From positions 1 through 64,000 of the forward strand of contig CACMYE010000002.1 of assembly GCA_902617825.1 (NCBI GenBank): a stretch of 64,000 nt of DNA. Reading direction: 5' to 3'. Position 1 is the first letter of the stretch; each line of letters opens with the position of its first letter. The notes beneath the pieces were generated by a model. It was not told the DNA's origin and made no database searches. It saw nothing but the letters and a program-made list of their open reading frames with translations. Source of the DNA: an uncultured Pelagibacteraceae bacterium (GTDB lineage Bacteria > Pseudomonadota > Alphaproteobacteria > Pelagibacterales > Pelagibacteraceae). The translations under genes and the position numbers were made by a program. This document shows positions 1-64,000 of this stretch, piece after piece.

Positions 1-231
1 ATTTTCACTTCTTGATGATAGAAATAACAATAGATCTGTATCTTTATTAAAATTTGATTTATTATTTAACATTAGTCTCCTGATTTTCTCTGAATTTCGA
101 CTGCCGCCAGGCTCACGTAATTTAATAAAGCTGATTTTTTTTTGTTTTAAATATCTTGCAATAGAAGCTAAATGGTAGCTTTTTCCACTCCCTTCAATTC
201 CCTCAAAAACAATTATAGGTTTTTTAGACAT
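1..231 (-). CDS. tmk: Thymidylate kinase (partial, runs off window start)
   Basis: Minus-strand translation from ATG at 231: MSKKPIIVFEGIEGSGKSYHLASIARYLKQKKISFIKLREPGGSRNSEKIRRLM; P-loop EGxxGSGKS and REPGG motifs. Not in ORF track because truncated. Confidence 0.9.
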   Translation of the reverse strand, partial: MSKKPIIVFEGIEGSGKSYHLASIARYLKQKKISFIKLREPGGSRNSEKIRRLMLNNKSNFNKDTDLLLFLSSRSEN

Positions 232-1375
232 CACCCCAGATTAAATAGTTAATTGATTTAATTATTCTGGATATAAAGTTTACTTTTTTAACTTCTTTCG
301 ATGATAATAGGTCATATTCTCCAACCAATTCTTGATCGTAAACTACTCTTAATGTTGCAATTTTTTGATTTTTTTCAATTGGAGCCTCTACAGGTCCCTC
401 ATATTTTACAGTAACTTTAAGTAATTTTTTTTTAGCTTTTTTAATAGTTTTGTAAATATCTTGTTTGGTATAAGCTTCAACAGATTCTTTTTTACCAAGC
501 CAGACATTTATTTTTTGAAAAGGTTCATTAGATTTAGCAATTCTAACTAAATCGTAATTAGTTAATCCATATGTTAAAAGTTTAGTGCTTTCTTTAGATC
601 TCGAATTTTTTGTATTGAAACCACTGCCTACAGCTATCAATCTTCTACCATTTCTTTTTAAAGAAGATGCTAAAGAATATTTTTCTACAGCGAGATAACC
701 AGTTTTAATTCCATCAGCCCCAAGGTTTTTATAAAGTAAAGGATTTCTATTACCTTGGGTAATTGGATCACCTCCAGTACGGTCCCATGTAAATTCTTTT
801 TCAGCAAACATCTTGTAAAACTCAGGGTGTTTTTCAATTAAATATCTAGACATAATCATTATATCTCTGACAGTAGAATAATTATCAGGATCATTAATAC
901 CTGAAGAATTTGTAAAATTTGTATTTTCCATGCCTATTTCTCTTGCTTTAGCAGTCATTAATAAAGCAAATTCTTCTTCTGTACCGGCAATACCTTCTGC
1001 TAAAGCTATACATGCATCATTACCTGATGCAATAATTATACCTTTGAGTAAATCTTCCACAGAAACTTGATCTCCTACCATAATAAACATAGAAGAATAA
1101 CCAGAAGTAGATAATCTCCAAGCCTTTTCAGAAATAATAAATTTTTCATCCAAAGTTAAATCACCTGATTTAATCAAGTCAAAAGCAATTATTGAAGTCA
1201 TAATCTTAGTCATTGAAGCTGGATAAATCGATCTATCAGGTTCTTTTTCATACAAAATTTCACCAGAATAGTAATCTTGAAGTATTGCTGTCCTTGCTTT
1301 TACATCAAAATTAGCATGTGTAAACGAATGAATAAATAAGCTGAGAAAAATATAAATTATTAATTTCTTAAGCAT
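224..1375 (-). CDS. dacC: D-alanyl-D-alanine carboxypeptidase (penicillin-binding protein 5/6 family)
   Basis: Signal peptide, SMTK (SxxK), SGN and KTG motifs. Confidence 0.9.
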   Translation of the reverse strand: MLKKLIIYIFLSLFIHSFTHANFDVKARTAILQDYYSGEILYEKEPDRSIYPASMTKIMTSIIAFDLIKSGDLTLDEKFIISEKAWRLSTSGYSSMFIMVGDQVSVEDLLKGIIIASGNDACIALAEGIAGTEEEFALLMTAKAREIGMENTNFTNSSGINDPDNYSTVRDIMIMSRYLIEKHPEFYKMFAEKEFTWDRTGGDPITQGNRNPLLYKNLGADGIKTGYLAVEKYSLASSLKRNGRRLIAVGSGFNTKNSRSKESTKLLTYGLTNYDLVRIAKSNEPFQKINVWLGKKESVEAYTKQDIYKTIKKAKKKLLKVTVKYEGPVEAPIEKNQKIATLRVVYDQELVGEYDLLSSKEVKKVNFISRIIKSINYLIWGDV

Positions 1376-2129
1376 CTTTTAATATTTCCAGGTTTTCAAA
1401 TTCTAATAATTTTATTTCATCAAATGATTTTTCAAGTTTTTTTATATCATTAAATGGACCTAATAATACCCTATATTTAGTCTGTGATAATTTTTTTATT
1501 AATGGATTTTTCAAATTTGTCTCTTTTTTAATTCTTAAGATCATATTCTCTGCTGAGTCCTTATAATAAAAATCAGCAATCTTAATTGAGTATAAAAATT
1601 TATGTTTCTTTACTTGTTTTTTTTTATTTAAGTCTGCTCCTAAATTATCAATTGTAATTCCATCTACAGGTGCTTTTTCGGCTACATTTTTTTCTTCATC
1701 GAATGTTTTTGCTTTTTTAGCAATAAAGGTAGAGTTTTCAGATATTAGAACAAGATCAACGTAAGGCTCACTTGAATTAATAGATAATTCATTAGCAATT
1801 CTTTTTGTTATTACTGAATTATAAAAATCTGAAAATTGAACATTATTTGAAATAACTTTAGCAATGATTGATTTATCATTTACAGGATTGGTAATTTTAA
1901 CAAATGAATTTTTTTTAATTTTTTTGTGAAAAATAACTAAAGCTCTATTATCAATTTTTTTTGATATTTTATTATTTTTTTTAAGATTCTCATCATAAAT
2001 TAAAGTAAAACCTGTAGTACTATATTTTAGATAATTAGAATAATTTACAACTTTTTTATTATTATCAAATTGTTGGCATGCTGTTAAAAATAAAATTAAC
2101 AATATAATTAAAAAATTATTGAAGTTCAT
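1368..2129 (-). CDS. RlpA-like septal ring lipoprotein with C-terminal SPOR-like domain
   Basis: Lipobox LTAC, DPBB-like central region (ALVIFHKKIKKNSFVKITNP), C-terminal SPOR-like YRVLLGPF; between dacC and mltB. Confidence 0.7.
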   Translation of the reverse strand: MNFNNFLIILLILFLTACQQFDNNKKVVNYSNYLKYSTTGFTLIYDENLKKNNKISKKIDNRALVIFHKKIKKNSFVKITNPVNDKSIIAKVISNNVQFSDFYNSVITKRIANELSINSSEPYVDLVLISENSTFIAKKAKTFDEEKNVAEKAPVDGITIDNLGADLNKKKQVKKHKFLYSIKIADFYYKDSAENMILRIKKETNLKNPLIKKLSQTKYRVLLGPFNDIKKLEKSFDEIKLLEFENLEILKDA

Positions 2130-3120
2130 TTTTAAATTTATCTTTTAAAGTACAAACAGCTAAAGCAAATCTTAATGATCTGTTCCATTGTAGTATAATT
2201 TCATAATTATCAAAAACAATAAAGGCTGGATTTAATATATCAGCATCAGGTATTATATCCTTATCAGGTGTAATTATTGCTACTTGAAGATTATGATATT
2301 TTTTTTCTATTTGATTTATATTTTTAATAAATTTACTATAGGATTTTAATTTTTGTTTGTTGTGAAGTTTCTTTGCTGAAACATTTAAATATTTTTTAGG
2401 AATATCATTGGATAAATTGACTCTTAGAAAACAAGGTTGACCAGCATTCCAACCAATTTTATTTAAATAATTACCTGCTGATGCATATGCATCTTCGTTA
2501 TTTTTTAAATCAATTGATCCATTATTATCGTAATCTATCGCATAATTTTTCATAGTTGATGGCATAAATTGAAAAAAACCGAATGCACCTGCCCAGGATC
2601 CAAAAAGAGTTTCATAATTAATTTGTTTTTTTTCAATAAGCTTTAAAATTATTAGCAATTCATTTGTAAAAAACTCAGATCTCCTTTGATCGAAACTTAG
2701 TGTTGCAAGTGATGATAAAATGTCCATTTTACCAACATAGGTTCCAAAATTTGTTTCGATACCCATCAATGATAAGAGTAATTCTTGTTCAATATTAAAT
2801 TTTTTTTCTACTGATTTAATCAGATTTGAATTTTGTTTATAAAAAGACAACCCTTTAGAAACTTTCTTTTTAGAAGTTCTCTTTGAGATATAAGTCTTTG
2901 TATCTTCATAAAATTCTGGTTGAAAACGGTCGTATTTAATAACATTAGGAAGGAATTTAGTATTTGACATGACTTTATCAAAAGTTTTTTCAGAAATATT
3001 ATTTTTAAGAGCTATTTTTTTAAAACTTTTTTTCCAATTTTCAAATTCAATATTAATATCAGCATAAACATTAATATTAGAAGTAAGTATGATAATAAAT
3101 AGGTATTTAATTATTTTCAT
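2116..3120 (-). CDS. mltB: Lytic murein transglycosylase (MltB family)
   Basis: GIETNFG, GAFGFFQFMPSTMKNYAIDYDNNGSIDL, NYLNKIGWNAGQPC motifs. Confidence 0.9.
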   Translation of the reverse strand: MKIIKYLFIIILTSNINVYADINIEFENWKKSFKKIALKNNISEKTFDKVMSNTKFLPNVIKYDRFQPEFYEDTKTYISKRTSKKKVSKGLSFYKQNSNLIKSVEKKFNIEQELLLSLMGIETNFGTYVGKMDILSSLATLSFDQRRSEFFTNELLIILKLIEKKQINYETLFGSWAGAFGFFQFMPSTMKNYAIDYDNNGSIDLKNNEDAYASAGNYLNKIGWNAGQPCFLRVNLSNDIPKKYLNVSAKKLHNKQKLKSYSKFIKNINQIEKKYHNLQVAIITPDKDIIPDADILNPAFIVFDNYEIILQWNRSLRFALAVCTLKDKFKNELQ

Positions 3121-3985
3121 GTAAATCTTTCAAATATACAATTACAGCAATCCAAATAAAAATAAAACTAACTAATTTATTTAATGAAAAAACTTCGTCA
3201 TAATAAAAGAAACCAAGTAAAAATTGCAAAGTTGGAGTTATATAAAAAATCATTCCAGTTGGGCCAAGTCCACATAACTCAACCCCTCTGACATACAAGA
3301 AAAGTGGAATAACAGTCATTGGTCCTGCCAAGAAAATTAGTATCATCATAGGAGGATCTTCAATTTTAAAATCATTAAATCCATTAATGGTAATTAAATA
3401 AAATGCTACAATAGCAAATGGTAATATAAATAAGCTCTCTATTAATAATCCAATGTCTGTATCAACACTAATTTTTTTTCTTAACAAATTATAAAACCCC
3501 CAACTAAACGCAACGACTAAACCAAGCCATGGTAAAGATTTGTAACTCATAATAATTAAGTAAAGTATGGATACTATGACTAAAATAATTGAAAAAATCC
3601 TTTTCTTGTTAAGAACTTCCTTAAAAAAAATATATCCTAACATCACACTAAGAATTGGCATTATAAAATAACCAAAACTTGCATCAATTATTCTATTTGT
3701 AGCTATAGCATAAATCCATGCGGCCCAATTGATAAAAATTAAACTTCCTGAAAAAAAAAGATATATTAAATTTTTTTTACTTTTTAAAATTTCAAAAAAA
3801 ACATTCCATTTTGAAAAAAAAAAGGTTGTTAATATTAATGTGATAGTCGACCATAGGCATCTATGTACAACAAGTTCTATATGACCAATATAAGTGATAG
3901 ATTTAAAATATATAACACCGACAAATCCCCACCAAAATGAGCCAGAACCAGCTAGTAGTAAACCCTTATTGAATTCTTTGTTCAT
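3107..3985 (-). CDS. rarD: EamA/RarD family transporter
   Basis: About ten hydrophobic segments; NWAAWIYAIATNRIIDASFGYFIMPI is typical of RarD. Confidence 0.85.
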   Translation of the reverse strand: MNKEFNKGLLLAGSGSFWWGFVGVIYFKSITYIGHIELVVHRCLWSTITLILTTFFFSKWNVFFEILKSKKNLIYLFFSGSLIFINWAAWIYAIATNRIIDASFGYFIMPILSVMLGYIFFKEVLNKKRIFSIILVIVSILYLIIMSYKSLPWLGLVVAFSWGFYNLLRKKISVDTDIGLLIESLFILPFAIVAFYLITINGFNDFKIEDPPMMILIFLAGPMTVIPLFLYVRGVELCGLGPTGMIFYITPTLQFLLGFFYYDEVFSLNKLVSFIFIWIAVIVYLKDLHENN

Positions 3986-4068
3986 AAGTTTTAGTGGAAT
4001 TAGTCGTTATTAGTTTTATTAGACTATTTTAAGGTTGAATTAAATAATTATAATTATAAAACCTAGCC

Positions 4069-4110
4069 CACGGAGAGATGGCTGAGCGGTTGAAAGCACC
4101 GGTCTTGAAA
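4069..4110 (+). repeat. attL-like 42-bp direct repeat: 5' half of tRNA-Ser(UGA) (tRNA fragment from 4072)
   Basis: cacggagagatggctgagcggttgaaagcaccggtcttgaaa identical to 6425-6466, then diverges. Confidence 0.95.
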
Positions 4111-4227
4111 TACCAAGGATCCACTACTCACCTTACGACGTTTCACATACTTATCAAGCCATTACTGATTTTTTTAATTTTAGCTTTTACGAAAAACCCA
4201 TCTTTATTGACTTGCCTAACCTATCAA

Positions 4228-4246
4228 ACTTGTACGCTACTTGTAC
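4228..4246. repeat. Paired direct repeat ACTTGTAC-gct-ACTTGTAC near left end of element
   Basis: Two exact 8-mers at 11-bp period; same architecture at 6332-6350. Confidence 0.85.
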
Positions 4247-4252
4247 GGAGAT

Positions 4253-4765
4253 TTATAATTTCTTACAAATATAATCTCCAAATGCGCCTAAATTTTCGTA
4301 AGCACATTTATACAACTTATTATCTTTTGGGGGGTCGTTATAAACTATATCATTTGAACCAACGGCAAATGATGTTGAAAAATTTAGAGTTGGAGAATCA
4401 ATATTAATGCCACAGAGTTTTTTTGTTCCTAAATTTTCATTAGTCATAGGCTTATCAGACTTTTGATTATTATTTACGCAATCCCAGTGTGAATTATATA
4501 AACTTAGATCCTGATCAAAATAATCTTTGTTATAATATGATATTTTTCTAAATGAGATTCTTATTTCTTTTTCATTTTTAATAAGAACGCAATCTATTGC
4601 CTCACCATAACCAGCATGATCTATATTTCTTTGTTTTTGTCTAATTAATCTAACATCTTTATCTTTTTTTAAAACATCTTCTATTAATTTACTAATCAAA
4701 TCTTTATCATTAAGATGAAATTTTTTATCTGGATCTGGCACTAAAAATTCAGGAAAAAATTTCAT
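4253..4765 (-). CDS. Hypothetical protein (island ORF 4)
   Basis: 170-aa ORF, 4-nt overlap with upstream ORF; no family recognised. Confidence 0.7.
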   Translation of the reverse strand: MKFFPEFLVPDPDKKFHLNDKDLISKLIEDVLKKDKDVRLIRQKQRNIDHAGYGEAIDCVLIKNEKEIRISFRKISYYNKDYFDQDLSLYNSHWDCVNNNQKSDKPMTNENLGTKKLCGINIDSPTLNFSTSFAVGSNDIVYNDPPKDNKLYKCAYENLGAFGDYICKKL

Positions 4766-5061
4766 TTAATTACCTTTATATTTTTTTGTCTTCTTCTCTT
4801 GATCAACTCATCTACCTGAATCTTAATAAAGAGTTTTCTGCCCATTTGCACAGCTTTAGCCTGTACTTCGCTTTTATGTTTAGTAGGTAATCTTTTTAAA
4901 GGTTTGCCTGGTGGATCATCATTAGCTAGTACATTATTAGCTGAATTAATCATACTTTGATCAACTATTCTTAATACTTCTTTCTTTTCATCAAAAGATA
5001 AGTTTTCAAGTATCTTAATTATACCGTTTCTTTCCTCTTGAGCTCTAAAGTATTTATTCAT
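4762..5061 (-). CDS. Hypothetical protein, small basic (island ORF 3)
   Basis: 99-aa ORF overlapping both neighbours; Lys/Arg-rich C-terminus (DELIKRRRQKNIKVIK). Confidence 0.7.
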   Translation of the reverse strand: MNKYFRAQEERNGIIKILENLSFDEKKEVLRIVDQSMINSANNVLANDDPPGKPLKRLPTKHKSEVQAKAVQMGRKLFIKIQVDELIKRRRQKNIKVIK

Positions 5062-5272
5062 CTCTAAACTCTTCTATAAGATCATTAAGAATTAAGATTG
5101 AATGATTTTCTTGATTATGTTGATCAATATTAGCAACTGCTTTTTCGAATTGTAATTTTAATTCTTCAAATTCTTTATCGTTCATATTCTTAATAATTTT
5201 TTTAATTCTTTTTTCATTACCTGGTGTGTCAGGATCACTAAATTCTTTTACAATTTCTTTAAATTTATTCAT
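5054..5272 (-). CDS. Hypothetical protein, small acidic (island ORF 2)
   Basis: 72-aa ORF, 3 nt from 345-aa ORF and overlapping the next. Confidence 0.65.
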   Translation of the reverse strand: MNKFKEIVKEFSDPDTPGNEKRIKKIIKNMNDKEFEELKLQFEKAVANIDQHNQENHSILILNDLIEEFRDE

Positions 5273-5275
5273 TTA

Positions 5276-6313
5276 TTATTTCTTAAAATAAAGATCTCTA
5301 AAGCCTTTTGTAGGTTTTTTGGAACGAAAATCATCTATTAATGACCAAATACTTGTTAGATAATCTTTTTCTTTATAATCATCGCTTTCTTCAATATTTT
5401 TTTCTAAAAGATTAATTACATCTAAATATTCAATTCTACTCATTCCTGTCGCCATATCTTTAAAATCTTTCTCATTTTCTGATTTACCAGAATTGAATAT
5501 TACTTGCATCATCTTAAGCGTTGAAGAAGCTCTTAATAGAAAAAATTTAATCCATTCACCTTTTGTAAATTTCAAAACATTCTTTGATTTTTTTGATGCT
5601 TTATTAATATAATTTTCATGAAGTCTAATACTGTATGCTTCATTCATGTAAAGATAACTAAGTCTAAGAGCTACATCTTTTCGTAATCCTGTGCCTGGAA
5701 ATTTTTCAAAATGACCAGGTAATAATTCTAATAATGCTGTTGTATTAGATTTGCCAGGACCTGCAACTTGGTTCATATATCCCGTGTTTTCTAAATTGAA
5801 ATAATGCCCTGCTCCAATAAATACTTTTGAGATAGACTCTGCTGATTTGTAATTTTTAACAAACCAATTTGAAATATTTTTTATGTCAGCCTTGGTTAAT
5901 TCAGGTAAATGAGCATTTATAATCTTTTTATTAAAATCATATTTTTTATTATTAACTTCAATTATGCAGGGTTGATAACCTATGCTTTTGTCTTTGGAAT
6001 ATCTTTTAGCAGTATCAAAAAAAGCATTTATTAAAAATTCAACTGTTTCATCATCTACTTTCTTTTTTACATTATTAATTTTATAATTTTCAAAACAAGC
6101 TCCTAAAAAATAAACTAGATATGTGAGCAGTGATTGTTGGTAAGGAATATGCCCTTTAGATATATGGTCTAATAATTTTTTTAGTTCTTTTTTTTCAAAT
6201 TTTCTACCCTCTTCTTTAATGTTAGTTTGTATTATTACAGCTGAATGATATGACCAAATGATTGTATTCAATGACCATGTACAAGCTCTCTCTACAATTG
6301 GATCTAATTTCAT
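5276..6313 (-). CDS. Hypothetical protein (island ORF 1, 345 aa)
   Basis: Longest island ORF, first gene of the operon; no recombinase (R..HxxR..Y or serine resolvase) or replication motif recognised. Confidence 0.75.
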   Translation of the reverse strand: MKLDPIVERACTWSLNTIIWSYHSAVIIQTNIKEEGRKFEKKELKKLLDHISKGHIPYQQSLLTYLVYFLGACFENYKINNVKKKVDDETVEFLINAFFDTAKRYSKDKSIGYQPCIIEVNNKKYDFNKKIINAHLPELTKADIKNISNWFVKNYKSAESISKVFIGAGHYFNLENTGYMNQVAGPGKSNTTALLELLPGHFEKFPGTGLRKDVALRLSYLYMNEAYSIRLHENYINKASKKSKNVLKFTKGEWIKFFLLRASSTLKMMQVIFNSGKSENEKDFKDMATGMSRIEYLDVINLLEKNIEESDDYKEKDYLTSIWSLIDDFRSKKPTKGFRDLYFKK

Positions 6314-6331
6314 ATAGGATATTATAGGATA

Positions 6332-6350
6332 ACTTGTACAAGACTTGTAC
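6332..6350. repeat. Paired direct repeat ACTTGTAC-aag-ACTTGTAC near right end of element, upstream of island operon
   Basis: Two exact 8-mers, 11-bp period; lies just upstream of a minus-strand TATAAT and the 345-aa ORF start at 6313. Confidence 0.85.
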
Positions 6351-6424
6351 GCCAGTCAAAATTCTTAAAAAAAAATCGTCTGTTTTTTAGTTGAATTTTG
6401 ATTTTATACTTATAAAACCATGCT

Positions 6425-6466
6425 CACGGAGAGATGGCTGAGCGGTTGAAAGCACCGGTCTTGAAA
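6425..6466 (+). repeat. attR-like 42-bp direct repeat within intact tRNA-Ser locus
   Basis: Identical to 4069-4110. Confidence 0.95.
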
Positions 6467-6517
6467 ACCGGCAAAGGGGCAACTCTTTCCTGGGTTCGAA
6501 TCCCAGTCTCTCCGCCA
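6428..6517 (+). tRNA. tRNA-Ser(UGA)
   Basis: GGAGAGA/TCTCTCC acceptor stem, CCGGT-CTTGAAA-ACCGG anticodon arm (TGA), long variable arm, GGTTCGAATCC T-arm, encoded CCA. Confidence 0.96.
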
Positions 6518-6521
6518 TTAT

Positions 6522-6779
6522 TTAGTATTTAAAATTTTTAAAAAGTAAATTTACTTTGTTTTTCTCTATTTCAAAATCTGTCTCAGCTCCTGTATAGAAG
6601 TTGTATAAATTTGTGTCATCTATATTTAGTAGTTTTTCTAAATCAATTAAGTCTTCATTATCTAAATTATTAATATTTTTTTTGGTAAATGAACCTAAAA
6701 GTTTATCCATCTCTTTTGTGCCACGGTAATTAGATCTGTAAATAATTTTTTTTTTTAATTCATCTATGTTGATACACAT
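6522..6779 (-). CDS. sdhE: Succinate dehydrogenase assembly factor SdhE (FAD assembly factor)
   Basis: YRSNYRGTKEMDKLLGSF motif; next to recG as in many alphaproteobacteria. Confidence 0.85.
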   Translation of the reverse strand: MCINIDELKKKIIYRSNYRGTKEMDKLLGSFTKKNINNLDNEDLIDLEKLLNIDDTNLYNFYTGAETDFEIEKNKVNLLFKNFKY

Positions 6780-6801
6780 TATTAGAATATATTATTTTAA
6801 T

Positions 6802-8853
6802 ATGGATATTAAAAGTAATTATAAATATTTATTATCGGATCTAACAGCATTAAAAGGTGTTGGTGCTAAAACAACAAATTTACTTAAAAAGAAAAATATT
6901 AATAATTTATTTGATCTTTTATGGAAACTTCCAAAATCTTTTACGGACAGAAGTTTGTCCTCCAAAATAAAGGAGCTTAAAATTGGTGAGAATCATACTG
7001 TAACGGTTATACCTCAAAAGTACCTATTTCCAAGGGTTAGGAAATTACCCAATAGAGTTATTTGTTCAGACGATACTGGAATTTTAGACTGCGTTTTTTT
7101 TAATAGTTATGAAGGATATGTAAAAAAAATTCTTCCTCTAGGTAAAGAAATAACGATAAGTGGTAAAATAAGTTATTTTAAAAGCAGATATCAATTAACA
7201 AACCCAAAATATATATCTGAGGACTCATCTCTAATAAAACAAATACATAATCAGTATTCTTTAACAGAAGGAATATCTGAAAAAGTTTATAAAAGAATTA
7301 TTAACCAAATTATTAATAAATTGCCTGTATTAGATGAGTGGCACTCAAATGAAATTTTAAATAAATTTGGAAATTTAAGTTGGAATAATTCCATCGTAGA
7401 ACTTCATAAACCAGAAAATATAGGTAAATACAAAGATAATTTTTATCAAAGACTAGCGTATGACGAAATATTTTCAACTTTTTTAGTAAATTCTGAAATA
7501 AGAAAAAAAATAAAAAAAATTAAGAAAAAAAGAAAAAAAATTTATTTTAATTTACAAAATGATTTAATAAATAAATTAAGTTTTTCTCTTACAGAAGATC
7601 AATTAAATTCCCTCAAACAAATTAATAGTGATTTAAGTACATCCACAAAAATGTTTAGACTTTTACAAGGTGATGTCGGAAGTGGAAAAACAATTGTAGC
7701 ACTTCTATCAGCATACAATACCATAAACTCAGGTTATCAAGTTGCTTTTATGGCTCCTACCGAAATATTAGCACGTCAACATTATAATTTAGCGAAAGAA
7801 ATTTTTCCTAATAAGAAAAAAATAGAATTAATTTCAGGAAAATCCGATTATAAAAATAAAAAAATAATTTTAGAGAAATTAAAAAGCAATAAAATAGATA
7901 TTATTTTTGGTACTCACGCAATATTTCAAAAAAAGGTGAGTTATAAAAAACTTGGATTAATCATTATTGATGAACAGCATAAGTTTGGGGTTAATCAAAG
8001 AAAAAAACTATCAGATAAAGGTGGTGATGATTGTGACGTTTTATTAATGACTGCTACCCCAATACCACGAACTTTAACTATGACTATATATGGTGATATG
8101 GACTTATCAATAATAAAAGAAAAACCTAGATTTAGAAAACCAATTAAAACATATAGTAAATTAGAGAGTAATATTAGTGATATTCTTAAATTTATTAAAA
8201 AAGAGATAAATTTAGGTAACCAGATTTTTTGGGTTTGCCCTCTTATTGAGGAGTCTAAAAAATTAGATCATACATCCGCAATTAATAAATTTAAATTCTT
8301 AAAAAAATTATTTCCAAATCAAGTTTTATTGTTACATGGAAAAACTGAAATAAATGAAAAAGAGAAAATATTAAATAATTTTCAAAAAAATAAATTCAAA
8401 ATTCTAGTCTCAACAACAATTATTGAGGTTGGAATTGATTTTCCAAATGCAAATGTAATAATTATTGAAAATGCAAACAAATTTGGTTTGTCTCAACTTC
8501 ACCAGTTAAGGGGTCGTGTTGGTCGAGGAAATAAAGAGTCAACATGTATATTAATGTTTAAATCAAATTTATCTGAAAATGCTAAAAAAAGGATTAATAT
8601 ATTAAAACAAAGCAACGATGGTTTTTTAATATCTGAAGAAGATATGAAAATTAGAGGTTTTGGTGACATACTTGGTTTCAAACAAAGTGGTATAAAGAAT
8701 TTTAAATTAGCTGATCCTATTCATAATAGTGATCTTTTTTTGCTTGCTGAAAAAGAAATTAAAAGAATTGAAAATTCAAATGAAGATATCAGGAAATTTA
8801 AACCATTGATAAAACTCTATGATAGGGCAGATGTTATCAACGATATTGCTTAA
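6802..8853 (+). CDS. recG: ATP-dependent DNA helicase RecG
   Basis: LLQGDVGSGKT, DEQHKFG, MTATPIPRTL, QLRGRVGRG motifs; start chosen at MDIKSNYK (ORF opens at 6766). Confidence 0.95.
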   Translation: MDIKSNYKYLLSDLTALKGVGAKTTNLLKKKNINNLFDLLWKLPKSFTDRSLSSKIKELKIGENHTVTVIPQKYLFPRVRKLPNRVICSDDTGILDCVFFNSYEGYVKKILPLGKEITISGKISYFKSRYQLTNPKYISEDSSLIKQIHNQYSLTEGISEKVYKRIINQIINKLPVLDEWHSNEILNKFGNLSWNNSIVELHKPENIGKYKDNFYQRLAYDEIFSTFLVNSEIRKKIKKIKKKRKKIYFNLQNDLINKLSFSLTEDQLNSLKQINSDLSTSTKMFRLLQGDVGSGKTIVALLSAYNTINSGYQVAFMAPTEILARQHYNLAKEIFPNKKKIELISGKSDYKNKKIILEKLKSNKIDIIFGTHAIFQKKVSYKKLGLIIIDEQHKFGVNQRKKLSDKGGDDCDVLLMTATPIPRTLTMTIYGDMDLSIIKEKPRFRKPIKTYSKLESNISDILKFIKKEINLGNQIFWVCPLIEESKKLDHTSAINKFKFLKKLFPNQVLLLHGKTEINEKEKILNNFQKNKFKILVSTTIIEVGIDFPNANVIIIENANKFGLSQLHQLRGRVGRGNKESTCILMFKSNLSENAKKRINILKQSNDGFLISEEDMKIRGFGDILGFKQSGIKNFKLADPIHNSDLFLLAEKEIKRIENSNEDIRKFKPLIKLYDRADVINDIA

Positions 8854-9464
8854 GATTTTGCAGAAGTTCCTGCTGACACTATAAATTTAGAGGCCTCTTC
8901 AAATGACATATTTAAATAGATAACGTCTTCGATCGGGAACATAAGTAAAAAACCACTTGTAGGATTTGGTGTTGTGGGAACAAAAACATTAACTAGTTTT
9001 TTATTAGTTTTTCGAGCCATCTCACCTGTGTTCTCTTTTGTTGCAAAACCTACAGCCCAAACTCCTTTTCTTGGATATTCGATTAATACTACACTTTTTT
9101 GACTTTCATCTTTCTTAGAAAATGTTTCAGTCATTTGAACTATTGCTGAATAAACTGTTCTTAAAAAAGGAATTCTTTTAAACAGGTCATCAATTAATTT
9201 TAAAATTCTTCTTCCAAAAAAAGAAAGTGACAACCCTCCAACAAAAGTAATAAATATAATTGAAATTAATATTTCAACACCCGGGATATTAAAAGGCAAA
9301 TAACTATTTGGATTGATATTTGATGGTATTAAGTTTGACGATATCCCTATAAGAATCTTACTAAGATATAATGTAAATCCAATTGGTATTAAAACAACGA
9401 CGCCAGCTATAAAATAATTTCTTAATGTTAAAGATATTGATTTTTTTGAATTTTTTTTAGCCAT
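8850..9464 (-). CDS. DUF502 family membrane protein
   Basis: RNYFIAGVVVLIPIGFTLYL, IPFLRTVYSAIVQ, VFVPTTPNPTSGFLLM typical of DUF502; start chosen at MAKKNSKK (ORF opens at 9521). Confidence 0.85.
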   Translation of the reverse strand: MAKKNSKKSISLTLRNYFIAGVVVLIPIGFTLYLSKILIGISSNLIPSNINPNSYLPFNIPGVEILISIIFITFVGGLSLSFFGRRILKLIDDLFKRIPFLRTVYSAIVQMTETFSKKDESQKSVVLIEYPRKGVWAVGFATKENTGEMARKTNKKLVNVFVPTTPNPTSGFLLMFPIEDVIYLNMSFEEASKFIVSAGTSAKS

Positions 9465-9577
9465 ATTTCTAATTATAACTCGAGTAAATAACAAAAATAA
9501 TTGCAATGATAAACAAAACAATTAAAATTTTGTTATTAAGATTCATAATATTTTAGTATTATCAATTTTATACACTT

Positions 9578-10405
9578 ATGAATAGAAGAAAATTTTTATC
9601 CTATGTTGGTTGTAGTTGCTGTGGATATTTCTTACCATCATGTACCACAGCACCAATTACTGAGAGAAAACAATTAAAAATAGTTTCTGAAGCTAGGCTC
9701 AATGCACAGGCAGCGCAAATCTATGAAAAAATTAAAGAAAAAGAAAAAATGAGTGATGATAAAAAAACTCTTAATGAAATCAAACAGATTGGTAGAAAAA
9801 TGGAAAATTCTATATCAGAATATTTTGAGAGAGAAGGTTTAAATGATCCTACTGCTAATTTTGATTGGGAATATATTTTAATAGACAAAAAAAAAGTTAG
9901 AAACGCATGGTGTATGCCAGGTGGAAAGATTGCTGTATACACAGGTATTCTTGAAGCAACAAAAAATACTGATGGTTTAGCTGCTGTGATGGGTCATGAG
10001 ATTGCCCATGCTGTAGCAAAACATTCTGTAGAAAGAGCTAGTAGAGGAACTTTATTGAATGTTGGAACAAGAATAATTGATATTGCCTCTGGTGGTGTAC
10101 TTTCAGATATCAATAGAACAACTGGAATGAACACTGTCGGCTTATTAGCTCAATTAGGAATTTTAAATCCTTTTAGTAGAAAGCAAGAAAGTGAAGCAGA
10201 CTATTTAGGTATGATATTTTCATCTTTATCAGGTTTTGACATAAGAGAAACAGTTAAAATTTGGGAAAGAATGAAAAAACTGAATAAAGGAAAGGAGCCC
10301 CCTGAATTTATGAGTACTCACCCATCATCTGATAATAGAATTAAAGATTTAAATGATAAAATAAACGAAGTGATATTGGATTATCCACCTATAAACACAG
10401 TTTAA
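9578..10405 (+). CDS. M48 family metalloprotease (periplasmic)
   Basis: MGHEIAHAVAKH (HExxH), ESEADYLG motif, Cys-containing N-terminal signal. Confidence 0.88.
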   Translation: MNRRKFLSYVGCSCCGYFLPSCTTAPITERKQLKIVSEARLNAQAAQIYEKIKEKEKMSDDKKTLNEIKQIGRKMENSISEYFEREGLNDPTANFDWEYILIDKKKVRNAWCMPGGKIAVYTGILEATKNTDGLAAVMGHEIAHAVAKHSVERASRGTLLNVGTRIIDIASGGVLSDINRTTGMNTVGLLAQLGILNPFSRKQESEADYLGMIFSSLSGFDIRETVKIWERMKKLNKGKEPPEFMSTHPSSDNRIKDLNDKINEVILDYPPINTV

Positions 10406-10413
10406 ATGAAACA

Positions 10414-10489
<76 letters not shown>

Positions 10490-10573
10490 CCGATTTATTT
10501 AAACTGGATGATTGTTATATATAGATTTATTTTATTATTTCAAATGTCAATTTAAGCATATATCAAAAAGCTA

Positions 10574-11686
10574 CTACAACTTATCAATGTATTTATCATG
10601 AAATTTATCAAATGTCCCTGACTCTATATGTTTTCTAATTGATGACATTAATTCTTGATAAAAATTGATATTATGAAGCGTTAATAGCATTGAGGCTAGT
10701 ATTTCATTAGTATTAAAAAGATGGTTTAGATAATTTTTAGAATATTTATTCAAACTTAAATTATCACAATTAGAGTCAAGTGGTGTATTATCATTTTGGT
10801 ATTTATTATTCTTAATGTTTATTCTTCCATCCCAGGTGAAAGCAAGGCCAGTTCTTCCAGATCTAGTAGGTAGAACACAATCAAACATATCTATACCACG
10901 TTTAACAGCACCAAGAATATCAGATGGAGTACCTACACCCATTAAATAATGAGGCTTATGATCAGGTATATACTCTTTAATATCATCTAAAACTTTAAAC
11001 ATTTCGTTTTGAGTCTCACCAACAGCAAGTCCTCCTAAAGCATAACCATCAAAATCTATATTAATTAATTCATTCAATGACTTAATTCTTAAATCCTTAA
11101 ATAATCCTCCTTGAACAATACCAAATAATGCTTTATGTGGATTTTTACCAAATGACTTTTTCGATCTTTCAGCCCAATATAAAGAGAGATCCATAGATTT
11201 TTTTATTAACTCATAATCGTTTGATTTTTTTGGACACTCATCCATGATCATAACGATATCTGAATTTAAACCTAATTGAATTCTTATACTTTCTTCTGGG
11301 CTTAAATAAAATTTTTTTCCATCTATGTGTGAATTAAAGATTGCACCTTTTTCACGATCGATTTTATTTAGTTTTGAGAGAGACATTACTTGAAAACCAC
11401 CTGAGTCTGTTAAAATTGGTAAATCACAGTTCATAAATTCATGTAAACCACCTACAGATTTAATTCGGTCTACACCAGGTCTTATCATTAGATGATAAGT
11501 GTTAGATAAAATTATTTGAGAACCAGTTTTTTTTATATCATCAATTGTGCATGCTTTAACGGTGGCTTGAGTACCAACAGGCATAAAGGCTGGAGTATTT
11601 ATGTTTCCACGATGTGTTTCTATAACACCTGATCTAGCAAATTTATCTTTGTTTAAAACTTTAAAGGCAAAATTTTTTAATGCCAT
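10574..11686 (-). CDS. tgt: tRNA-guanine transglycosylase
   Basis: TDSGGFQVMSLS, LGGLAVGE, YLMGVGTP, DCVLPTRSGR motifs. Confidence 0.96.
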   Translation of the reverse strand: MALKNFAFKVLNKDKFARSGVIETHRGNINTPAFMPVGTQATVKACTIDDIKKTGSQIILSNTYHLMIRPGVDRIKSVGGLHEFMNCDLPILTDSGGFQVMSLSKLNKIDREKGAIFNSHIDGKKFYLSPEESIRIQLGLNSDIVMIMDECPKKSNDYELIKKSMDLSLYWAERSKKSFGKNPHKALFGIVQGGLFKDLRIKSLNELINIDFDGYALGGLAVGETQNEMFKVLDDIKEYIPDHKPHYLMGVGTPSDILGAVKRGIDMFDCVLPTRSGRTGLAFTWDGRINIKNNKYQNDNTPLDSNCDNLSLNKYSKNYLNHLFNTNEILASMLLTLHNINFYQELMSSIRKHIESGTFDKFHDKYIDKL

Positions 11687-11694
11687 TCAACGGA

Positions 11695-12255
11695 TTATAG
11701 TGATTTAAAGCTAATGATCTTGTCAGGGTCTGTTACAGATCCGTTATTACTTTCATCACCTCTTTTAATTTTATCCACTAAATCCATTCCTTCTATTACT
11801 TTACCAAAAACAGTGTATTGTCTATCTAAAAAAGGTGCTGGTTTAAAACATATAAAAAACTGACTATTAGCACTATTTGGATCTGAGGATCGCGCCATCG
11901 ATAAAGTTCCTCTATCATGTGGTAAGCTACTAAATTCTTGCTTCAAATCTGGTAAGTCAGATCCTCCCATTCCTGCTCTCCTTAAATCAAAATCCTTTGA
12001 TTCTGAATTACCGAATTTTACATCCCCAGTTTGAGCCATAAAACCATCAATTACTCTGTGGAAAACAACGTTATCGTATTTTCCATCATTAGCTAATTCT
12101 TTAATTCTTTTCACATGATTTGGTGCCACATCTTCAAATAATTCTATTTTTACATCTCCATCTTTTAATTTTAAAATCATTATATTCTCCTCAGCTATTG
12201 ATTGATTGGTAATAAAAAAAAATAAAATAAATAAATTAATTAAAATTCTATTCAT
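11695..12255 (-). CDS. Peptidyl-prolyl cis-trans isomerase (cyclophilin type)
   Basis: VVFHRVIDGFMAQTGD, NSANSQFFICF, YTVFGKVIEGMD. Confidence 0.93.
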   Translation of the reverse strand: MNRILINLFILFFFITNQSIAEENIMILKLKDGDVKIELFEDVAPNHVKRIKELANDGKYDNVVFHRVIDGFMAQTGDVKFGNSESKDFDLRRAGMGGSDLPDLKQEFSSLPHDRGTLSMARSSDPNSANSQFFICFKPAPFLDRQYTVFGKVIEGMDLVDKIKRGDESNNGSVTDPDKIISFKSL

Positions 12256-12742
12256 ATTTTTCTTTTAAAGATTTAATAGTACTTTTGGTAGTAAATTTTT
12301 TAATATCACCATTTAATTTAACAATCTCTTTGACAAATCTTGATGAAATAATTTGATTTTCAACATCTGACATTAAAAAAATAGTTTCTATATTCTGGTT
12401 TAATTTTCTGTTCATTCCAGCTAATTGAAATTCATACTCAAAATCAGAAACAGCTCTCAGTCCCCGTAGAATAATATTTGATTTATATTTTTTACATAAA
12501 TCAGTGGTTAATGAGCTAAAAGATACTACTGTAATTTTTTTTTTATTAAGTTTTAGATCCTTAAATAAAGCTTTATTAACTATTTCTATTCTCTCCTCTG
12601 AACTAAATAGATAATTTTTACTGCTAACATCTGACACACCCACAACAATCTTATTAAAAAGTTTCAAAGCTTTTTTTATCACATCTATATGCCCATAGGT
12701 AATTGGATCAAATGTGCCAGGATATATAGCTATTTTGCTCAT
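12248..12742 (-). CDS. coaD: Phosphopantetheine adenylyltransferase
   Basis: YPGTFDPITYGHIDVI, RGLRAVSDFEYEFQLA, ISSRFVKEI. Confidence 0.96.
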   Translation of the reverse strand: MSKIAIYPGTFDPITYGHIDVIKKALKLFNKIVVGVSDVSSKNYLFSSEERIEIVNKALFKDLKLNKKKITVVSFSSLTTDLCKKYKSNIILRGLRAVSDFEYEFQLAGMNRKLNQNIETIFLMSDVENQIISSRFVKEIVKLNGDIKKFTTKSTIKSLKEKYE

Positions 12743-12746
12743 TAAA

Positions 12747-15326
12747 TTAAATCAAGTTATCTTCTATTTTAATTGCAGATACAACTTTTTCTTCACCAGA
12801 TAATTTAATAATTCTAACACCTTGGGTATTTCTTCCAGCAGTTCTTATTTCTTTAACAGCAACTCTTATAACTCTGCCTTTATTAGTTGATATTAAAATT
12901 TCGTCTCCTTCATAAACGGGAAAAGAAGATGTAATATTTCCATTCCTTGGAGAATTTACAATTCCAATTATACCTTTACCTCCACGGTTCGTAACTCTGT
13001 AGTCAAAATGAGAGGTTTTTTTACCAAATCCATTTTCACTTATGGATAAAACAAACTTTTCTTTAGCATTTAATTCAGATTTTTCATCTTTAGATTTTTT
13101 TCCATTTTTCTTAATTTTATCGCTATCGATGACTGATAAGGAAACTATTTGATCATTTGGCGCTAATTCAATTCCTTTAATACCTTTTGACGACCTTCCT
13201 TTAAAAATTCTCAATTTTTTTGCCTCAAACCTTATACATTTACCAAATTTTGTACTTAAAATAATATCTTGGTCGTCTTTACAGATTTTAACTCCTACTA
13301 TCTTATCATTATTATCCAATTTCATTGCAATTTTTCCAGACGCGTTAATTGATGAAAAGTCATCTAAACTATTTTTTCTAACTTTTCCTAAGCCTGTAGC
13401 AAAAATTATTTGATAGTTTTTTGAATCTGTTTCATCTTCTGGCATTGGCATAATAGAACTAATTGCCTGATGACTCTTTAATGGCAAAATATTAAATAAA
13501 GATTTTCCTTTAGATGAAGATGATCCTTCAGGTATTTTCCAAGCTTTTACCTTATAGACCAATCCTTCTGTTGAAAAAAACAAAACCGAAGTATGTGTAT
13601 TTACAGATAAAGTTTGTATAACGGAATCTTGATCTCTTGTTGTAATTCCAGATTTACCTTTACCACCTCTTTTTTGCTTCTTAACACCATCTAAAGAACC
13701 TCTTTTAATATAACCTTGAAGTGTAACTGTAATGATTACAGATTGTTTTTGAATTGTTTCCTCAATATCATAATTTAAAACTGCATCAATAATTTTAGTT
13801 CTTCTTGGTACAGCAAATTTTTCTTTGATATTTTTAAGTTCATCACTGATAACTTTTAACAACTCTTTTTTTGAGGATATAATGTTTTTAAATCTAGCAA
13901 TCAATCCAGCTAGTTTTTTAATTTCAACTTCAATCTCATTTATCCCTAGTGCTGTTAATTTTTGAAGTCTTAACTCTAAAATTGCTAGAACTTGTGGTTC
14001 AGACAATGAATATAAGTTTTTACCTTTTTTGCCTTCAACTAATGATATTAATTTTTGTGATTTATTAATTTTCCACTTAGTTTTTAATATAGATCCTTTT
14101 GCATCATCTGGTGTTTTTGAGGATCTGATTATTTTGATAATTTTATCTAAGTTTTCTACAGAGACAGATAAACCAATTAGGATGTGTGCACGCTCTTCAG
14201 CTTTTCGTAAATCAAATTTAGTTTTTTTAATTACAACATCTTCTCTAAAAGATAAAAAATTTGATAAGAAATCTTTAAGTGTACAAGTCTTAGGTTTGCC
14301 TTCAACGATAGCTAAGGTATTAAATCCAAAGGAACTCTCAATCTGAGTATTTTTATAAAGTTGTCTTTTAATTGTTTCTGGCTCAACGCCATTTCTCAAA
14401 TCAATTGCAACTCTTATTCCTTCTCTGTTAGACTCGTCTCTTATGTCTTTAATTCCTTCAATTTTTTTTTCTCTTACAAGCTGAGCAATTCTCTCATTTA
14501 AAACTGATTTGTTTACTTGATAAGGAATTGAAGTGATAACTAATCTTTCTCTTCCATTTTTTTGTTGTTCTATTGATACTTCACCTCTAATTTTAAAAGA
14601 TCCTCTTCCGTTATTATAACCCTGTTTAATAATATCTTTTCCAATGATTACGCCGCCTGTTGGAAAATCTGGACCAGGTATATGTTTCATTAATTCTTTA
14701 ATTTTAATATCTTTGTCTCCTATAAGAGCTAAAGTTCCATCAATTATTTCACCTAAATTGTGAGGTGGGATACTCGTGGCCATCCCTACTGCAATACCTC
14801 CAGCACCATTAACTAATAAATTTGGAAATTGTGCAGGTAAAACACTTGGCTCTTTTTCGGTTTCGTCATAATTGCTTTTAAATGAAATGGTATTTTTCTC
14901 AATATCGTCAATTAAAAATTGTGAAACTTTTGATAAACGTGTTTCGGTATATCTCATAGCTGCTGCTGGATCACCATCAATCGAACCAAAGTTTCCTTGA
15001 CCCTGAACCAAAGGTAAGCTCATTGAAAAATCTTGTACCATTCTAACTAGAGCATCATAAACAGATTGATCTCCATGAGGATGATATTTACCAATAACAT
15101 CTCCAACTATTCTTGCAGATTTTCTAAATTGTTTTGACCAATCATAACCACCTTTATACATCGCATATAAAATTCTACGATGAACAGGTTTAAGGCCATC
15201 TCTAATATCTGGTAGAGCACGACTTACAATGACACTCATTGCATAAGAAAGATATGATGAGCTCATCTCATCATGCATTGAGATTAGTTTAATATTATTA
15301 TCTTTTATCTCTTCAGATTTTTGCAT
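12747..15326 (-). CDS. gyrA: DNA gyrase subunit A
   Basis: [39 protein letters not shown]-terminal beta-propeller with KRGGKGKSG box. Confidence 0.97.
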
Positions 15327-15331
15327 AGAAA

Positions 15332-15781
15332 CTAAAAGGGAATCTCATCATCCATGTCGTTAGATATTTGAGAGGAGTCCTCTATATTATTTTGTGGATT
15401 AGGATCATTTTGAATGCCACCCCCATTACCACCACCCAACATTGTTAACGAAGAATTATATCCTTGAATAACAACTTCAGTAGAATATTTATCCTGACCA
15501 GATTGTTCATCTTTCCATTTTCTTGTTGTTATTTGACCCTCTACATAAATTTGAGCACCTTTCTTAAGATACTGTTGAACAACATTTACTAAGCCTTCAT
15601 TAAATACAACTATACGGTGCCATTCAGTTTTTTCTTTTTTTTCTCCAGTATTTTTGTCTTTCCAAGATTGACTTGTTGCGAGGCTTAATCTAGCTACACT
15701 CTTGCCATTTACCATTTGTTTGATTTCTGGATCTGCGCCCAAACGACCAATTAATAACACTTTATTTAAACTTCCAGCCAT
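15332..15781 (-). CDS. ssb: Single-stranded DNA-binding protein
   Basis: [25 protein letters not shown]-terminal DDEIPF. Confidence 0.97.
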
Positions 15782-15871
15782 AATATTTTTATATTTGTTT
15801 ATTTAATTAATTAGATTTATACCACAATTCTTCTGAATATTAATTTTATTAATTCAAAGCAACAAAAAATT

Positions 15872-18724
15872 ATGATGAAAAAGATAGTTATTAAGGGTGC
15901 TAAAGAACATAATTTGAAGAATTTATCTGTTGAGATTCCTAAAGATAAATTTGTAGTAATTACAGGTCTCTCTGGTTCAGGAAAATCATCTTTAGCATTC
16001 GATACTATTTATGCCGAGGGACAACGAAGATACGTTGAAAGTTTATCTGCATATGCAAGGCAGTTTCTGGATAAAATGAAAAAACCAAATGTTGATCTTA
16101 TAGAAGGATTAAGTCCAGCGATTGCTATTGAACAAAAAAATACTTCAAAGAACCCGAGATCTACAGTTGCAACAGTTACAGAAATTTACGATTACATGAG
16201 AGTACTATATGCAAGAGCTGGTATTCCCTATTCACCATTTACTGGTAAACCAATTACTTCACAGACAATCACTCAAATAGTAGATTTAATTAAAAAACTG
16301 CCAAAAAAATCAACTATTTACATATACGCCCCTGTAGTAAGAGGTCGTAAAGGTGAATATAGAAAAGATATTTTAAGTTATAAACGAAGAGGTTTTAGAA
16401 AAATCAAGATAGACAACGTTTTATATGATATTGAAAAATCTCCCAATTTAGACAAAAAGCTTAAACACGATATTTCAGTTTTGGTTGATAGAATTGTTTT
16501 AAATTCAAAACTAGGAAATAGATTAGCTGAAAGTATTGAAACAGCTGTTAATCTTGCAAATGGATTAGTTTTTGTTGAATATGAAGACGAAACATTGCCT
16601 CAAAAATATAGAAAAGTAGAAAAATTAATTTATTCAACAAAATTTGCTTGTCCTGAAAGTGGATTTACAATTGAAGAAATAGAACCACGATTATTCTCAT
16701 TTAATAGTCCTTATGGAGCCTGTGAGGAGTGCGAAGGTATTGGTATGAAATTAAATGTGGATCCAAATCTTGTAGTGCCAGATGAAAGAAAAAGTCTTGC
16801 TGATGGTGCTATTGAACCTTGGTCAAAATCTACCACCTTATATTATGCTCAAACACTATCATCACTCGCTAAACATTATGGTTTTTCTTTAGATGAAAAA
16901 TGGAAAAAACTGCCAAAAAAAATAAAAGATATTGTTCTTTATGGATCGGATGAGGATGAAATTAAGTTTAATTATGATGACGGTTACGAAAAATATTCTT
17001 ATAAAAAGACTTTTGAAGGTGTAATTAACAACCTAGAAAGAAGATTTTTAGAGTCTGATAGCGAATGGAAAAGAGAAGCTATAGCAGAATATCAATCTGA
17101 TACTGCCTGTGAAGCATGCAATGGTGATCGTTTAAAAGAAGAGGCATTATGTGTAAAAATTAACAATCTAAATATTAGCGAAGTGACAAAAAAATCGATA
17201 TTTGATGCTGCTGAGTGGTTTAAAGATTTAGTAAATCATATTGACAAAAGACAATTTAAAATTGCGGAACATGTATTAAAAGAAATAAATGAAAGATTAA
17301 ATTTTTTGTTAAATGTAGGTTTGGATTATTTAACCTTATCTAGAGAGTCGGGAACACTATCTGGTGGTGAGGCTCAACGAATAAGACTAGCTTCTCAAAT
17401 AGGTTCAGGGTTGACCGGTGTTCTTTACGTTTTAGACGAACCATCAATAGGTTTACATCAAAAAGATAATGTTAAACTTATCAATGCACTCAAAAGATTA
17501 AGGGATCTTGGTAATACTGTAATAGTTGTTGAGCACGATACCGAAACTATGGAAAATGCAGATCATATTATAGACTTAGGTCCAGAGGCAGGAACTAACG
17601 GCGGTCAAATATCATCCCAAGGTTCATATGATGAGATTAAAAAAGATAAGAATAGTATCACTGGACAATATCTTTCAAATAAAAAAAAAATTGACATTCC
17701 AAATACAAGACGTTTAGCTAAAAATGGAAGGTTTGTTGAAATCAATGGTGCAACAGGAAATAATTTAAACAATGTTAATCTTAAAATTCCAACAGGAACT
17801 TTCACTTGCGTTACTGGTGTATCGGGAAGTGGAAAATCTACACTAATATTACAAACACTATTCCATGCTCTAAATTTAACACTCAATAACAAAGCCAAAA
17901 AGGCTCCAAAAGCTTTTAAGGGCTATAAGGGTGTAGAATTAATTGATAAAATTATTGATATAGACCAATCACCGATAGGAAGGACACCAAGATCAAATCC
18001 TGCGACATATACTGGTGCATTTGGTCCAATAAGAGATTGGTTTACAAGTTTACCAGAATCTAAAACGAGAGGTTATAAACCTGGACGATTTTCATTTAAT
18101 GTCAAAGGTGGTAGATGCGAGGCTTGTGAGGGTGATGGTGTGATTACTTACGAAATGCACTTTTTACCAGATGTCTATATTCAATGTGATGAATGTAAAG
18201 GCACGAGATACAATAGAGAAACTTTAGAGATAAAATTTAAAGGTAAGAGTATTGCAGATGTTTTAGATATGTCTGTAGATGAAGGTTGTGAATATTTTGA
18301 AAATATATCAAATATTAAAACAAAATTATTAACATTAAAAAAAGTTGGATTGGGCTATATTAAGATTGGTCAGCAAGCAACAACCCTTTCGGGTGGGGAA
18401 GCTCAAAGAATTAAGCTTGCTAAAGAATTATCAAAAAGATCTACAGGACGAACAATGTATATTTTAGATGAACCAACAACTGGTCTACATCAACACGATA
18501 TTAAAAAACTTTTAGAAATTCTACACACATTTGTAAAACTTGGTAATACAGTTGTTGTAATTGAGCATAATTTAGATGTTATAAAAACTGCTGACTATAT
18601 TGTTGATATGGGTCCTGAGGGCGGCGTAAAGGGTGGTAAAATTATCGCAGAGGGTAAACCTGAAGAAGTGTCAAAAATTAAAGAAAGTTACACTGGTCAA
18701 TTCTTAAAGCCTTTACTAAATTAA
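15872..18724 (+). CDS. uvrA: Excinuclease ABC subunit A
   Basis: [35 protein letters not shown], two ABC signatures LSGGEAQRI, zinc-finger CEACEGDG. Confidence 0.98.
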
Positions 18725-18773
18725 ATATTAAAACTTAAAAATTACCAAAATTTAGTGTATAAAATTAAGAATC

Positions 18774-19376
18774 ATGAGTAATTTATTATCTTCCTTACCA
18801 AAAACAATACATACTTCTCTTGCAATAGCTATAATTTTGTTTGTAGGAATGTTTTTTCACAATGAAGGCATTGCATTTGATACGTTGTTTTGGAGTTGGT
18901 TATTTAGATTTATACATGTAGTAGTCGCAATAATGTGGATTGGATTGCTTTGGTATTTTAATTTTGTTCAAATCCCAAACATGGCTAAAATTCCAGATGA
19001 ACAAAAGCCTGCAATTGGAAAAGTAATTGCTCCAGCAGCTTTATTTTATTTTAGATGGGCTGCAGCTTTTACTGTCTTGTCTGGATTAATTCTAGCTTGG
19101 TTAAATGGTTATCTGCATGATGCAATGACTTTCAGTATTGGTTCCGGAATTCCAAAACACACTGCAATAGGAATTGGAATGTGGTTAGGTCTTATAATGG
19201 CATTTAATGTTTGGTTTGTAATATGGCCAAATCAAAAAAGAGCATTAGGTATTGTTGAAACTGATCCTGAAACAAAAGCAAAATCTGCTAAAACAGCAAT
19301 GTTGTTCTCTAGAACAAATACTCTTCTTTCTCTACCAATGTTACTAACAATGGTAGCTGCTCAGAATATTTATTAA
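18774..19376 (+). CDS. Membrane protein related to the N-terminal membrane domain of urate hydroxylase PuuD
   Basis: RFIHVVVAIMWIGLLWYFNFVQIP, ALFYFRWAAAFT, FNVWFVIWPNQK; multiple TM segments. Confidence 0.65.
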   Translation: MSNLLSSLPKTIHTSLAIAIILFVGMFFHNEGIAFDTLFWSWLFRFIHVVVAIMWIGLLWYFNFVQIPNMAKIPDEQKPAIGKVIAPAALFYFRWAAAFTVLSGLILAWLNGYLHDAMTFSIGSGIPKHTAIGIGMWLGLIMAFNVWFVIWPNQKRALGIVETDPETKAKSAKTAMLFSRTNTLLSLPMLLTMVAAQNIY

Positions 19377-19377
19377 T

Positions 19378-20268
19378 TTATTTACTATCGTCCTCTCTTA
19401 AGACAGTTTTTTGAGAAACTCTTAGTCTTACCAATACAGTATTGGCTATATAAATTGATGAATAAGTTCCAAAAACTACTCCTAAAATCATAGCTAGTGA
19501 AAATCCTTTTAATATCTCACCACCAAAAAAATAAATTGCAAGTAATGCAAGTAAAGTTGTTGCTGAAGTAATAATTGTTCTAGATAAAGTTTCATTAATT
19601 GAAATATTTGTTAATTCAAAGATTTTTATATCTGAATATTTTCTTAAATTTTCTCTTACACGATCAAATATTACAACAGTGTCATTCATTGAATAACCTA
19701 CAATGGTCAAGACTGCAGCGATAATTGATAAGTTGATCTCTAAACTGAATAGTGAAAATACACCAAGTGTAACAATAACATCATGAAATAGAGCTAAAAT
19801 AGCTCCAAGACTAAACTGCCATTCAAACCTAACCCAAATATAAATGAGCATTATTGCTAGTGATAAGGAAATTGCTATTACACCAGATTTTAATAATTCA
19901 GCACTTACTTTTGGTCCTACATTTTCAACCCTTCTGAAGTCATAGTTATTACCAAATGACTTATCAAGATTTACTTTAATCTCTTCAATTATATTTTTTT
20001 TATCATCTTTATTTTCAAATTTTATTAAAAAATCATTATCAGATCCAAATTTTTTAACAGAGACATCACCTAGGTTCATTTGACTAAATTTATCTCTTAG
20101 TGAACTAACATTGATTTTTGTATCATTAGATCTTAACTCAATTAACGTTCCACCTTTAAAATCTATTCCAAAATTAAGACCCTTAAACATAAGTAAAAGT
20201 AACGAAATAATAATTAAGGCGCTAGATAGAACATTAAAATGATTATAATATTTATTAAATTCAATCAT
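19378..20268 (-). CDS. secF: Protein translocase subunit SecF
   Basis: GLNFGIDFKGGTLIELR, IVGYSMNDTVVIFDRVREN. Confidence 0.96.
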   Translation of the reverse strand: MIEFNKYYNHFNVLSSALIIISLLLLMFKGLNFGIDFKGGTLIELRSNDTKINVSSLRDKFSQMNLGDVSVKKFGSDNDFLIKFENKDDKKNIIEEIKVNLDKSFGNNYDFRRVENVGPKVSAELLKSGVIAISLSLAIMLIYIWVRFEWQFSLGAILALFHDVIVTLGVFSLFSLEINLSIIAAVLTIVGYSMNDTVVIFDRVRENLRKYSDIKIFELTNISINETLSRTIITSATTLLALLAIYFFGGEILKGFSLAMILGVVFGTYSSIYIANTVLVRLRVSQKTVLREDDSK

Positions 20269-21821
20269 TATATCAGCTTCTCACTATTTTTGTTTTTAGT
20301 TACATAAAGACTGGTGAATAATCTGGCGATAAAATAGACTGAAAATAGTGTTGTAAATATTCCAACACCTAAAGTTACTGCAAAACCTTTAACTGGTCCT
20401 GATCCCATAAAAAACAGAATTACTGCAGCTAATAAAGTTGTAATATTGGCATCAATTATTGCAGTTCTAGATTTAGTATAACCACCATCAAATGCTAAAA
20501 TATTGTTCTTCTCACCCTTCAACTCTTCTTTAATCCTCTCAAAAATTAAAACATTTGCATCAACAGCCATACCAACAGTCAAAATTATCCCAGCAATACC
20601 TGGTAAAGTTAAGGTTGCTTCGAATAAGGTAAGAACACCTAAAAGAATAAATAAATTAATTATTAGAGTAACGTTTGTTATTAAACCAAAAAATCTATAC
20701 TTAACAAACATAAAAATAATAACAAATAAAAACCCAATCGATAAAGCAATCATACCAGCATTTATTGAGTCTTGACCAAGGTCAGGACCAACAGTTCTTT
20801 CTTCAATAATTTCTAAAGGAGCTGGTAATGCACCTGATCTTAACAATAAAGCTAGATCGGTCGCTGATTGAAAAGTAAATCCTCCACTAATTTGGCCAGC
20901 ACCACTTGCAATAGTATCTCTAACTACTGGGGCACTTATTATTTTTCCATCTAATACTATCGCTAATTGTTTTCCTATACCTGTTGAGGTTGCTTTACCA
21001 AATCGTTTTGCTCCTACTCTGTCTAAAGTAAAAGAAACAATTGTTTGATTATTTTGTGTATCCATCTTGGGTTGTGCATCAAGTAGGTTTTCACCACTAA
21101 TTATGATTCTCTTACTGACCACTGCTTCTTCACTTCCATCCTCATATTCTAATTTTTCAACACCAAATCTGTCCTCTTCATTTTGTGTAACAAACCTAAA
21201 TGTAAGGTTGGCGGTTTTACCTAGAAGAGATTTAACTCTCATAGGATCATCTAATCCTGGAAGTTCTACCAAAATACGATTGTTACCCCTTTTTAGAATA
21301 TTGGGTTCATTAGTTCCCACTTCATCAACTCTTCTTCTCACAATTTCAATAGCTTGATCCTGAGAAGAGGTTTTTAGATTTATAAGACCTTGTCGTGAAA
21401 AATTAATTTTTATGTTAAGGCCGGTGTCTTCAATTTCTAACTGATGTGATTTAAATCTTGGATAATATGGATTAATTTCACTATTTTCATCTTCAAAAAT
21501 TTCAATGACTTTTTGTTTGTTCTCGTCTGAAACTTTGAAAAAAATATTTTGTTTATCTATTTTTATATTATTTATTCTAATATCTTTATCTTTGAAGAAA
21601 TTTCTAATTGTGGTTGTTAGATTTTGTAATTTTTGTTCTATTACGGGCTCATTATCTATTTCAAGTAATAAGTAAGATCCACCCTGAAGATCTAGGCCTA
21701 AATTAATTTTTTTATCAAAAAAACTATCATCAAACTTAAACAAATTTGATGAAGCGATTAAAACAAATAATAAAGAAAAAATAGTTATAAAAACAATTCT
21801 TAACTTAGAAAAATAAAGCAC
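20268..21821 (-). CDS. secD: Protein translocase subunit SecD
   Basis: NLGLDLQGGSYLLLEID, RVDEVGTNEPNI, GMAVDANVLIFERIKEE. Confidence 0.96.
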   Translation of the reverse strand: MLYFSKLRIVFITIFSLLFVLIASSNLFKFDDSFFDKKINLGLDLQGGSYLLLEIDNEPVIEQKLQNLTTTIRNFFKDKDIRINNIKIDKQNIFFKVSDENKQKVIEIFEDENSEINPYYPRFKSHQLEIEDTGLNIKINFSRQGLINLKTSSQDQAIEIVRRRVDEVGTNEPNILKRGNNRILVELPGLDDPMRVKSLLGKTANLTFRFVTQNEEDRFGVEKLEYEDGSEEAVVSKRIIISGENLLDAQPKMDTQNNQTIVSFTLDRVGAKRFGKATSTGIGKQLAIVLDGKIISAPVVRDTIASGAGQISGGFTFQSATDLALLLRSGALPAPLEIIEERTVGPDLGQDSINAGMIALSIGFLFVIIFMFVKYRFFGLITNVTLIINLFILLGVLTLFEATLTLPGIAGIILTVGMAVDANVLIFERIKEELKGEKNNILAFDGGYTKSRTAIIDANITTLLAAVILFFMGSGPVKGFAVTLGVGIFTTLFSVYFIARLFTSLYVTKNKNSEKLI

Positions 21822-21835
21822 TTATCTAAAATTAT

Positions 21836-22123
21836 TTATTTTTTAACTTCTTGAGTAGTTTGAAGACTTTGAATACCAGTAGCTTTTACAACTTCAACTT
21901 TAATATTTTCAGCTATTTCTACTTCAACCTTATCATTATCTATAAGTCTCTCGACTGTGCCAGTGATACCACCTGAAGTAATTACTTTGTCACCTCTTTT
22001 AAGGTTTTCAACCATAGCTTTGTGTTCTTTTACTTTTTTTTGTTGAGGTCTAATTAAGAAAAAATAAAAAATAACAAAGATTAAAATTAACGGTATAAAT
22101 TGTCCTATTCCTGAACCTTCCAT
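21836..22123 (-). CDS. yajC: Preprotein translocase subunit YajC
   Basis: FYFFLIRPQQKKVKEHKAMVENLKRGDKVITSGGI. Confidence 0.95.
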   Translation of the reverse strand: MEGSGIGQFIPLILIFVIFYFFLIRPQQKKVKEHKAMVENLKRGDKVITSGGITGTVERLIDNDKVEVEIAENIKVEVVKATGIQSLQTTQEVKK

Positions 22124-22178
22124 AATTCTCCTTTTAAATATTGTGAATATTTATACTATCTGTATCTCTAAAACAACT

Positions 22179-23438
22179 TTATTTCTGAGAAATTAATTCT
22201 AAATTATTCATATATTCTCTTAGAACTTTAGGAACAACAATCGAACCATCTTTTTGCTGATAATTTTCTAATACGGCTATTAAAGTCCTACCCACTGCAA
22301 GACCACTTCCATTTAAAGTTCCGACAAAGACAGTTTCTTTATTTCTGTTTTTATACCTAGTTTTCATTCTTTGGGCCTGAAATGTTGAACAAGATGAACA
22401 TGACGAAATTTCACGATACTTATTTTCTGATGGTAACCAAACTTCAATATCATAAGTTTTCTCAGCACTAAAACCCATATCTCCAGAACATAAAATAACT
22501 TTTCTGTAAGGTAGTTCTAATTTATCAAGAATATCGGTCGCACAATTTGTCATTCTTTCTAACTCTTCTAAACAATTTTCTTTTTCAACAATGCTTACAA
22601 GTTCAACTTTGTAGAACTGATGCTGTCTGATCATACCTTTTGTATCTTTACCATAACTGCCTGCTTCTTTTCTAAAGCAAGGTGTTGATGCTACAAATCT
22701 CATCGGCAAATGATTTTGATCAACTATTTTGTCTTTCACAATGTTAGTTAAAATTACTTCAGCTGTAGGAATTAAAAATTTTCTATCTGATCCTTCATCA
22801 AATTTAATTTCAAACTGATCATTTTCAAACTTAGGTAACTGTCCAGTTCCATACATTGTATTATCTGATGCAATTAGAGGTGGTGATATTTCTTGATAAC
22901 CATTTTTATTTATATGCGTATCCAACATAAAGTTAGATAAGGCTCGCTCTAATAAAGCTAAGTGGTTTTTTACAAAAACAAATCTAGATCCTGTTGTTTT
23001 AGTAGCTAAGTCAAAGTCTAGCATTCCAAGATTTTCACCAAGCTCATAGTGAGATTTAGGTTTAAAATTAAATTTTGGTATGTTGCCTGATTTTAATACC
23101 TCTACGTTATCATTTTCATCTTTACCAATAGGAACATCAACATGTGGAATATTGGGTATATTAGAAAGTAAATTATCTAACTCTTTTTTTATATTTTTTT
23201 GTAAATCAGTCAATTTATCTAATTCTAATGTGAGCTCTTTAGATTTTTTGAATAAACTTTCGTCTTTAGATTTTGAAATATCTTTTTTTTCTTTTTCAAT
23301 AGCTTCTTTTTTTTGAATTAAATTTCTATTTTCTTCATCCAAATTTTGCAATTTTTTAAAATCAATTTTAATAGATCTTTTTTTTAGGGCTTTTTCAAAA
23401 CTAGGGAAATCTTTTCTAATTTCCTTTAAATTATGCAT
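22179..23438 (-). CDS. serS: Seryl-tRNA synthetase
   Basis: TGQLPKF, CFRKEAGSYGKDTKGMIRQHQF, EISSCSSCSTFQAQRM, GSGLAVGRTL. Confidence 0.97.
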   Translation of the reverse strand: MHNLKEIRKDFPSFEKALKKRSIKIDFKKLQNLDEENRNLIQKKEAIEKEKKDISKSKDESLFKKSKELTLELDKLTDLQKNIKKELDNLLSNIPNIPHVDVPIGKDENDNVEVLKSGNIPKFNFKPKSHYELGENLGMLDFDLATKTTGSRFVFVKNHLALLERALSNFMLDTHINKNGYQEISPPLIASDNTMYGTGQLPKFENDQFEIKFDEGSDRKFLIPTAEVILTNIVKDKIVDQNHLPMRFVASTPCFRKEAGSYGKDTKGMIRQHQFYKVELVSIVEKENCLEELERMTNCATDILDKLELPYRKVILCSGDMGFSAEKTYDIEVWLPSENKYREISSCSSCSTFQAQRMKTRYKNRNKETVFVGTLNGSGLAVGRTLIAVLENYQQKDGSIVVPKVLREYMNNLELISQK

Positions 23439-24201
23439 CAGTTTTTTCTAAATTTTTGTTTTCTATAAATTTTACTGAAAATATTGATAATTCATATAAA
23501 ATTAACAATGGTATTGCTAATCCTATTTGTGTAATTGGATCTGGAGGTGTTAACAAGGCAGCAGCAGCAAAAATTATAACCACAACATACTTTCTTCTAT
23601 CTTTTAAAAACTTGCTATCTACAACACCTATTCTTGCAAGAAGACTTAACACAACAGGTAATTGAAAACTAATTCCAAAAGCAAAAATTAATTTCATCAC
23701 TAATGACAAGTATTCATTTACCTTTGCTTCTAGCTGTATTGGTAAGCTTGTTGATAATCCGGTACTCTCAAATGATAAAAAGAACTTGATTGCTAGCGGC
23801 ATGATCAAATAGTAAACCAACATACCTCCTAGAAAAAAAAGTATAGGGGTAAGTATTAAGTAAGGTAAAATTGCAATTTTTTCATGTTTATATAAACCTG
23901 GTGCTATAAACTTCCATATTTGCATTAATATAAACGGGCAGGTTACAAAAAATGCTGTAAAAAAAGATACTTTTAAATAAGTTAAAAAAGTCTCTTGAAG
24001 TGCTGTAAAGATTAATCTTCTATCTGTACCGTCATCTTTTACAGCTTGTGCAAATGGGTCTACTAGAAAACCATAAATATATTCAGCAAAAAAATAGCAG
24101 AAAATAAAAAATATAAATAAAAAAATAAAACTATGTATAAGTCTTTTTCTTAATTCAGTTAAATGACTAACAAAGCCACTGTCTTTTTCATCATTATTCA
24201 T
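23431..24201 (-). CDS. tatC: Sec-independent protein translocase TatC
   Basis: HLTELRKRLIHS, six TM segments, FGISFQLPVVLSLLARIG. Confidence 0.95.
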   Translation of the reverse strand: MNNDEKDSGFVSHLTELRKRLIHSFIFLFIFFIFCYFFAEYIYGFLVDPFAQAVKDDGTDRRLIFTALQETFLTYLKVSFFTAFFVTCPFILMQIWKFIAPGLYKHEKIAILPYLILTPILFFLGGMLVYYLIMPLAIKFFLSFESTGLSTSLPIQLEAKVNEYLSLVMKLIFAFGISFQLPVVLSLLARIGVVDSKFLKDRRKYVVVIIFAAAALLTPPDPITQIGLAIPLLILYELSIFSVKFIENKNLEKTDA

Positions 24202-24412
24202 CTTTTTTTGTTTCTTTTTTTACTTCGTCATTAATTTTTTCATCATCAATTTCTAAATTAGAAACCTCGTTTTGAATATTGCTAACATATCTTTTTGCAG
24301 TGCCAATCCATGAACCTGCTTTTTTTAACATAACTGGAAAATCTTTGGGACCAAGAACAACTATAGCGATAGCAACAACTATCAATATCTCAAACCAACC
24401 AATAGTAGGCAT
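24194..24412 (-). CDS. tatB: Sec-independent protein translocase TatB
   Basis: IGWFEILIVVAIAIVVLGPKDFPVMLKKAG; between tatC and tatA. Confidence 0.85.
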   Translation of the reverse strand: MPTIGWFEILIVVAIAIVVLGPKDFPVMLKKAGSWIGTAKRYVSNIQNEVSNLEIDDEKINDEVKKETKKDE

Positions 24413-24417
24413 GTGAG

Positions 24418-24618
24418 TTATTCTTTGTTATTAGAGTCTTTATTTTCGTCGGAAATATTCTTTGGCTCCGTATCGTCAGTTACATCTGACGCCATACCTT
24501 TTTTAAAGCTTTTAATACCTTTGGCAACATCTCCCATCAAACTAGAGATTTTACCTCGTCCAAATAATAAGACTACCAATATTACAACAACTGCTATTTG
24601 CCAAATTCCTATGCTCAT
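24418..24618 (-). CDS. tatA: Sec-independent protein translocase TatA
   Basis: [38 protein letters not shown]. Confidence 0.93.
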
Positions 24619-24664
24619 AGAAACTTATAACCTTTTTATTATAAATTTAAAAGTTACTTTTTTG

Positions 24665-25366
24665 TTACTCTTTCTCTTCACTATCAAGAGTACTATTCAG
24701 CATCTCATCAATATTAGAATAAATATCTTCTTTTTTTTCTTCCTGCTTTTCTTTATAAAACTTACCAGTTCCAAAAATAGCGCTATCAACACTTGAGCTA
24801 TCAATCATACCTGCTGCACCTAATTCATCGATATTTGGAAGATCTGATAGTTTTTGGATATTAAAATGACTTAAAAAATCATCTGTAGTTACATATTGAA
24901 TAGGTCTACCAGGTACATCTTTTCTTCCCCCAGGTTTAACCCAATTGAGTTCCATTAAAATATCAAGTGTATTTGTTCCAAAAGCTACACCTCTTATCTC
25001 CTCAATTTCAGCTCTTGTTACTGGTTGGTGATAAACAATTATGGCTAAAGTTTCGACCGCAGCTCTGGATAATTTTTTTTCAACAGTTTTTTCTTGAGAC
25101 ATAAGGTTTGCTAATTTCGGAGATGTTCTAAAAGACCACTTGTCTTTAATGCATACTAAATTTATTCCTCGATTTGAGTATTCTTGTTGTAATTTTTCTA
25201 ATGATTTTGATACATTTAATTTTTTTGAAAGTTTGCTTTCAATAGTATCGATATCAAGTGGTTCAGCAGCAGCAAAAATTACTCCTTCTATTTCTTTCTC
25301 AATTTCGGTTAATTTTGAGGGAAACTTGACTACATTATCTTTATTAATTTTTTGTTTTTTAATCAC
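24665..25366 (-). CDS. scpB: Segregation and condensation protein B
   Basis: SRAAVETLAIIVYHQPVTRAEIEEIRGV, GRKDVPGRPIQYVTT. Confidence 0.95.
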   Translation of the reverse strand: MIKKQKINKDNVVKFPSKLTEIEKEIEGVIFAAAEPLDIDTIESKLSKKLNVSKSLEKLQQEYSNRGINLVCIKDKWSFRTSPKLANLMSQEKTVEKKLSRAAVETLAIIVYHQPVTRAEIEEIRGVAFGTNTLDILMELNWVKPGGRKDVPGRPIQYVTTDDFLSHFNIQKLSDLPNIDELGAAGMIDSSSVDSAIFGTGKFYKEKQEEKKEDIYSNIDEMLNSTLDSEEKE

Positions 25367-26102
25367 TTACTTCCTTTACATAAATATCATCAAATAGTTT
25401 TTCTTGTTTAATAGAAAGATCGCCTTCTTTAGCAAGCTCAAGGGATCCAGCAAAGATTCCTGCTTTACCAGTTCTTTTGTATCTTGAACCAGATTTAAAA
25501 TTTGCAGGGATTAATTCATCAAGTTTTTTCCAGTCAGCTAGTTTTCCAAAAAAATCTTTAATAGTTTTAATTCCATCTTCTGTGGTAAATACTGGTAATT
25601 TTGGAATGTTCATTCTTTGAAAATCTTTAGTCATAATAATAGTTGAATAGGTTTTTAAAAGTTCAAATAAACTTAAATTATATTCAGTGCTGTAAATAGA
25701 TCTGATATTTCCCTTCATCCCTCTTGTTCTTATTTCACGACCTAACCTTTTTCTTTTAAGCATTTGTTCTGAAAGTAAACGAATAAGTTCTAGTTTTTTT
25801 AGCTGTAATTTTAATTTTTCTGCCACTTCTTGAACTTTAAACTCTTCCTCAGGAGTTCCTGGTAGTAATAACTTGGATTTTAAATAAGCAAGCCATGTTG
25901 CCATTAATAAATACTCAGAAGCTATTTCTAAATTTAAGTCTTTTTCTTTTGTAATATATTCATGAAACTGATCTGCCAGCTTTGTTATTGATATTTCTTC
26001 AAGATCAACTTTTTGGGCTTTAGCTAAATCTAAAAGAACATCTAATGGCCCGTTATAGTTATTTATATCGACATTAAACAATGCAGAATCAAACACGGAC
26101 AT
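25359..26102 (-). CDS. scpA: Segregation and condensation protein A
   Basis: NYNGPLDVLLDLAKAQKVDLEEISI, YLLMATWLAYLKSKLLLP. Confidence 0.94.
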   Translation of the reverse strand: MSVFDSALFNVDINNYNGPLDVLLDLAKAQKVDLEEISITKLADQFHEYITKEKDLNLEIASEYLLMATWLAYLKSKLLLPGTPEEEFKVQEVAEKLKLQLKKLELIRLLSEQMLKRKRLGREIRTRGMKGNIRSIYSTEYNLSLFELLKTYSTIIMTKDFQRMNIPKLPVFTTEDGIKTIKDFFGKLADWKKLDELIPANFKSGSRYKRTGKAGIFAGSLELAKEGDLSIKQEKLFDDIYVKEVSD

Positions 26103-26111
26103 AACAACATA

Positions 26112-27062
26112 CTAACTTAAATTCTTATAAAATAGTGATGTTTTTTTGATAATAAAATTATTTACTAATGGTGAATTTTCAGCAACAACCTTCATTTGGT
26201 TGAAATTACCGTTACAATGTAAGGCTAGGTTGCATCCTGCTTCAAAACTTTTAATTGTATTAGTAATTAAGTCATATTTTAAACTCTTCATCGATAAGTC
26301 ATCAGAAATCAAAACATTTTTAAATCCAATTTTTTTTCGAATAATATTTATAATTTTTTTAGAATGCGTTGCAGTGTTAAGTGGATCAATTTTTTTATAA
26401 ATAATATGGGCAGTCATTGCGAATAAACTATCTTTATTTTTAAAAGGAAAGAAATCATTTTTAATAAGGTAATTAATGCTCTTATCTACAACTGGTGTAA
26501 AATTATGACTGTCTACCTTTGCAAGTCCATGACCTGGGATGTGCTTGATTACCGTGCCTATTGAGTTTTGGTTAAATAAATCAATACAAATATCACCTAC
26601 CTTTGAAACAATTTCCTTATTTTCTGAGAACGATCTATCACCAATAATATTACTCGATCCCTTAATTCTAAGATCCAATACGGGTAGTGTATTAATATTT
26701 ACACCAATTTGTTTTAGAAGATATGAAGATTTATCAATAAATAATCTATAAATAATATTAAATTTTCTTTTATCATGTACATATAGTTTTCCAAAATATT
26801 CGCCTGTCAAATTATCAAAGGTTATAATATTTTTTAACCTGTTCACTCTTCCTCCTTCTTGATCAATCAAAATAGGATAATGGGGATCTTTGAATAGTTT
26901 TCTGATGCTATGAGTTAATAATTTAGTCTGGTTTATAGATTTAATATTTCTTGAAAATAATATTATTCCCCAGGGTTTTTGTTTTTTTAAAAATTTTACT
27001 TCACTAGTTGTTAATTTTAGTGATTTAATACCGGTAATAAATGCTTTTCTTTTACTTATCAT
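26112..27062 (-). CDS. nagZ: Beta-N-acetylhexosaminidase (glycoside hydrolase family 3)
   Basis: LIDQEGGRVNRL, IKHIPGHGLAKVDSH, LISDDLSMKSL. Confidence 0.92.
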   Translation of the reverse strand: MISKRKAFITGIKSLKLTTSEVKFLKKQKPWGIILFSRNIKSINQTKLLTHSIRKLFKDPHYPILIDQEGGRVNRLKNIITFDNLTGEYFGKLYVHDKRKFNIIYRLFIDKSSYLLKQIGVNINTLPVLDLRIKGSSNIIGDRSFSENKEIVSKVGDICIDLFNQNSIGTVIKHIPGHGLAKVDSHNFTPVVDKSINYLIKNDFFPFKNKDSLFAMTAHIIYKKIDPLNTATHSKKIINIIRKKIGFKNVLISDDLSMKSLKYDLITNTIKSFEAGCNLALHCNGNFNQMKVVAENSPLVNNFIIKKTSLFYKNLS

Positions 27063-27315
27063 TTTCTAAAAGTTTCCAGAAATTAAACTTTTTTTTCTTA
27101 TCTTTATTTGTTTGTTTTACATACTCAATGATGTCTTGGGTATCATTTTCTAATACAGGTAAGTTCTCAGAATACAGTTTTATCTTCTCATCATTATTTT
27201 TAAAGGAACGATAAGAATTTTTTAAATTTTCATCAGAAAAATAGTATCTACCAGTAAAAAAAATAAATACTGAGATAACTATTATAAAAATTAAATATTT
27301 GATTTCTTTTAACAT
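27052..27315 (-). CDS. Single-TM hypothetical protein between nagZ and argS; possible SPOR-protein remnant
   Basis: N-terminal TM segment and short charged tail; overlaps nagZ and adjoins argS. Confidence 0.65.
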   Translation of the reverse strand: MLKEIKYLIFIIVISVFIFFTGRYYFSDENLKNSYRSFKNNDEKIKLYSENLPVLENDTQDIIEYVKQTNKDKKKKFNFWKLLENDK

Positions 27316-29045
27316 TACATTTTAGACGGAGTATCTACACCAACAATATCCATTCCAGATTTTATTACATTAGAAATAACTTTTAAGAATACCAACTTAT
27401 CTAACGGAACTTCTTTTTTTTCATTTATAAAACGTTTATCTGGTTGTTGTTTTCCAAGATTCCAATATGAGTGAAATTCTGAGGCTAACTCATATAGATA
27501 GACAGGAATTCTATGTGGCTCAAGTTTTGTACTTGATATATCAATACATTTTGGCCATTCAGACAATTTTTTTAAAATTTTTATTTCATCTTCAGAATAT
27601 TCAAAATTAAAATTATTAGTTTCAATTTTTTTATTTAAATCTTTATTAATGTGTCTGAATACAGATGAAATTCGTGCATAACAATATTGTACATAATATA
27701 ATGGATTATCTTTTGACTTTTCTTTTACTGCATCAAAATCAAAATCGAGTTCTGCATCACTGCTTCTGTTCAGCATAATAAATCGAGTAGCGTCTTTGCC
27801 AACTTCTTCTACAAGATCATCAACAGTAATATAGTCTCCTTTTCTTTTAGACATTTTAAAAGGTTTATTGTCTTTTATAAGTTTTACTAACTGACTTATT
27901 TTACAAATTAATTTATCTTTCTCTCCTGAAAGGGCTTCGACTGATGATGAAATTCTTTTAATATATCCAGCATGATCTGCGCCTAGTATATTGATCAAAT
28001 AATCAAATTTTCTATCAACTTTGTTTTTATGATAAGCAACATCGCTTGCAAAATATGTCCATGATCCATCAGATTTTTGAAGAGCACGATCTTTATCATC
28101 ACCAAAATCTGTAGATTTAAACAATAATTGCTCACGCTCTACCCAGTTATTATTATCTTCACCTTCTGGTGCTCTAATTTTACCCTTATAAACAAACTTA
28201 TTTTTTTCTAAAAATTTAACAACATTTTCAACTTCTTTGTCTAAAACAATTTTTTTCTCACTTACAAAATTATCATGATTTATACCAAGACTATTAAGAT
28301 TGTTTTTAATTAGCAATAATGCTTGTTCAATTGATAGTTCAGTTAATTTCTCAATAATTTCATCATAATTATCAAAATTCAAATTAGAGTTTGAGGATAT
28401 ATTTTTTGCAAAATCTATTAAATAATCACCTGGATATAAATCAGCATTATCAGCTGGAAAAGCTTCTTTATGAGTTATTTCACGTATTCGAAAATATACT
28501 GATTTTGTAAAATTAATGATTTGATTGCCATAGTCATTTACATAGTATTCTTTGGTTACTTTGTGGTTATTAAAGATTAAAAGGTTTGAAATTACATCCC
28601 CAAGTATTGCACCACGACAATGTCCTACGTGTAATGGTCCTGTTGGGTTTGCAGATACGAATTCAACAAGATAATTGTTCTTTTTTTCTTTTTGATTTAT
28701 TCCAAAAGTTTCAGAATTTTCACTGATTTCTTTTGTAAAATTTGCCCAGAATGATTTCTTAAACTTGATATTAATAAAACCAGGCTTTGCGATAGTTATT
28801 TCTTCAATTAATTTATCTTTATCTTTTATTATAGGTGCAAGTTGTTCTGCTAGTTCAATAGGTGGTTTATTATTAATTTTAGATAAAACCATTGCAACAT
28901 TAGTTGAGATGTCACAATTGAATTTTGGTGGAGGAATTTCAGCATTTATTCCATTAAAATTATCAGGAACAATTATTTTATTATCTTTTTTAAGTTCACT
29001 AAGTATCAATTTGATTTTTTCTAGATAAATTTCAAAAATATTCAT
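27315..29045 (-). CDS. argS: Arginyl-tRNA synthetase
   Basis: VEFVSANPTGPLHVGHCRGAILGD, KMSKRKGDYITVDDLV. Confidence 0.96.
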   Translation of the reverse strand: MNIFEIYLEKIKLILSELKKDNKIIVPDNFNGINAEIPPPKFNCDISTNVAMVLSKINNKPPIELAEQLAPIIKDKDKLIEEITIAKPGFINIKFKKSFWANFTKEISENSETFGINQKEKKNNYLVEFVSANPTGPLHVGHCRGAILGDVISNLLIFNNHKVTKEYYVNDYGNQIINFTKSVYFRIREITHKEAFPADNADLYPGDYLIDFAKNISSNSNLNFDNYDEIIEKLTELSIEQALLLIKNNLNSLGINHDNFVSEKKIVLDKEVENVVKFLEKNKFVYKGKIRAPEGEDNNNWVEREQLLFKSTDFGDDKDRALQKSDGSWTYFASDVAYHKNKVDRKFDYLINILGADHAGYIKRISSSVEALSGEKDKLICKISQLVKLIKDNKPFKMSKRKGDYITVDDLVEEVGKDATRFIMLNRSSDAELDFDFDAVKEKSKDNPLYYVQYCYARISSVFRHINKDLNKKIETNNFNFEYSEDEIKILKKLSEWPKCIDISSTKLEPHRIPVYLYELASEFHSYWNLGKQQPDKRFINEKKEVPLDKLVFLKVISNVIKSGMDIVGVDTPSKM

Positions 29046-30160
29046 TTATTTGCATTATAAAGGTTGATAGCATAACGATCAGTCATACCAGAAATAAAGT
29101 CTGAGATAGCTCTATATTTATCTTTAGTAACTTGTTCTTTTGTAAGAAACTTTCTAGGCGAAGATTGGATTATTTTAAATAATTTTTTTATAATTTTTTT
29201 ACCTCTTTGATTTTTTCTTAGAACAGATTTATTATCATACATATTAGTTCTTAAAAATGATTTAATTTCTTTTTCTGAACTTTGAATATTTTTAGAAAAA
29301 CAAACTATTAATTCTTTTGATTTTGCAATATCTTTAAGAGATTTTATTTTTAATCTCTTTAAATTTTTTTGTGTATTACTGATTAAGTCTTTTATCATTA
29401 GATCAATCGAGTCTCTAACTATTTGATTAATTGCTATTTTATAATTTTTTTTATTTATCTTTTTTCTATAATTTAGGTAAATATTTTTAAGAAAATTAAT
29501 CTCACAAAGCTCTTCTAGCTTAAAAAGATTTGCTTTAATTCCATCTTGAATATCATGATTATTATAAGCTATATCGTCTGAAATAGATGAAATTTGCGCT
29601 TCTAATGAGGGAAAAGTATTAAATTTAATTTTATTTTTAAAAACTTTTGATCCAATAAGTTTATTTATAGTAGTCAATTCATTAACTGGTCCATTATGTT
29701 TTAAAAGGCCCTCTAAAGTTTCAATTGTAAGATTTAAACCTTTAAATTTTAAATATTTGTTCTCTAAAAACATAACAATTCTTAAAGTTTGTAGGTTGTG
29801 ATCAAAACCACCATGATTATCCATACATTCATGCAATGCATCTTCCCCAGCGTGGCCAAACGGTGTATGGCCTAAGTCATGAGCTAGACTTAAAGTTTCT
29901 GCTAAATCTTCATTTAGGTCTAAATATTTCGAAATTGACCTTGCGATTTGAGCAACTTCAATTGAATGAGTTATTCTGGTTCTAAAATGATCACCTTCAG
30001 TATTTACGAAAACTTGCGTCTTATGCTTTAGTCTTCGAAACGACGCGCTATGGATAATTCTGTCTCTGTCTCTTTGAAAAGGTGATCGATATTTAGAGTT
30101 AGCTTCTTTATTAAGTCTACCTTTACTTTTAAATACGCCCAACAAAGTGTCTTTTTTCAT
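29042..30160 (-). CDS. dgt: Deoxyguanosinetriphosphate triphosphohydrolase-like protein
   Basis: FRRLKHKTQVF, RTRITHSIEVAQIARS, LAHDLGHTPFGHAGEDAL (HD domain). Confidence 0.93.
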   Translation of the reverse strand: MKKDTLLGVFKSKGRLNKEANSKYRSPFQRDRDRIIHSASFRRLKHKTQVFVNTEGDHFRTRITHSIEVAQIARSISKYLDLNEDLAETLSLAHDLGHTPFGHAGEDALHECMDNHGGFDHNLQTLRIVMFLENKYLKFKGLNLTIETLEGLLKHNGPVNELTTINKLIGSKVFKNKIKFNTFPSLEAQISSISDDIAYNNHDIQDGIKANLFKLEELCEINFLKNIYLNYRKKINKKNYKIAINQIVRDSIDLMIKDLISNTQKNLKRLKIKSLKDIAKSKELIVCFSKNIQSSEKEIKSFLRTNMYDNKSVLRKNQRGKKIIKKLFKIIQSSPRKFLTKEQVTKDKYRAISDFISGMTDRYAINLYNANK

Positions 30161-30210
30161 CCTTTAATTTAAATAATTAAGTATTATATTAGTAATATCA
30201 GTGTTCAGTC

Positions 30211-30528
30211 ATGATTAAAGAAATTAAATTTACGGATAAAGCTTTAAAACAAATAGAAAATTTATTGTCTAAAAAAGACGAAGGTTCTTTTTTTAGAATC
30301 GCTATTAAAGGTGGTGGTTGTTCTGGTTTTCAATATGAATTTACTTTTGATCAATCGAAACAAGCTGACGATCTTAATTATCAAAATATTTTAATTGATA
30401 AGGCATCTGCTGACTTATTAAAAGGATCTGAAGTTGATTATGTATCTGAATTAATTGGTGAGTCTTTTAAAATTTCCAACCCTCAAACAAAATCTTCTTG
30501 TGGGTGTGGAGTTTCATTCTCTCTTTAA
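30211..30528 (+). CDS. erpA: Iron-sulfur cluster insertion protein (ErpA/IscA family)
   Basis: FRIAIKGGGCSGFQYEFTFD, C-terminal SSCGCGVSFSL. Confidence 0.9.
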   Translation: MIKEIKFTDKALKQIENLLSKKDEGSFFRIAIKGGGCSGFQYEFTFDQSKQADDLNYQNILIDKASADLLKGSEVDYVSELIGESFKISNPQTKSSCGCGVSFSL

Positions 30529-31304
30529 TGCTCATCTCATCGTGGAATGTTAATTCTGTCAGAGCAAGAATAGAAAATATCAAAAGCTATCTACTAAAAT
30601 ATAAACCTGATATTTTAATGATGCAGGAGATAAAAACTGAAGATATTAATTTCCCTTATGACGACTTTTCCTCAATGGATTATGAAAGTCATGTGTTTGG
30701 TCAAAAAAGCTATAATGGTGTTGCAATTATTTCAAAAAAAAAACTAACTAACATTAGAACAGATTTAATTAAGGATAAATTAAAGCAATCTAGAATTATT
30801 TCTGCTGAAGTTGAATATAAGAAAAAAACTATTCAATTAATAAATATTTATACTCCAAATGGAAATCCGGTCGATACAGAAAAATATGATTATAAAAAAA
30901 ATTGGATGGATCAATTAATCAAACAATTAAAATCCTTATCAAAGAAAAATTCTAACATAATTCTTGCTGGTGATTTTAATGTTATTCCTGCTGCAGAGGA
31001 TGTCTATAATGTAAAAAGTTTTGAAGATGATGCTTTGTATCGACTTGAAATTAGAAAAAAATTTAGAGAAATGTTAAATCTTGGATTTAGTGATGTTTAC
31101 CGACATTTTAATGAAGACAAAGAAGGCTATACCTTTTGGGATTATATGAGAGGTGCATGGCAAAAAAATAATGGGATGAGAATTGATCACTTTTTAGTAT
31201 CAAGCTCAATAATTGATAATATTAAAGGTATTAATATAAATAAAGACCCTCGTGGAAGAGAAAAACCTTCGGATCACACTCCAATTGAGATTAACCTAGC
31301 TTAA
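30528..31304 (+). CDS. xth: Exodeoxyribonuclease III
   Basis: SWNVNSVRAR, LMMQEIKTE, LAGDFNVIP, RIDHFLVS, PSDHTPIEI; start chosen at ATG 30528 overlapping erpA stop (TAATG). Confidence 0.94.
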   Translation: MLISSWNVNSVRARIENIKSYLLKYKPDILMMQEIKTEDINFPYDDFSSMDYESHVFGQKSYNGVAIISKKKLTNIRTDLIKDKLKQSRIISAEVEYKKKTIQLINIYTPNGNPVDTEKYDYKKNWMDQLIKQLKSLSKKNSNIILAGDFNVIPAAEDVYNVKSFEDDALYRLEIRKKFREMLNLGFSDVYRHFNEDKEGYTFWDYMRGAWQKNNGMRIDHFLVSSSIIDNIKGININKDPRGREKPSDHTPIEINLA

Positions 31305-32294
31305 AGATTTAATTTTATTAACCAATTCCTCATTAATATTTCTTGGACCTTTGTCTAATCTATTTTTATGTCTTCTCTCACCTGGAAGTCTTACTTCACC
31401 CATAGACTTCATTTTATCAAAAAATTCACCTGCATGTTTTTGCCAGTCTGTTCCTGATGTTTTATCTGGACTAATTGCTAAAATAAATTCACCACCACTA
31501 GGAGGACCACCATCATTGTTATCTTTAGCAGCTGTTTCAAAACTAAAATTATCACCAACGAGAGCACCAGCTAATAATTCTACCATCATAGCAATTGCAG
31601 AACCTTTATAACCACCAAAAGGAAGCAATACTCCACCATCGGCTATTTGTCCTGGATCAGTAGTTTCTTTACCATCTTTCGTAAGTCCTGTTCCTAATGG
31701 AACTTTGTGCCCTTCTCTTTTTGCTACTTGTACTTCTCCCATAGCCATTGAAGCAGTTGCCATATCATAAACTACTGGTGTCTTTCCAGGTCTAGGCCAT
31801 GCAAATGAAATTGGATTTGTTCCAAAAAGAGGTTTAATCGCACCAGCAGGTGCAACAGCAGGCTTATAAGAAGTACATGCAAAAGCAACTAAACCATCTT
31901 CAGCTAATTTTTCGGTTTCAGGCCACATAGCAGCCATATGATGTGAATTATTTATTGCTAAGACAGCAACACCATTTTCTTTAGCAGCTTTACTTAATTC
32001 TGGTAAGCTTTTATTTAATACCACAGGAGCTAAACAATTATTTCCTGCAACTTTAATTACAGATGGTGAAATTTTTTTAATTTCAGGTTTTCCTTTACCA
32101 TTTATTTTTCCACTTTTTAATCCTGAAACATAAGCTGGTAATCTAAATAAACCATGAGAAAGTGATCCATCTCTTTCTGCATTAGTTATTAATTCGGATA
32201 GGATTGATGCAGTATCATCATCACATCCATTTGCTAAAAGTGTTTTTTTAGCTAAATTATTAATTTCGTCTAAGGTTAATGAAACAGTGTTCAT
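31296..32294 (-). CDS. Malate/L-lactate dehydrogenase family oxidoreductase (Ldh_2)
   Basis: NNSHHMAAMWP, GTNPISFAWP, LPFGGYKGSAIAMMVELLAGAL, RLPGER motifs. Confidence 0.9.
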   Translation of the reverse strand: MNTVSLTLDEINNLAKKTLLANGCDDDTASILSELITNAERDGSLSHGLFRLPAYVSGLKSGKINGKGKPEIKKISPSVIKVAGNNCLAPVVLNKSLPELSKAAKENGVAVLAINNSHHMAAMWPETEKLAEDGLVAFACTSYKPAVAPAGAIKPLFGTNPISFAWPRPGKTPVVYDMATASMAMGEVQVAKREGHKVPLGTGLTKDGKETTDPGQIADGGVLLPFGGYKGSAIAMMVELLAGALVGDNFSFETAAKDNNDGGPPSGGEFILAISPDKTSGTDWQKHAGEFFDKMKSMGEVRLPGERRHKNRLDKGPRNINEELVNKIKSLS

Positions 32295-32692
32295 TATTTT
32301 GATTTACATTTCTTACATAAACCAAAAAATTCTAAATTGTATTTATTGTATTTCATCCCCGCCTGATCAGCAAAGTTTGATAAATATTTTGATAGTTTAG
32401 TATTACTTATTTCTGAAACTTTTTCACAACTTTCACATATTGAAAATGCTGTAGCCTTAGAAATTTGGCAGCTAGAATTCTGACATGCAATGAAGGCGTT
32501 TCTACTTTCAATTTTGTGGATTTTACCAATTTCAACTAATTTATCTAATGCCCTATAAACTTGTAATGGTGCATTGATGCCTTTTTTCTGTACATTAAAA
32601 AGAATTGAATATGCTTTTAACGGCTCAGGAGATTTATCAATCAAATCAAAAATAATTTTTTGGTTTTTTGAAAGATTGTGTTGTTTTTCCAT
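32294..32692 (-). CDS. zur: Fur family transcriptional regulator, probable Zur
   Basis: Fur-like winged helix (PLQVYRALDKLVEIGKIHKIESRNAFIAC), Cys pairs; adjacent to znuBC. Confidence 0.85.
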   Translation of the reverse strand: MEKQHNLSKNQKIIFDLIDKSPEPLKAYSILFNVQKKGINAPLQVYRALDKLVEIGKIHKIESRNAFIACQNSSCQISKATAFSICESCEKVSEISNTKLSKYLSNFADQAGMKYNKYNLEFFGLCKKCKSK

Positions 32693-32706
32693 TTTTAAAT
32701 TTCCTA

Positions 32707-33510
32707 TTAGTTTTTTAATTTAATCGATTGTTTAATTTTAAACAAAGATAATATGAATAATATTAACGCTGCTGCAATAATTGAAGGTCCGGAAGATGTA
32801 TTAAATTCTAGTGAAGAATATAGTCCTAAGATAACTGATAATAAGCCACCAATGATAGAGAATAGAACCATTTTCTGAGGACTATCAGAGATATTTCTAG
32901 CCATTGCTGCAGGTATTATTAACATTCCTGTAATCAATAATAATCCGACCATTTTGATTGAAATAGCAATTACAGCTGCCATTAATATTGTAAATATTGC
33001 TTTTGCTCTATCGGGGTTTAATCCCTCTGCCTCAGCTAATTCATAATTAACAGTTGATGCAAGCAAAGGTTTCCAAATTAATTTAAGTACAATTAAAATT
33101 AATGCTCCCCCCGACCAGATTACAAGTAAATCATCGGTCGTTACCGCTAATATATCGCCAAATAATAAACCCATAATATCAAATCTTATAAATGTTAAGA
33201 AACCAATAACTACTAATCCAACTGCTAATGATGAATGAGCTAAAAGCCCTAACAATGCATCACCTGGTAAATTAGTTCTTTTCTGAAGCTGAATTAATAT
33301 TAGTGCAATAACTGATGAAATTAAAAATACAGAAATAGCGATATTTAAATCAAATGTATAAGCCATTGTAACTCCAAGAAGAGCTGAGTGAGAAAGTGTA
33401 TCTCCAAAATAAGACAATCTTCTCCACACAACAAAACATCCAAGTGGACCAGTTACAAATGCTATTCCAATACCTGCAACTAGTGCTCTTATAAAAAAAT
33501 CATCAAACAT
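32707..33510 (-). CDS. znuB: Zinc ABC transporter permease ZnuB
   Basis: GPLGCFVVWRRLSYFGDTLSHSALLGV, KMVGLLLITGMLIIPAAMAR. Confidence 0.93.
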   Translation of the reverse strand: MFDDFFIRALVAGIGIAFVTGPLGCFVVWRRLSYFGDTLSHSALLGVTMAYTFDLNIAISVFLISSVIALILIQLQKRTNLPGDALLGLLAHSSLAVGLVVIGFLTFIRFDIMGLLFGDILAVTTDDLLVIWSGGALILIVLKLIWKPLLASTVNYELAEAEGLNPDRAKAIFTILMAAVIAISIKMVGLLLITGMLIIPAAMARNISDSPQKMVLFSIIGGLLSVILGLYSSLEFNTSSGPSIIAAALILFILSLFKIKQSIKLKN

Positions 33511-34256
33511 TAATTTTTCTTTATTTCCCCTTCATCGGAATGAACATGATCATGCTTATGCTCGTATGTTGTTAAAATTTGAGAAGCTTTTTCACCAAAC
33601 AAAGCTTTATATTCATTATTTTTTGCTACATCTATTGGTGAGCCTGAACAACAAACATGACCATTTAAACAAACTACGTAATCAGTTGCTGTCATCACCA
33701 TATGCAGATCATGAGAGATTAATAATATTCCACAATTTAAAGTATCAGATATTTTTTTAATTAATTTATACAAATCAATCTCACCTGTATAATCAACTCC
33801 CTGCACTGGTTCATCTAACACTAATAATTCTGGTTTTTTAGAAATTGCTCTTGCAATTAAAACTCTTTGAAATTCTCCACCTGATAAACTACCTAAATTT
33901 TTGTTTTTAAGATGAATTACGCCTGTTAATGATAGTGCTTCATCAATAGCACTATCTTCTATAGTTTCTGTTAAAAGCATAAAATCATAAACTCTAATAG
34001 GTAAAGTCCAATCAATTGAAATTTTTTGGGGAACATAACCAACTTTGGTTGTATATTTTTCAACAGTCCCCTCAATATTTTTATAAATTCCTAAAGCGAT
34101 TTTAGCAGTGGTACTTTTACCAGAACCATTTGGTCCGATGAGAGTTACTATCTTGCCCTTTTCAACCGTAAGAGAAACGCCCTCGACTAACCATTTTTCG
34201 CTTTGACGAAAACCAGCATTATTTAATTTAACTAAAATATTATTATTAGAATTCAT
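33510..34256 (-). CDS. znuC: Zinc ABC transporter ATP-binding protein ZnuC
   Basis: GPNGSGKSTTAKIALG, LSGGEFQRVLIARA, VLDEPVQGVD; His-rich C-terminus EHKHDHVHSDE. Confidence 0.93.
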   Translation of the reverse strand: MNSNNNILVKLNNAGFRQSEKWLVEGVSLTVEKGKIVTLIGPNGSGKSTTAKIALGIYKNIEGTVEKYTTKVGYVPQKISIDWTLPIRVYDFMLLTETIEDSAIDEALSLTGVIHLKNKNLGSLSGGEFQRVLIARAISKKPELLVLDEPVQGVDYTGEIDLYKLIKKISDTLNCGILLISHDLHMVMTATDYVVCLNGHVCCSGSPIDVAKNNEYKALFGEKASQILTTYEHKHDHVHSDEGEIKKN

Positions 34257-34275
34257 TTAACCCTTGACTTGTAAA

Positions 34276-34308
34276 TGTTATATTATTACATAGTGTTATA
34301 TTATAACA
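34276..34308. promoter_or_regulatory. Two tandem putative Zur boxes in znuC/znuA divergent promoter
   Basis: TGTTATATTATAACA (34294-34308, arms perfectly palindromic about a central base) and TGTTATATTATTACA (34276-34290, one mismatch), 18 bp apart start to start. Confidence 0.75.
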
Positions 34309-34327
34309 ACCAATTAATAGTGTATTT

Positions 34328-35302
34328 ATGAAAAATTTAAAAAAACTGCCAATAATCATATCCATTTTATCTTTATTTACTTTTTTTGTACCAGCTAATG
34401 CTGATATTAAAGTAGTTGCCTCAATTAAACCAATACATTCGTTAGCTAGTTACCTTATGAATGGAGTGGCTAAACCTGATTTAATTATAGATGGATATGC
34501 ATCTCCACACGGATTTGCGATGAAGCCATCTCATGCAAAGATGTTACAAAATGCTGATTTAATTTTTTGGGTTGGTGAAGATGTGGAAAATTTTCTAGAA
34601 AAGCCATTAGGATCAATTGCTAAAAAAGCAGAAAAAATTGAATTAATGCAAATAATGGGACTTCAAGTTTTAAAGTTTAGAGAAAGAAATATTTTTGATG
34701 ATCACGATGATCATGGACATGATGATCATGATAAAAAGGAAGATCATGACTCACATGCTAAAAAGGAAGATCACGATGATCATGAAAGACAAGCACACGG
34801 TGAATTTGATCCACACATTTGGTTAGATCCAATTAATGCAAAGGTAATATTAAATGAAATGGTTGAGCATTTAATTGAAAATGATCCAAAAAATGAGGCT
34901 AAATATAAAAGTAATTTAGATGAAGCTTTAAAGGATATAGATAAGCTTACAATTGATGTAATGACTGAATTAAGTAACAGTGTTTCCTCGATCGTATTTC
35001 ATGATGCTTATCAATATTTTGAAAAGAGATTTAACGTAAATATTTTAGGTGCTTTTACAGTTAATACTGATGTAATGCCTGGAGCTGAGCAATTAGCGGA
35101 AATTAGAGAAATAATCGAACACGATAAAGTTGCATGTGTATTTTCAGAACCACAATTTAATCCTGATATAATTAAAGCTGTAGCAAAAGATATGAATATA
35201 AAAACTGGTGTAATTGATCCATTAGGAGCAACATTAAATCCAGGTAAAGATTTATATTTTTCTTTGATTAAAAATATGTCAGCATCATTTAAAGGTTGCT
35301 AA
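34328..35302 (+). CDS. znuA: Zinc ABC transporter substrate-binding protein ZnuA
   Basis: VVASIKPIHSLASYLM, His/Asp-rich loop DDHDDHGHDDHDKKEDHDSH, FDPHIWLDPINAK. Confidence 0.95.
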   Translation: MKNLKKLPIIISILSLFTFFVPANADIKVVASIKPIHSLASYLMNGVAKPDLIIDGYASPHGFAMKPSHAKMLQNADLIFWVGEDVENFLEKPLGSIAKKAEKIELMQIMGLQVLKFRERNIFDDHDDHGHDDHDKKEDHDSHAKKEDHDDHERQAHGEFDPHIWLDPINAKVILNEMVEHLIENDPKNEAKYKSNLDEALKDIDKLTIDVMTELSNSVSSIVFHDAYQYFEKRFNVNILGAFTVNTDVMPGAEQLAEIREIIEHDKVACVFSEPQFNPDIIKAVAKDMNIKTGVIDPLGATLNPGKDLYFSLIKNMSASFKGC

Positions 35303-35303
35303 T
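35255..35303 (+). repeat. 49-bp direct repeat, copy 1 (3' end of znuA including stop)
   Basis: tatttttctttgattaaaaatatgtcagcatcatttaaaggttgctaat, exact match to 36029-36077. Confidence 0.97.
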
Positions 35304-35408
35304 ACTACTTCATATTTCTATATTAAACACTTTAGGAATATTAATTAAAGCAATACGACAAATATAATTTAGTATTTTTCGGCATGCAAAAAAAGTAGCT
35401 CTAGACAA

Positions 35409-36002
35409 ATGAAAATTGAATATTATTTCAGTATCTTGTCTCCCTTTGCCTATCTGGGAGCTGATAGATTTACAAAAATAGTAAGCAAATATAATTTAGA
35501 GGTTATAGAAAAACCGCTTGATTTAGTTGGTGAAATTTTTCCAAATACTGGAGGATTGCCAGTTCCCAAAAGACACCCTGCTAGACAAAAATATAGACTT
35601 GTAGAGCTGACAAGAATTTCAAACAAACTAGGTCTACCATTTAATAAACAGCCAAAGTTTTTTCCACCAAAAGATCCACATGTAGCAGCAAAATTTTTAA
35701 TAGCCTCAAATAAAATGGGAAATAAACTTCATTTTGGAAATGAATGTTTAAAATATTTGTGGTCGATGGATAAAGATATTTCAGATCACACTATACTTCA
35801 GGAAATTTGTGAAAAGTTAAATTTAAATTTTGAAGATATGAAGAAATTAGCTTTAACTGATGAAATAAACTTGGAGTATCAAAAAAATTCAAAAGACGCA
35901 GTTGATCACGACGTATTTGGATCTCCTTCTTATGTCTTAAATAATGAGATTTTTTGGGGTCAAGATCGATTAGATTATCTTGAAGATGTATTAAAAAAAT
36001 AA
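35409..36002 (+). CDS. DsbA-family 2-hydroxychromene-2-carboxylate isomerase-like protein
   Basis: MKIEYYFSILSPFAYLG start, VFGSPSYVLNNEIFWGQDRLDYLE end typical of HCCA isomerase/kappa-GST-like proteins. Confidence 0.85.
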   Translation: MKIEYYFSILSPFAYLGADRFTKIVSKYNLEVIEKPLDLVGEIFPNTGGLPVPKRHPARQKYRLVELTRISNKLGLPFNKQPKFFPPKDPHVAAKFLIASNKMGNKLHFGNECLKYLWSMDKDISDHTILQEICEKLNLNFEDMKKLALTDEINLEYQKNSKDAVDHDVFGSPSYVLNNEIFWGQDRLDYLEDVLKK

Positions 36003-36028
36003 TTTAAAATTGCAATTTCATATATCTT

Positions 36029-36077
36029 TATTTTTCTTTGATTAAAAATATGTCAGCATCATTTAAAGGTTGCTAAT
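36029..36077 (+). repeat. 49-bp direct repeat, copy 2 (orphan copy of znuA 3' end)
   Basis: Exact match to 35255-35303; encodes the same C-terminal tail ...FSLIKNMSASFKGC*, without the rest of znuA. Confidence 0.97.
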
Positions 36078-36184
36078 TTGTTAGTTTATTCAAAGTATTA
36101 ATTAAAATTAATTTTAACAAATCTTTAATATGATATTACTGTTTATTAAAACGATAATAGACTTAAAAAATATTAAGGAGAAAA

Positions 36185-36424
36185 ATGACTACAAATATCA
36201 GAGTATTAAAATGGACAAGTACAGTATTAACACTTTTAGGTATATTAACTTTTTATTTGGATTACTATCCTTACAGCATGATACCACACAGCTTAGGTAT
36301 AATTGGTTGGACAATTGTTGGCACTATTACAAAGGATAAACCATTATTAACAAATTTTTCTTTACAAATACCGATAATGATAGCAGGTATAATTAAATAC
36401 TCTTATACAACAGGAATATTTTAG
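36185..36424 (+). CDS. Small membrane protein, hypothetical
   Basis: 79 aa, hydrophobic segments, preceded by AAGGAG at good spacing. Confidence 0.7.
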   Translation: MTTNIRVLKWTSTVLTLLGILTFYLDYYPYSMIPHSLGIIGWTIVGTITKDKPLLTNFSLQIPIMIAGIIKYSYTTGIF

Positions 36425-37557
36425 CTTACTTGGTATCCATTTGACCAAACATTTTTTACAACAGGTAAATTTTGGTAAATTTTAAACCTTACTAAATCTG
36501 CTCTTTTGTTATTGTCAATTAAACCTCTATCATTTAAATTTGTAGCTAAAGATGGAGCGTGACTAGCTGCTGCAAATGCTTTCGGAAGATTATCAATTTC
36601 TAAACCCCATTTAGTAACAGAAATAATTAATGAGGATGGAATATAATCTGAGCTTAAAATATCTAGACAATCATTTTCTAAAAGCTCTTTTGCTGATATA
36701 TTACCAGAGTGTGAGCCACCTCTCATTAAATTAGGAGAACCCATCATAATTTTAATATCATATTCCTTTGAAGTCTTGGCTGCTTCTAATGTTGTTGGAA
36801 ATTCAGCTAACTTTACACCATATTTATTTGAGTTATGTACGTCATTTTTTGTAGTATCGTCATGACTAGCTAAAATACAATCATATGAGGATTTAAATTC
36901 TAGAATTCTATCTATGTGTTTCTTGCTATTTTTTTTTTGGAGATTTTTTAAGTGATCAAAATGAATTTCCATTTCATTTTCTGTCATACCATGTTTAATT
37001 GATAGGTATTCTTTATACTTATCTATAACTCTAAATTGCCGCTGACCTGGTGTATGATCCATAATACTAATCAGTTTTACATCGTGAGTTTCATTGTATT
37101 CATCTAATTCATCAATCAAATTCTCTGAACATGTTTCGGCTCTTAAATGTATTTTATGATCAATCTTGAGAATATTATCCTTTTTAAAATTTGAAATTAT
37201 ATCTGAACAGTTTTTTGCATATTTTTTATATTTTCCTGTTTTTTCAATAGAGCCAACTCTCAATGCGTCAAAAACTGTAGTTATTCCAACAGATGCTAAT
37301 TCTCTATCATGAGATAAAATTGCATTTTCTACTGGAAATGAAACTTTAGGTCTTGGTGTCATGTGTCTTTCAAGATTGTCAGTATGTAATTCAACCAATC
37401 CTGGAGAGATGTAATCTTTTTCGCAGTCTATTGAAGTTTTGTTATTAGTTAATCCACTACTTATATCGATAATCTTGTTATCTTTTATCCTTATATGACC
37501 ATGAATAATCTCATCCTTTTTAATTATCATGGCATTATTTAAAATATATTCATGCAT
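36421..37557 (-). CDS. phnM: Alpha-D-ribose 1-methylphosphonate 5-triphosphate diphosphatase PhnM
   Basis: SPGLVELHTDNLERHMTPRPKVSFP, SIMDHTPGQRQFR, SHDDTT, SSDYIPSSL; start at ATG 37557 preferred over TTG 37560. Confidence 0.95.
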   Translation of the reverse strand: MHEYILNNAMIIKKDEIIHGHIRIKDNKIIDISSGLTNNKTSIDCEKDYISPGLVELHTDNLERHMTPRPKVSFPVENAILSHDRELASVGITTVFDALRVGSIEKTGKYKKYAKNCSDIISNFKKDNILKIDHKIHLRAETCSENLIDELDEYNETHDVKLISIMDHTPGQRQFRVIDKYKEYLSIKHGMTENEMEIHFDHLKNLQKKNSKKHIDRILEFKSSYDCILASHDDTTKNDVHNSNKYGVKLAEFPTTLEAAKTSKEYDIKIMMGSPNLMRGGSHSGNISAKELLENDCLDILSSDYIPSSLIISVTKWGLEIDNLPKAFAAASHAPSLATNLNDRGLIDNNKRADLVRFKIYQNLPVVKNVWSNGYQVS

Positions 37558-37632
37558 CAATTTTTATTACACATGAATTGTTACAAATATTTTAAATTAG
37601 AGAAAATTTATATAAGTATTATAAGTTGAATT

Positions 37633-38346
37633 ATGAAAAAATATTCTAGATTTGCAATTTATTACGCCCCTCCAAAAGGAAGCGTTCTAGAAGAATTTGG
37701 CAAATATTGGTTTGGTTGGGATCCCCTTGTCGCAAAATTTATAAATAATAAGCAAAGAATTAATTATCTAAACAGATTTGGAATAAAAAACTTAAAAAGC
37801 ATAGATAATAATATTTTAATGGCAAAAAAATATGGATTTCATGGGACACTTATACCTCCTTTTAAACTAAACAATAATTATAATAGAAAAAAATTATTTA
37901 AAAAAATTGAGGATGTAGCTAAAAAATATAAAAAATTTAATTTTTATAAATTTAAATTAAAAAAAATTGACAATTTTTATGCTTTTGTACAATCTAAAAA
38001 GAATAATAACATTAATAAGTTATCAAATAGACTTGTTAGAGAGTTATTTAAATTTAGGTCACCTCTTACAAAAAAAGAAATTGATAGAAGAAATCCCTCT
38101 AAACTAAGTAAATTACAATTAAGTATTTTATATAAATGGGGATATCCCTATTTAATGTCAGAATTTAATTTTCACATGACCCTTGCATCTGAGGTATCAG
38201 GAAACAAATTGTACTTTGAATTAAAAAAAATCGAAAAAAACAAAGAAATTATCTTAAATGAAACAAATGATTTTGATAAAATATATATATTTGGTGAAAA
38301 CCAAAAAGGAATGTTTGAGAATTTAGAAAATTTTTCACTCAGCTAA
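37633..38346 (+). CDS. DUF1045 family phosphonate-metabolism-associated protein (2H phosphoesterase-like)
   Basis: SRFAIYYAPPKGSVLEEFGKYWFGWDP, GFHGTLIPPF and FHMTLA (paired HxT motifs); within phn cluster. Confidence 0.85.
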   Translation: MKKYSRFAIYYAPPKGSVLEEFGKYWFGWDPLVAKFINNKQRINYLNRFGIKNLKSIDNNILMAKKYGFHGTLIPPFKLNNNYNRKKLFKKIEDVAKKYKKFNFYKFKLKKIDNFYAFVQSKKNNNINKLSNRLVRELFKFRSPLTKKEIDRRNPSKLSKLQLSILYKWGYPYLMSEFNFHMTLASEVSGNKLYFELKKIEKNKEIILNETNDFDKIYIFGENQKGMFENLENFSLS

Positions 38347-38871
38347 AATTATTTTTTTTAATTTATTTGTACCTATAGATATTGATTTATTATTGATTAT
38401 TGTAATTGTATTTTTTGGAAGTAAATTAATTTTTCTTTTTATCCTTTTAATAATTGATTTTTTGTCTTCTCTTGCTCGATTTACGAGTCTCCTTTTTATA
38501 ATTGTTGATGAGGCAGTAATGTTTATTATTTTTACGTTATTAACCTTTTTTTTTATTTTAAAAAGTATTTTTCTAGAACCATTAAAAATTACTTTTTTAC
38601 CTTGCTTAATTTTCTTTATTTCTTTGAACGGAATACCGTATGAAAAACCATGAGCTTTCCAGTAGATGAAGAAAAATTTTTTTGAAATTTTATCTTCAAA
38701 ATTTTTAATTGATATACTGTAATGATCTTCATTTTTAATATCTTTTTTCCTGGTAATGTACCTTTTAACCAAAATGGAATTAGGAATTTTATTTATTACT
38801 TTTTTTAATAATGTATCTTTTCCTGAGCCGGATGGTCCAACGACTACAAAAAGCTGACCGTTAGTTTGCAT
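38335..38871 (-). CDS. phnN: Ribose 1,5-bisphosphate phosphokinase PhnN
   Basis: FVVVGPSGSGKDTLL, guanylate-kinase-like; 11-nt overlap with phnL. Confidence 0.9.
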   Translation of the reverse strand: MQTNGQLFVVVGPSGSGKDTLLKKVINKIPNSILVKRYITRKKDIKNEDHYSISIKNFEDKISKKFFFIYWKAHGFSYGIPFKEIKKIKQGKKVIFNGSRKILFKIKKKVNNVKIINITASSTIIKRRLVNRAREDKKSIIKRIKRKINLLPKNTITIINNKSISIGTNKLKKIILAE

Positions 38872-39538
38872 GTGATATTTTTGTAATATCTATTTCTCTA
38901 GCATTTAAATATTTACGTGAAGATTCATCATGAAAAATACCAATTATTGAAGATCCTTTATCTTTTTTTTCATTAATCAAATTCAAAACAATATCTTTGT
39001 TAACATTGTCCAAGCTAGCGGTTGGTTCATCTAGTAGCAAGCATGGATAATTTCTAATCAATCCCCTAGCAACATTTACTCTCTGTTGCTCACCTCCTGA
39101 AAAAGTAAGTGGCGATAAATTCCATAAATTCTTATCGATATTAAGATCTAGTAAAATTTTTTCAGCTCTTTCACGAACTTCCTCTTGATCAAAATTTATT
39201 TCTAATAATGGCTCCATAACAATTTCAATTGTAGGAACACGAGGTATCACTCTTAGAAATTGACTAACATATCCTATTGTATTTTTTCTAAGTTCAATAA
39301 TATTTCTAGGATATTTATGATCTATTTTGTAATTATTAATTTTAATTTCTCCCGATTGAAAAAAATAATTTCCATAAATCATTTTTAAAATACTAGATTT
39401 TCCAACACCTGATGGTCCTGTCAAAGCTACAATTTCTCCAGGATTAATTTTCAAATTCAAATTTTTAAAAACTGATATATTTGTTCTTCCTTGATTATGA
39501 AGTGTAAATTTTTTTGTAATATTATTAAGTTCAATCAT
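38861..39538 (-). CDS. phnL: C-P lyase subunit PhnL (ABC ATPase-like)
   Basis: GPSGVGKSSILKMIYGNYFFQSGEI, FSGGEQQRVNVARGLI; operon context. Confidence 0.93.
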   Translation of the reverse strand: MIELNNITKKFTLHNQGRTNISVFKNLNLKINPGEIVALTGPSGVGKSSILKMIYGNYFFQSGEIKINNYKIDHKYPRNIIELRKNTIGYVSQFLRVIPRVPTIEIVMEPLLEINFDQEEVRERAEKILLDLNIDKNLWNLSPLTFSGGEQQRVNVARGLIRNYPCLLLDEPTASLDNVNKDIVLNLINEKKDKGSSIIGIFHDESSRKYLNAREIDITKISHAN

Positions 39539-39539
39539 T

Positions 39540-40307
39540 TTAAACCTGAAGTACTGAGCTGACTAATAACTGAGTATAAGAATGTTGTGGATCATCTAAT
39601 ACCTGATCGCAAAGTCCAGACTCAACAGCCTCACCATTTTTCATCACAATAATTTTATCAGCTAACAATCTAATAACTGCAAGATCGTGAGAAACAATGA
39701 CAACTGATAAATGTAATTCTCTAACTAATTTTCTTAACAAATCTAAAATTTTTGCTTGAACAGAAACATCAAGTCCTCCTGTTGGTTCATCCATGAAAAT
39801 TATTTTAGGACTCGTAACCAAGTTTTTTGCTATTTGTAATCTCTGTAACATTCCACCAGAAAATGTTCTTGGAAAATCATCTACCCTACTTTTATCGATT
39901 TCCACTTTATCTAACCATTTAAAAATAGTTTGCCTAATGTTTCCATAATTTCTTTGTCCAATAGACATTAATCTTTCACTAATATTTCCGCCAGCACTTA
40001 CGTCCAATCTTAAACCATCTCTAGGATTTTGGTGAACAAAAGCTAATTCAGTTCTTATCAATAATCTTTTCAATGACTCTGATATTTCTAAGAAATTAAT
40101 AATTTCATTATCTTTATTAATTAGGATTTTTCCACGATCAGGGTTCAGATTTCCCGATATTGAATTTATAAAAGTTGTTTTTCCTGAGCCAGACTCTCCT
40201 ACTACTCCTACGACTTCACCTGGATACAATGTCATATTCATATTTTTACATCCAACTTGATCGCCATAATATTTATTTAAATTTTGAACAGATAAAATTG
40301 GTTCCAT
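39540..40307 (-). CDS. phnK: C-P lyase subunit PhnK (ABC ATPase-like)
   Basis: GESGSGKTTFINSISG, FSGGMLQRLQIAKNLV, FMDEPTGGLDVSVQAKILDLLR; between phnL and phnJ. Confidence 0.93.
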   Translation of the reverse strand: MEPILSVQNLNKYYGDQVGCKNMNMTLYPGEVVGVVGESGSGKTTFINSISGNLNPDRGKILINKDNEIINFLEISESLKRLLIRTELAFVHQNPRDGLRLDVSAGGNISERLMSIGQRNYGNIRQTIFKWLDKVEIDKSRVDDFPRTFSGGMLQRLQIAKNLVTSPKIIFMDEPTGGLDVSVQAKILDLLRKLVRELHLSVVIVSHDLAVIRLLADKIIVMKNGEAVESGLCDQVLDDPQHSYTQLLVSSVLQV

Positions 40308-41189
40308 TTACTTATCTTTCATTCTTTGATTGCAGTAATTTGTATCTGAACATATGAACGATCTATTACCATCATCGTCAGTGATTATTTCATCTAAAAA
40401 ACTATCATTTGATCCACAAATAGAACATTTATGTGGTGCTTTTGAAGGATCAAATGGATAATCTTCAAAATCAAGACTCGTTACTTCAGTATATGGTGGT
40501 ATTGCATAAATTCTTTGTTCTCTACCGGCACCAAACAATTGTATAGCAGGATTGTTATTCATCTTTGGATTATCAAATTTTGGTATAGGCGATGGATCCA
40601 TTATGTATCTATCATTTGTTTTCACTGGATAAGCATATGCGGTTTCTATATGTCCATTTTTAGTGATATCCTCATAAAGCTTAACATGCATAATTCCATA
40701 TTCTGATAAAGCGTGCATTTTTTTTGTCTCTTGATATCTAGGTTCTAGAAAAGCAAGTGGCTCCGGAATTGGAACTTGATAAACAAGTATCTGTTTTTCA
40801 TTTAATTGATTCTCTGGTATTCTATGTCTTGTTTGTATTATTGAAGCATCTCCAGTTGTTTCAGTAGTCTCAATATTTGCTGTTTTTTTAAAAAAATTTC
40901 TTATTGAAACTGCATTAGTAGTATCATCTGCTCCCTGATCAATAACTTTAAGGACATCGTCTGTTGTTAAACAAGATGAAGTTACTTGCACACCGCCTGT
41001 ACCCCATCCGTAAGGCATTGGCATTTCTCTGGATGAAAATGGGACCTGATAACCTGGTATACAAAGAGCTTTGATTAAAGCTCTTCTTATCATTCTTTTT
41101 GTATTTTCGTCTAAATAAGCAAAATTATAAATTTCATCTTGAGCTACAACATTAGCTTTTTTATTTTTAAATTTAAGTACGTTGTTCAT
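40308..41189 (-). CDS. phnJ: C-P lyase core subunit PhnJ (radical SAM)
   Basis: YNFAYLDENTKRMIRRALIKALCIPGYQVPFSSREMPMPYGWGTGG, C-terminal Cys cluster PHKCSICGSNDSFLDE. Confidence 0.97.
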   Translation of the reverse strand: MNNVLKFKNKKANVVAQDEIYNFAYLDENTKRMIRRALIKALCIPGYQVPFSSREMPMPYGWGTGGVQVTSSCLTTDDVLKVIDQGADDTTNAVSIRNFFKKTANIETTETTGDASIIQTRHRIPENQLNEKQILVYQVPIPEPLAFLEPRYQETKKMHALSEYGIMHVKLYEDITKNGHIETAYAYPVKTNDRYIMDPSPIPKFDNPKMNNNPAIQLFGAGREQRIYAIPPYTEVTSLDFEDYPFDPSKAPHKCSICGSNDSFLDEIITDDDGNRSFICSDTNYCNQRMKDK

Positions 41190-42252
41190 TTTTATTATAT
41201 TCTTCTCTAATTTTTCTTACTAAATCCAATTCCGCCTGAAAATCTACATAATGAGGTAATTTGATATGTTCTAAAAAACCAGTAGCTTGAATATTATCAC
41301 AATGTGATATAACAAATTCTTCATTTTGAGCAGCAACACCCAAGTACTCCTCACCAAATTCTTTCCATCTCATTGATCTATCAACCAAAGCCATTGAAAT
41401 TGCTTTTCTCTCTAATTGACCAAAAACTAAACCATATCCACGAGTAAATTGAGCAGGTATTTTTTTACTACCTTTAAATTGGTTTACTGACTCACACTCA
41501 GTAAACATGACATCAGCAATATTTATTTCTATACCTAATTCTGGAATTTCAAATTGAACTTCAACGTAACCAGTTCTTAATTCACCAACAAATGCATGGT
41601 TTCTAGCATACCCTCTCTGTGTTGAGTAAGCTAAACCAAGAAGAAAACCTTCATCTCCTCTTGAAAGAGATTGCAGTCGTTCAGATCTTGTTAAAGGAAA
41701 ATTAATTGGGTTTCTTGTAATATCTTTAGATGTTTTGCCACTAGGTATTTCTTTCTGAATTAATCCTTCTTTATTTAAAAAGCTTAAAACATGGGGGATT
41801 TCTTTATCATCATATTTTTCGATCTTAGCTTTTTCATACTCACCATCAGCAAGAAGTTTGAAGTCAAGTAAACGGTGTGTGTAGTCAAATGTTGGGCCTA
41901 ACTTTTGTTTACCTGGGATATCTTTAAATGTTGCAGATATTCTTCTTAGACATAACATTTTGCTAGTTTCGATAGGTTTGCTTGAACCAATTCTAGGTAA
42001 AGTAGTTCTATAGGCTCTCATTAGGAAAATTGCCTCAATCAAGTCACCTCTAGACTGTTTGATTGCAAGAGCAGACAAATCTTTGTCATATAAAGATCCT
42101 TCTGACATAACTCTATCAACACTTAAAGTTAGTTGTTCACTAATTTGTTTAATATTTAGTTCTGCTATATTTACATCGCCTCTTCTTATTTCAGATAACC
42201 AAGAATGTGCATTATTGATTGCCTTTTCTCCACCTTTTACAGATACATACAT
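41173..42252 (-). CDS. phnI: C-P lyase core subunit PhnI
   Basis: MYVSVKGGEKAINNAHSWL, ALAIKQSRGDLIEAIFLMRAYRTTLPR. Confidence 0.97.
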   Translation of the reverse strand: MYVSVKGGEKAINNAHSWLSEIRRGDVNIAELNIKQISEQLTLSVDRVMSEGSLYDKDLSALAIKQSRGDLIEAIFLMRAYRTTLPRIGSSKPIETSKMLCLRRISATFKDIPGKQKLGPTFDYTHRLLDFKLLADGEYEKAKIEKYDDKEIPHVLSFLNKEGLIQKEIPSGKTSKDITRNPINFPLTRSERLQSLSRGDEGFLLGLAYSTQRGYARNHAFVGELRTGYVEVQFEIPELGIEINIADVMFTECESVNQFKGSKKIPAQFTRGYGLVFGQLERKAISMALVDRSMRWKEFGEEYLGVAAQNEEFVISHCDNIQATGFLEHIKLPHYVDFQAELDLVRKIREEYNKNEQRT

Positions 42253-42253
42253 T

Positions 42254-42808
42254 TTATAGCTCTCCTATTTTTAATGATCTTGGTATTGAATAGAATTTTT
42301 CATTATCAACAAAATAAAAATCAAGTCCTAATGGAAATTGCTGGTTATTTTTTTTTATAATCTCTCTATCAGGTAAAAATATACTTTTAGAACTTTTAAT
42401 ACCAGGACCAGTAATTATGGCATTTGGTTTTTCAAATTGAGACTGGCAAATAATAGTACACGATTGATCAGGATTTTGCTCGTCCCCCTTTTTAAATTCA
42501 CCTAGTGGTAAAAGATCATCCCAAGTACCAATTGCAAAATTTGCATTTTTTTTATCTGTAATGTTTGCACCTGTATTAAATTTAATCCAATCAATAGTTT
42601 CTGAATTATTAATATTACGACCTAAAAAAATATTTGAATAACTGTCACAAAAAGTTTTTATAATAGAGCAACTGGCTGAAAACATGTTCGAAGGCGAATT
42701 TATATTGTCTAATGTTTCGATCGAACCAGGATATGAAGTTGCAAACAAAATACTTCTAAAATAATCAGCACTTGTTTGAGAATTATTTTTTTTAGAAACA
42801 ACTTCCAT
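42254..42808 (-). CDS. phnH: C-P lyase core subunit PhnH
   Basis: Size and position; GPGIKSSKSIFLPD, FPLGLDFYFVD motif. Confidence 0.92.
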   Translation of the reverse strand: MEVVSKKNNSQTSADYFRSILFATSYPGSIETLDNINSPSNMFSASCSIIKTFCDSYSNIFLGRNINNSETIDWIKFNTGANITDKKNANFAIGTWDDLLPLGEFKKGDEQNPDQSCTIICQSQFEKPNAIITGPGIKSSKSIFLPDREIIKKNNQQFPLGLDFYFVDNEKFYSIPRSLKIGEL

Positions 42809-42811
42809 AAC

Positions 42812-43267
42812 TTATTTATCCTCACCTCTTACCAAGGTAAAAAAATCAACCTTAGTAGCTTCTGTTTTAGATAATATTTCATTTCTTTTGTTATTTTTAT
42901 ATTTAATTAATTTATCTATTATATTTCTTTTAATTATTTCTTTTTTTTCAGTTTGCATCAATGCATCACACAAAGCTGCAATTTTGGATTTATATTTATT
43001 TCTACCCTGAACATAACCATGTCCTTGAATTTTTTTATCTAAATTTAATGAACATCTCGTTATAGTTACTTCTCCAACATTAAAATTATCACCTGTGGCG
43101 CCTGCTTTTCCTTGAACCATAATACTGCCAATCTCAGGTTTTCTTAACCAATTATATTCTATTTTCATATTTAAATTATCCCAAAGCGAAATGAGATAAT
43201 TTTCATCTGCTGTTGCTAAATAACTTAACCATTGTTTTCTTGATTCATTTTGCATAATGCTATACAA
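42812..43267 (-). CDS. phnG: C-P lyase core subunit PhnG
   Basis: RKQWLSYLATA, RKPEIGSIMVQGKAGATGDNFNVGEVTITRCSL, GYVQGRNKYKSKIAALCDALMQ. Confidence 0.95.
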   Translation of the reverse strand: MYSIMQNESRKQWLSYLATADENYLISLWDNLNMKIEYNWLRKPEIGSIMVQGKAGATGDNFNVGEVTITRCSLNLDKKIQGHGYVQGRNKYKSKIAALCDALMQTEKKEIIKRNIIDKLIKYKNNKRNEILSKTEATKVDFFTLVRGEDK

Positions 43268-43321
43268 CTAGACAAGTAACAAAATTAAAAAAAATTTCAA
43301 TAAATTATTTATTAAAATTTT

Positions 43322-44032
43322 ATGACAACAAAAGATTTGCTTTGGAAAGAAATATACAATTCAATCAAAAGAGAAATTGTTTTAAACAAGTACAAAATTA
43401 ATAAAAAATTAGATTCCGAAGGTGACTATGCAAAACAATTTAATGTAAATAGACACACGATAAGAAGAGCTTTTAAAGAACTTAAAAATGATAATTTAAT
43501 ATATTCAAAAAGAGGTTTGGGTGTTTTTGTTAAATCATCAAAAATTAGTTATTCAATAAGCAAAAATGTTCGTTTTACTGAAAATATTCTTGAAGAAAAC
43601 AAATCAGCACGAATTGAAATTAAGAGTTTTGATATTGCAGAATGCAATTTATTTGAAAAAAAAGAGTTAGATTTGAAAAAAAATGAAAAAGTGACTAGAA
43701 TAAATAGTATTGGTTATATAAATAACTCTCCTTCAGTGATAACATTTAGATCTATACCACATAAAAGATTTCCAAAATTTATTAATCATTTTGTTAAAAA
43801 ACAGTCTGTAACTAAAACATTTAATTTATTAAATGTTAAAAAAATAATAAGATCTAAAACGTTAATAAACGCAGAAATTTCAGACAAAATAAAATCAAAT
43901 TTTTTAAATATTGATGTTGGAAAACCTTTAATAAAAACAACATCCATTAATGTTGACTTCAACAAAAAACCAATAGAGCTTAGTGAAAGTTATTTTGACG
44001 GGTCTAAAATTCAGATACTTGTTAAAGTTTAG
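43322..44032 (+). CDS. phnF: GntR/HutC-family regulator of phosphonate genes (PhnF-like)
   Basis: N-terminal GntR wHTH (YAKQFNVNRHTIRRAFKELKNDNLIYSKRGLGVFV), C-terminal UTRA-like domain, divergent from phnG. Confidence 0.88.
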   Translation: MTTKDLLWKEIYNSIKREIVLNKYKINKKLDSEGDYAKQFNVNRHTIRRAFKELKNDNLIYSKRGLGVFVKSSKISYSISKNVRFTENILEENKSARIEIKSFDIAECNLFEKKELDLKKNEKVTRINSIGYINNSPSVITFRSIPHKRFPKFINHFVKKQSVTKTFNLLNVKKIIRSKTLINAEISDKIKSNFLNIDVGKPLIKTTSINVDFNKKPIELSESYFDGSKIQILVKV

Positions 44033-44069
44033 ATTGATAAAAAACTAGACTTTCTACTTGAGGTTTTAT

Positions 44070-44087
44070 TTTAACATTTACTAAACA
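44070..44087 (+). promoter_or_regulatory. Putative Pho box upstream of phnC
   Basis: TTTAACA-ttta-CTAAACA, 11-bp period, followed by TATAAA (44093-44098). Confidence 0.45.
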
Positions 44088-44151
44088 AAACTTATAAATT
44101 TTATTAATAAAATTTTAACATTTTCTCAAAAAATGAGATGCATAAATAGGT

Positions 44152-44976
44152 ATGCGAATAAGCAAAATAAATAAATTCTTTGGTAATAATCACGCTGTTA
44201 AAAATGTTTCATTTGAGGTCAATAAACCTCAAATGATAGGAATTATTGGAAGATCAGGTGCAGGTAAATCAACTCTTCTCAGGATCATAAATCGACTCAC
44301 TGATGCAACAGATGGAGAAGTAGAAATCGATGGTCAAAATATATTACAACTAAAAAGCAAAGAAAAAAGATCCTGGCAGAGAAATTGTGCAATGATTTTT
44401 CAACAATTTAACTTAGTACCGAGACTAGATGTATTAACAAATGTCATTTTAGGTAGATTAAATTATCAAGGATCATTTAGAGCATCATTAAAAATGTTTT
44501 CTCGAGATGAGAGAGCTGATGCTTTAATTTTGCTTAACACCCTTGGTATGGCTAATACTGCACTTCAAAGAGCAGAAACTTTATCTGGTGGTCAACAACA
44601 ACGTGTAGCTATATGCAGAGCATTAATGCAAAATCCTAAAATGATTTTGGCAGATGAACCTATAGCATCTTTAGACCCAATGAATGCAAGAATGGTAATG
44701 GAGTCATTAAGAAAAATTCATGATGAAAAAAATTTAACGGTCATTTCAAATCTTCATACCCTAGATACAGCAAAAACCTATTGTGACCGTATTATTGGAA
44801 TGAAAGATGGCGCAATTGTCTTTGATGATTTACCAGAAAAATTATCAGACAAACTTGCAAGAGAAATTTATGGTGCAGAAGCTGATGAAGCTTTTGAACC
44901 ACAAGTAACATCCACTGAGCTTAAAACAAAAAAAAAGATAAATGGAGATGTTGAGAAAGAATTTGCAACTGCATGA
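44152..44976 (+). CDS. phnC: Phosphonate ABC transporter ATP-binding protein PhnC
   Basis: [59 protein letters not shown]. Confidence 0.96.
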   Translation: MRISKINKFFGNNHAVKNVSFEVNKPQMIGIIGRSGAGKSTLLRIINRLTDATDGEVEIDGQNILQLKSKEKRSWQRNCAMIFQQFNLVPRLDVLTNVILGRLNYQGSFRASLKMFSRDERADALILLNTLGMANTALQRAETLSGGQQQRVAICRALMQNPKMILADEPIASLDPMNARMVMESLRKIHDEKNLTVISNLHTLDTAKTYCDRIIGMKDGAIVFDDLPEKLSDKLAREIYGAEADEAFEPQVTSTELKTKKKINGDVEKEFATA

Positions 44977-45042
44977 GATCAATAACTCATCGTTACAAAT
45001 ACAAATAAGTCGAGAGACTAAAATTATAAAAAGGAGATAATT

Positions 45043-45993
45043 ATGTTTAATAAACTAACAAGAGTTATTGCACTTTTAGCTATGGTGTTTTTTTCAACCC
45101 AAGCTAATGCGGTAACTTACACGGGTCCAAAAATGGACTTAAGTAAATATCAACCAGAGTTTAGAGTTGGTTTTTTAGGTGACGAAGCAGCACAAGATAT
45201 TATAGCTAGAAATGAATGTTTCATGCCGTATATCGAAGCCGCTTATGGTGTACCAGCTAAATTTTTTACTTTTAAAGACTACGCTGGAACAATGGAGTCG
45301 ATGCTAGGTGGTAATCTAGATTACACTTGGTTCGGTTCTTCAGGATACGCAGGTATGTATTTAAAAGATCCAACTGCAGTAGTACCAGTACTAACAAGAA
45401 TGCAGCCAACTGGTGATATGGGTTACTACTCTGTTGCAGTAGCAACTAAATCATCTGGAATTAAATCAATGGCAGACCTTAAAGGTAAATCCTTTGGTTG
45501 GGCTGACCCTAACTCTACATCAGGTTTTTTAATTCCGTCAATTGAATTAAAGGCTATGGGTATGGACCCAGATACATATTTTTCAAAAACACAATTTTCT
45601 GGTGGGCATGAAAACAATGTATTAGCGGTAATGAATGGTGATGTCGATGCTGGTGTAACATGGGTATCTGGTGTTGGTAGCTGGGAAGAAGGATATTCGT
45701 CAGGGAATTTAAGAAAAATGGTTGATAAAGGGATTTTAAATATGGACGACATCGTTCAAATTTGGTCTTCAAAATTAATTCCTAATGGTCCAATTGTGAT
45801 GCCTACTTTTTTACCTGTTAGAGCACATCAAGTAATGATTGGAATGAAACAATGGATACACGAAAACGATCCGAAGTGCAGCGAAAACGTTGCAAACGGT
45901 ATTGTTAAAAAATGGGTTCCGGTAGATCATTCTTTTTATGAGTCGGTTGTAGCTGCTAGAAAAGCTAAAATTGAAGCACAAAAAAATAATTAA
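45043..45993 (+). CDS. phnD: Phosphonate ABC transporter substrate-binding protein PhnD
   Basis: Signal peptide; FRVGFLGDEAAQDIIARNECF, LGGNLDYTWFGSSGYAGMY, GKSFGWADPNSTSGFLIP; strong AAGGAG RBS. Confidence 0.95.
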   Translation: MFNKLTRVIALLAMVFFSTQANAVTYTGPKMDLSKYQPEFRVGFLGDEAAQDIIARNECFMPYIEAAYGVPAKFFTFKDYAGTMESMLGGNLDYTWFGSSGYAGMYLKDPTAVVPVLTRMQPTGDMGYYSVAVATKSSGIKSMADLKGKSFGWADPNSTSGFLIPSIELKAMGMDPDTYFSKTQFSGGHENNVLAVMNGDVDAGVTWVSGVGSWEEGYSSGNLRKMVDKGILNMDDIVQIWSSKLIPNGPIVMPTFLPVRAHQVMIGMKQWIHENDPKCSENVANGIVKKWVPVDHSFYESVVAARKAKIEAQKNN

Positions 45994-46006
45994 TTAAGTA
46001 CCCCAT

Positions 46007-46046
46007 TTAGAGGCAAAGACTTAAAATCTTTGCCTCTAATTTTTTT
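46007..46046 (+). terminator. Intrinsic terminator/attenuator between phnD and phnE
   Basis: Perfect 13-bp stem TTAGAGGCAAAGA / TCTTTGCCTCTAA, 7-nt loop, followed by T7. Confidence 0.9.
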
Positions 46047-46059
46047 GGTTTTTAATATT

Positions 46060-46914
46060 ATGTCAAAAGCATTACCAGCAAATTTAGAACAAATTGAAGT
46101 TAATTTAAAAAAATTAACAAACCAGAGAACTAGATCCTCACTATTAGGTATTGCAATTTTAATATTAGTTTTTTTTAGTGGTACCCTAGTATCGTTAGAG
46201 GCAAATGCAGGATCTTTTGGTAGAGGTATAGCTAATTTTTTTAATTATCCAAGAGATTTATTTATTGATACATTTGAGATGGGATGGAAATATTGGCCAA
46301 GAGTTGTAAAATACATACCTGAATTAATTACTACATTAAATATTGCATTATTTTCAACTTCGATCGGATTTGTTTTGGCAGTTATTTTTGCAATCTTCTC
46401 TAGTAGAAATTTAATAAGAAATAAAAGAGTTATTCAATTTACAAAATTTTTTATGGATGTGACAAGATCATTTCCAACATTAATAATAGCAATGGTGTTT
46501 TTATATTTGATGGGTAAATCATCTTTACCAGCAGTGATTGCCATAACAATACATACTGCAGGTGCACTTGGTAAATTATTCACGGAAGCTATAGAAAATT
46601 GTGATGGAAAACCTATTGAGGGTTTAAGTTCTGTTGGTGCGACTTGGACACAAAAAATAAGGTTCTCAGTTCTTCCACAAGTGCTTCCTCTTTTTCTAAG
46701 TTATGGAATTTTAAGATTAGAAATTAATGTTAGAGAATCTACAATATTAGGTTTTGTTGGTGCGGGTGGAATTGGAGAAATGTTAGCAGCTTTAATACAA
46801 TGGAATTATGGAGCTGATGTTTTGGCATGTATGTTCTTGTTGGTTGGTACGATAATTGCATTGGATTATTTATCTGCATATTGGAGACATAATTTAATTG
46901 GAGTAAATCAATGA
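46060..46914 (+). CDS. phnE: Phosphonate ABC transporter permease PhnE (first copy)
   Basis: RSFPTLIIAMVFLYLMG, EAIENCDGKPIEGLSSVGATW, NVRESTILGFVGAGGIGEML; start reset to ATG 46060 because the ORF-track start lies in the terminator. Confidence 0.94.
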   Translation: MSKALPANLEQIEVNLKKLTNQRTRSSLLGIAILILVFFSGTLVSLEANAGSFGRGIANFFNYPRDLFIDTFEMGWKYWPRVVKYIPELITTLNIALFSTSIGFVLAVIFAIFSSRNLIRNKRVIQFTKFFMDVTRSFPTLIIAMVFLYLMGKSSLPAVIAITIHTAGALGKLFTEAIENCDGKPIEGLSSVGATWTQKIRFSVLPQVLPLFLSYGILRLEINVRESTILGFVGAGGIGEMLAALIQWNYGADVLACMFLLVGTIIALDYLSAYWRHNLIGVNQ

Positions 46915-48311
46915 GTTCTAGTTTAGCAATTGAAAGAGATAATATTCGAAAATTATTTCCTGACACATTCAATCAAGCTAGAAAAAGTAGAATAAAAGGT
47001 CAAATAATTTTCTTTCTCATTTTAATATATTTGATAATAGGTTTTTTTACTTTAGATGTTGTGGATATTCCAAAAAAATGGAAGCCACAAAATGCGGCGA
47101 TGTTTGTTTTAGACACATACGCCCACAAAGATCATGTTACTATGAAATGGGAAAATCCTGACGATATTAAAATAGCTTTTGAGGGTAACTATAGAAGTGT
47201 TTATGGAAGAGACAATCTTGATAAATCAATTCCAGAATGGTTTTATAAAAATTCTGATAATATTGGAAATGTCATTGAATTTAATAATGAAGGTAAAGCA
47301 ATATTATACAAAGATAGGGTTGAGATTGTAAATTTCCCTAAATATGAAAGAAATTTTACCATAAAATTAAACACAAATAGTAAACCTTACGTAGTAGGTT
47401 CGGAAGACTTAGCTAAAGATGACTTAAAAGGTTTTAGAATTACAGAAAACAGAGTTGAATTTAGACCAACTTTACATGAGAGAGTTCAGGTATATCCTAA
47501 AAAAGTAGAAATTCATCGTTACAGCATAGGATGGAAATATTTTTGGTTTGATTTCTCAAGTCCCTTAGAACCATATAGCTTTTTCGAAGCATTAGGTTTG
47601 ACTTTTTCTAAAGAAAGAGTTGTTCCTGAAATGTCTAATTTAAAACTTTTCTTAACAGAAATTAAAGACAATGAAGCATTTATGCACGGTAGAGTTTGGT
47701 GGGCAATGCTAGAAACAATAGTTATGGCTGTACTTGGGACAATGTTTGCTACGGTGATGGCTCTGCCCTTGTCATTCCTTGCTGCATACAACGTTACTCC
47801 TATTAAAGCTCTAAGATTTACGTTGAGAAGATTATTTGATACTTTAAGAGGAATAGACTTTTTAATTTGGAGTTTAATATTTTTAAGAGCTTTTGGTCCA
47901 GGACCCTTCACTGGTATTTTTGCAATTGGTTTTACCGATACAGGTACGTTAGGGAAATTGTATTCTGAAGCAATTGAGAATACTGAGAAGAAACAACAAG
48001 AAGGAGTTCAATCTACTGGGGCTAGTAAATTTCTACAACATAGATTTGGTATAATTCCTCAAATACTTCCAATTTTTGTATCTCAATCCTTATACTATTT
48101 AGAGTCAAATACTAGAGGAGCCGTAATTATAGGTGCAATGGGCGCAGGAGGAATTGGTTTACAATTTTTAGGAGCATTAGGTACTGGAAATGATTTTGAA
48201 AATGTTGCCTACATGGCAATATTAGTTTTAGCTGTTGTAATATTTATGGATAGATTATCTGCTTGGCTTAGAAGAATACTAATTGGAACAGATCAATTAA
48301 TTGTAAGATAA
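46911..48311 (+). CDS. phnE: Phosphonate ABC transporter permease PhnE (second copy, with large insert)
   Basis: RGIDFLIWSLIFLRAFGPGPF, EAIENTEKKQQEGVQSTGASK, ESNTRGAVIIGAMGAGGIG; ~200-residue hydrophilic segment after TM1. Confidence 0.93.
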   Translation: MSSSLAIERDNIRKLFPDTFNQARKSRIKGQIIFFLILIYLIIGFFTLDVVDIPKKWKPQNAAMFVLDTYAHKDHVTMKWENPDDIKIAFEGNYRSVYGRDNLDKSIPEWFYKNSDNIGNVIEFNNEGKAILYKDRVEIVNFPKYERNFTIKLNTNSKPYVVGSEDLAKDDLKGFRITENRVEFRPTLHERVQVYPKKVEIHRYSIGWKYFWFDFSSPLEPYSFFEALGLTFSKERVVPEMSNLKLFLTEIKDNEAFMHGRVWWAMLETIVMAVLGTMFATVMALPLSFLAAYNVTPIKALRFTLRRLFDTLRGIDFLIWSLIFLRAFGPGPFTGIFAIGFTDTGTLGKLYSEAIENTEKKQQEGVQSTGASKFLQHRFGIIPQILPIFVSQSLYYLESNTRGAVIIGAMGAGGIGLQFLGALGTGNDFENVAYMAILVLAVVIFMDRLSAWLRRILIGTDQLIVR

Positions 48312-48330
48312 AAAAAAATTAGAAATTATT

Positions 48331-48753
48331 TTACCAAAATTTCCACCATGGTTTTTCTTCATTTGGTGTTTCATTATTTTCAGCAACAATTTTAGTTATG
48401 GATGGATCTTCTCCGTCCACCAATCCTGCACGGGCAGTTGTTTTAGCGTCCTCTAATTTTAGTTTTGCCTCAAAAACTCTATTTTCATTACACAATTTCA
48501 TGCCCTCTTTCATTAATGCTTCTGCCTCAGATGCTTTTTCGGGACTAGATCTTGAAATATCATTTTTAACAGTGGCTCTTAACATAAGTACGCCAGGGTC
48601 TTCACAATTCCCTATTTCATTTTTAAATGTATCCTCAGTATTTTGTGAATAACTACTGCCGGCTTGTTGCTCTGTTATTTTAGCATGATTGTCAGCTTGA
48701 GTAATAGAAATTGTGGATAAAGTTAATATAAATGAAATTAAGATTTTATTCAT
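48331..48753 (-). CDS. Hypothetical secreted protein
   Basis: Signal peptide MNKILISFILTLSTISITQA, ends PWWKFW. Confidence 0.75.
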   Translation of the reverse strand: MNKILISFILTLSTISITQADNHAKITEQQAGSSYSQNTEDTFKNEIGNCEDPGVLMLRATVKNDISRSSPEKASEAEALMKEGMKLCNENRVFEAKLKLEDAKTTARAGLVDGEDPSITKIVAENNETPNEEKPWWKFW

Positions 48754-48774
48754 AATAATCTATTAACTTACTTT

Positions 48775-48792
48775 TGTTAAAAAAATGTTAAA
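48775..48792 (-). promoter_or_regulatory. Putative Pho box upstream of secreted protein gene
   Basis: Minus strand TTTAACA-tttt-TTTAACA, 11-bp period, 22 nt before the start codon. Confidence 0.35.
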
Positions 48793-48807
48793 GAAATAAA
48801 AAATTTT

Positions 48808-49980
48808 GTGAAATATTTGCCAGCATTTTTAATAGGTATATCAGTTACCTTTTGTTACAGCAGTTGTATGTACCTGTTCTCAGCGTTGTTGCTAACTTGG
48901 GAAAATGAACTTGGTATTTCAAGGAATAATTTAACCTTTATTTATTCTCTAGGCTTGGTTGTACATAGTTTATTGTTACCCATTCTTGGTAAGTTTGTTG
49001 ATAAAAATCTTAGTTTTCCTATGATGTGGGTAAGTCCAATATTGCTAGGATTAAGTGTAATCTATCTATCTTTAGTAAACACATACACTGAATTTTTAGT
49101 TGCCTGGATACTTGTAAGTGCAACCTCGGGTGGCTGTCTTTATACGATCCTTTTTAGTGTCATTACTATTAATTTAAAATCAAAGGCCAAAACATCTATT
49201 GCAATAATTACTTTATTTGCTGGATTTGCAAGCACATACACATTTCCTACTGCTACTTATTTAACAGAACAATATGACTGGAGGTTTACTGTATTTATTT
49301 TTGGAATATTAAATATATTGATTAGTTCACCAGCTAATTATTTTGGTTTCAAAAATATAATTCTAAAAGAATTTAAAAAAATTGAAAAGAAAACAGATCA
49401 AAATTCAAAGCTTAAAATAATACTTAAAGATTATAGATTTTGGTTATTTAGTTTTTCATTGTTTGTTATTGGATTTAATATTGGTGCTATTACAACTCAT
49501 GTAATTCCAATGTTGCAGGAAAAAGGGATGAGTCTATCTCAAGCTGTATTGACAGCATCTCTGTTTGGACCAGGACAAGTAATAGGTAGAATTTTAGTTA
49601 TGATATATGGAAGTGATAAGTCAAATTTAAAATTATTTGTAATTTGTTTTTACTCGATGGTAGTTGGAATGATATTTTTATACTTTATAAATATTAATCA
49701 TTACTTAGCATTTTTATTTGTTTTATTTAATAGTTCAGCATATGGCAGTATGGCAATTTTAAAACCTTTGGTTCAAAATGATACTTTTGGCCGAAAAAAC
49801 TTCGGCAATATTCATGGTATTTTAGCTTTACAATATATGATTGGTAGTATTGCTGGTCCATGGATTGGTTCGTTGGTATGGAATGTAGGAGGATATGACT
49901 TGTTAATATTCGTATTTTTTGTTTTAGCAATATTTGGTAACGCGACAGCAATTTTTTTAAACAAAAAAAAGTTTATTTAA
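48808..49980 (+). CDS. MFS transporter
   Basis: About 12 TM segments; GKFVDKNLSFPMM, SLFGPGQVIGRILVMI. Confidence 0.85.
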   Translation: MKYLPAFLIGISVTFCYSSCMYLFSALLLTWENELGISRNNLTFIYSLGLVVHSLLLPILGKFVDKNLSFPMMWVSPILLGLSVIYLSLVNTYTEFLVAWILVSATSGGCLYTILFSVITINLKSKAKTSIAIITLFAGFASTYTFPTATYLTEQYDWRFTVFIFGILNILISSPANYFGFKNIILKEFKKIEKKTDQNSKLKIILKDYRFWLFSFSLFVIGFNIGAITTHVIPMLQEKGMSLSQAVLTASLFGPGQVIGRILVMIYGSDKSNLKLFVICFYSMVVGMIFLYFININHYLAFLFVLFNSSAYGSMAILKPLVQNDTFGRKNFGNIHGILALQYMIGSIAGPWIGSLVWNVGGYDLLIFVFFVLAIFGNATAIFLNKKKFI

Positions 49981-50524
49981 AGCTTCTCTCTACGTGTTTG
50001 TAAAAATAATTTATATTTGGAATTTCTAAATTTTCAATTTTAGCAAGATCATCGTATTTTCTTAATCTAACTGCATCTTGCATAAAAGGTTGTTTAATAA
50101 ATTCGTTTGCTTCCTCTTTAGAAAAACTTCCTCCTTGGACATCTAAACTTCGTTTTGAAGCAATAGATAAAGATTCATAATAATCTTTTTCACAATAAAC
50201 CAAATATCTTTTAGCCGGAACATGTCCTTTAATTAATCTTGTAACATCATCAGGGAAAAATTTAGATAGAAAAAGAGATCCAGAGTTTTCATGTTTTTTA
50301 TCTATTTCTTTTTTTATAGCCTCTTTATCACTGATGATTAAGTGACCAATATCATGAAATAAAGCAGCAGTAATGAAAAAATCACTCTCATTATTTTTTT
50401 TTGCCAATAATCCACATTGAATTGCATGTTCAAGTTGTGAAACTTTTTCATTTCCATATTGTTTATCAGAACCAATATTTTCTAAAATTTTAAATAATTT
50501 ATTAATGCTAGATATTGTATGCAT
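49973..50524 (-). CDS. HD-domain phosphonate-associated protein (PhnZ-like oxygenase family)
   Basis: QLEHAIQCG, ALFHDIGHL, HENSGSLFL, GHVPAKRYLVYCEKDYYESLSIASKRSLDVQGG and terminal VRLRKYDDLAK resemble PhnZ/Phn-HD proteins. Confidence 0.85.
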   Translation of the reverse strand: MHTISSINKLFKILENIGSDKQYGNEKVSQLEHAIQCGLLAKKNNESDFFITAALFHDIGHLIISDKEAIKKEIDKKHENSGSLFLSKFFPDDVTRLIKGHVPAKRYLVYCEKDYYESLSIASKRSLDVQGGSFSKEEANEFIKQPFMQDAVRLRKYDDLAKIENLEIPNINYFYKHVERSFK

Positions 50525-50545
50525 AATCCTTTATTAAATTACTAA

Positions 50546-50563
50546 TGTTTCAGTTTTGTTACA
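50546..50563 (-). promoter_or_regulatory. Putative Pho box upstream of PhnZ-like gene
   Basis: Minus strand TGTAACA-aaac-TGAAACA, 11-bp period, 22 nt before the start codon. Confidence 0.5.
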
Positions 50564-50622
50564 ATTTTGATTTAAGGATCAATAACTCTAGCAAAAATTA
50601 TTTATATTTATAAAAGTTAATA

Positions 50623-51078
50623 ATGAAAAAACTTTTATTTGTTTGTACTGGAAATTCCCATAGAAGCATATTAGCTGAAAGTGTCGTTAATAAATATCAC
50701 AAGGATAAATTCACTGGTTATAGTGCAGGAAGTAAACCATCTGGAATAATTAATAAATATGTCATCAAGTATCTTAATGAAAATAACTTTGAAACAAAAA
50801 ATCTATCATCAAAAAACTTCAATAAATTTTTAGATGAAAAAACAAAATTTTACCAGGTATTTACTGTATGTAACAACGCTAGTAATGAAGTTTGTCCGGT
50901 GTGGCCATCTCCAGAAAAAATAGTGCATTGGGATATTGAAGATCCTGTTCATATTATTAATGAATTAGAAAATAGTGATAAACCAAATAAAGAAGAATTG
51001 ATTTCAACAGAAATACATAAAACTTATTCTAACCTAGAAACTAAAATTAATGAATGGATTAAAAATTATGAAAGATAG
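50623..51078 (+). CDS. arsC: Arsenate reductase / low-molecular-weight protein tyrosine phosphatase family
   Basis: LFVCTGNSHRSILAE P-loop, VFTVCNNASNEVCPVWPSPEKIVHWDIEDP. Confidence 0.88.
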   Translation: MKKLLFVCTGNSHRSILAESVVNKYHKDKFTGYSAGSKPSGIINKYVIKYLNENNFETKNLSSKNFNKFLDEKTKFYQVFTVCNNASNEVCPVWPSPEKIVHWDIEDPVHIINELENSDKPNKEELISTEIHKTYSNLETKINEWIKNYER

Positions 51079-51727
51079 CAAAAAAAAAATAATCTATAGT
51101 GAATTCTTAGGTAGTTGCTTCCTAGTGATGATAGTTGTTGGTTCTGGTATAATGGCTCAAAATCTTACAGACGATTTTGCAGTTATGTTATTAGCAAATA
51201 CAATTGCAACAGGTGCAGGTTTATTTGTTCTTATAACAGTGTTTTCTGATATATCAGGAGCTCATTTTAATCCATTTGTAAGTTTAAGTATGGTTCTTAC
51301 AGGAAAATTAAAATTTAAATTAATTCATATTTATATTTTTTCACAAATATCAGGTTGCCTTGTAGGTGTGGGATTAGCAAATTTTTTTTTTGAATTACCT
51401 ATATATGAATTATCATCAAAAACTAGAGATGGTATTTATATATTTGTTGCAGAAATAGTAGCTACATTTGGATTAATTTTAGTAATTTTTGGATCAATGA
51501 AAAGTGGAAAAGTTGTAACCGCTGCGTGTGTTGGATTCTACATAACCGCAGGATACTGGTTTACTTCATCAACATCATTTGCAAATCCTGCCGTTGCTAT
51601 AGCTAGAACCTTTACAGACACATTTACTGGTATCAATTATTTAAATACACCTTTATTTATTATTGCAGAGTTACTAGGTGCAATGTTAGCAATATTTGTG
51701 GTTAAAAAAATGCTTTTCAATAGGTGA
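51050..51727 (+). CDS. MIP/aquaporin family channel
   Basis: SGAHFNPFVSLSMVLTG and SFANPAVAIARTFTDTFTGI (two NPx boxes); overlaps arsC. Confidence 0.92.
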   Translation: MNGLKIMKDSKKKIIYSEFLGSCFLVMIVVGSGIMAQNLTDDFAVMLLANTIATGAGLFVLITVFSDISGAHFNPFVSLSMVLTGKLKFKLIHIYIFSQISGCLVGVGLANFFFELPIYELSSKTRDGIYIFVAEIVATFGLILVIFGSMKSGKVVTAACVGFYITAGYWFTSSTSFANPAVAIARTFTDTFTGINYLNTPLFIIAELLGAMLAIFVVKKMLFNR

Positions 51728-51729
51728 TT

Positions 51730-52524
51730 TTACGTAATTCTTTTCTCAATTAATTTAATTACTTTAGGTAAATCTTTAATTGTATCTATTACATAGTCAG
51801 CACCAACTTTTTTAAATTTATTCTTGATCATTTTTCTAAATTTAGATTTATCTTTGTAAGATAGTTTATTAAATTCGTTCTCTGTTTTACCAAATTCATT
51901 ACCTGAAAATATGACACCTACTGCCCACATCCCAGCATTTACTCCTTCTAATAGTCCAGGAATAGTATCGTCTACTTTTATACAACTTGATCCCTTTGTT
52001 ATATTTAGGTCAGAAAAAATTTTGTATATTATCTCTGCTGTTGGTCTTCCAATTTTTGCATATGAAGAACCATATGAAATGTCTGGTGTAAATTTTTGTT
52101 TTTTTAATTCCGACAATATAATTTTTAAAATATCATCAGAGTATCCAGTATTTGTAGCTATTTTAATTTTTTTATTTTTTATAAATTCAATAGTTTTTTT
52201 ACTCCCTGTAATTAATTTAGAGTGTTTTTTAATAATTTTTTTAAGCTCAGGATTAAAAAGTTTAAATAATTTATCTATATCATTCTTACTAGGTTTTTTT
52301 TTATACTTTTTTTTCCAAAGTAGATTTATTTTCTTTGAATAGATTAATTGACTTATATGTGCTCTTTTTTCAATGCCCATAGGACCAATAGCTTCTTTTC
52401 TAGTTATTGGTATTCCATTATCATTAAAGATATGAATAAGAACTTTAGATGGTGCTTGACTTCCAAAATCTATTAGAGTGCCAGCTAGATCAAAAACAAT
52501 TGCCTCTATTTTTGTATTTTTCAT
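51730..52524 (-). CDS. phnX: Phosphonoacetaldehyde hydrolase (HAD family)
   Basis: AIVFDLAGTLIDFGSQAPSKVLIHIF, AIGPMGIEKRAHI, CIKVDDTIPGLLEGVNAGMWAVGVIFSGNE. Confidence 0.92.
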   Translation of the reverse strand: MKNTKIEAIVFDLAGTLIDFGSQAPSKVLIHIFNDNGIPITRKEAIGPMGIEKRAHISQLIYSKKINLLWKKKYKKKPSKNDIDKLFKLFNPELKKIIKKHSKLITGSKKTIEFIKNKKIKIATNTGYSDDILKIILSELKKQKFTPDISYGSSYAKIGRPTAEIIYKIFSDLNITKGSSCIKVDDTIPGLLEGVNAGMWAVGVIFSGNEFGKTENEFNKLSYKDKSKFRKMIKNKFKKVGADYVIDTIKDLPKVIKLIEKRIT

Positions 52525-52628
52525 TTAATTTTCGAATCAAATTAGTTAAATTTGGAGAACAAGTATTGCTTATACCTTTTATTTGTTAGAAATTCTTAAT
52601 TTTATTGTCTTTATAGAATTTTTCTTAT

Positions 52629-52668
52629 TGTTTCATTAATGTTACAAAAATATTACAAATTTATTACA
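52629..52668 (-). promoter_or_regulatory. Putative Pho-box array (four 11-bp units) in phnX/TPR divergent region
   Basis: Minus strand TGTAATA-aatt-TGTAATA-tttt-TGTAACA-ttaa-TGAAACA, exact 11-bp register. Confidence 0.55.
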
Positions 52669-52669
52669 C

Positions 52670-53221
52670 ATGAAAAAATACTATTACTTTTTTTTTATAA
52701 TTATATTCTCAACTTTAAGTTTAAACGCTGAGACTACAAATACAAAATTAAATAAACTTTTTATTCAGTTGAAGGAATGTAATTCGCAAAAACAATCTAA
52801 AATACTTGAAAATAAGATATGGAGATTATGGGAGACACATCCAACTAACTTCCAATTAACAATAGACTTAAAAGAAGGATCTAGGCTCGTCCAAAATAGA
52901 AATTATTTAAAAGCTTACAATATTTTTAGTAAAATTATTGATAAAGACCCTAATTGGGCAGAGGCTTGGAATAGACGAGCAACCACTTTGTATTTGATGG
53001 GCAAACATAAAAATGCATTAAAGGATATTGATATAGTATTAAAACTTGAAAAAAGACATTTTGGTGCTTTAATCGGGAAAGGACAAGTATATATGGAAAT
53101 GAAAGAGTACGAAAAAGCATATAATAGCTTTCTTGAATCTTCATATATTAATCCAATGAACAGCAATACCATGGAACTAATACCAAGAATTTCGAAATTA
53201 ATTTCAGAAAAAATAATTTAA
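52670..53221 (+). CDS. TPR-repeat secreted protein
   Basis: Signal peptide; WAEAWNRRATTLYLMGKHKNALKDIDIVLKLEKRHFGALIGKGQVYMEMKEYEKAYNSF. Confidence 0.85.
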   Translation: MKKYYYFFFIIIFSTLSLNAETTNTKLNKLFIQLKECNSQKQSKILENKIWRLWETHPTNFQLTIDLKEGSRLVQNRNYLKAYNIFSKIIDKDPNWAEAWNRRATTLYLMGKHKNALKDIDIVLKLEKRHFGALIGKGQVYMEMKEYEKAYNSFLESSYINPMNSNTMELIPRISKLISEKII

Positions 53222-53280
53222 TTTATTTCAGGATTAAAAAAAACTTTAATATTAGTCAAATAAAAATATGTTATAGATGC

Positions 53281-53772
53281 ATGAAAAATATTAATTTAAC
53301 AAACAATATAAAACTAATTAATAAACCATATAAAAAAAAAGGTTATTATCATTTTTTAAAAACAGCTAATTTATCCTTGATAGTATGTGAAATTAAAAAA
53401 GATAAATTTGTTGTAGTAAGTCAGAAAAGAGTCCCAGTTAGTAAAGTCACCTATGAATTTCCATCTGGTATAATTGATAAAGGAGAAAATCCTTTAAGTG
53501 CAGCTTGTAGAGAATTTTATGAGGAGACAGGATATAAAATATCAGGTACACCAAAAAAAATATTCACAATAAATTGTGAGCCAGGAAGACTAACAACTAA
53601 AATCTACTGTTATTATTCAAATAATATAGTTAAAAAAAAGGAGTCTGAGAAAGGTATTAAGATACATTTACTATCTAAAGATAAAATAAATAAGTTAATT
53701 CTTAAAGATAAATTTTGTAATGCCTCTCATATAGCATCATTTCTTAAAGTTATAGAGGTGCCTACTAAGTAA
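53281..53772 (+). CDS. NUDIX hydrolase
   Basis: GIIDKGENPLSAACREFYEETGYKISG Nudix box. Confidence 0.9.
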   Translation: MKNINLTNNIKLINKPYKKKGYYHFLKTANLSLIVCEIKKDKFVVVSQKRVPVSKVTYEFPSGIIDKGENPLSAACREFYEETGYKISGTPKKIFTINCEPGRLTTKIYCYYSNNIVKKKESEKGIKIHLLSKDKINKLILKDKFCNASHIASFLKVIEVPTK

Positions 53773-53876
53773 GCACCCCCTTATAAGAGAAGAATAACTT
53801 AAAACTTCTATATTTTAGTAAAAAATTGTTTCAATTATATTATTAAAATATTAAGTTTATTTTAAAAAAATTTAAA

Positions 53877-55385
53877 TTAATTTGAATAAATTACTCTAGG
53901 TTCTAAAAATAATTCTCTTGCTAGGGCTTTAAACTTTTTTGTAACTTGTTTGGAAATTATTTCTTGATGATGAGATGGTATTTTCAAAAAAACAGAGTTG
54001 CCTCTTTTATATAATTTAAATTCCTCTAAAAAAATTGTTGATATTGATGTTAATGCGTGTGCAAATCTTAAAGCTGAACCTACTTGTTTACTTGAAAAGA
54101 TTTCGTTATTGTTCAAAAAAGTTAAATATTCAATCTTAGGATTATATTTGATGCTGCAATATCTCCAGTAACATGACAGTGCTATTTGAATTCTTTCTTT
54201 ATGTGTTAGTTTAAGCAAAGGTGTATTAAGAGTTTCTTGAAAAACTAATTCTGCCTTTTGAAAAGCGCCAAGTCCCCAGTCCATATGGCTTAAAACACAT
54301 GCTAGGTTTAATAATTTTTTATTATAGTGCTCATTACCCTCAAAAACAGGCTTAATAAAATCATAATATTTTTTAAATGTTAATCCTAAATCACCTCTTT
54401 TTTTTGCAATATGGTCTAGTGACTTGCTAAACATTGCTGAATTTTCAAAATCTTTAAAATGTTCTTTTACTAAAGCTCCTTCCCTCAAACCGCTTATAGA
54501 ACATACGATTTTTTTAGGATTAGTTAAATTTATTATCTCGTTTAAAATTATCGAACTATACGGCAAATATTGAGTTCTAGATTTGGAAATATATTCTACA
54601 GTTTTTAATTTTGACTTACTAAAAGATGAGATTTTATCTAAAAATTTTGTTAATCTATCATTATCAATCGAATATTGATGAATAATATGAACGGGGTATT
54701 CATTCTGAAATAAATGAAGTTTAAATAAAGCTCTCCACGTGCCTCCAACTAAATATAAATTTTTAAATTTTTTCTTGGATAACCATTTTTCATCAGCAAA
54801 TAAATTTTTAGTGTACTTTGATAAATTTCTTTTTTTAACTATTGGATTATTAATTAATCTTAAAACACCAAGGGGTAAGGAAGTTTTATTAGTGATTACA
54901 TTATTTTCAACTCTAGCCAATTCTAAACTACCTCCACCTAAATCAGCAACAAGACCATCAACATTTTCAAAACCTATTTTTACACCTTCAGCTGAACATT
55001 CCGCTTCTTGATCACCACTAAGAATTTCTATTTTTTTTTGAAATAATTTTTCAACCTCTTCAGTAAAAGGTCTGGCATCCGAAGCTTCTCTGAGAACTGC
55101 AGTTGCTATGATTTTTAAATTTGTAATTTGTGATACATTTAAAATTTCTGAAAATCTCTTAAGTACTTTAAGAGCATATATTTTTCCAGAATGGTGCAAC
55201 TTTCTAGATTTATCTAAATTTTTACCAAGTTCACATACAGCTTTTTCGTTAAAAAAAGGAACTCTAGACGAGGTAAAATCATCATAAATTAGCATTCTAA
55301 TTGAATTTGAACCTATATCAATTATAGCAAGTTTCGCTTGCTTTAACTTTAAATTTGGATTTGTTTTAAGAACTTTGAGTGTCAT
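53877..55385 (-). CDS. ppx: Ppx/GppA family exopolyphosphatase
   Basis: LAIIDIGSNSIRMLIYDD, ATAVLREASDARPF, VADLGGGSLEL, LPLGVLRL. Confidence 0.93.
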   Translation of the reverse strand: MTLKVLKTNPNLKLKQAKLAIIDIGSNSIRMLIYDDFTSSRVPFFNEKAVCELGKNLDKSRKLHHSGKIYALKVLKRFSEILNVSQITNLKIIATAVLREASDARPFTEEVEKLFQKKIEILSGDQEAECSAEGVKIGFENVDGLVADLGGGSLELARVENNVITNKTSLPLGVLRLINNPIVKKRNLSKYTKNLFADEKWLSKKKFKNLYLVGGTWRALFKLHLFQNEYPVHIIHQYSIDNDRLTKFLDKISSFSKSKLKTVEYISKSRTQYLPYSSIILNEIINLTNPKKIVCSISGLREGALVKEHFKDFENSAMFSKSLDHIAKKRGDLGLTFKKYYDFIKPVFEGNEHYNKKLLNLACVLSHMDWGLGAFQKAELVFQETLNTPLLKLTHKERIQIALSCYWRYCSIKYNPKIEYLTFLNNNEIFSSKQVGSALRFAHALTSISTIFLEEFKLYKRGNSVFLKIPSHHQEIISKQVTKKFKALARELFLEPRVIYSN

Positions 55386-57525
55386 TTTTAATTAATCTCA
55401 AATTAAGTTTTTTTGGACGAATTTTTAATTTTGCTTTACCTCTACCTGACAAACTTGGATTATTCATAAAATATTCATGGGCTGAAAAAGAATCATCCTT
55501 ACTATATTTAATTTTTTTATAATTTCCAGTTGGATCTAATTGCCAACTTTGCTTGTTGTCTAAATAATTTGCTAACATTATTTGATCTAATATTTGTTCA
55601 TGAACTGTTGGATTTTCAATTGGTACTAGAAGTTCAACTCTTCTATTCAAATTTCTAGGCATTAAATCAGCTGAAGAAATAAAAACTTTTGCATTTCTGT
55701 TAGGCATCTCTTTTCCATTTGCAAAACAATATATTCTTGAGTGTTCAAGAAATCTTCCTATCATACTTTTGACCACTATATTTTCAGATTTATCTTTTAC
55801 ACCCGGTCTCAAACAGCAGACTCCTCTTACAAAAAGATAAATTTTAACACCTGCGTTTGAAGCCTCATAAAATTTATCAATGATGATTGGATCAACCAGA
55901 GAGTTCATTTTTGCCCATATTTCAGCTTTTTTTCCTTTTTTAGCGTTTGAAATTTCTATATCTATACATTTGTTAAGAGTAATTCTTAGATTAATTGGTG
56001 AAATTGATATTTTATTTAAATTTCTAGGTTTTGAATAACCTGTAACGTAATTAAAAAATTTTTCTACATCACCAGCAATTTTTTTATTGGAGCTAAATAA
56101 AGATAAGTCTGTGTAAATTTTTGCATTTACAGGGTGATAATTTCCAGTACCTAAATGAACATAGGTTTGTATTTTACCTAGTTCTCGTCTAAGCACTAAA
56201 GAAGACTTAGCGTGTGTCTTATACTTTGCAAAACCGTAAACAATTTGAACCCCAGCTTTTTCTAAACTTCTAGCTAATTGAATATTGGCCTCTTCATCAA
56301 ATCTCGCTTTAATTTCAATAAGAGCTGTGACCGTTTTTCCATTTTCTGCAGCTGAGATAAGCGCTTTAACTATGGGTGAGTCTAAAGTTGTTCTATAAAG
56401 GGTTTGTTTTATTGCAATAACTTTTTTATCATAAGCGGCTTGATTTAAAAATTCAATTACAGCATCAAATGTTTCAAATGGGTGATGAACAACTAAATCT
56501 TTTTGTTTTATAGTATCAAAAAAATTGTTATTAAATTCTTTTAATCTTTCTACTTCTCGAGGATTAAAATTTTTAAATCTGAGTTTAGAGTTTTTTAACT
56601 TACATATTTGATCTATATCTTCAATACCTACAAGTCCTTCTGTTTCGTATATATAATCTGGGTTTACTTCTAGTTTATTAGTAATAAATTTTATTAAATC
56701 TTTATTGCTGTTTTTGATTACTTCTAAACGAACTATATCTCCAATTCTTCTTCTCTTGAGGGCTAATTCAAATGATCTTACCAGATCTTCAGCTTCCTCT
56801 TGTATTTCGACATCACTATCTCTAATAACCCTAAATATCATTTTACTCTCTAGATTGTGATCTGGAAATATTTCAGAGGAAAAAAAACTAATTATATCAT
56901 CAAGAATAACATATTTTTTGTAATTTTTTCCTCCATCTATTTCTATAAATCTTGATAAAGCTTTGGGAATTACGATGATTGAATTTAATAATCTTTTTTT
57001 ATTTTTTTTTTTAAGTTTCATAACCACTGCTCTGCCTTGATTTACTATGAACGGAAATGGATGTGCAGGATCAATAGCTGAAGGTGTCAGTAAAGGAAAT
57101 ATTTCCTCATAAAAAATATTTTTTAGTTTGATTTTTTCGTTTTTACTAAGATCTTGTGGTTTCACTAAAGTAATATAATTTTTCTTTAGTTGTGAAATTA
57201 GATTTTTGTAAATTAAGTTCTGTTTAACAAGAAGATTTTTAGTTTCTTGAACAACTTCACTCATTTGTTCTTCTGGATTTAATCCATCCGAACTTAACGA
57301 CTCTACATCTTGTTTTATCTGGCTATATAAACCTGCAACACGAACCATAAAAAACTCATCTAAATTAGATCCAGCTATGGACAGAAATTTTACTCTTTCA
57401 TATAGTGGATTATCTATATTTTGAGCTTCAAGTAACACCCTATCATTAAATTTAAGCCAAGATAATTCTCTGTTGATATATTTAGATTTTAACTCTTGTT
57501 TCTGTTGTTTTTTTAATGGAGTCAT
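55366..57525 (-). CDS. ppk: Polyphosphate kinase 1
   Basis: YINRELSWLKFNDRVLLEA, HHPFETFDAVIEFLNQAA, KQTLYRT, YVHLGTGNYHP; start chosen at MTPLKKQQ (ORF opens at 57558). Confidence 0.96.
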   Translation of the reverse strand: MTPLKKQQKQELKSKYINRELSWLKFNDRVLLEAQNIDNPLYERVKFLSIAGSNLDEFFMVRVAGLYSQIKQDVESLSSDGLNPEEQMSEVVQETKNLLVKQNLIYKNLISQLKKNYITLVKPQDLSKNEKIKLKNIFYEEIFPLLTPSAIDPAHPFPFIVNQGRAVVMKLKKKNKKRLLNSIIVIPKALSRFIEIDGGKNYKKYVILDDIISFFSSEIFPDHNLESKMIFRVIRDSDVEIQEEAEDLVRSFELALKRRRIGDIVRLEVIKNSNKDLIKFITNKLEVNPDYIYETEGLVGIEDIDQICKLKNSKLRFKNFNPREVERLKEFNNNFFDTIKQKDLVVHHPFETFDAVIEFLNQAAYDKKVIAIKQTLYRTTLDSPIVKALISAAENGKTVTALIEIKARFDEEANIQLARSLEKAGVQIVYGFAKYKTHAKSSLVLRRELGKIQTYVHLGTGNYHPVNAKIYTDLSLFSSNKKIAGDVEKFFNYVTGYSKPRNLNKISISPINLRITLNKCIDIEISNAKKGKKAEIWAKMNSLVDPIIIDKFYEASNAGVKIYLFVRGVCCLRPGVKDKSENIVVKSMIGRFLEHSRIYCFANGKEMPNRNAKVFISSADLMPRNLNRRVELLVPIENPTVHEQILDQIMLANYLDNKQSWQLDPTGNYKKIKYSKDDSFSAHEYFMNNPSLSGRGKAKLKIRPKKLNLRLIKNDTQSS

Positions 57526-57538
57526 ATAATTACAAATA

Positions 57539-58063
57539 ATGTTACATTTATATGTCATGCGTCACTCAAAATCCAGTTGGAGTGATCCCAGTCTAGACGA
57601 TTTTGATAGACCGTTAAGTAAAAGAGGTAAGAACAATGCTAAATTAATTTGTGAATTTTTTATTAAAAAAAATTATAAGTTTGATTATGTATTAGTTTCT
57701 AGTGCAAATAGAACAAAAAAAACTTTAAATATACTTTTAAAAAAAATCACTACACCAAAAAAAATTTTTTCATCTAAGAAACTTTATTTAGCAAATGAAG
57801 ATAGAATTATTGAGTTAATTAAAACAATTCCAAAAAAATATAAATCTATTTTGTTAATTAACCATGAACCTACAGTAAGAAATTTAGTAAAAGCATTAAC
57901 AAAGAACCAAAATAATAATCATTTTAAATTACTAAATTATAAATTTCCAACCTCTGCCTATGCCAAAATTAATTTTGATTTAATTGAATGGAAAGAAATA
58001 AAAAATAATGGATTAATTAAAGAGTTTATCAGACCAAAAGATCTTCAGGACTCTAAAGAATAA
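57539..58063 (+). CDS. SixA-like phosphohistidine phosphatase (histidine phosphatase superfamily)
   Basis: YVMRHSKSSWSDPSLDDFDRPLSKRGKNNA, LLINHEPTVRNLV. Confidence 0.88.
   Translation: MLHLYVMRHSKSSWSDPSLDDFDRPLSKRGKNNAKLICEFFIKKNYKFDYVLVSSANRTKKTLNILLKKITTPKKIFSSKKLYLANEDRIIELIKTIPKKYKSILLINHEPTVRNLVKALTKNQNNNHFKLLNYKFPTSAYAKINFDLIEWKEIKNNGLIKEFIRPKDLQDSKE
57540..57557 (-). promoter_or_regulatory. Putative Pho box upstream of ppk
   Basis: Minus strand TGACATA-taaa-TGTAACA, 11-bp period, 15 nt before ppk ATG. Confidence 0.4.
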
Positions 58064-58728
58064 CCTGCCGATCTAACAGTTCTTATTAATGGTTTAGTTT
58101 TTTCTATATTTATAGCTTGTCTCAATCTTCTTATATGAACATCAACCGTTCGAGACTCTACATAGATATTTTCACCCCAAACATTATTTAAAAGTTGTTC
58201 TCGTGAATAAACTCTTTTAGGGTTTTTAATAAAAAAATCTAATAATTTAAATTCAGTTGGTCCTAAGGATATTTCTTTATTATTTCTGTAGACACGTTTT
58301 GTTACTCTATCTATTTTTAAATCAGTAAATTCCACAATGTCCACTGAAGATTGAGGTTTAGACCTTCTTAGGAGAGATTTTATTCTAGCATTAAGTTCTT
58401 TTTGACTAAACGGTTTTGTTACATAATCGTCTGCACCTGTGTCAAATGCTTTAATTTTATCTGCTTCCTCGCCTTTAGCAGTTAGCATTATTATTGGTAT
58501 ATCACTAAATTTTTTATCCTTCTTTAAATTTTTACAAAGATCCACTCCAGAAAGATCTGGCAGCATCCAATCCAAAAGTATTAAATCAGGTTGCTTATCT
58601 TTAATTAATTTAAGTGCTTCCTCTCCATTTTCAGAAAAACTTACCTTATGGCCCTCTTTTTCTAAATTGTATTTTAATAAAGTTACTATTGGTGTTTCAT
58701 CTTCAGCAATAAAAACATGTGCTGACAT
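58045..58728 (-). CDS. phoB: Phosphate regulon response regulator PhoB
   Basis: Receiver (DLILLDWMLPDLSGVDLC, TAKGEEADKIKAFDTGADDYVTKPFS) plus OmpR-type wHTH; downstream of pstB-phoU. Confidence 0.95.
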   Translation of the reverse strand: MSAHVFIAEDETPIVTLLKYNLEKEGHKVSFSENGEEALKLIKDKQPDLILLDWMLPDLSGVDLCKNLKKDKKFSDIPIIMLTAKGEEADKIKAFDTGADDYVTKPFSQKELNARIKSLLRRSKPQSSVDIVEFTDLKIDRVTKRVYRNNKEISLGPTEFKLLDFFIKNPKRVYSREQLLNNVWGENIYVESRTVDVHIRRLRQAINIEKTKPLIRTVRSAGYSLES

Positions 58729-58730
58729 TA

Positions 58731-59438
58731 TTACTTTTCTCCAGTTACTATTGGCTCTGTGCCTTTTGGTCTATCACCTTCTAAATACTTACCTTCAACT
58801 AAATAATATATTTGTTCTGCAATGTTTGTTGAGTGATCACCAATTCTCTCCATATTTTTTGTAACAAACAATAAGTGAGTTCCATCATCCAAATTGCTTT
58901 CATGTTCTTTAAGATATTTAATTACTTCTTGCATACAAAGATTAGTTAACTCATCTATTTGCTCATCATTCTCCCAGACGTTCACAGCCATCGATGAAGA
59001 TCTATCCAGATAAGCGTCTAAAACAGATTTTAATTGTTTTTGTACATTTATGGAAACTCTCACTAAAGCGTCAACTAGATTTTTTGGTAAATTTTCATTT
59101 AATAACAGAGTTCTTTTCGAAATGTTTTTGGCTAAATCACCAATTCTCTCTAAATCAGAGGATATTTTTAATGCTGTAACTGTTTCTCTCAAATCTATAG
59201 CCATTGGTTGTCTTAAAGCAATGAGGTTTACAACTTGCTGTTCTATTAAAGTTTCAAATTTATCAATTTTTTCATCGTTTTTTATTACTGTTTCTGCATT
59301 TTCGCTATCACGAGTAGTTATTGCAATAATTGCTTTTCCTAATGCCTCTTCGCATGAAACACCCATTTTTATGATATTTTTATTTAAACTTTTTAATTCT
59401 TCTTCGTAAGATTTTACTGTATGCGTTGCTTCCGACAT
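58731..59438 (-). CDS. phoU: Phosphate transport system regulatory protein PhoU
   Basis: LRQPMAIDLRETVTALKISSDLERIGDLAKNI, KNMERIGDHSTNIAEQIYYLV. Confidence 0.96.
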   Translation of the reverse strand: MSEATHTVKSYEEELKSLNKNIIKMGVSCEEALGKAIIAITTRDSENAETVIKNDEKIDKFETLIEQQVVNLIALRQPMAIDLRETVTALKISSDLERIGDLAKNISKRTLLLNENLPKNLVDALVRVSINVQKQLKSVLDAYLDRSSSMAVNVWENDEQIDELTNLCMQEVIKYLKEHESNLDDGTHLLFVTKNMERIGDHSTNIAEQIYYLVEGKYLEGDRPKGTEPIVTGEK

Positions 59439-60214
59439 TATCCGAACCTCCCTGTAATATAATCTTGCGTTTTATTATTTTCTGGATTCTTAAATATCTT
59501 ATCTGTTGATCCATGTTCTATCAATTCTCCTAAGTGAAAGAAACCAGTATTTTGAGATACTCTTGCTGCTTGAGCCATAGAGTGAGTAACTATAATTATT
59601 GTATGTTCTTTCTTTAATTCATCAATTAACTCCTCAATTTGGGCTGTTGCAATTGGGTCTAATGCTGAGCAAGGCTCGTCCATTAAGATTACCTCCGGTT
59701 GTACCGAAATAGCTCTTGCTATACATAACCGTTGTTGCTGGCCACCTGACAAACCTGTTCCAGGTTCATGAAGTCTATCTTTTACTTCTTCCCAGAGCGC
59801 AGCTTTTTTTAAACTTGTCTCAACTATTTCGTCCATTTCTTGTTTTGATTGAGCCATACCATGGATTGTAGGACCATAAGAAATATTTTCGTATAATGTT
59901 TTTGGAAATGGATTTGGTTTTTGAAAAACCATTCCAATTTTTTCTCGCAATCTTACTACGTCACACCCTTTATCGTTTATATTAAAATCATTTATAACTA
60001 TCTCTCCTTGAACCTTACATATATCGATTACATCATTCATTCTATTTAAGCATCTTAAAAAAGTAGATTTACCACATCCCGATGGTCCAATTAAGGCTGT
60101 CACCTGATTTTCCTCTATTTCTAAATTTATATTAAACAAAGCTTGTTTTTTTCCATAAAAAACATCAACATTTTTTGCACTAATCTTAATCATATTAACT
60201 CCATTTTTTTTCAA
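59438..60214 (-). CDS. pstB: Phosphate ABC transporter ATP-binding protein PstB
   Basis: [68 protein letters not shown]. Confidence 0.97.
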
Positions 60215-61463
60215 ATTTATGTCTTATTATTTGTGCGAACAAATTCATAACTATTAAAAAACCAAGTAAAACCATTATACAAGCTGAAACTTTTTCAACA
60301 AATCCCCTCTCAGCACTTTCAGCCCAAATATAAATTTGAACAGGTAGACTTGCAGCAGGGTCCATTGGTGAGCCAGGGATAGTGTTTACAAAAGCGACCA
60401 TACCAATTAATATTAATGGTGCTGTTTCACCCAATGCTTGAGCTAATCCAATAATGGTCCCAGACAGCGTACCTGGCATTGACAGAGGTACAGTATGATG
60501 CATTGTGGTTTGCATACGACTAGCACCCATCGCTAGAGCTGCTTCTCTTATGCTTGGTGGCACTGCTTTTAAAGACGCTCTACAAGCAATAATAATCGTT
60601 GGCAAAGTCATCAAAGATAAGGTTATTCCTCCAACTAAAGGAGTTGACCTTGGTAATTGAAACACTGCTAATAAAATTCCCAAACCTAAAAGACCAAATA
60701 CAATAGATGGTACTGCTGCTAAATTATTAATATTTACCTCGATAAAATCTGTAAATCTATTTTTAGGGGCAAATTCTTCTAAGTATATTGCTGCTAAAAC
60801 AGCCACAGGAAAAGCAATAGCTAAACAAACTAAAATTGAAAATATTGATCCCATAAACGAACTTGCAATACCAGCTAACTCAGCTTCACGAGAGTCTGGA
60901 TAAGTAAAAAAACTTAAATTAAATTTACTCTCTACTTTTCCTTGTTCTACAAGTTGATCAAAAATTTTTAATTGATAATCGGTAACTCTTCTTTGGTTTT
61001 CAGGTAGGTCTCTTGGGTAATTTCCTTTAAATACCTGGTCCAAATCATCTGATGCAGTGATATAAACATCTTTTGTTTTTCCCAGTAAACTTGGATCATT
61101 AATCAATTCTTGTTTAATTTCTCTTTCAAAGAAATAAGAAACCATTTTTTTTAATTCATTTTGTTGTTTCTCATTTGCATTTTTATCTAAGTTAAACATT
61201 GACTGGAGTGATATTTCAAAATAATCAGCGTCTTCCAAATCCTCTTTGGACGGATTAGCATCTAAATACATAGTTTCAGCATCAAAATTGACAGGCACTA
61301 TCAACCAAGTTTTTTGAAAAGCGGTATAACCGGTTGAAAAAATTTTAAATATAAAAATTGCCAAAAACAAAAGTGCCATAAAAATTGCACTTTTACCTAA
61401 AAACTGAAATCTTTTTTCTGAGGAATATCTTTTTGCTAACAGTTTTTCTTTATTTTTATTCAT
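60195..61463 (-). CDS. pstA: Phosphate ABC transporter permease PstA
   Basis: [58 protein letters not shown]. Confidence 0.95.
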
Positions 61464-62841
61464 ATTTTTCTCTATATTTTTTAACTACTCTTAAAGCAAC
61501 AATGTTTAAACACAAAGTCACTATAAATAATGACATTCCTAAAGCAAATGCAGCTTGTGTTTTTGGATCTCCGAATGCTTGGTCGCCAATTAAAATGACA
61601 ACAATTTGTGCAGTAATTGTTGACGTAGACTCTAGTGGGTTTAAAGTTAAGTTCGCAGCTAATCCAGATGCCATCACTACAATCATTGTTTCACCTATTG
61701 CTCTTGAAACACCTAATAATATTGATCCAACAATTCCAGGTAAGGCTGCAGGAAAAATAACTTTTTTAATTGTCTCTGATTTAGTTGCACCCATGGCATA
61801 ACTTCCATCTCTAAGACTTTGAGGAACACTTGTAATAACATCGTCACTAAGACTTGATATAAATGGAATAATCATAATCCCCATCACTCCACCAGCAGCA
61901 AGAGCACTCTCAGCAGATACTTCTAGTCCCATTGCTGTTCCTATATCTTTTAAAAATGGTCCAACAGTTAAAGCTGCAAAAAAACCATAAACCACTGTTG
62001 GTATTCCAGCTAAAATTTCTATCAAAGGTTTAGCATACTGTCTTACTTTATATGATGCATATTCAGCTAAATATATTCCACTCATTAGACCAATCGGTAT
62101 AGCTACACACATAGCAATGAAAGCTATAAAAAAAGTACCTGCAAAAATTGGAACTGCGCCAAAAGTATCTGAATACATTGTTGGATCTAATGCTTCAGAT
62201 GAGTCTCTTACAAAAGCTTTTGCAGGATACCAATGAGTTCCAAAAACAAAATCAAACAAAGGGATTACTTTAAAAAAATCTATTGTTTGAAATATTAATG
62301 AAAAGACAATTCCAACAGTAGTTAAAATTGCAGCTAAAGAAGCAGTAAATAAAACAGCATTAAAAAACTTTTCTACTGGTTCTCTCGTTCGATTATTCGA
62401 TGAGATTCTTTTGTACGCATAAGCTACAGAGGCAATAATAATACATAAAACTATAACAACTTTTGAGCTTTGAGCTATTGAACGAAGATTTAAATATTTT
62501 TCTGAAGAAGTTTGTATAAAAGATGTAACCTCTCCTGTAAATTGACCACGGGAAAGTGCTTTCGTTTTTTCATAAATTAGATTTAGTTCATCATCTAGAT
62601 AACCTTGGTTTGCATAATCACTTAAGATTAGTAATTTTACGATTGTTGGTTCAAAAATTGCCCATAAGGAATAAATAATAAATGCTGGAATAGCGCACCA
62701 TATAGCAAGATAATATCCGTAGAATTGTGGGAGTGCGGTTAATCTTTTATTAGTTGATTGAATTGTGTATGCTTTTTTTCTTCCAAAATAATAACTTGTG
62801 AAGCCTAGTAAAACTATAAATATAAACAATATTAAATTCAA
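61456..62841 (-). CDS. pstC: Phosphate ABC transporter permease PstC
   Basis: IYLAEYASYKVRQYAKPLIEILAGIPTVVYGFFAA, LRDGSYAMGATKSETIKKVIFPAALPGI. Confidence 0.95.
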   Translation of the reverse strand: MNLILFIFIVLLGFTSYYFGRKKAYTIQSTNKRLTALPQFYGYYLAIWCAIPAFIIYSLWAIFEPTIVKLLILSDYANQGYLDDELNLIYEKTKALSRGQFTGEVTSFIQTSSEKYLNLRSIAQSSKVVIVLCIIIASVAYAYKRISSNNRTREPVEKFFNAVLFTASLAAILTTVGIVFSLIFQTIDFFKVIPLFDFVFGTHWYPAKAFVRDSSEALDPTMYSDTFGAVPIFAGTFFIAFIAMCVAIPIGLMSGIYLAEYASYKVRQYAKPLIEILAGIPTVVYGFFAALTVGPFLKDIGTAMGLEVSAESALAAGGVMGIMIIPFISSLSDDVITSVPQSLRDGSYAMGATKSETIKKVIFPAALPGIVGSILLGVSRAIGETMIVVMASGLAANLTLNPLESTSTITAQIVVILIGDQAFGDPKTQAAFALGMSLFIVTLCLNIVALRVVKKYREKYE

Positions 62842-62880
62842 TGAAACCCCTTTACGTTGACTTTACACTTTTCTAAAAAA

Positions 62881-62902
62881 AAGGGGTCTAAAAAGACCCC
62901 TT
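62881..62902 (-). terminator. Hairpin between pstS and pstC (terminator/attenuator)
   Basis: AAGGGGTC-taaaaa-GACCCCTT, followed on the minus strand by further Ts (CCCCTTTTTTTT). Confidence 0.85.
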
Positions 62903-62927
62903 AATTTCTATTTGTTAATCAAACTTA

Positions 62928-63959
62928 TTAGTCAGCCATTGCGACAAGATTTTTCGCGTTATCTCTAGTTGTTCTATACAACCCTTTATCTAAGGGTACT
63001 AAACCAATGTCAGCTAAATAACCATTTTTACCTATCGCTTTAGTTGTAGTGAATTCTTTTACAAATTCATGTAAACCAGGGATCACACCAACGTGAGCCT
63101 TTTTAACGTAGAAAAATAATGGTCTTGCAACTGCATAGCTGTAATCTTGAATAGATTCTAAAGATGGTTGACCACCCTCAATACTTGCAGCTTGAAGTTT
63201 ATCTTTAGCAGCTAAGAAGTAACTGAAACCAAAGAAACCAAACATTTCTTTATCTTGAGTAAGTTTTTGAATAATTAAACTATCATTTTCACCTACCTCA
63301 ATTGCAGCACCATCTTCTCTGTAAAGTTTTTGTGGCTTTTTATATTTTTTGTTACCAGCTTCAAAACCTTTTTTATAAAGCGCTTTAGCTTCTTTTGGCA
63401 TACCTTTTTTCATTACCAAAGAATTCCAAGCATCTCTTGTTCCAGATGTTCCTGGAGGAATCATAACTGAAATTTTTTGTTTTGGTAAACTCGGATCTAT
63501 TTGATCCCATGAAGTATAAATGTTATCAACTAGTTTACCATCAACAACAGAGTGTTTAGCTAATGCTTTCCAAAGTTGTTCTTTTGTAAAGTTTACTGGT
63601 TCTGCATCTAAGCTGTATGCTAATGTAATACCGTCATTACCAATTACGATTTCAACGATTTCATTAACACCATTTTTTTTACATAGAGCTTTCTCTTTAT
63701 CTTTCATTGCTCTTGATGCATTTGTAATATCTGGATGGTTCTCACCAACACCAGCACAGAACAGTTTAGCTCCTCCACCAGTACCAGTAGATTCGATCAC
63801 AGGAGTTTTAAATCCTGAACCACCAAATCTTTCAGCAACAACAGTTGCATATGGGAATACTGTAGATGAACCAACTATTTTGATTTGATCTCTTGCTTGC
63901 GCAACAGTTGCAATTGTTAGTGCAACTAATGATGCAACAATTATAGTTAGTTTTTTCAT
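62928..63959 (-). CDS. pstS: Phosphate ABC transporter substrate-binding protein PstS
   Basis: IKIVGSSTVFPYATVVAERF, ESTGTGGGAKLFC; start chosen at MKKLTIIV (ORF opens at 63977). Confidence 0.95.
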   Translation of the reverse strand: MKKLTIIVASLVALTIATVAQARDQIKIVGSSTVFPYATVVAERFGGSGFKTPVIESTGTGGGAKLFCAGVGENHPDITNASRAMKDKEKALCKKNGVNEIVEIVIGNDGITLAYSLDAEPVNFTKEQLWKALAKHSVVDGKLVDNIYTSWDQIDPSLPKQKISVMIPPGTSGTRDAWNSLVMKKGMPKEAKALYKKGFEAGNKKYKKPQKLYREDGAAIEVGENDSLIIQKLTQDKEMFGFFGFSYFLAAKDKLQAASIEGGQPSLESIQDYSYAVARPLFFYVKKAHVGVIPGLHEFVKEFTTTKAIGKNGYLADIGLVPLDKGLYRTTRDNAKNLVAMAD

Positions 63960-64000
63960 TATCTTTAATCCTTTCATTAATTAATTAAAAGATGATCGAC

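Follow-up and report, generated by a model that had tools for sequence, protein, structure and literature searches.

A complete tRNA-Ser(UGA) gene and a displaced copy of its 5' half enclose a small insertion with four minus-strand ORFs in the stretch of DNA analysed here. This 64,000-nt stretch (hereafter the window) comprises positions 1-64,000 of contig CACMYE010000002.1 (assembly GCA_902617825.1) from an uncultured Pelagibacteraceae bacterium with a Pelagibacter-like SAR11 genome. SAR11 bacteria rank among the ocean's most numerous cells, and to our knowledge few mobile elements have been recognised in them.

An insertion at tRNA-Ser(UGA)

A preliminary description of the sequence had noted a perfect 42-bp repeat, with copies at 4069-4110 and 6425-6466, and had read the right copy as part of the complete gene and the left copy as a dead half. 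Both points were confirmed, as ARAGORN finds one complete tRNA-Ser(UGA) and calls no tRNA at the left copy. The repeat forms the last 42 nt of a longer duplication of 87 nt (84% identical), the extra part of which is sequence upstream of the tRNA. The features of the locus are as follows.

4024-4071, plus strand: the tRNA's original upstream (promoter) region, which stayed behind on insertion
4072-4110, plus strand: displaced tRNA-Ser 5' half; the core ends at 4110, in the anticodon loop
4111-6466, no strand: inserted element, 2356 bp between core ends, absent from L093
4228-4247, plus strand: left pair of 11-bp-spaced repeats, ACTTGTACGCTACTTGTACG, +118 from the core end
4253-4765, minus strand: 170-aa ORF, cargo, no family, not found in sister elements
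4762-5061, minus strand: 99-aa ORF, common to sister elements (94% identity in G046, 68% in G019, 74% in G440)
5054-5272, minus strand: 72-aa ORF, cargo, no family in Pfam or PHROGs
5276-6313, minus strand: 345-aa ORF, common to sister elements (98% in G046, 89% in G019, 88% in G440), no recognisable family
6317-6329, plus strand: GGA-n-GGA right-end motif, GGATATTATAGGA
6332-6350, plus strand: right pair of 11-bp-spaced repeats, ACTTGTACAAGACTTGTAC, 134 before the core end
6380-6427, plus strand: upstream (promoter) region supplied by the element
6428-6517, plus strand: restored tRNA-Ser(UGA), with 6428-6466 derived from the element and the remainder from the host (ARAGORN, repeat and flank comparison)

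When the window flanks were joined across the insertion, all 2045 nt aligned with L093 (G068) at 93.3%, revealing an empty site, as the check proposed in the preliminary description had called for. Further, more distant tRNA-Ser loci of the same genus also align across the empty junction. Upstream of the left copy, 48 nt match many element-free sites at 94%, L093 included, whereas the equivalent region before the right copy is 88-94% identical to several other sites and 71% identical to its left counterpart. This right-hand region is nearer to other occupied sites, with a few apparently unoccupied sites (e.g. L067) also being of the right-copy type. Since the left promoter region is of host type and the right one resembles those of occupied sites, a promoter region and a tRNA 5' half must have come in with the element. 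The earlier reading of an integrated element that restores the 5' half of its tRNA target is thus borne out. The locus also shows the two marks of an additive genomic-island cassette at a tRNA gene, as part of the tRNA is directly repeated and a relative has the site unoccupied.

Paired repeats at the element ends

Inside each end of the window element lies a pair of 11-bp-spaced repeats (ACTTGTAC; hereafter arm pairs), the left at 118 bp from its core end and the right at 134 bp. These are the only two spots in the 64-kb window at which a run of at least eight bases is repeated at 11-bp spacing, a coincidence with the element ends that, together with the empty site, excludes chance.

In related genomes, tRNA-Leu(UAA) and tRNA-Ser(UGA) are occupied by dozens of elements with the same geometry. 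For tRNA-Leu we compiled 53 elements lying between successive copies of the tRNA-Leu 5' half; the loci were chosen for having half copies, and the set contains near-copies (L195, L215, L216) and one recombinase element present as both L200 and L235. Arm pairs are present on both sides in 29 of these 53 elements, against a background in which 0.95% of random 85-nt windows contain such a pair. Counted from the core, the left pair begins at 125-131 nt, while the right one lies, in nearly all cases, 138-141 nt before the next core; the corresponding distances in tRNA-Ser elements are 115-118 and 134-136. Left and right arms agree at 9.55 of 11 positions within an element and at 6.58 of 11 between elements, and none of 5000 permutations reached the observed within-element sum. 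The ACTTGTAC arm is also found in cassettes at tRNA-Leu. The remaining 24 tRNA-Leu elements do not have a pair on each side, so that other routes of integration, or decay, exist.

An element of constant length (2177 bp) occupies tRNA-Leu in four genomes (L190, L191, L203, L218); it has no arm pairs and carries two minus-strand ORFs of about 406 and 269-279 aa. In L219, an interval of 267 bp (4244-4511) separates a tRNA-Leu half copy from the complete tRNA and contains one arm pair and no ORF; it is possibly a deletion product.

Genes of the element and its sister elements

The four minus-strand ORFs (345, 72, 99 and 170 aa) were found as first described, and searches of Pfam and PHROGs upheld the statement that none is a recognisable recombinase; neither database gave a convincing family for any of them. 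At a threshold of 1e-5, PADLOC returned nothing for the 345-aa protein. Sequence searches of the PDB with its profile, and with that of the recombinase described below, returned no matches, and AlphaFold models of the two proteins had mean pLDDT values of 42 and 46, respectively. Neither the 345-aa nor the 99-aa protein had relatives in the viral contigs searched. The genes of the window element (4253-6313) run antiparallel to the tRNA, unlike those of most tRNA-Leu cassettes listed.

Among the first 200 genomes, the 345-aa protein was recovered at convincing scores in three others; a later profile search found it in 7 of 399 genomes, the window genome counted. The sister element of G046 sits in tRNA-Leu(UAA), where the tRNA-Leu 5' half and promoter are duplicated. 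It encodes homologues of both the 345-aa and the 99-aa protein with other ORFs between them, and its arm sequence differs from that of the window element. G019 and G440 hold further sister elements, which encode MORN-repeat-like proteins. In all, three different arm sequences accompany the 345-aa and 99-aa genes, and the two genes look like a shared backbone with the remaining ORFs as exchangeable cargo. More distant homologues of the 345-aa protein (about 25-28%) are encoded in G101, G352 and G214 near Hsp70-like genes, at loci with neither arm pairs nor a tRNA. At L024, L262 and L263, distant homologues lie near Hsp70-like and peptidase-like genes and show no sign of a cassette.

The preliminary description had allowed for a recombinase unrecognised among the ORFs, and the 345-aa protein, as the product of the largest ORF and conserved in four cassettes, would be the candidate. 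Its near identity in an element that occupies a different tRNA and has a different arm sequence argues against this reading, as do its lack of any recombinase-family match and its absence from nearly all other cassettes of the same geometry. We regard it as extremely improbable that this protein catalyses integration.

Integrase-less cassettes

All but one of 50 tRNA-Leu elements (49/50) are without the integrase. Just before the right arm pair, integrase-less cassettes carry the motif GGA-n(6-8)-GGA, which is present in 27 of 29 at tRNA-Leu and in all five at tRNA-Ser, the window element included; it occurs in none of eight recombinase elements and in 1.3% of random 40-nt windows. The integrase-less cassettes form a class separate from the recombinase elements, with a right-end motif of their own. 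No exact match to this motif was found in viral contigs.

A stricter exact pattern, composed of the end motif plus the first arm bases, gave one control hit and, across 297 genomes of the order, matched 57 (57 of 198 from the window's genus, 0 of 99 from other genera). Thirty loci were drawn from its matches. Sixteen adjoin an intact tRNA gene (tRNA-Leu or tRNA-Ser), always at the same distance, five adjoin a tRNA-Leu half copy, and nine have no tRNA match. Among these nine, five have a 75-aa ORF that starts 45-46 nt after the motif, three (L268, L275, L281) resemble the 5' end of the same gene and then break off, and one (L271) ends 38 nt after the motif. At two places examined at length with BLAST, the 5' end of the 75-aa gene is present in two and three copies. 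This protein-coding gene, of about 75 aa, looks to be a third site of attachment. The copies lie at 5581 and 7795 in L294 and at 5552, 6808 and 9262 in L295 (reverse-complement coordinates), with cassettes between them.

Tandem arrays of such elements are seen in relatives; like the arm pairs and the end motif, they had not figured in the preliminary description.

Elements encoding a tyrosine recombinase

Rare elements of 7.7-9 kb use the same sites with the same geometry as the cassettes and encode a divergent tyrosine recombinase, along with a primase-like protein. Viral contigs that combine a tRNA-Leu half with arm pairs encode this protein of 515-549 aa, for which two of three sequences scanned matched PF00589, one above the cut-off. 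Five residues (R373, K400, R485, H508, Y518) are invariant in six recombinases and correspond by position and motif to the catalytic R, K, R, H and Y. A genome scan located the recombinase on three Pelagibacteraceae single-cell contigs, and several recombinase elements lie within the viral collection. L131, L150 and L153 have exact terminal repeats of 99, 123 and 99 nt, respectively, by which they are circular contigs; each has one att core.

Arm sequences are common to cassettes and recombinase elements at tRNA-Leu. The arms of the tRNA-Leu recombinase element L237 recur in cassettes L022, L196, L204 and L217, and those of L234, also in tRNA-Leu, recur in L098 and L199. One recombinase element (L249) occupies tRNA-Ser(UGA), the site used in the window, with arms ACTTGAGAC; over the first 45 nt beyond the core, it is identical to L109, an integrase-less cassette. 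Among the recombinase elements examined, none had exact ACTTGTAC arms. Thirty-three viral contigs match the ACTTGTAC pair pattern, with no large recombinase in the stretches examined, and no such recombinase was seen in the window's own assembly, which is only 75% complete.

A preliminary suggestion that the element would need an integrase from elsewhere is favoured, since a tyrosine recombinase gene is present in related elements that share its site and geometry. The window element could instead be a decayed one that had a recombinase of its own, lost it by deletion and is now stuck. The shared use of sites by recombinase elements, the broken state of some recombinase genes and the lack of a recombinase in the window genome are compatible with such decay. 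The integrase-less elements, however, far outnumber the recombinase elements, retain matched arms at fixed distances and possess a right-end motif that recombinase elements lack, and the 345-aa and 99-aa genes accompany several arm sequences rather than one. We consider decay unlikely.

A T7-like pelagiphage integrase that uses the same tRNA 5' half might also move the element, which would then be a phage satellite. Viral contigs with a 282-297-aa integrase beside a tRNA-Leu 5' half do exist, and relatives of this integrase are annotated as Pelagibacter phage integrases. However, those contigs have no 11-bp arm pairs at the att site, while the large-recombinase elements have them at the distances found in cassettes. 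The label of satellite, raised in the preliminary description, finds no support in the window element, in which no phage-type gene was found and whose end motif had no exact match in viral contigs; we judge this alternative very unlikely. The 282-297-aa integrase-like ORF beside a tRNA-Leu 5' half, without nearby arm pairs, occurs in L132, L135, L138, L139 (partial), L142-L144, L149, L151 and L155.

The start of the recombinase gene contains the left arm sites in L237, L234, L235, L150 and L131. Across nine sequences, recombinases from elements with different arms diverge most in the N-terminal 150 residues. Those of L234 and L235 are 61% identical there and 95-96% elsewhere, and those of L131 and L150 are 75% and 93-96% identical, respectively; L131 and L156, which share an arm, are 95% identical in the N-terminal part. 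A comparison of nine sequences is suggestive only, and by it the N-terminal part may vary with the arm sequence. Pfam gave no arm-binding domain in this region, so its assignment to arm recognition depends on a structure model of low confidence and on where the variable stretch lies.

Proposed mechanism

From these sequence comparisons, we consider it likely that the window element is a non-autonomous, tRNA-anchored cassette moved in trans by such recombinases, with the repeat pairs serving as arm-type binding sites. Between them, the two element ends would make up the full attachment site of a tyrosine recombinase, in which the core lies within the tRNA-Ser(UGA) anticodon loop and has 11-bp-spaced arm-type pairs on either side. 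The enzyme would be supplied in trans by the rare autonomous elements that have the same sites and geometry. Integration would replace the promoter and tRNA 5' half with those of the cassette, leaving the tRNA intact and able to take repeated insertions, which would give rise to tandem arrays. The arm sequence would probably act as a compatibility tag read by the N-terminal domain of the recombinase. A recombinase matching the window's own arms may be presumed to exist, and the element may be mobile at present.

Because the ends are laid out like those of recombinase elements and similar cassettes occur in many related genomes, SAR11 seems to use a common borrowed-enzyme system to swap genes. 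A fuller model, to which we give even chances, is a trans-mobilised system of this SAR11 genus with at least three attachment sites and variable 11-bp arm tags, in which recombinases would switch partners by exchanging the N-terminal arm-binding domain, whose gene has arm sites within its start.

Relation to known elements

Tycheposons reportedly were described in Prochlorococcus by Hackl et al. in 2023. By description, they are likewise tRNA-anchored elements with variable cargo in a streamlined marine host. Like them, the window element is inserted in a tRNA gene, part of which is repeated; a tyrosine recombinase, which tycheposons carry themselves, is found here only in the related larger elements. 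At 2.4 kb, the window element is also below the range of 4-200 kb given for tycheposons in PMC10872708.

PMC7771536 and PMC10872708 describe additive flexible genomic islands with tRNA-fragment direct repeats in Actinomarinales and Methylophilaceae, respectively, so that tRNA-anchored cassettes are known from other marine and freshwater lineages; the passages concerned mention neither matching recombinase elements nor arm pairs or a common end motif. CALINs and other hitcher elements (reviewed in PMC11389934) resemble the window cassette in having no integrase and, as proposed for that cassette, in depending on one in trans. The repeated site seen in the window, however, is the 5' half of a tRNA, accompanied by arm pairs on both sides, where integron cassettes have attC. 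A picocyanobacterial integrase located upstream of tRNA-Phe or tRNA-Cys (PMC10187409) is by description likewise a divergent tyrosine integrase beside a tRNA with variable cargo, although its hosts and tRNAs differ from those of the SAR11 elements. Phage satellites (PICI, VEIME) are marked by phage-type or packaging genes or by presence on viral contigs, none of which was found for the window element.

While tRNA-anchored cassettes and tycheposon-like elements are known, the variant with arm pairs and an end motif is apparently new. The literature searched gave no account of arm pairs, end motif or recombinase relation in SAR11; it did not include the main tycheposon and VEIME papers, and novelty is provisional to that extent.

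Cassette cargo

If the proposed mechanism is correct, much of the gene turnover of SAR11 at these sites would proceed through small cassettes relying on a few recombinase-bearing elements. The exact pattern, present in 57 of 198 same-genus genomes, offers a signature for counting such cassettes. The match that seems to exist between arm sequence and N-terminal domain may be useful for studying site choice by integrases. Cassette cargo includes restriction-modification, surface and protease genes, for whose movement in streamlined genomes the mechanism would provide a testable route. Short pseudopilin-like ORFs (FTLIELLVVVAIIGILAAVG), many of them in tandem, were observed in L098 (4042-9348), L099 (3354-5935) and L295 (6181).
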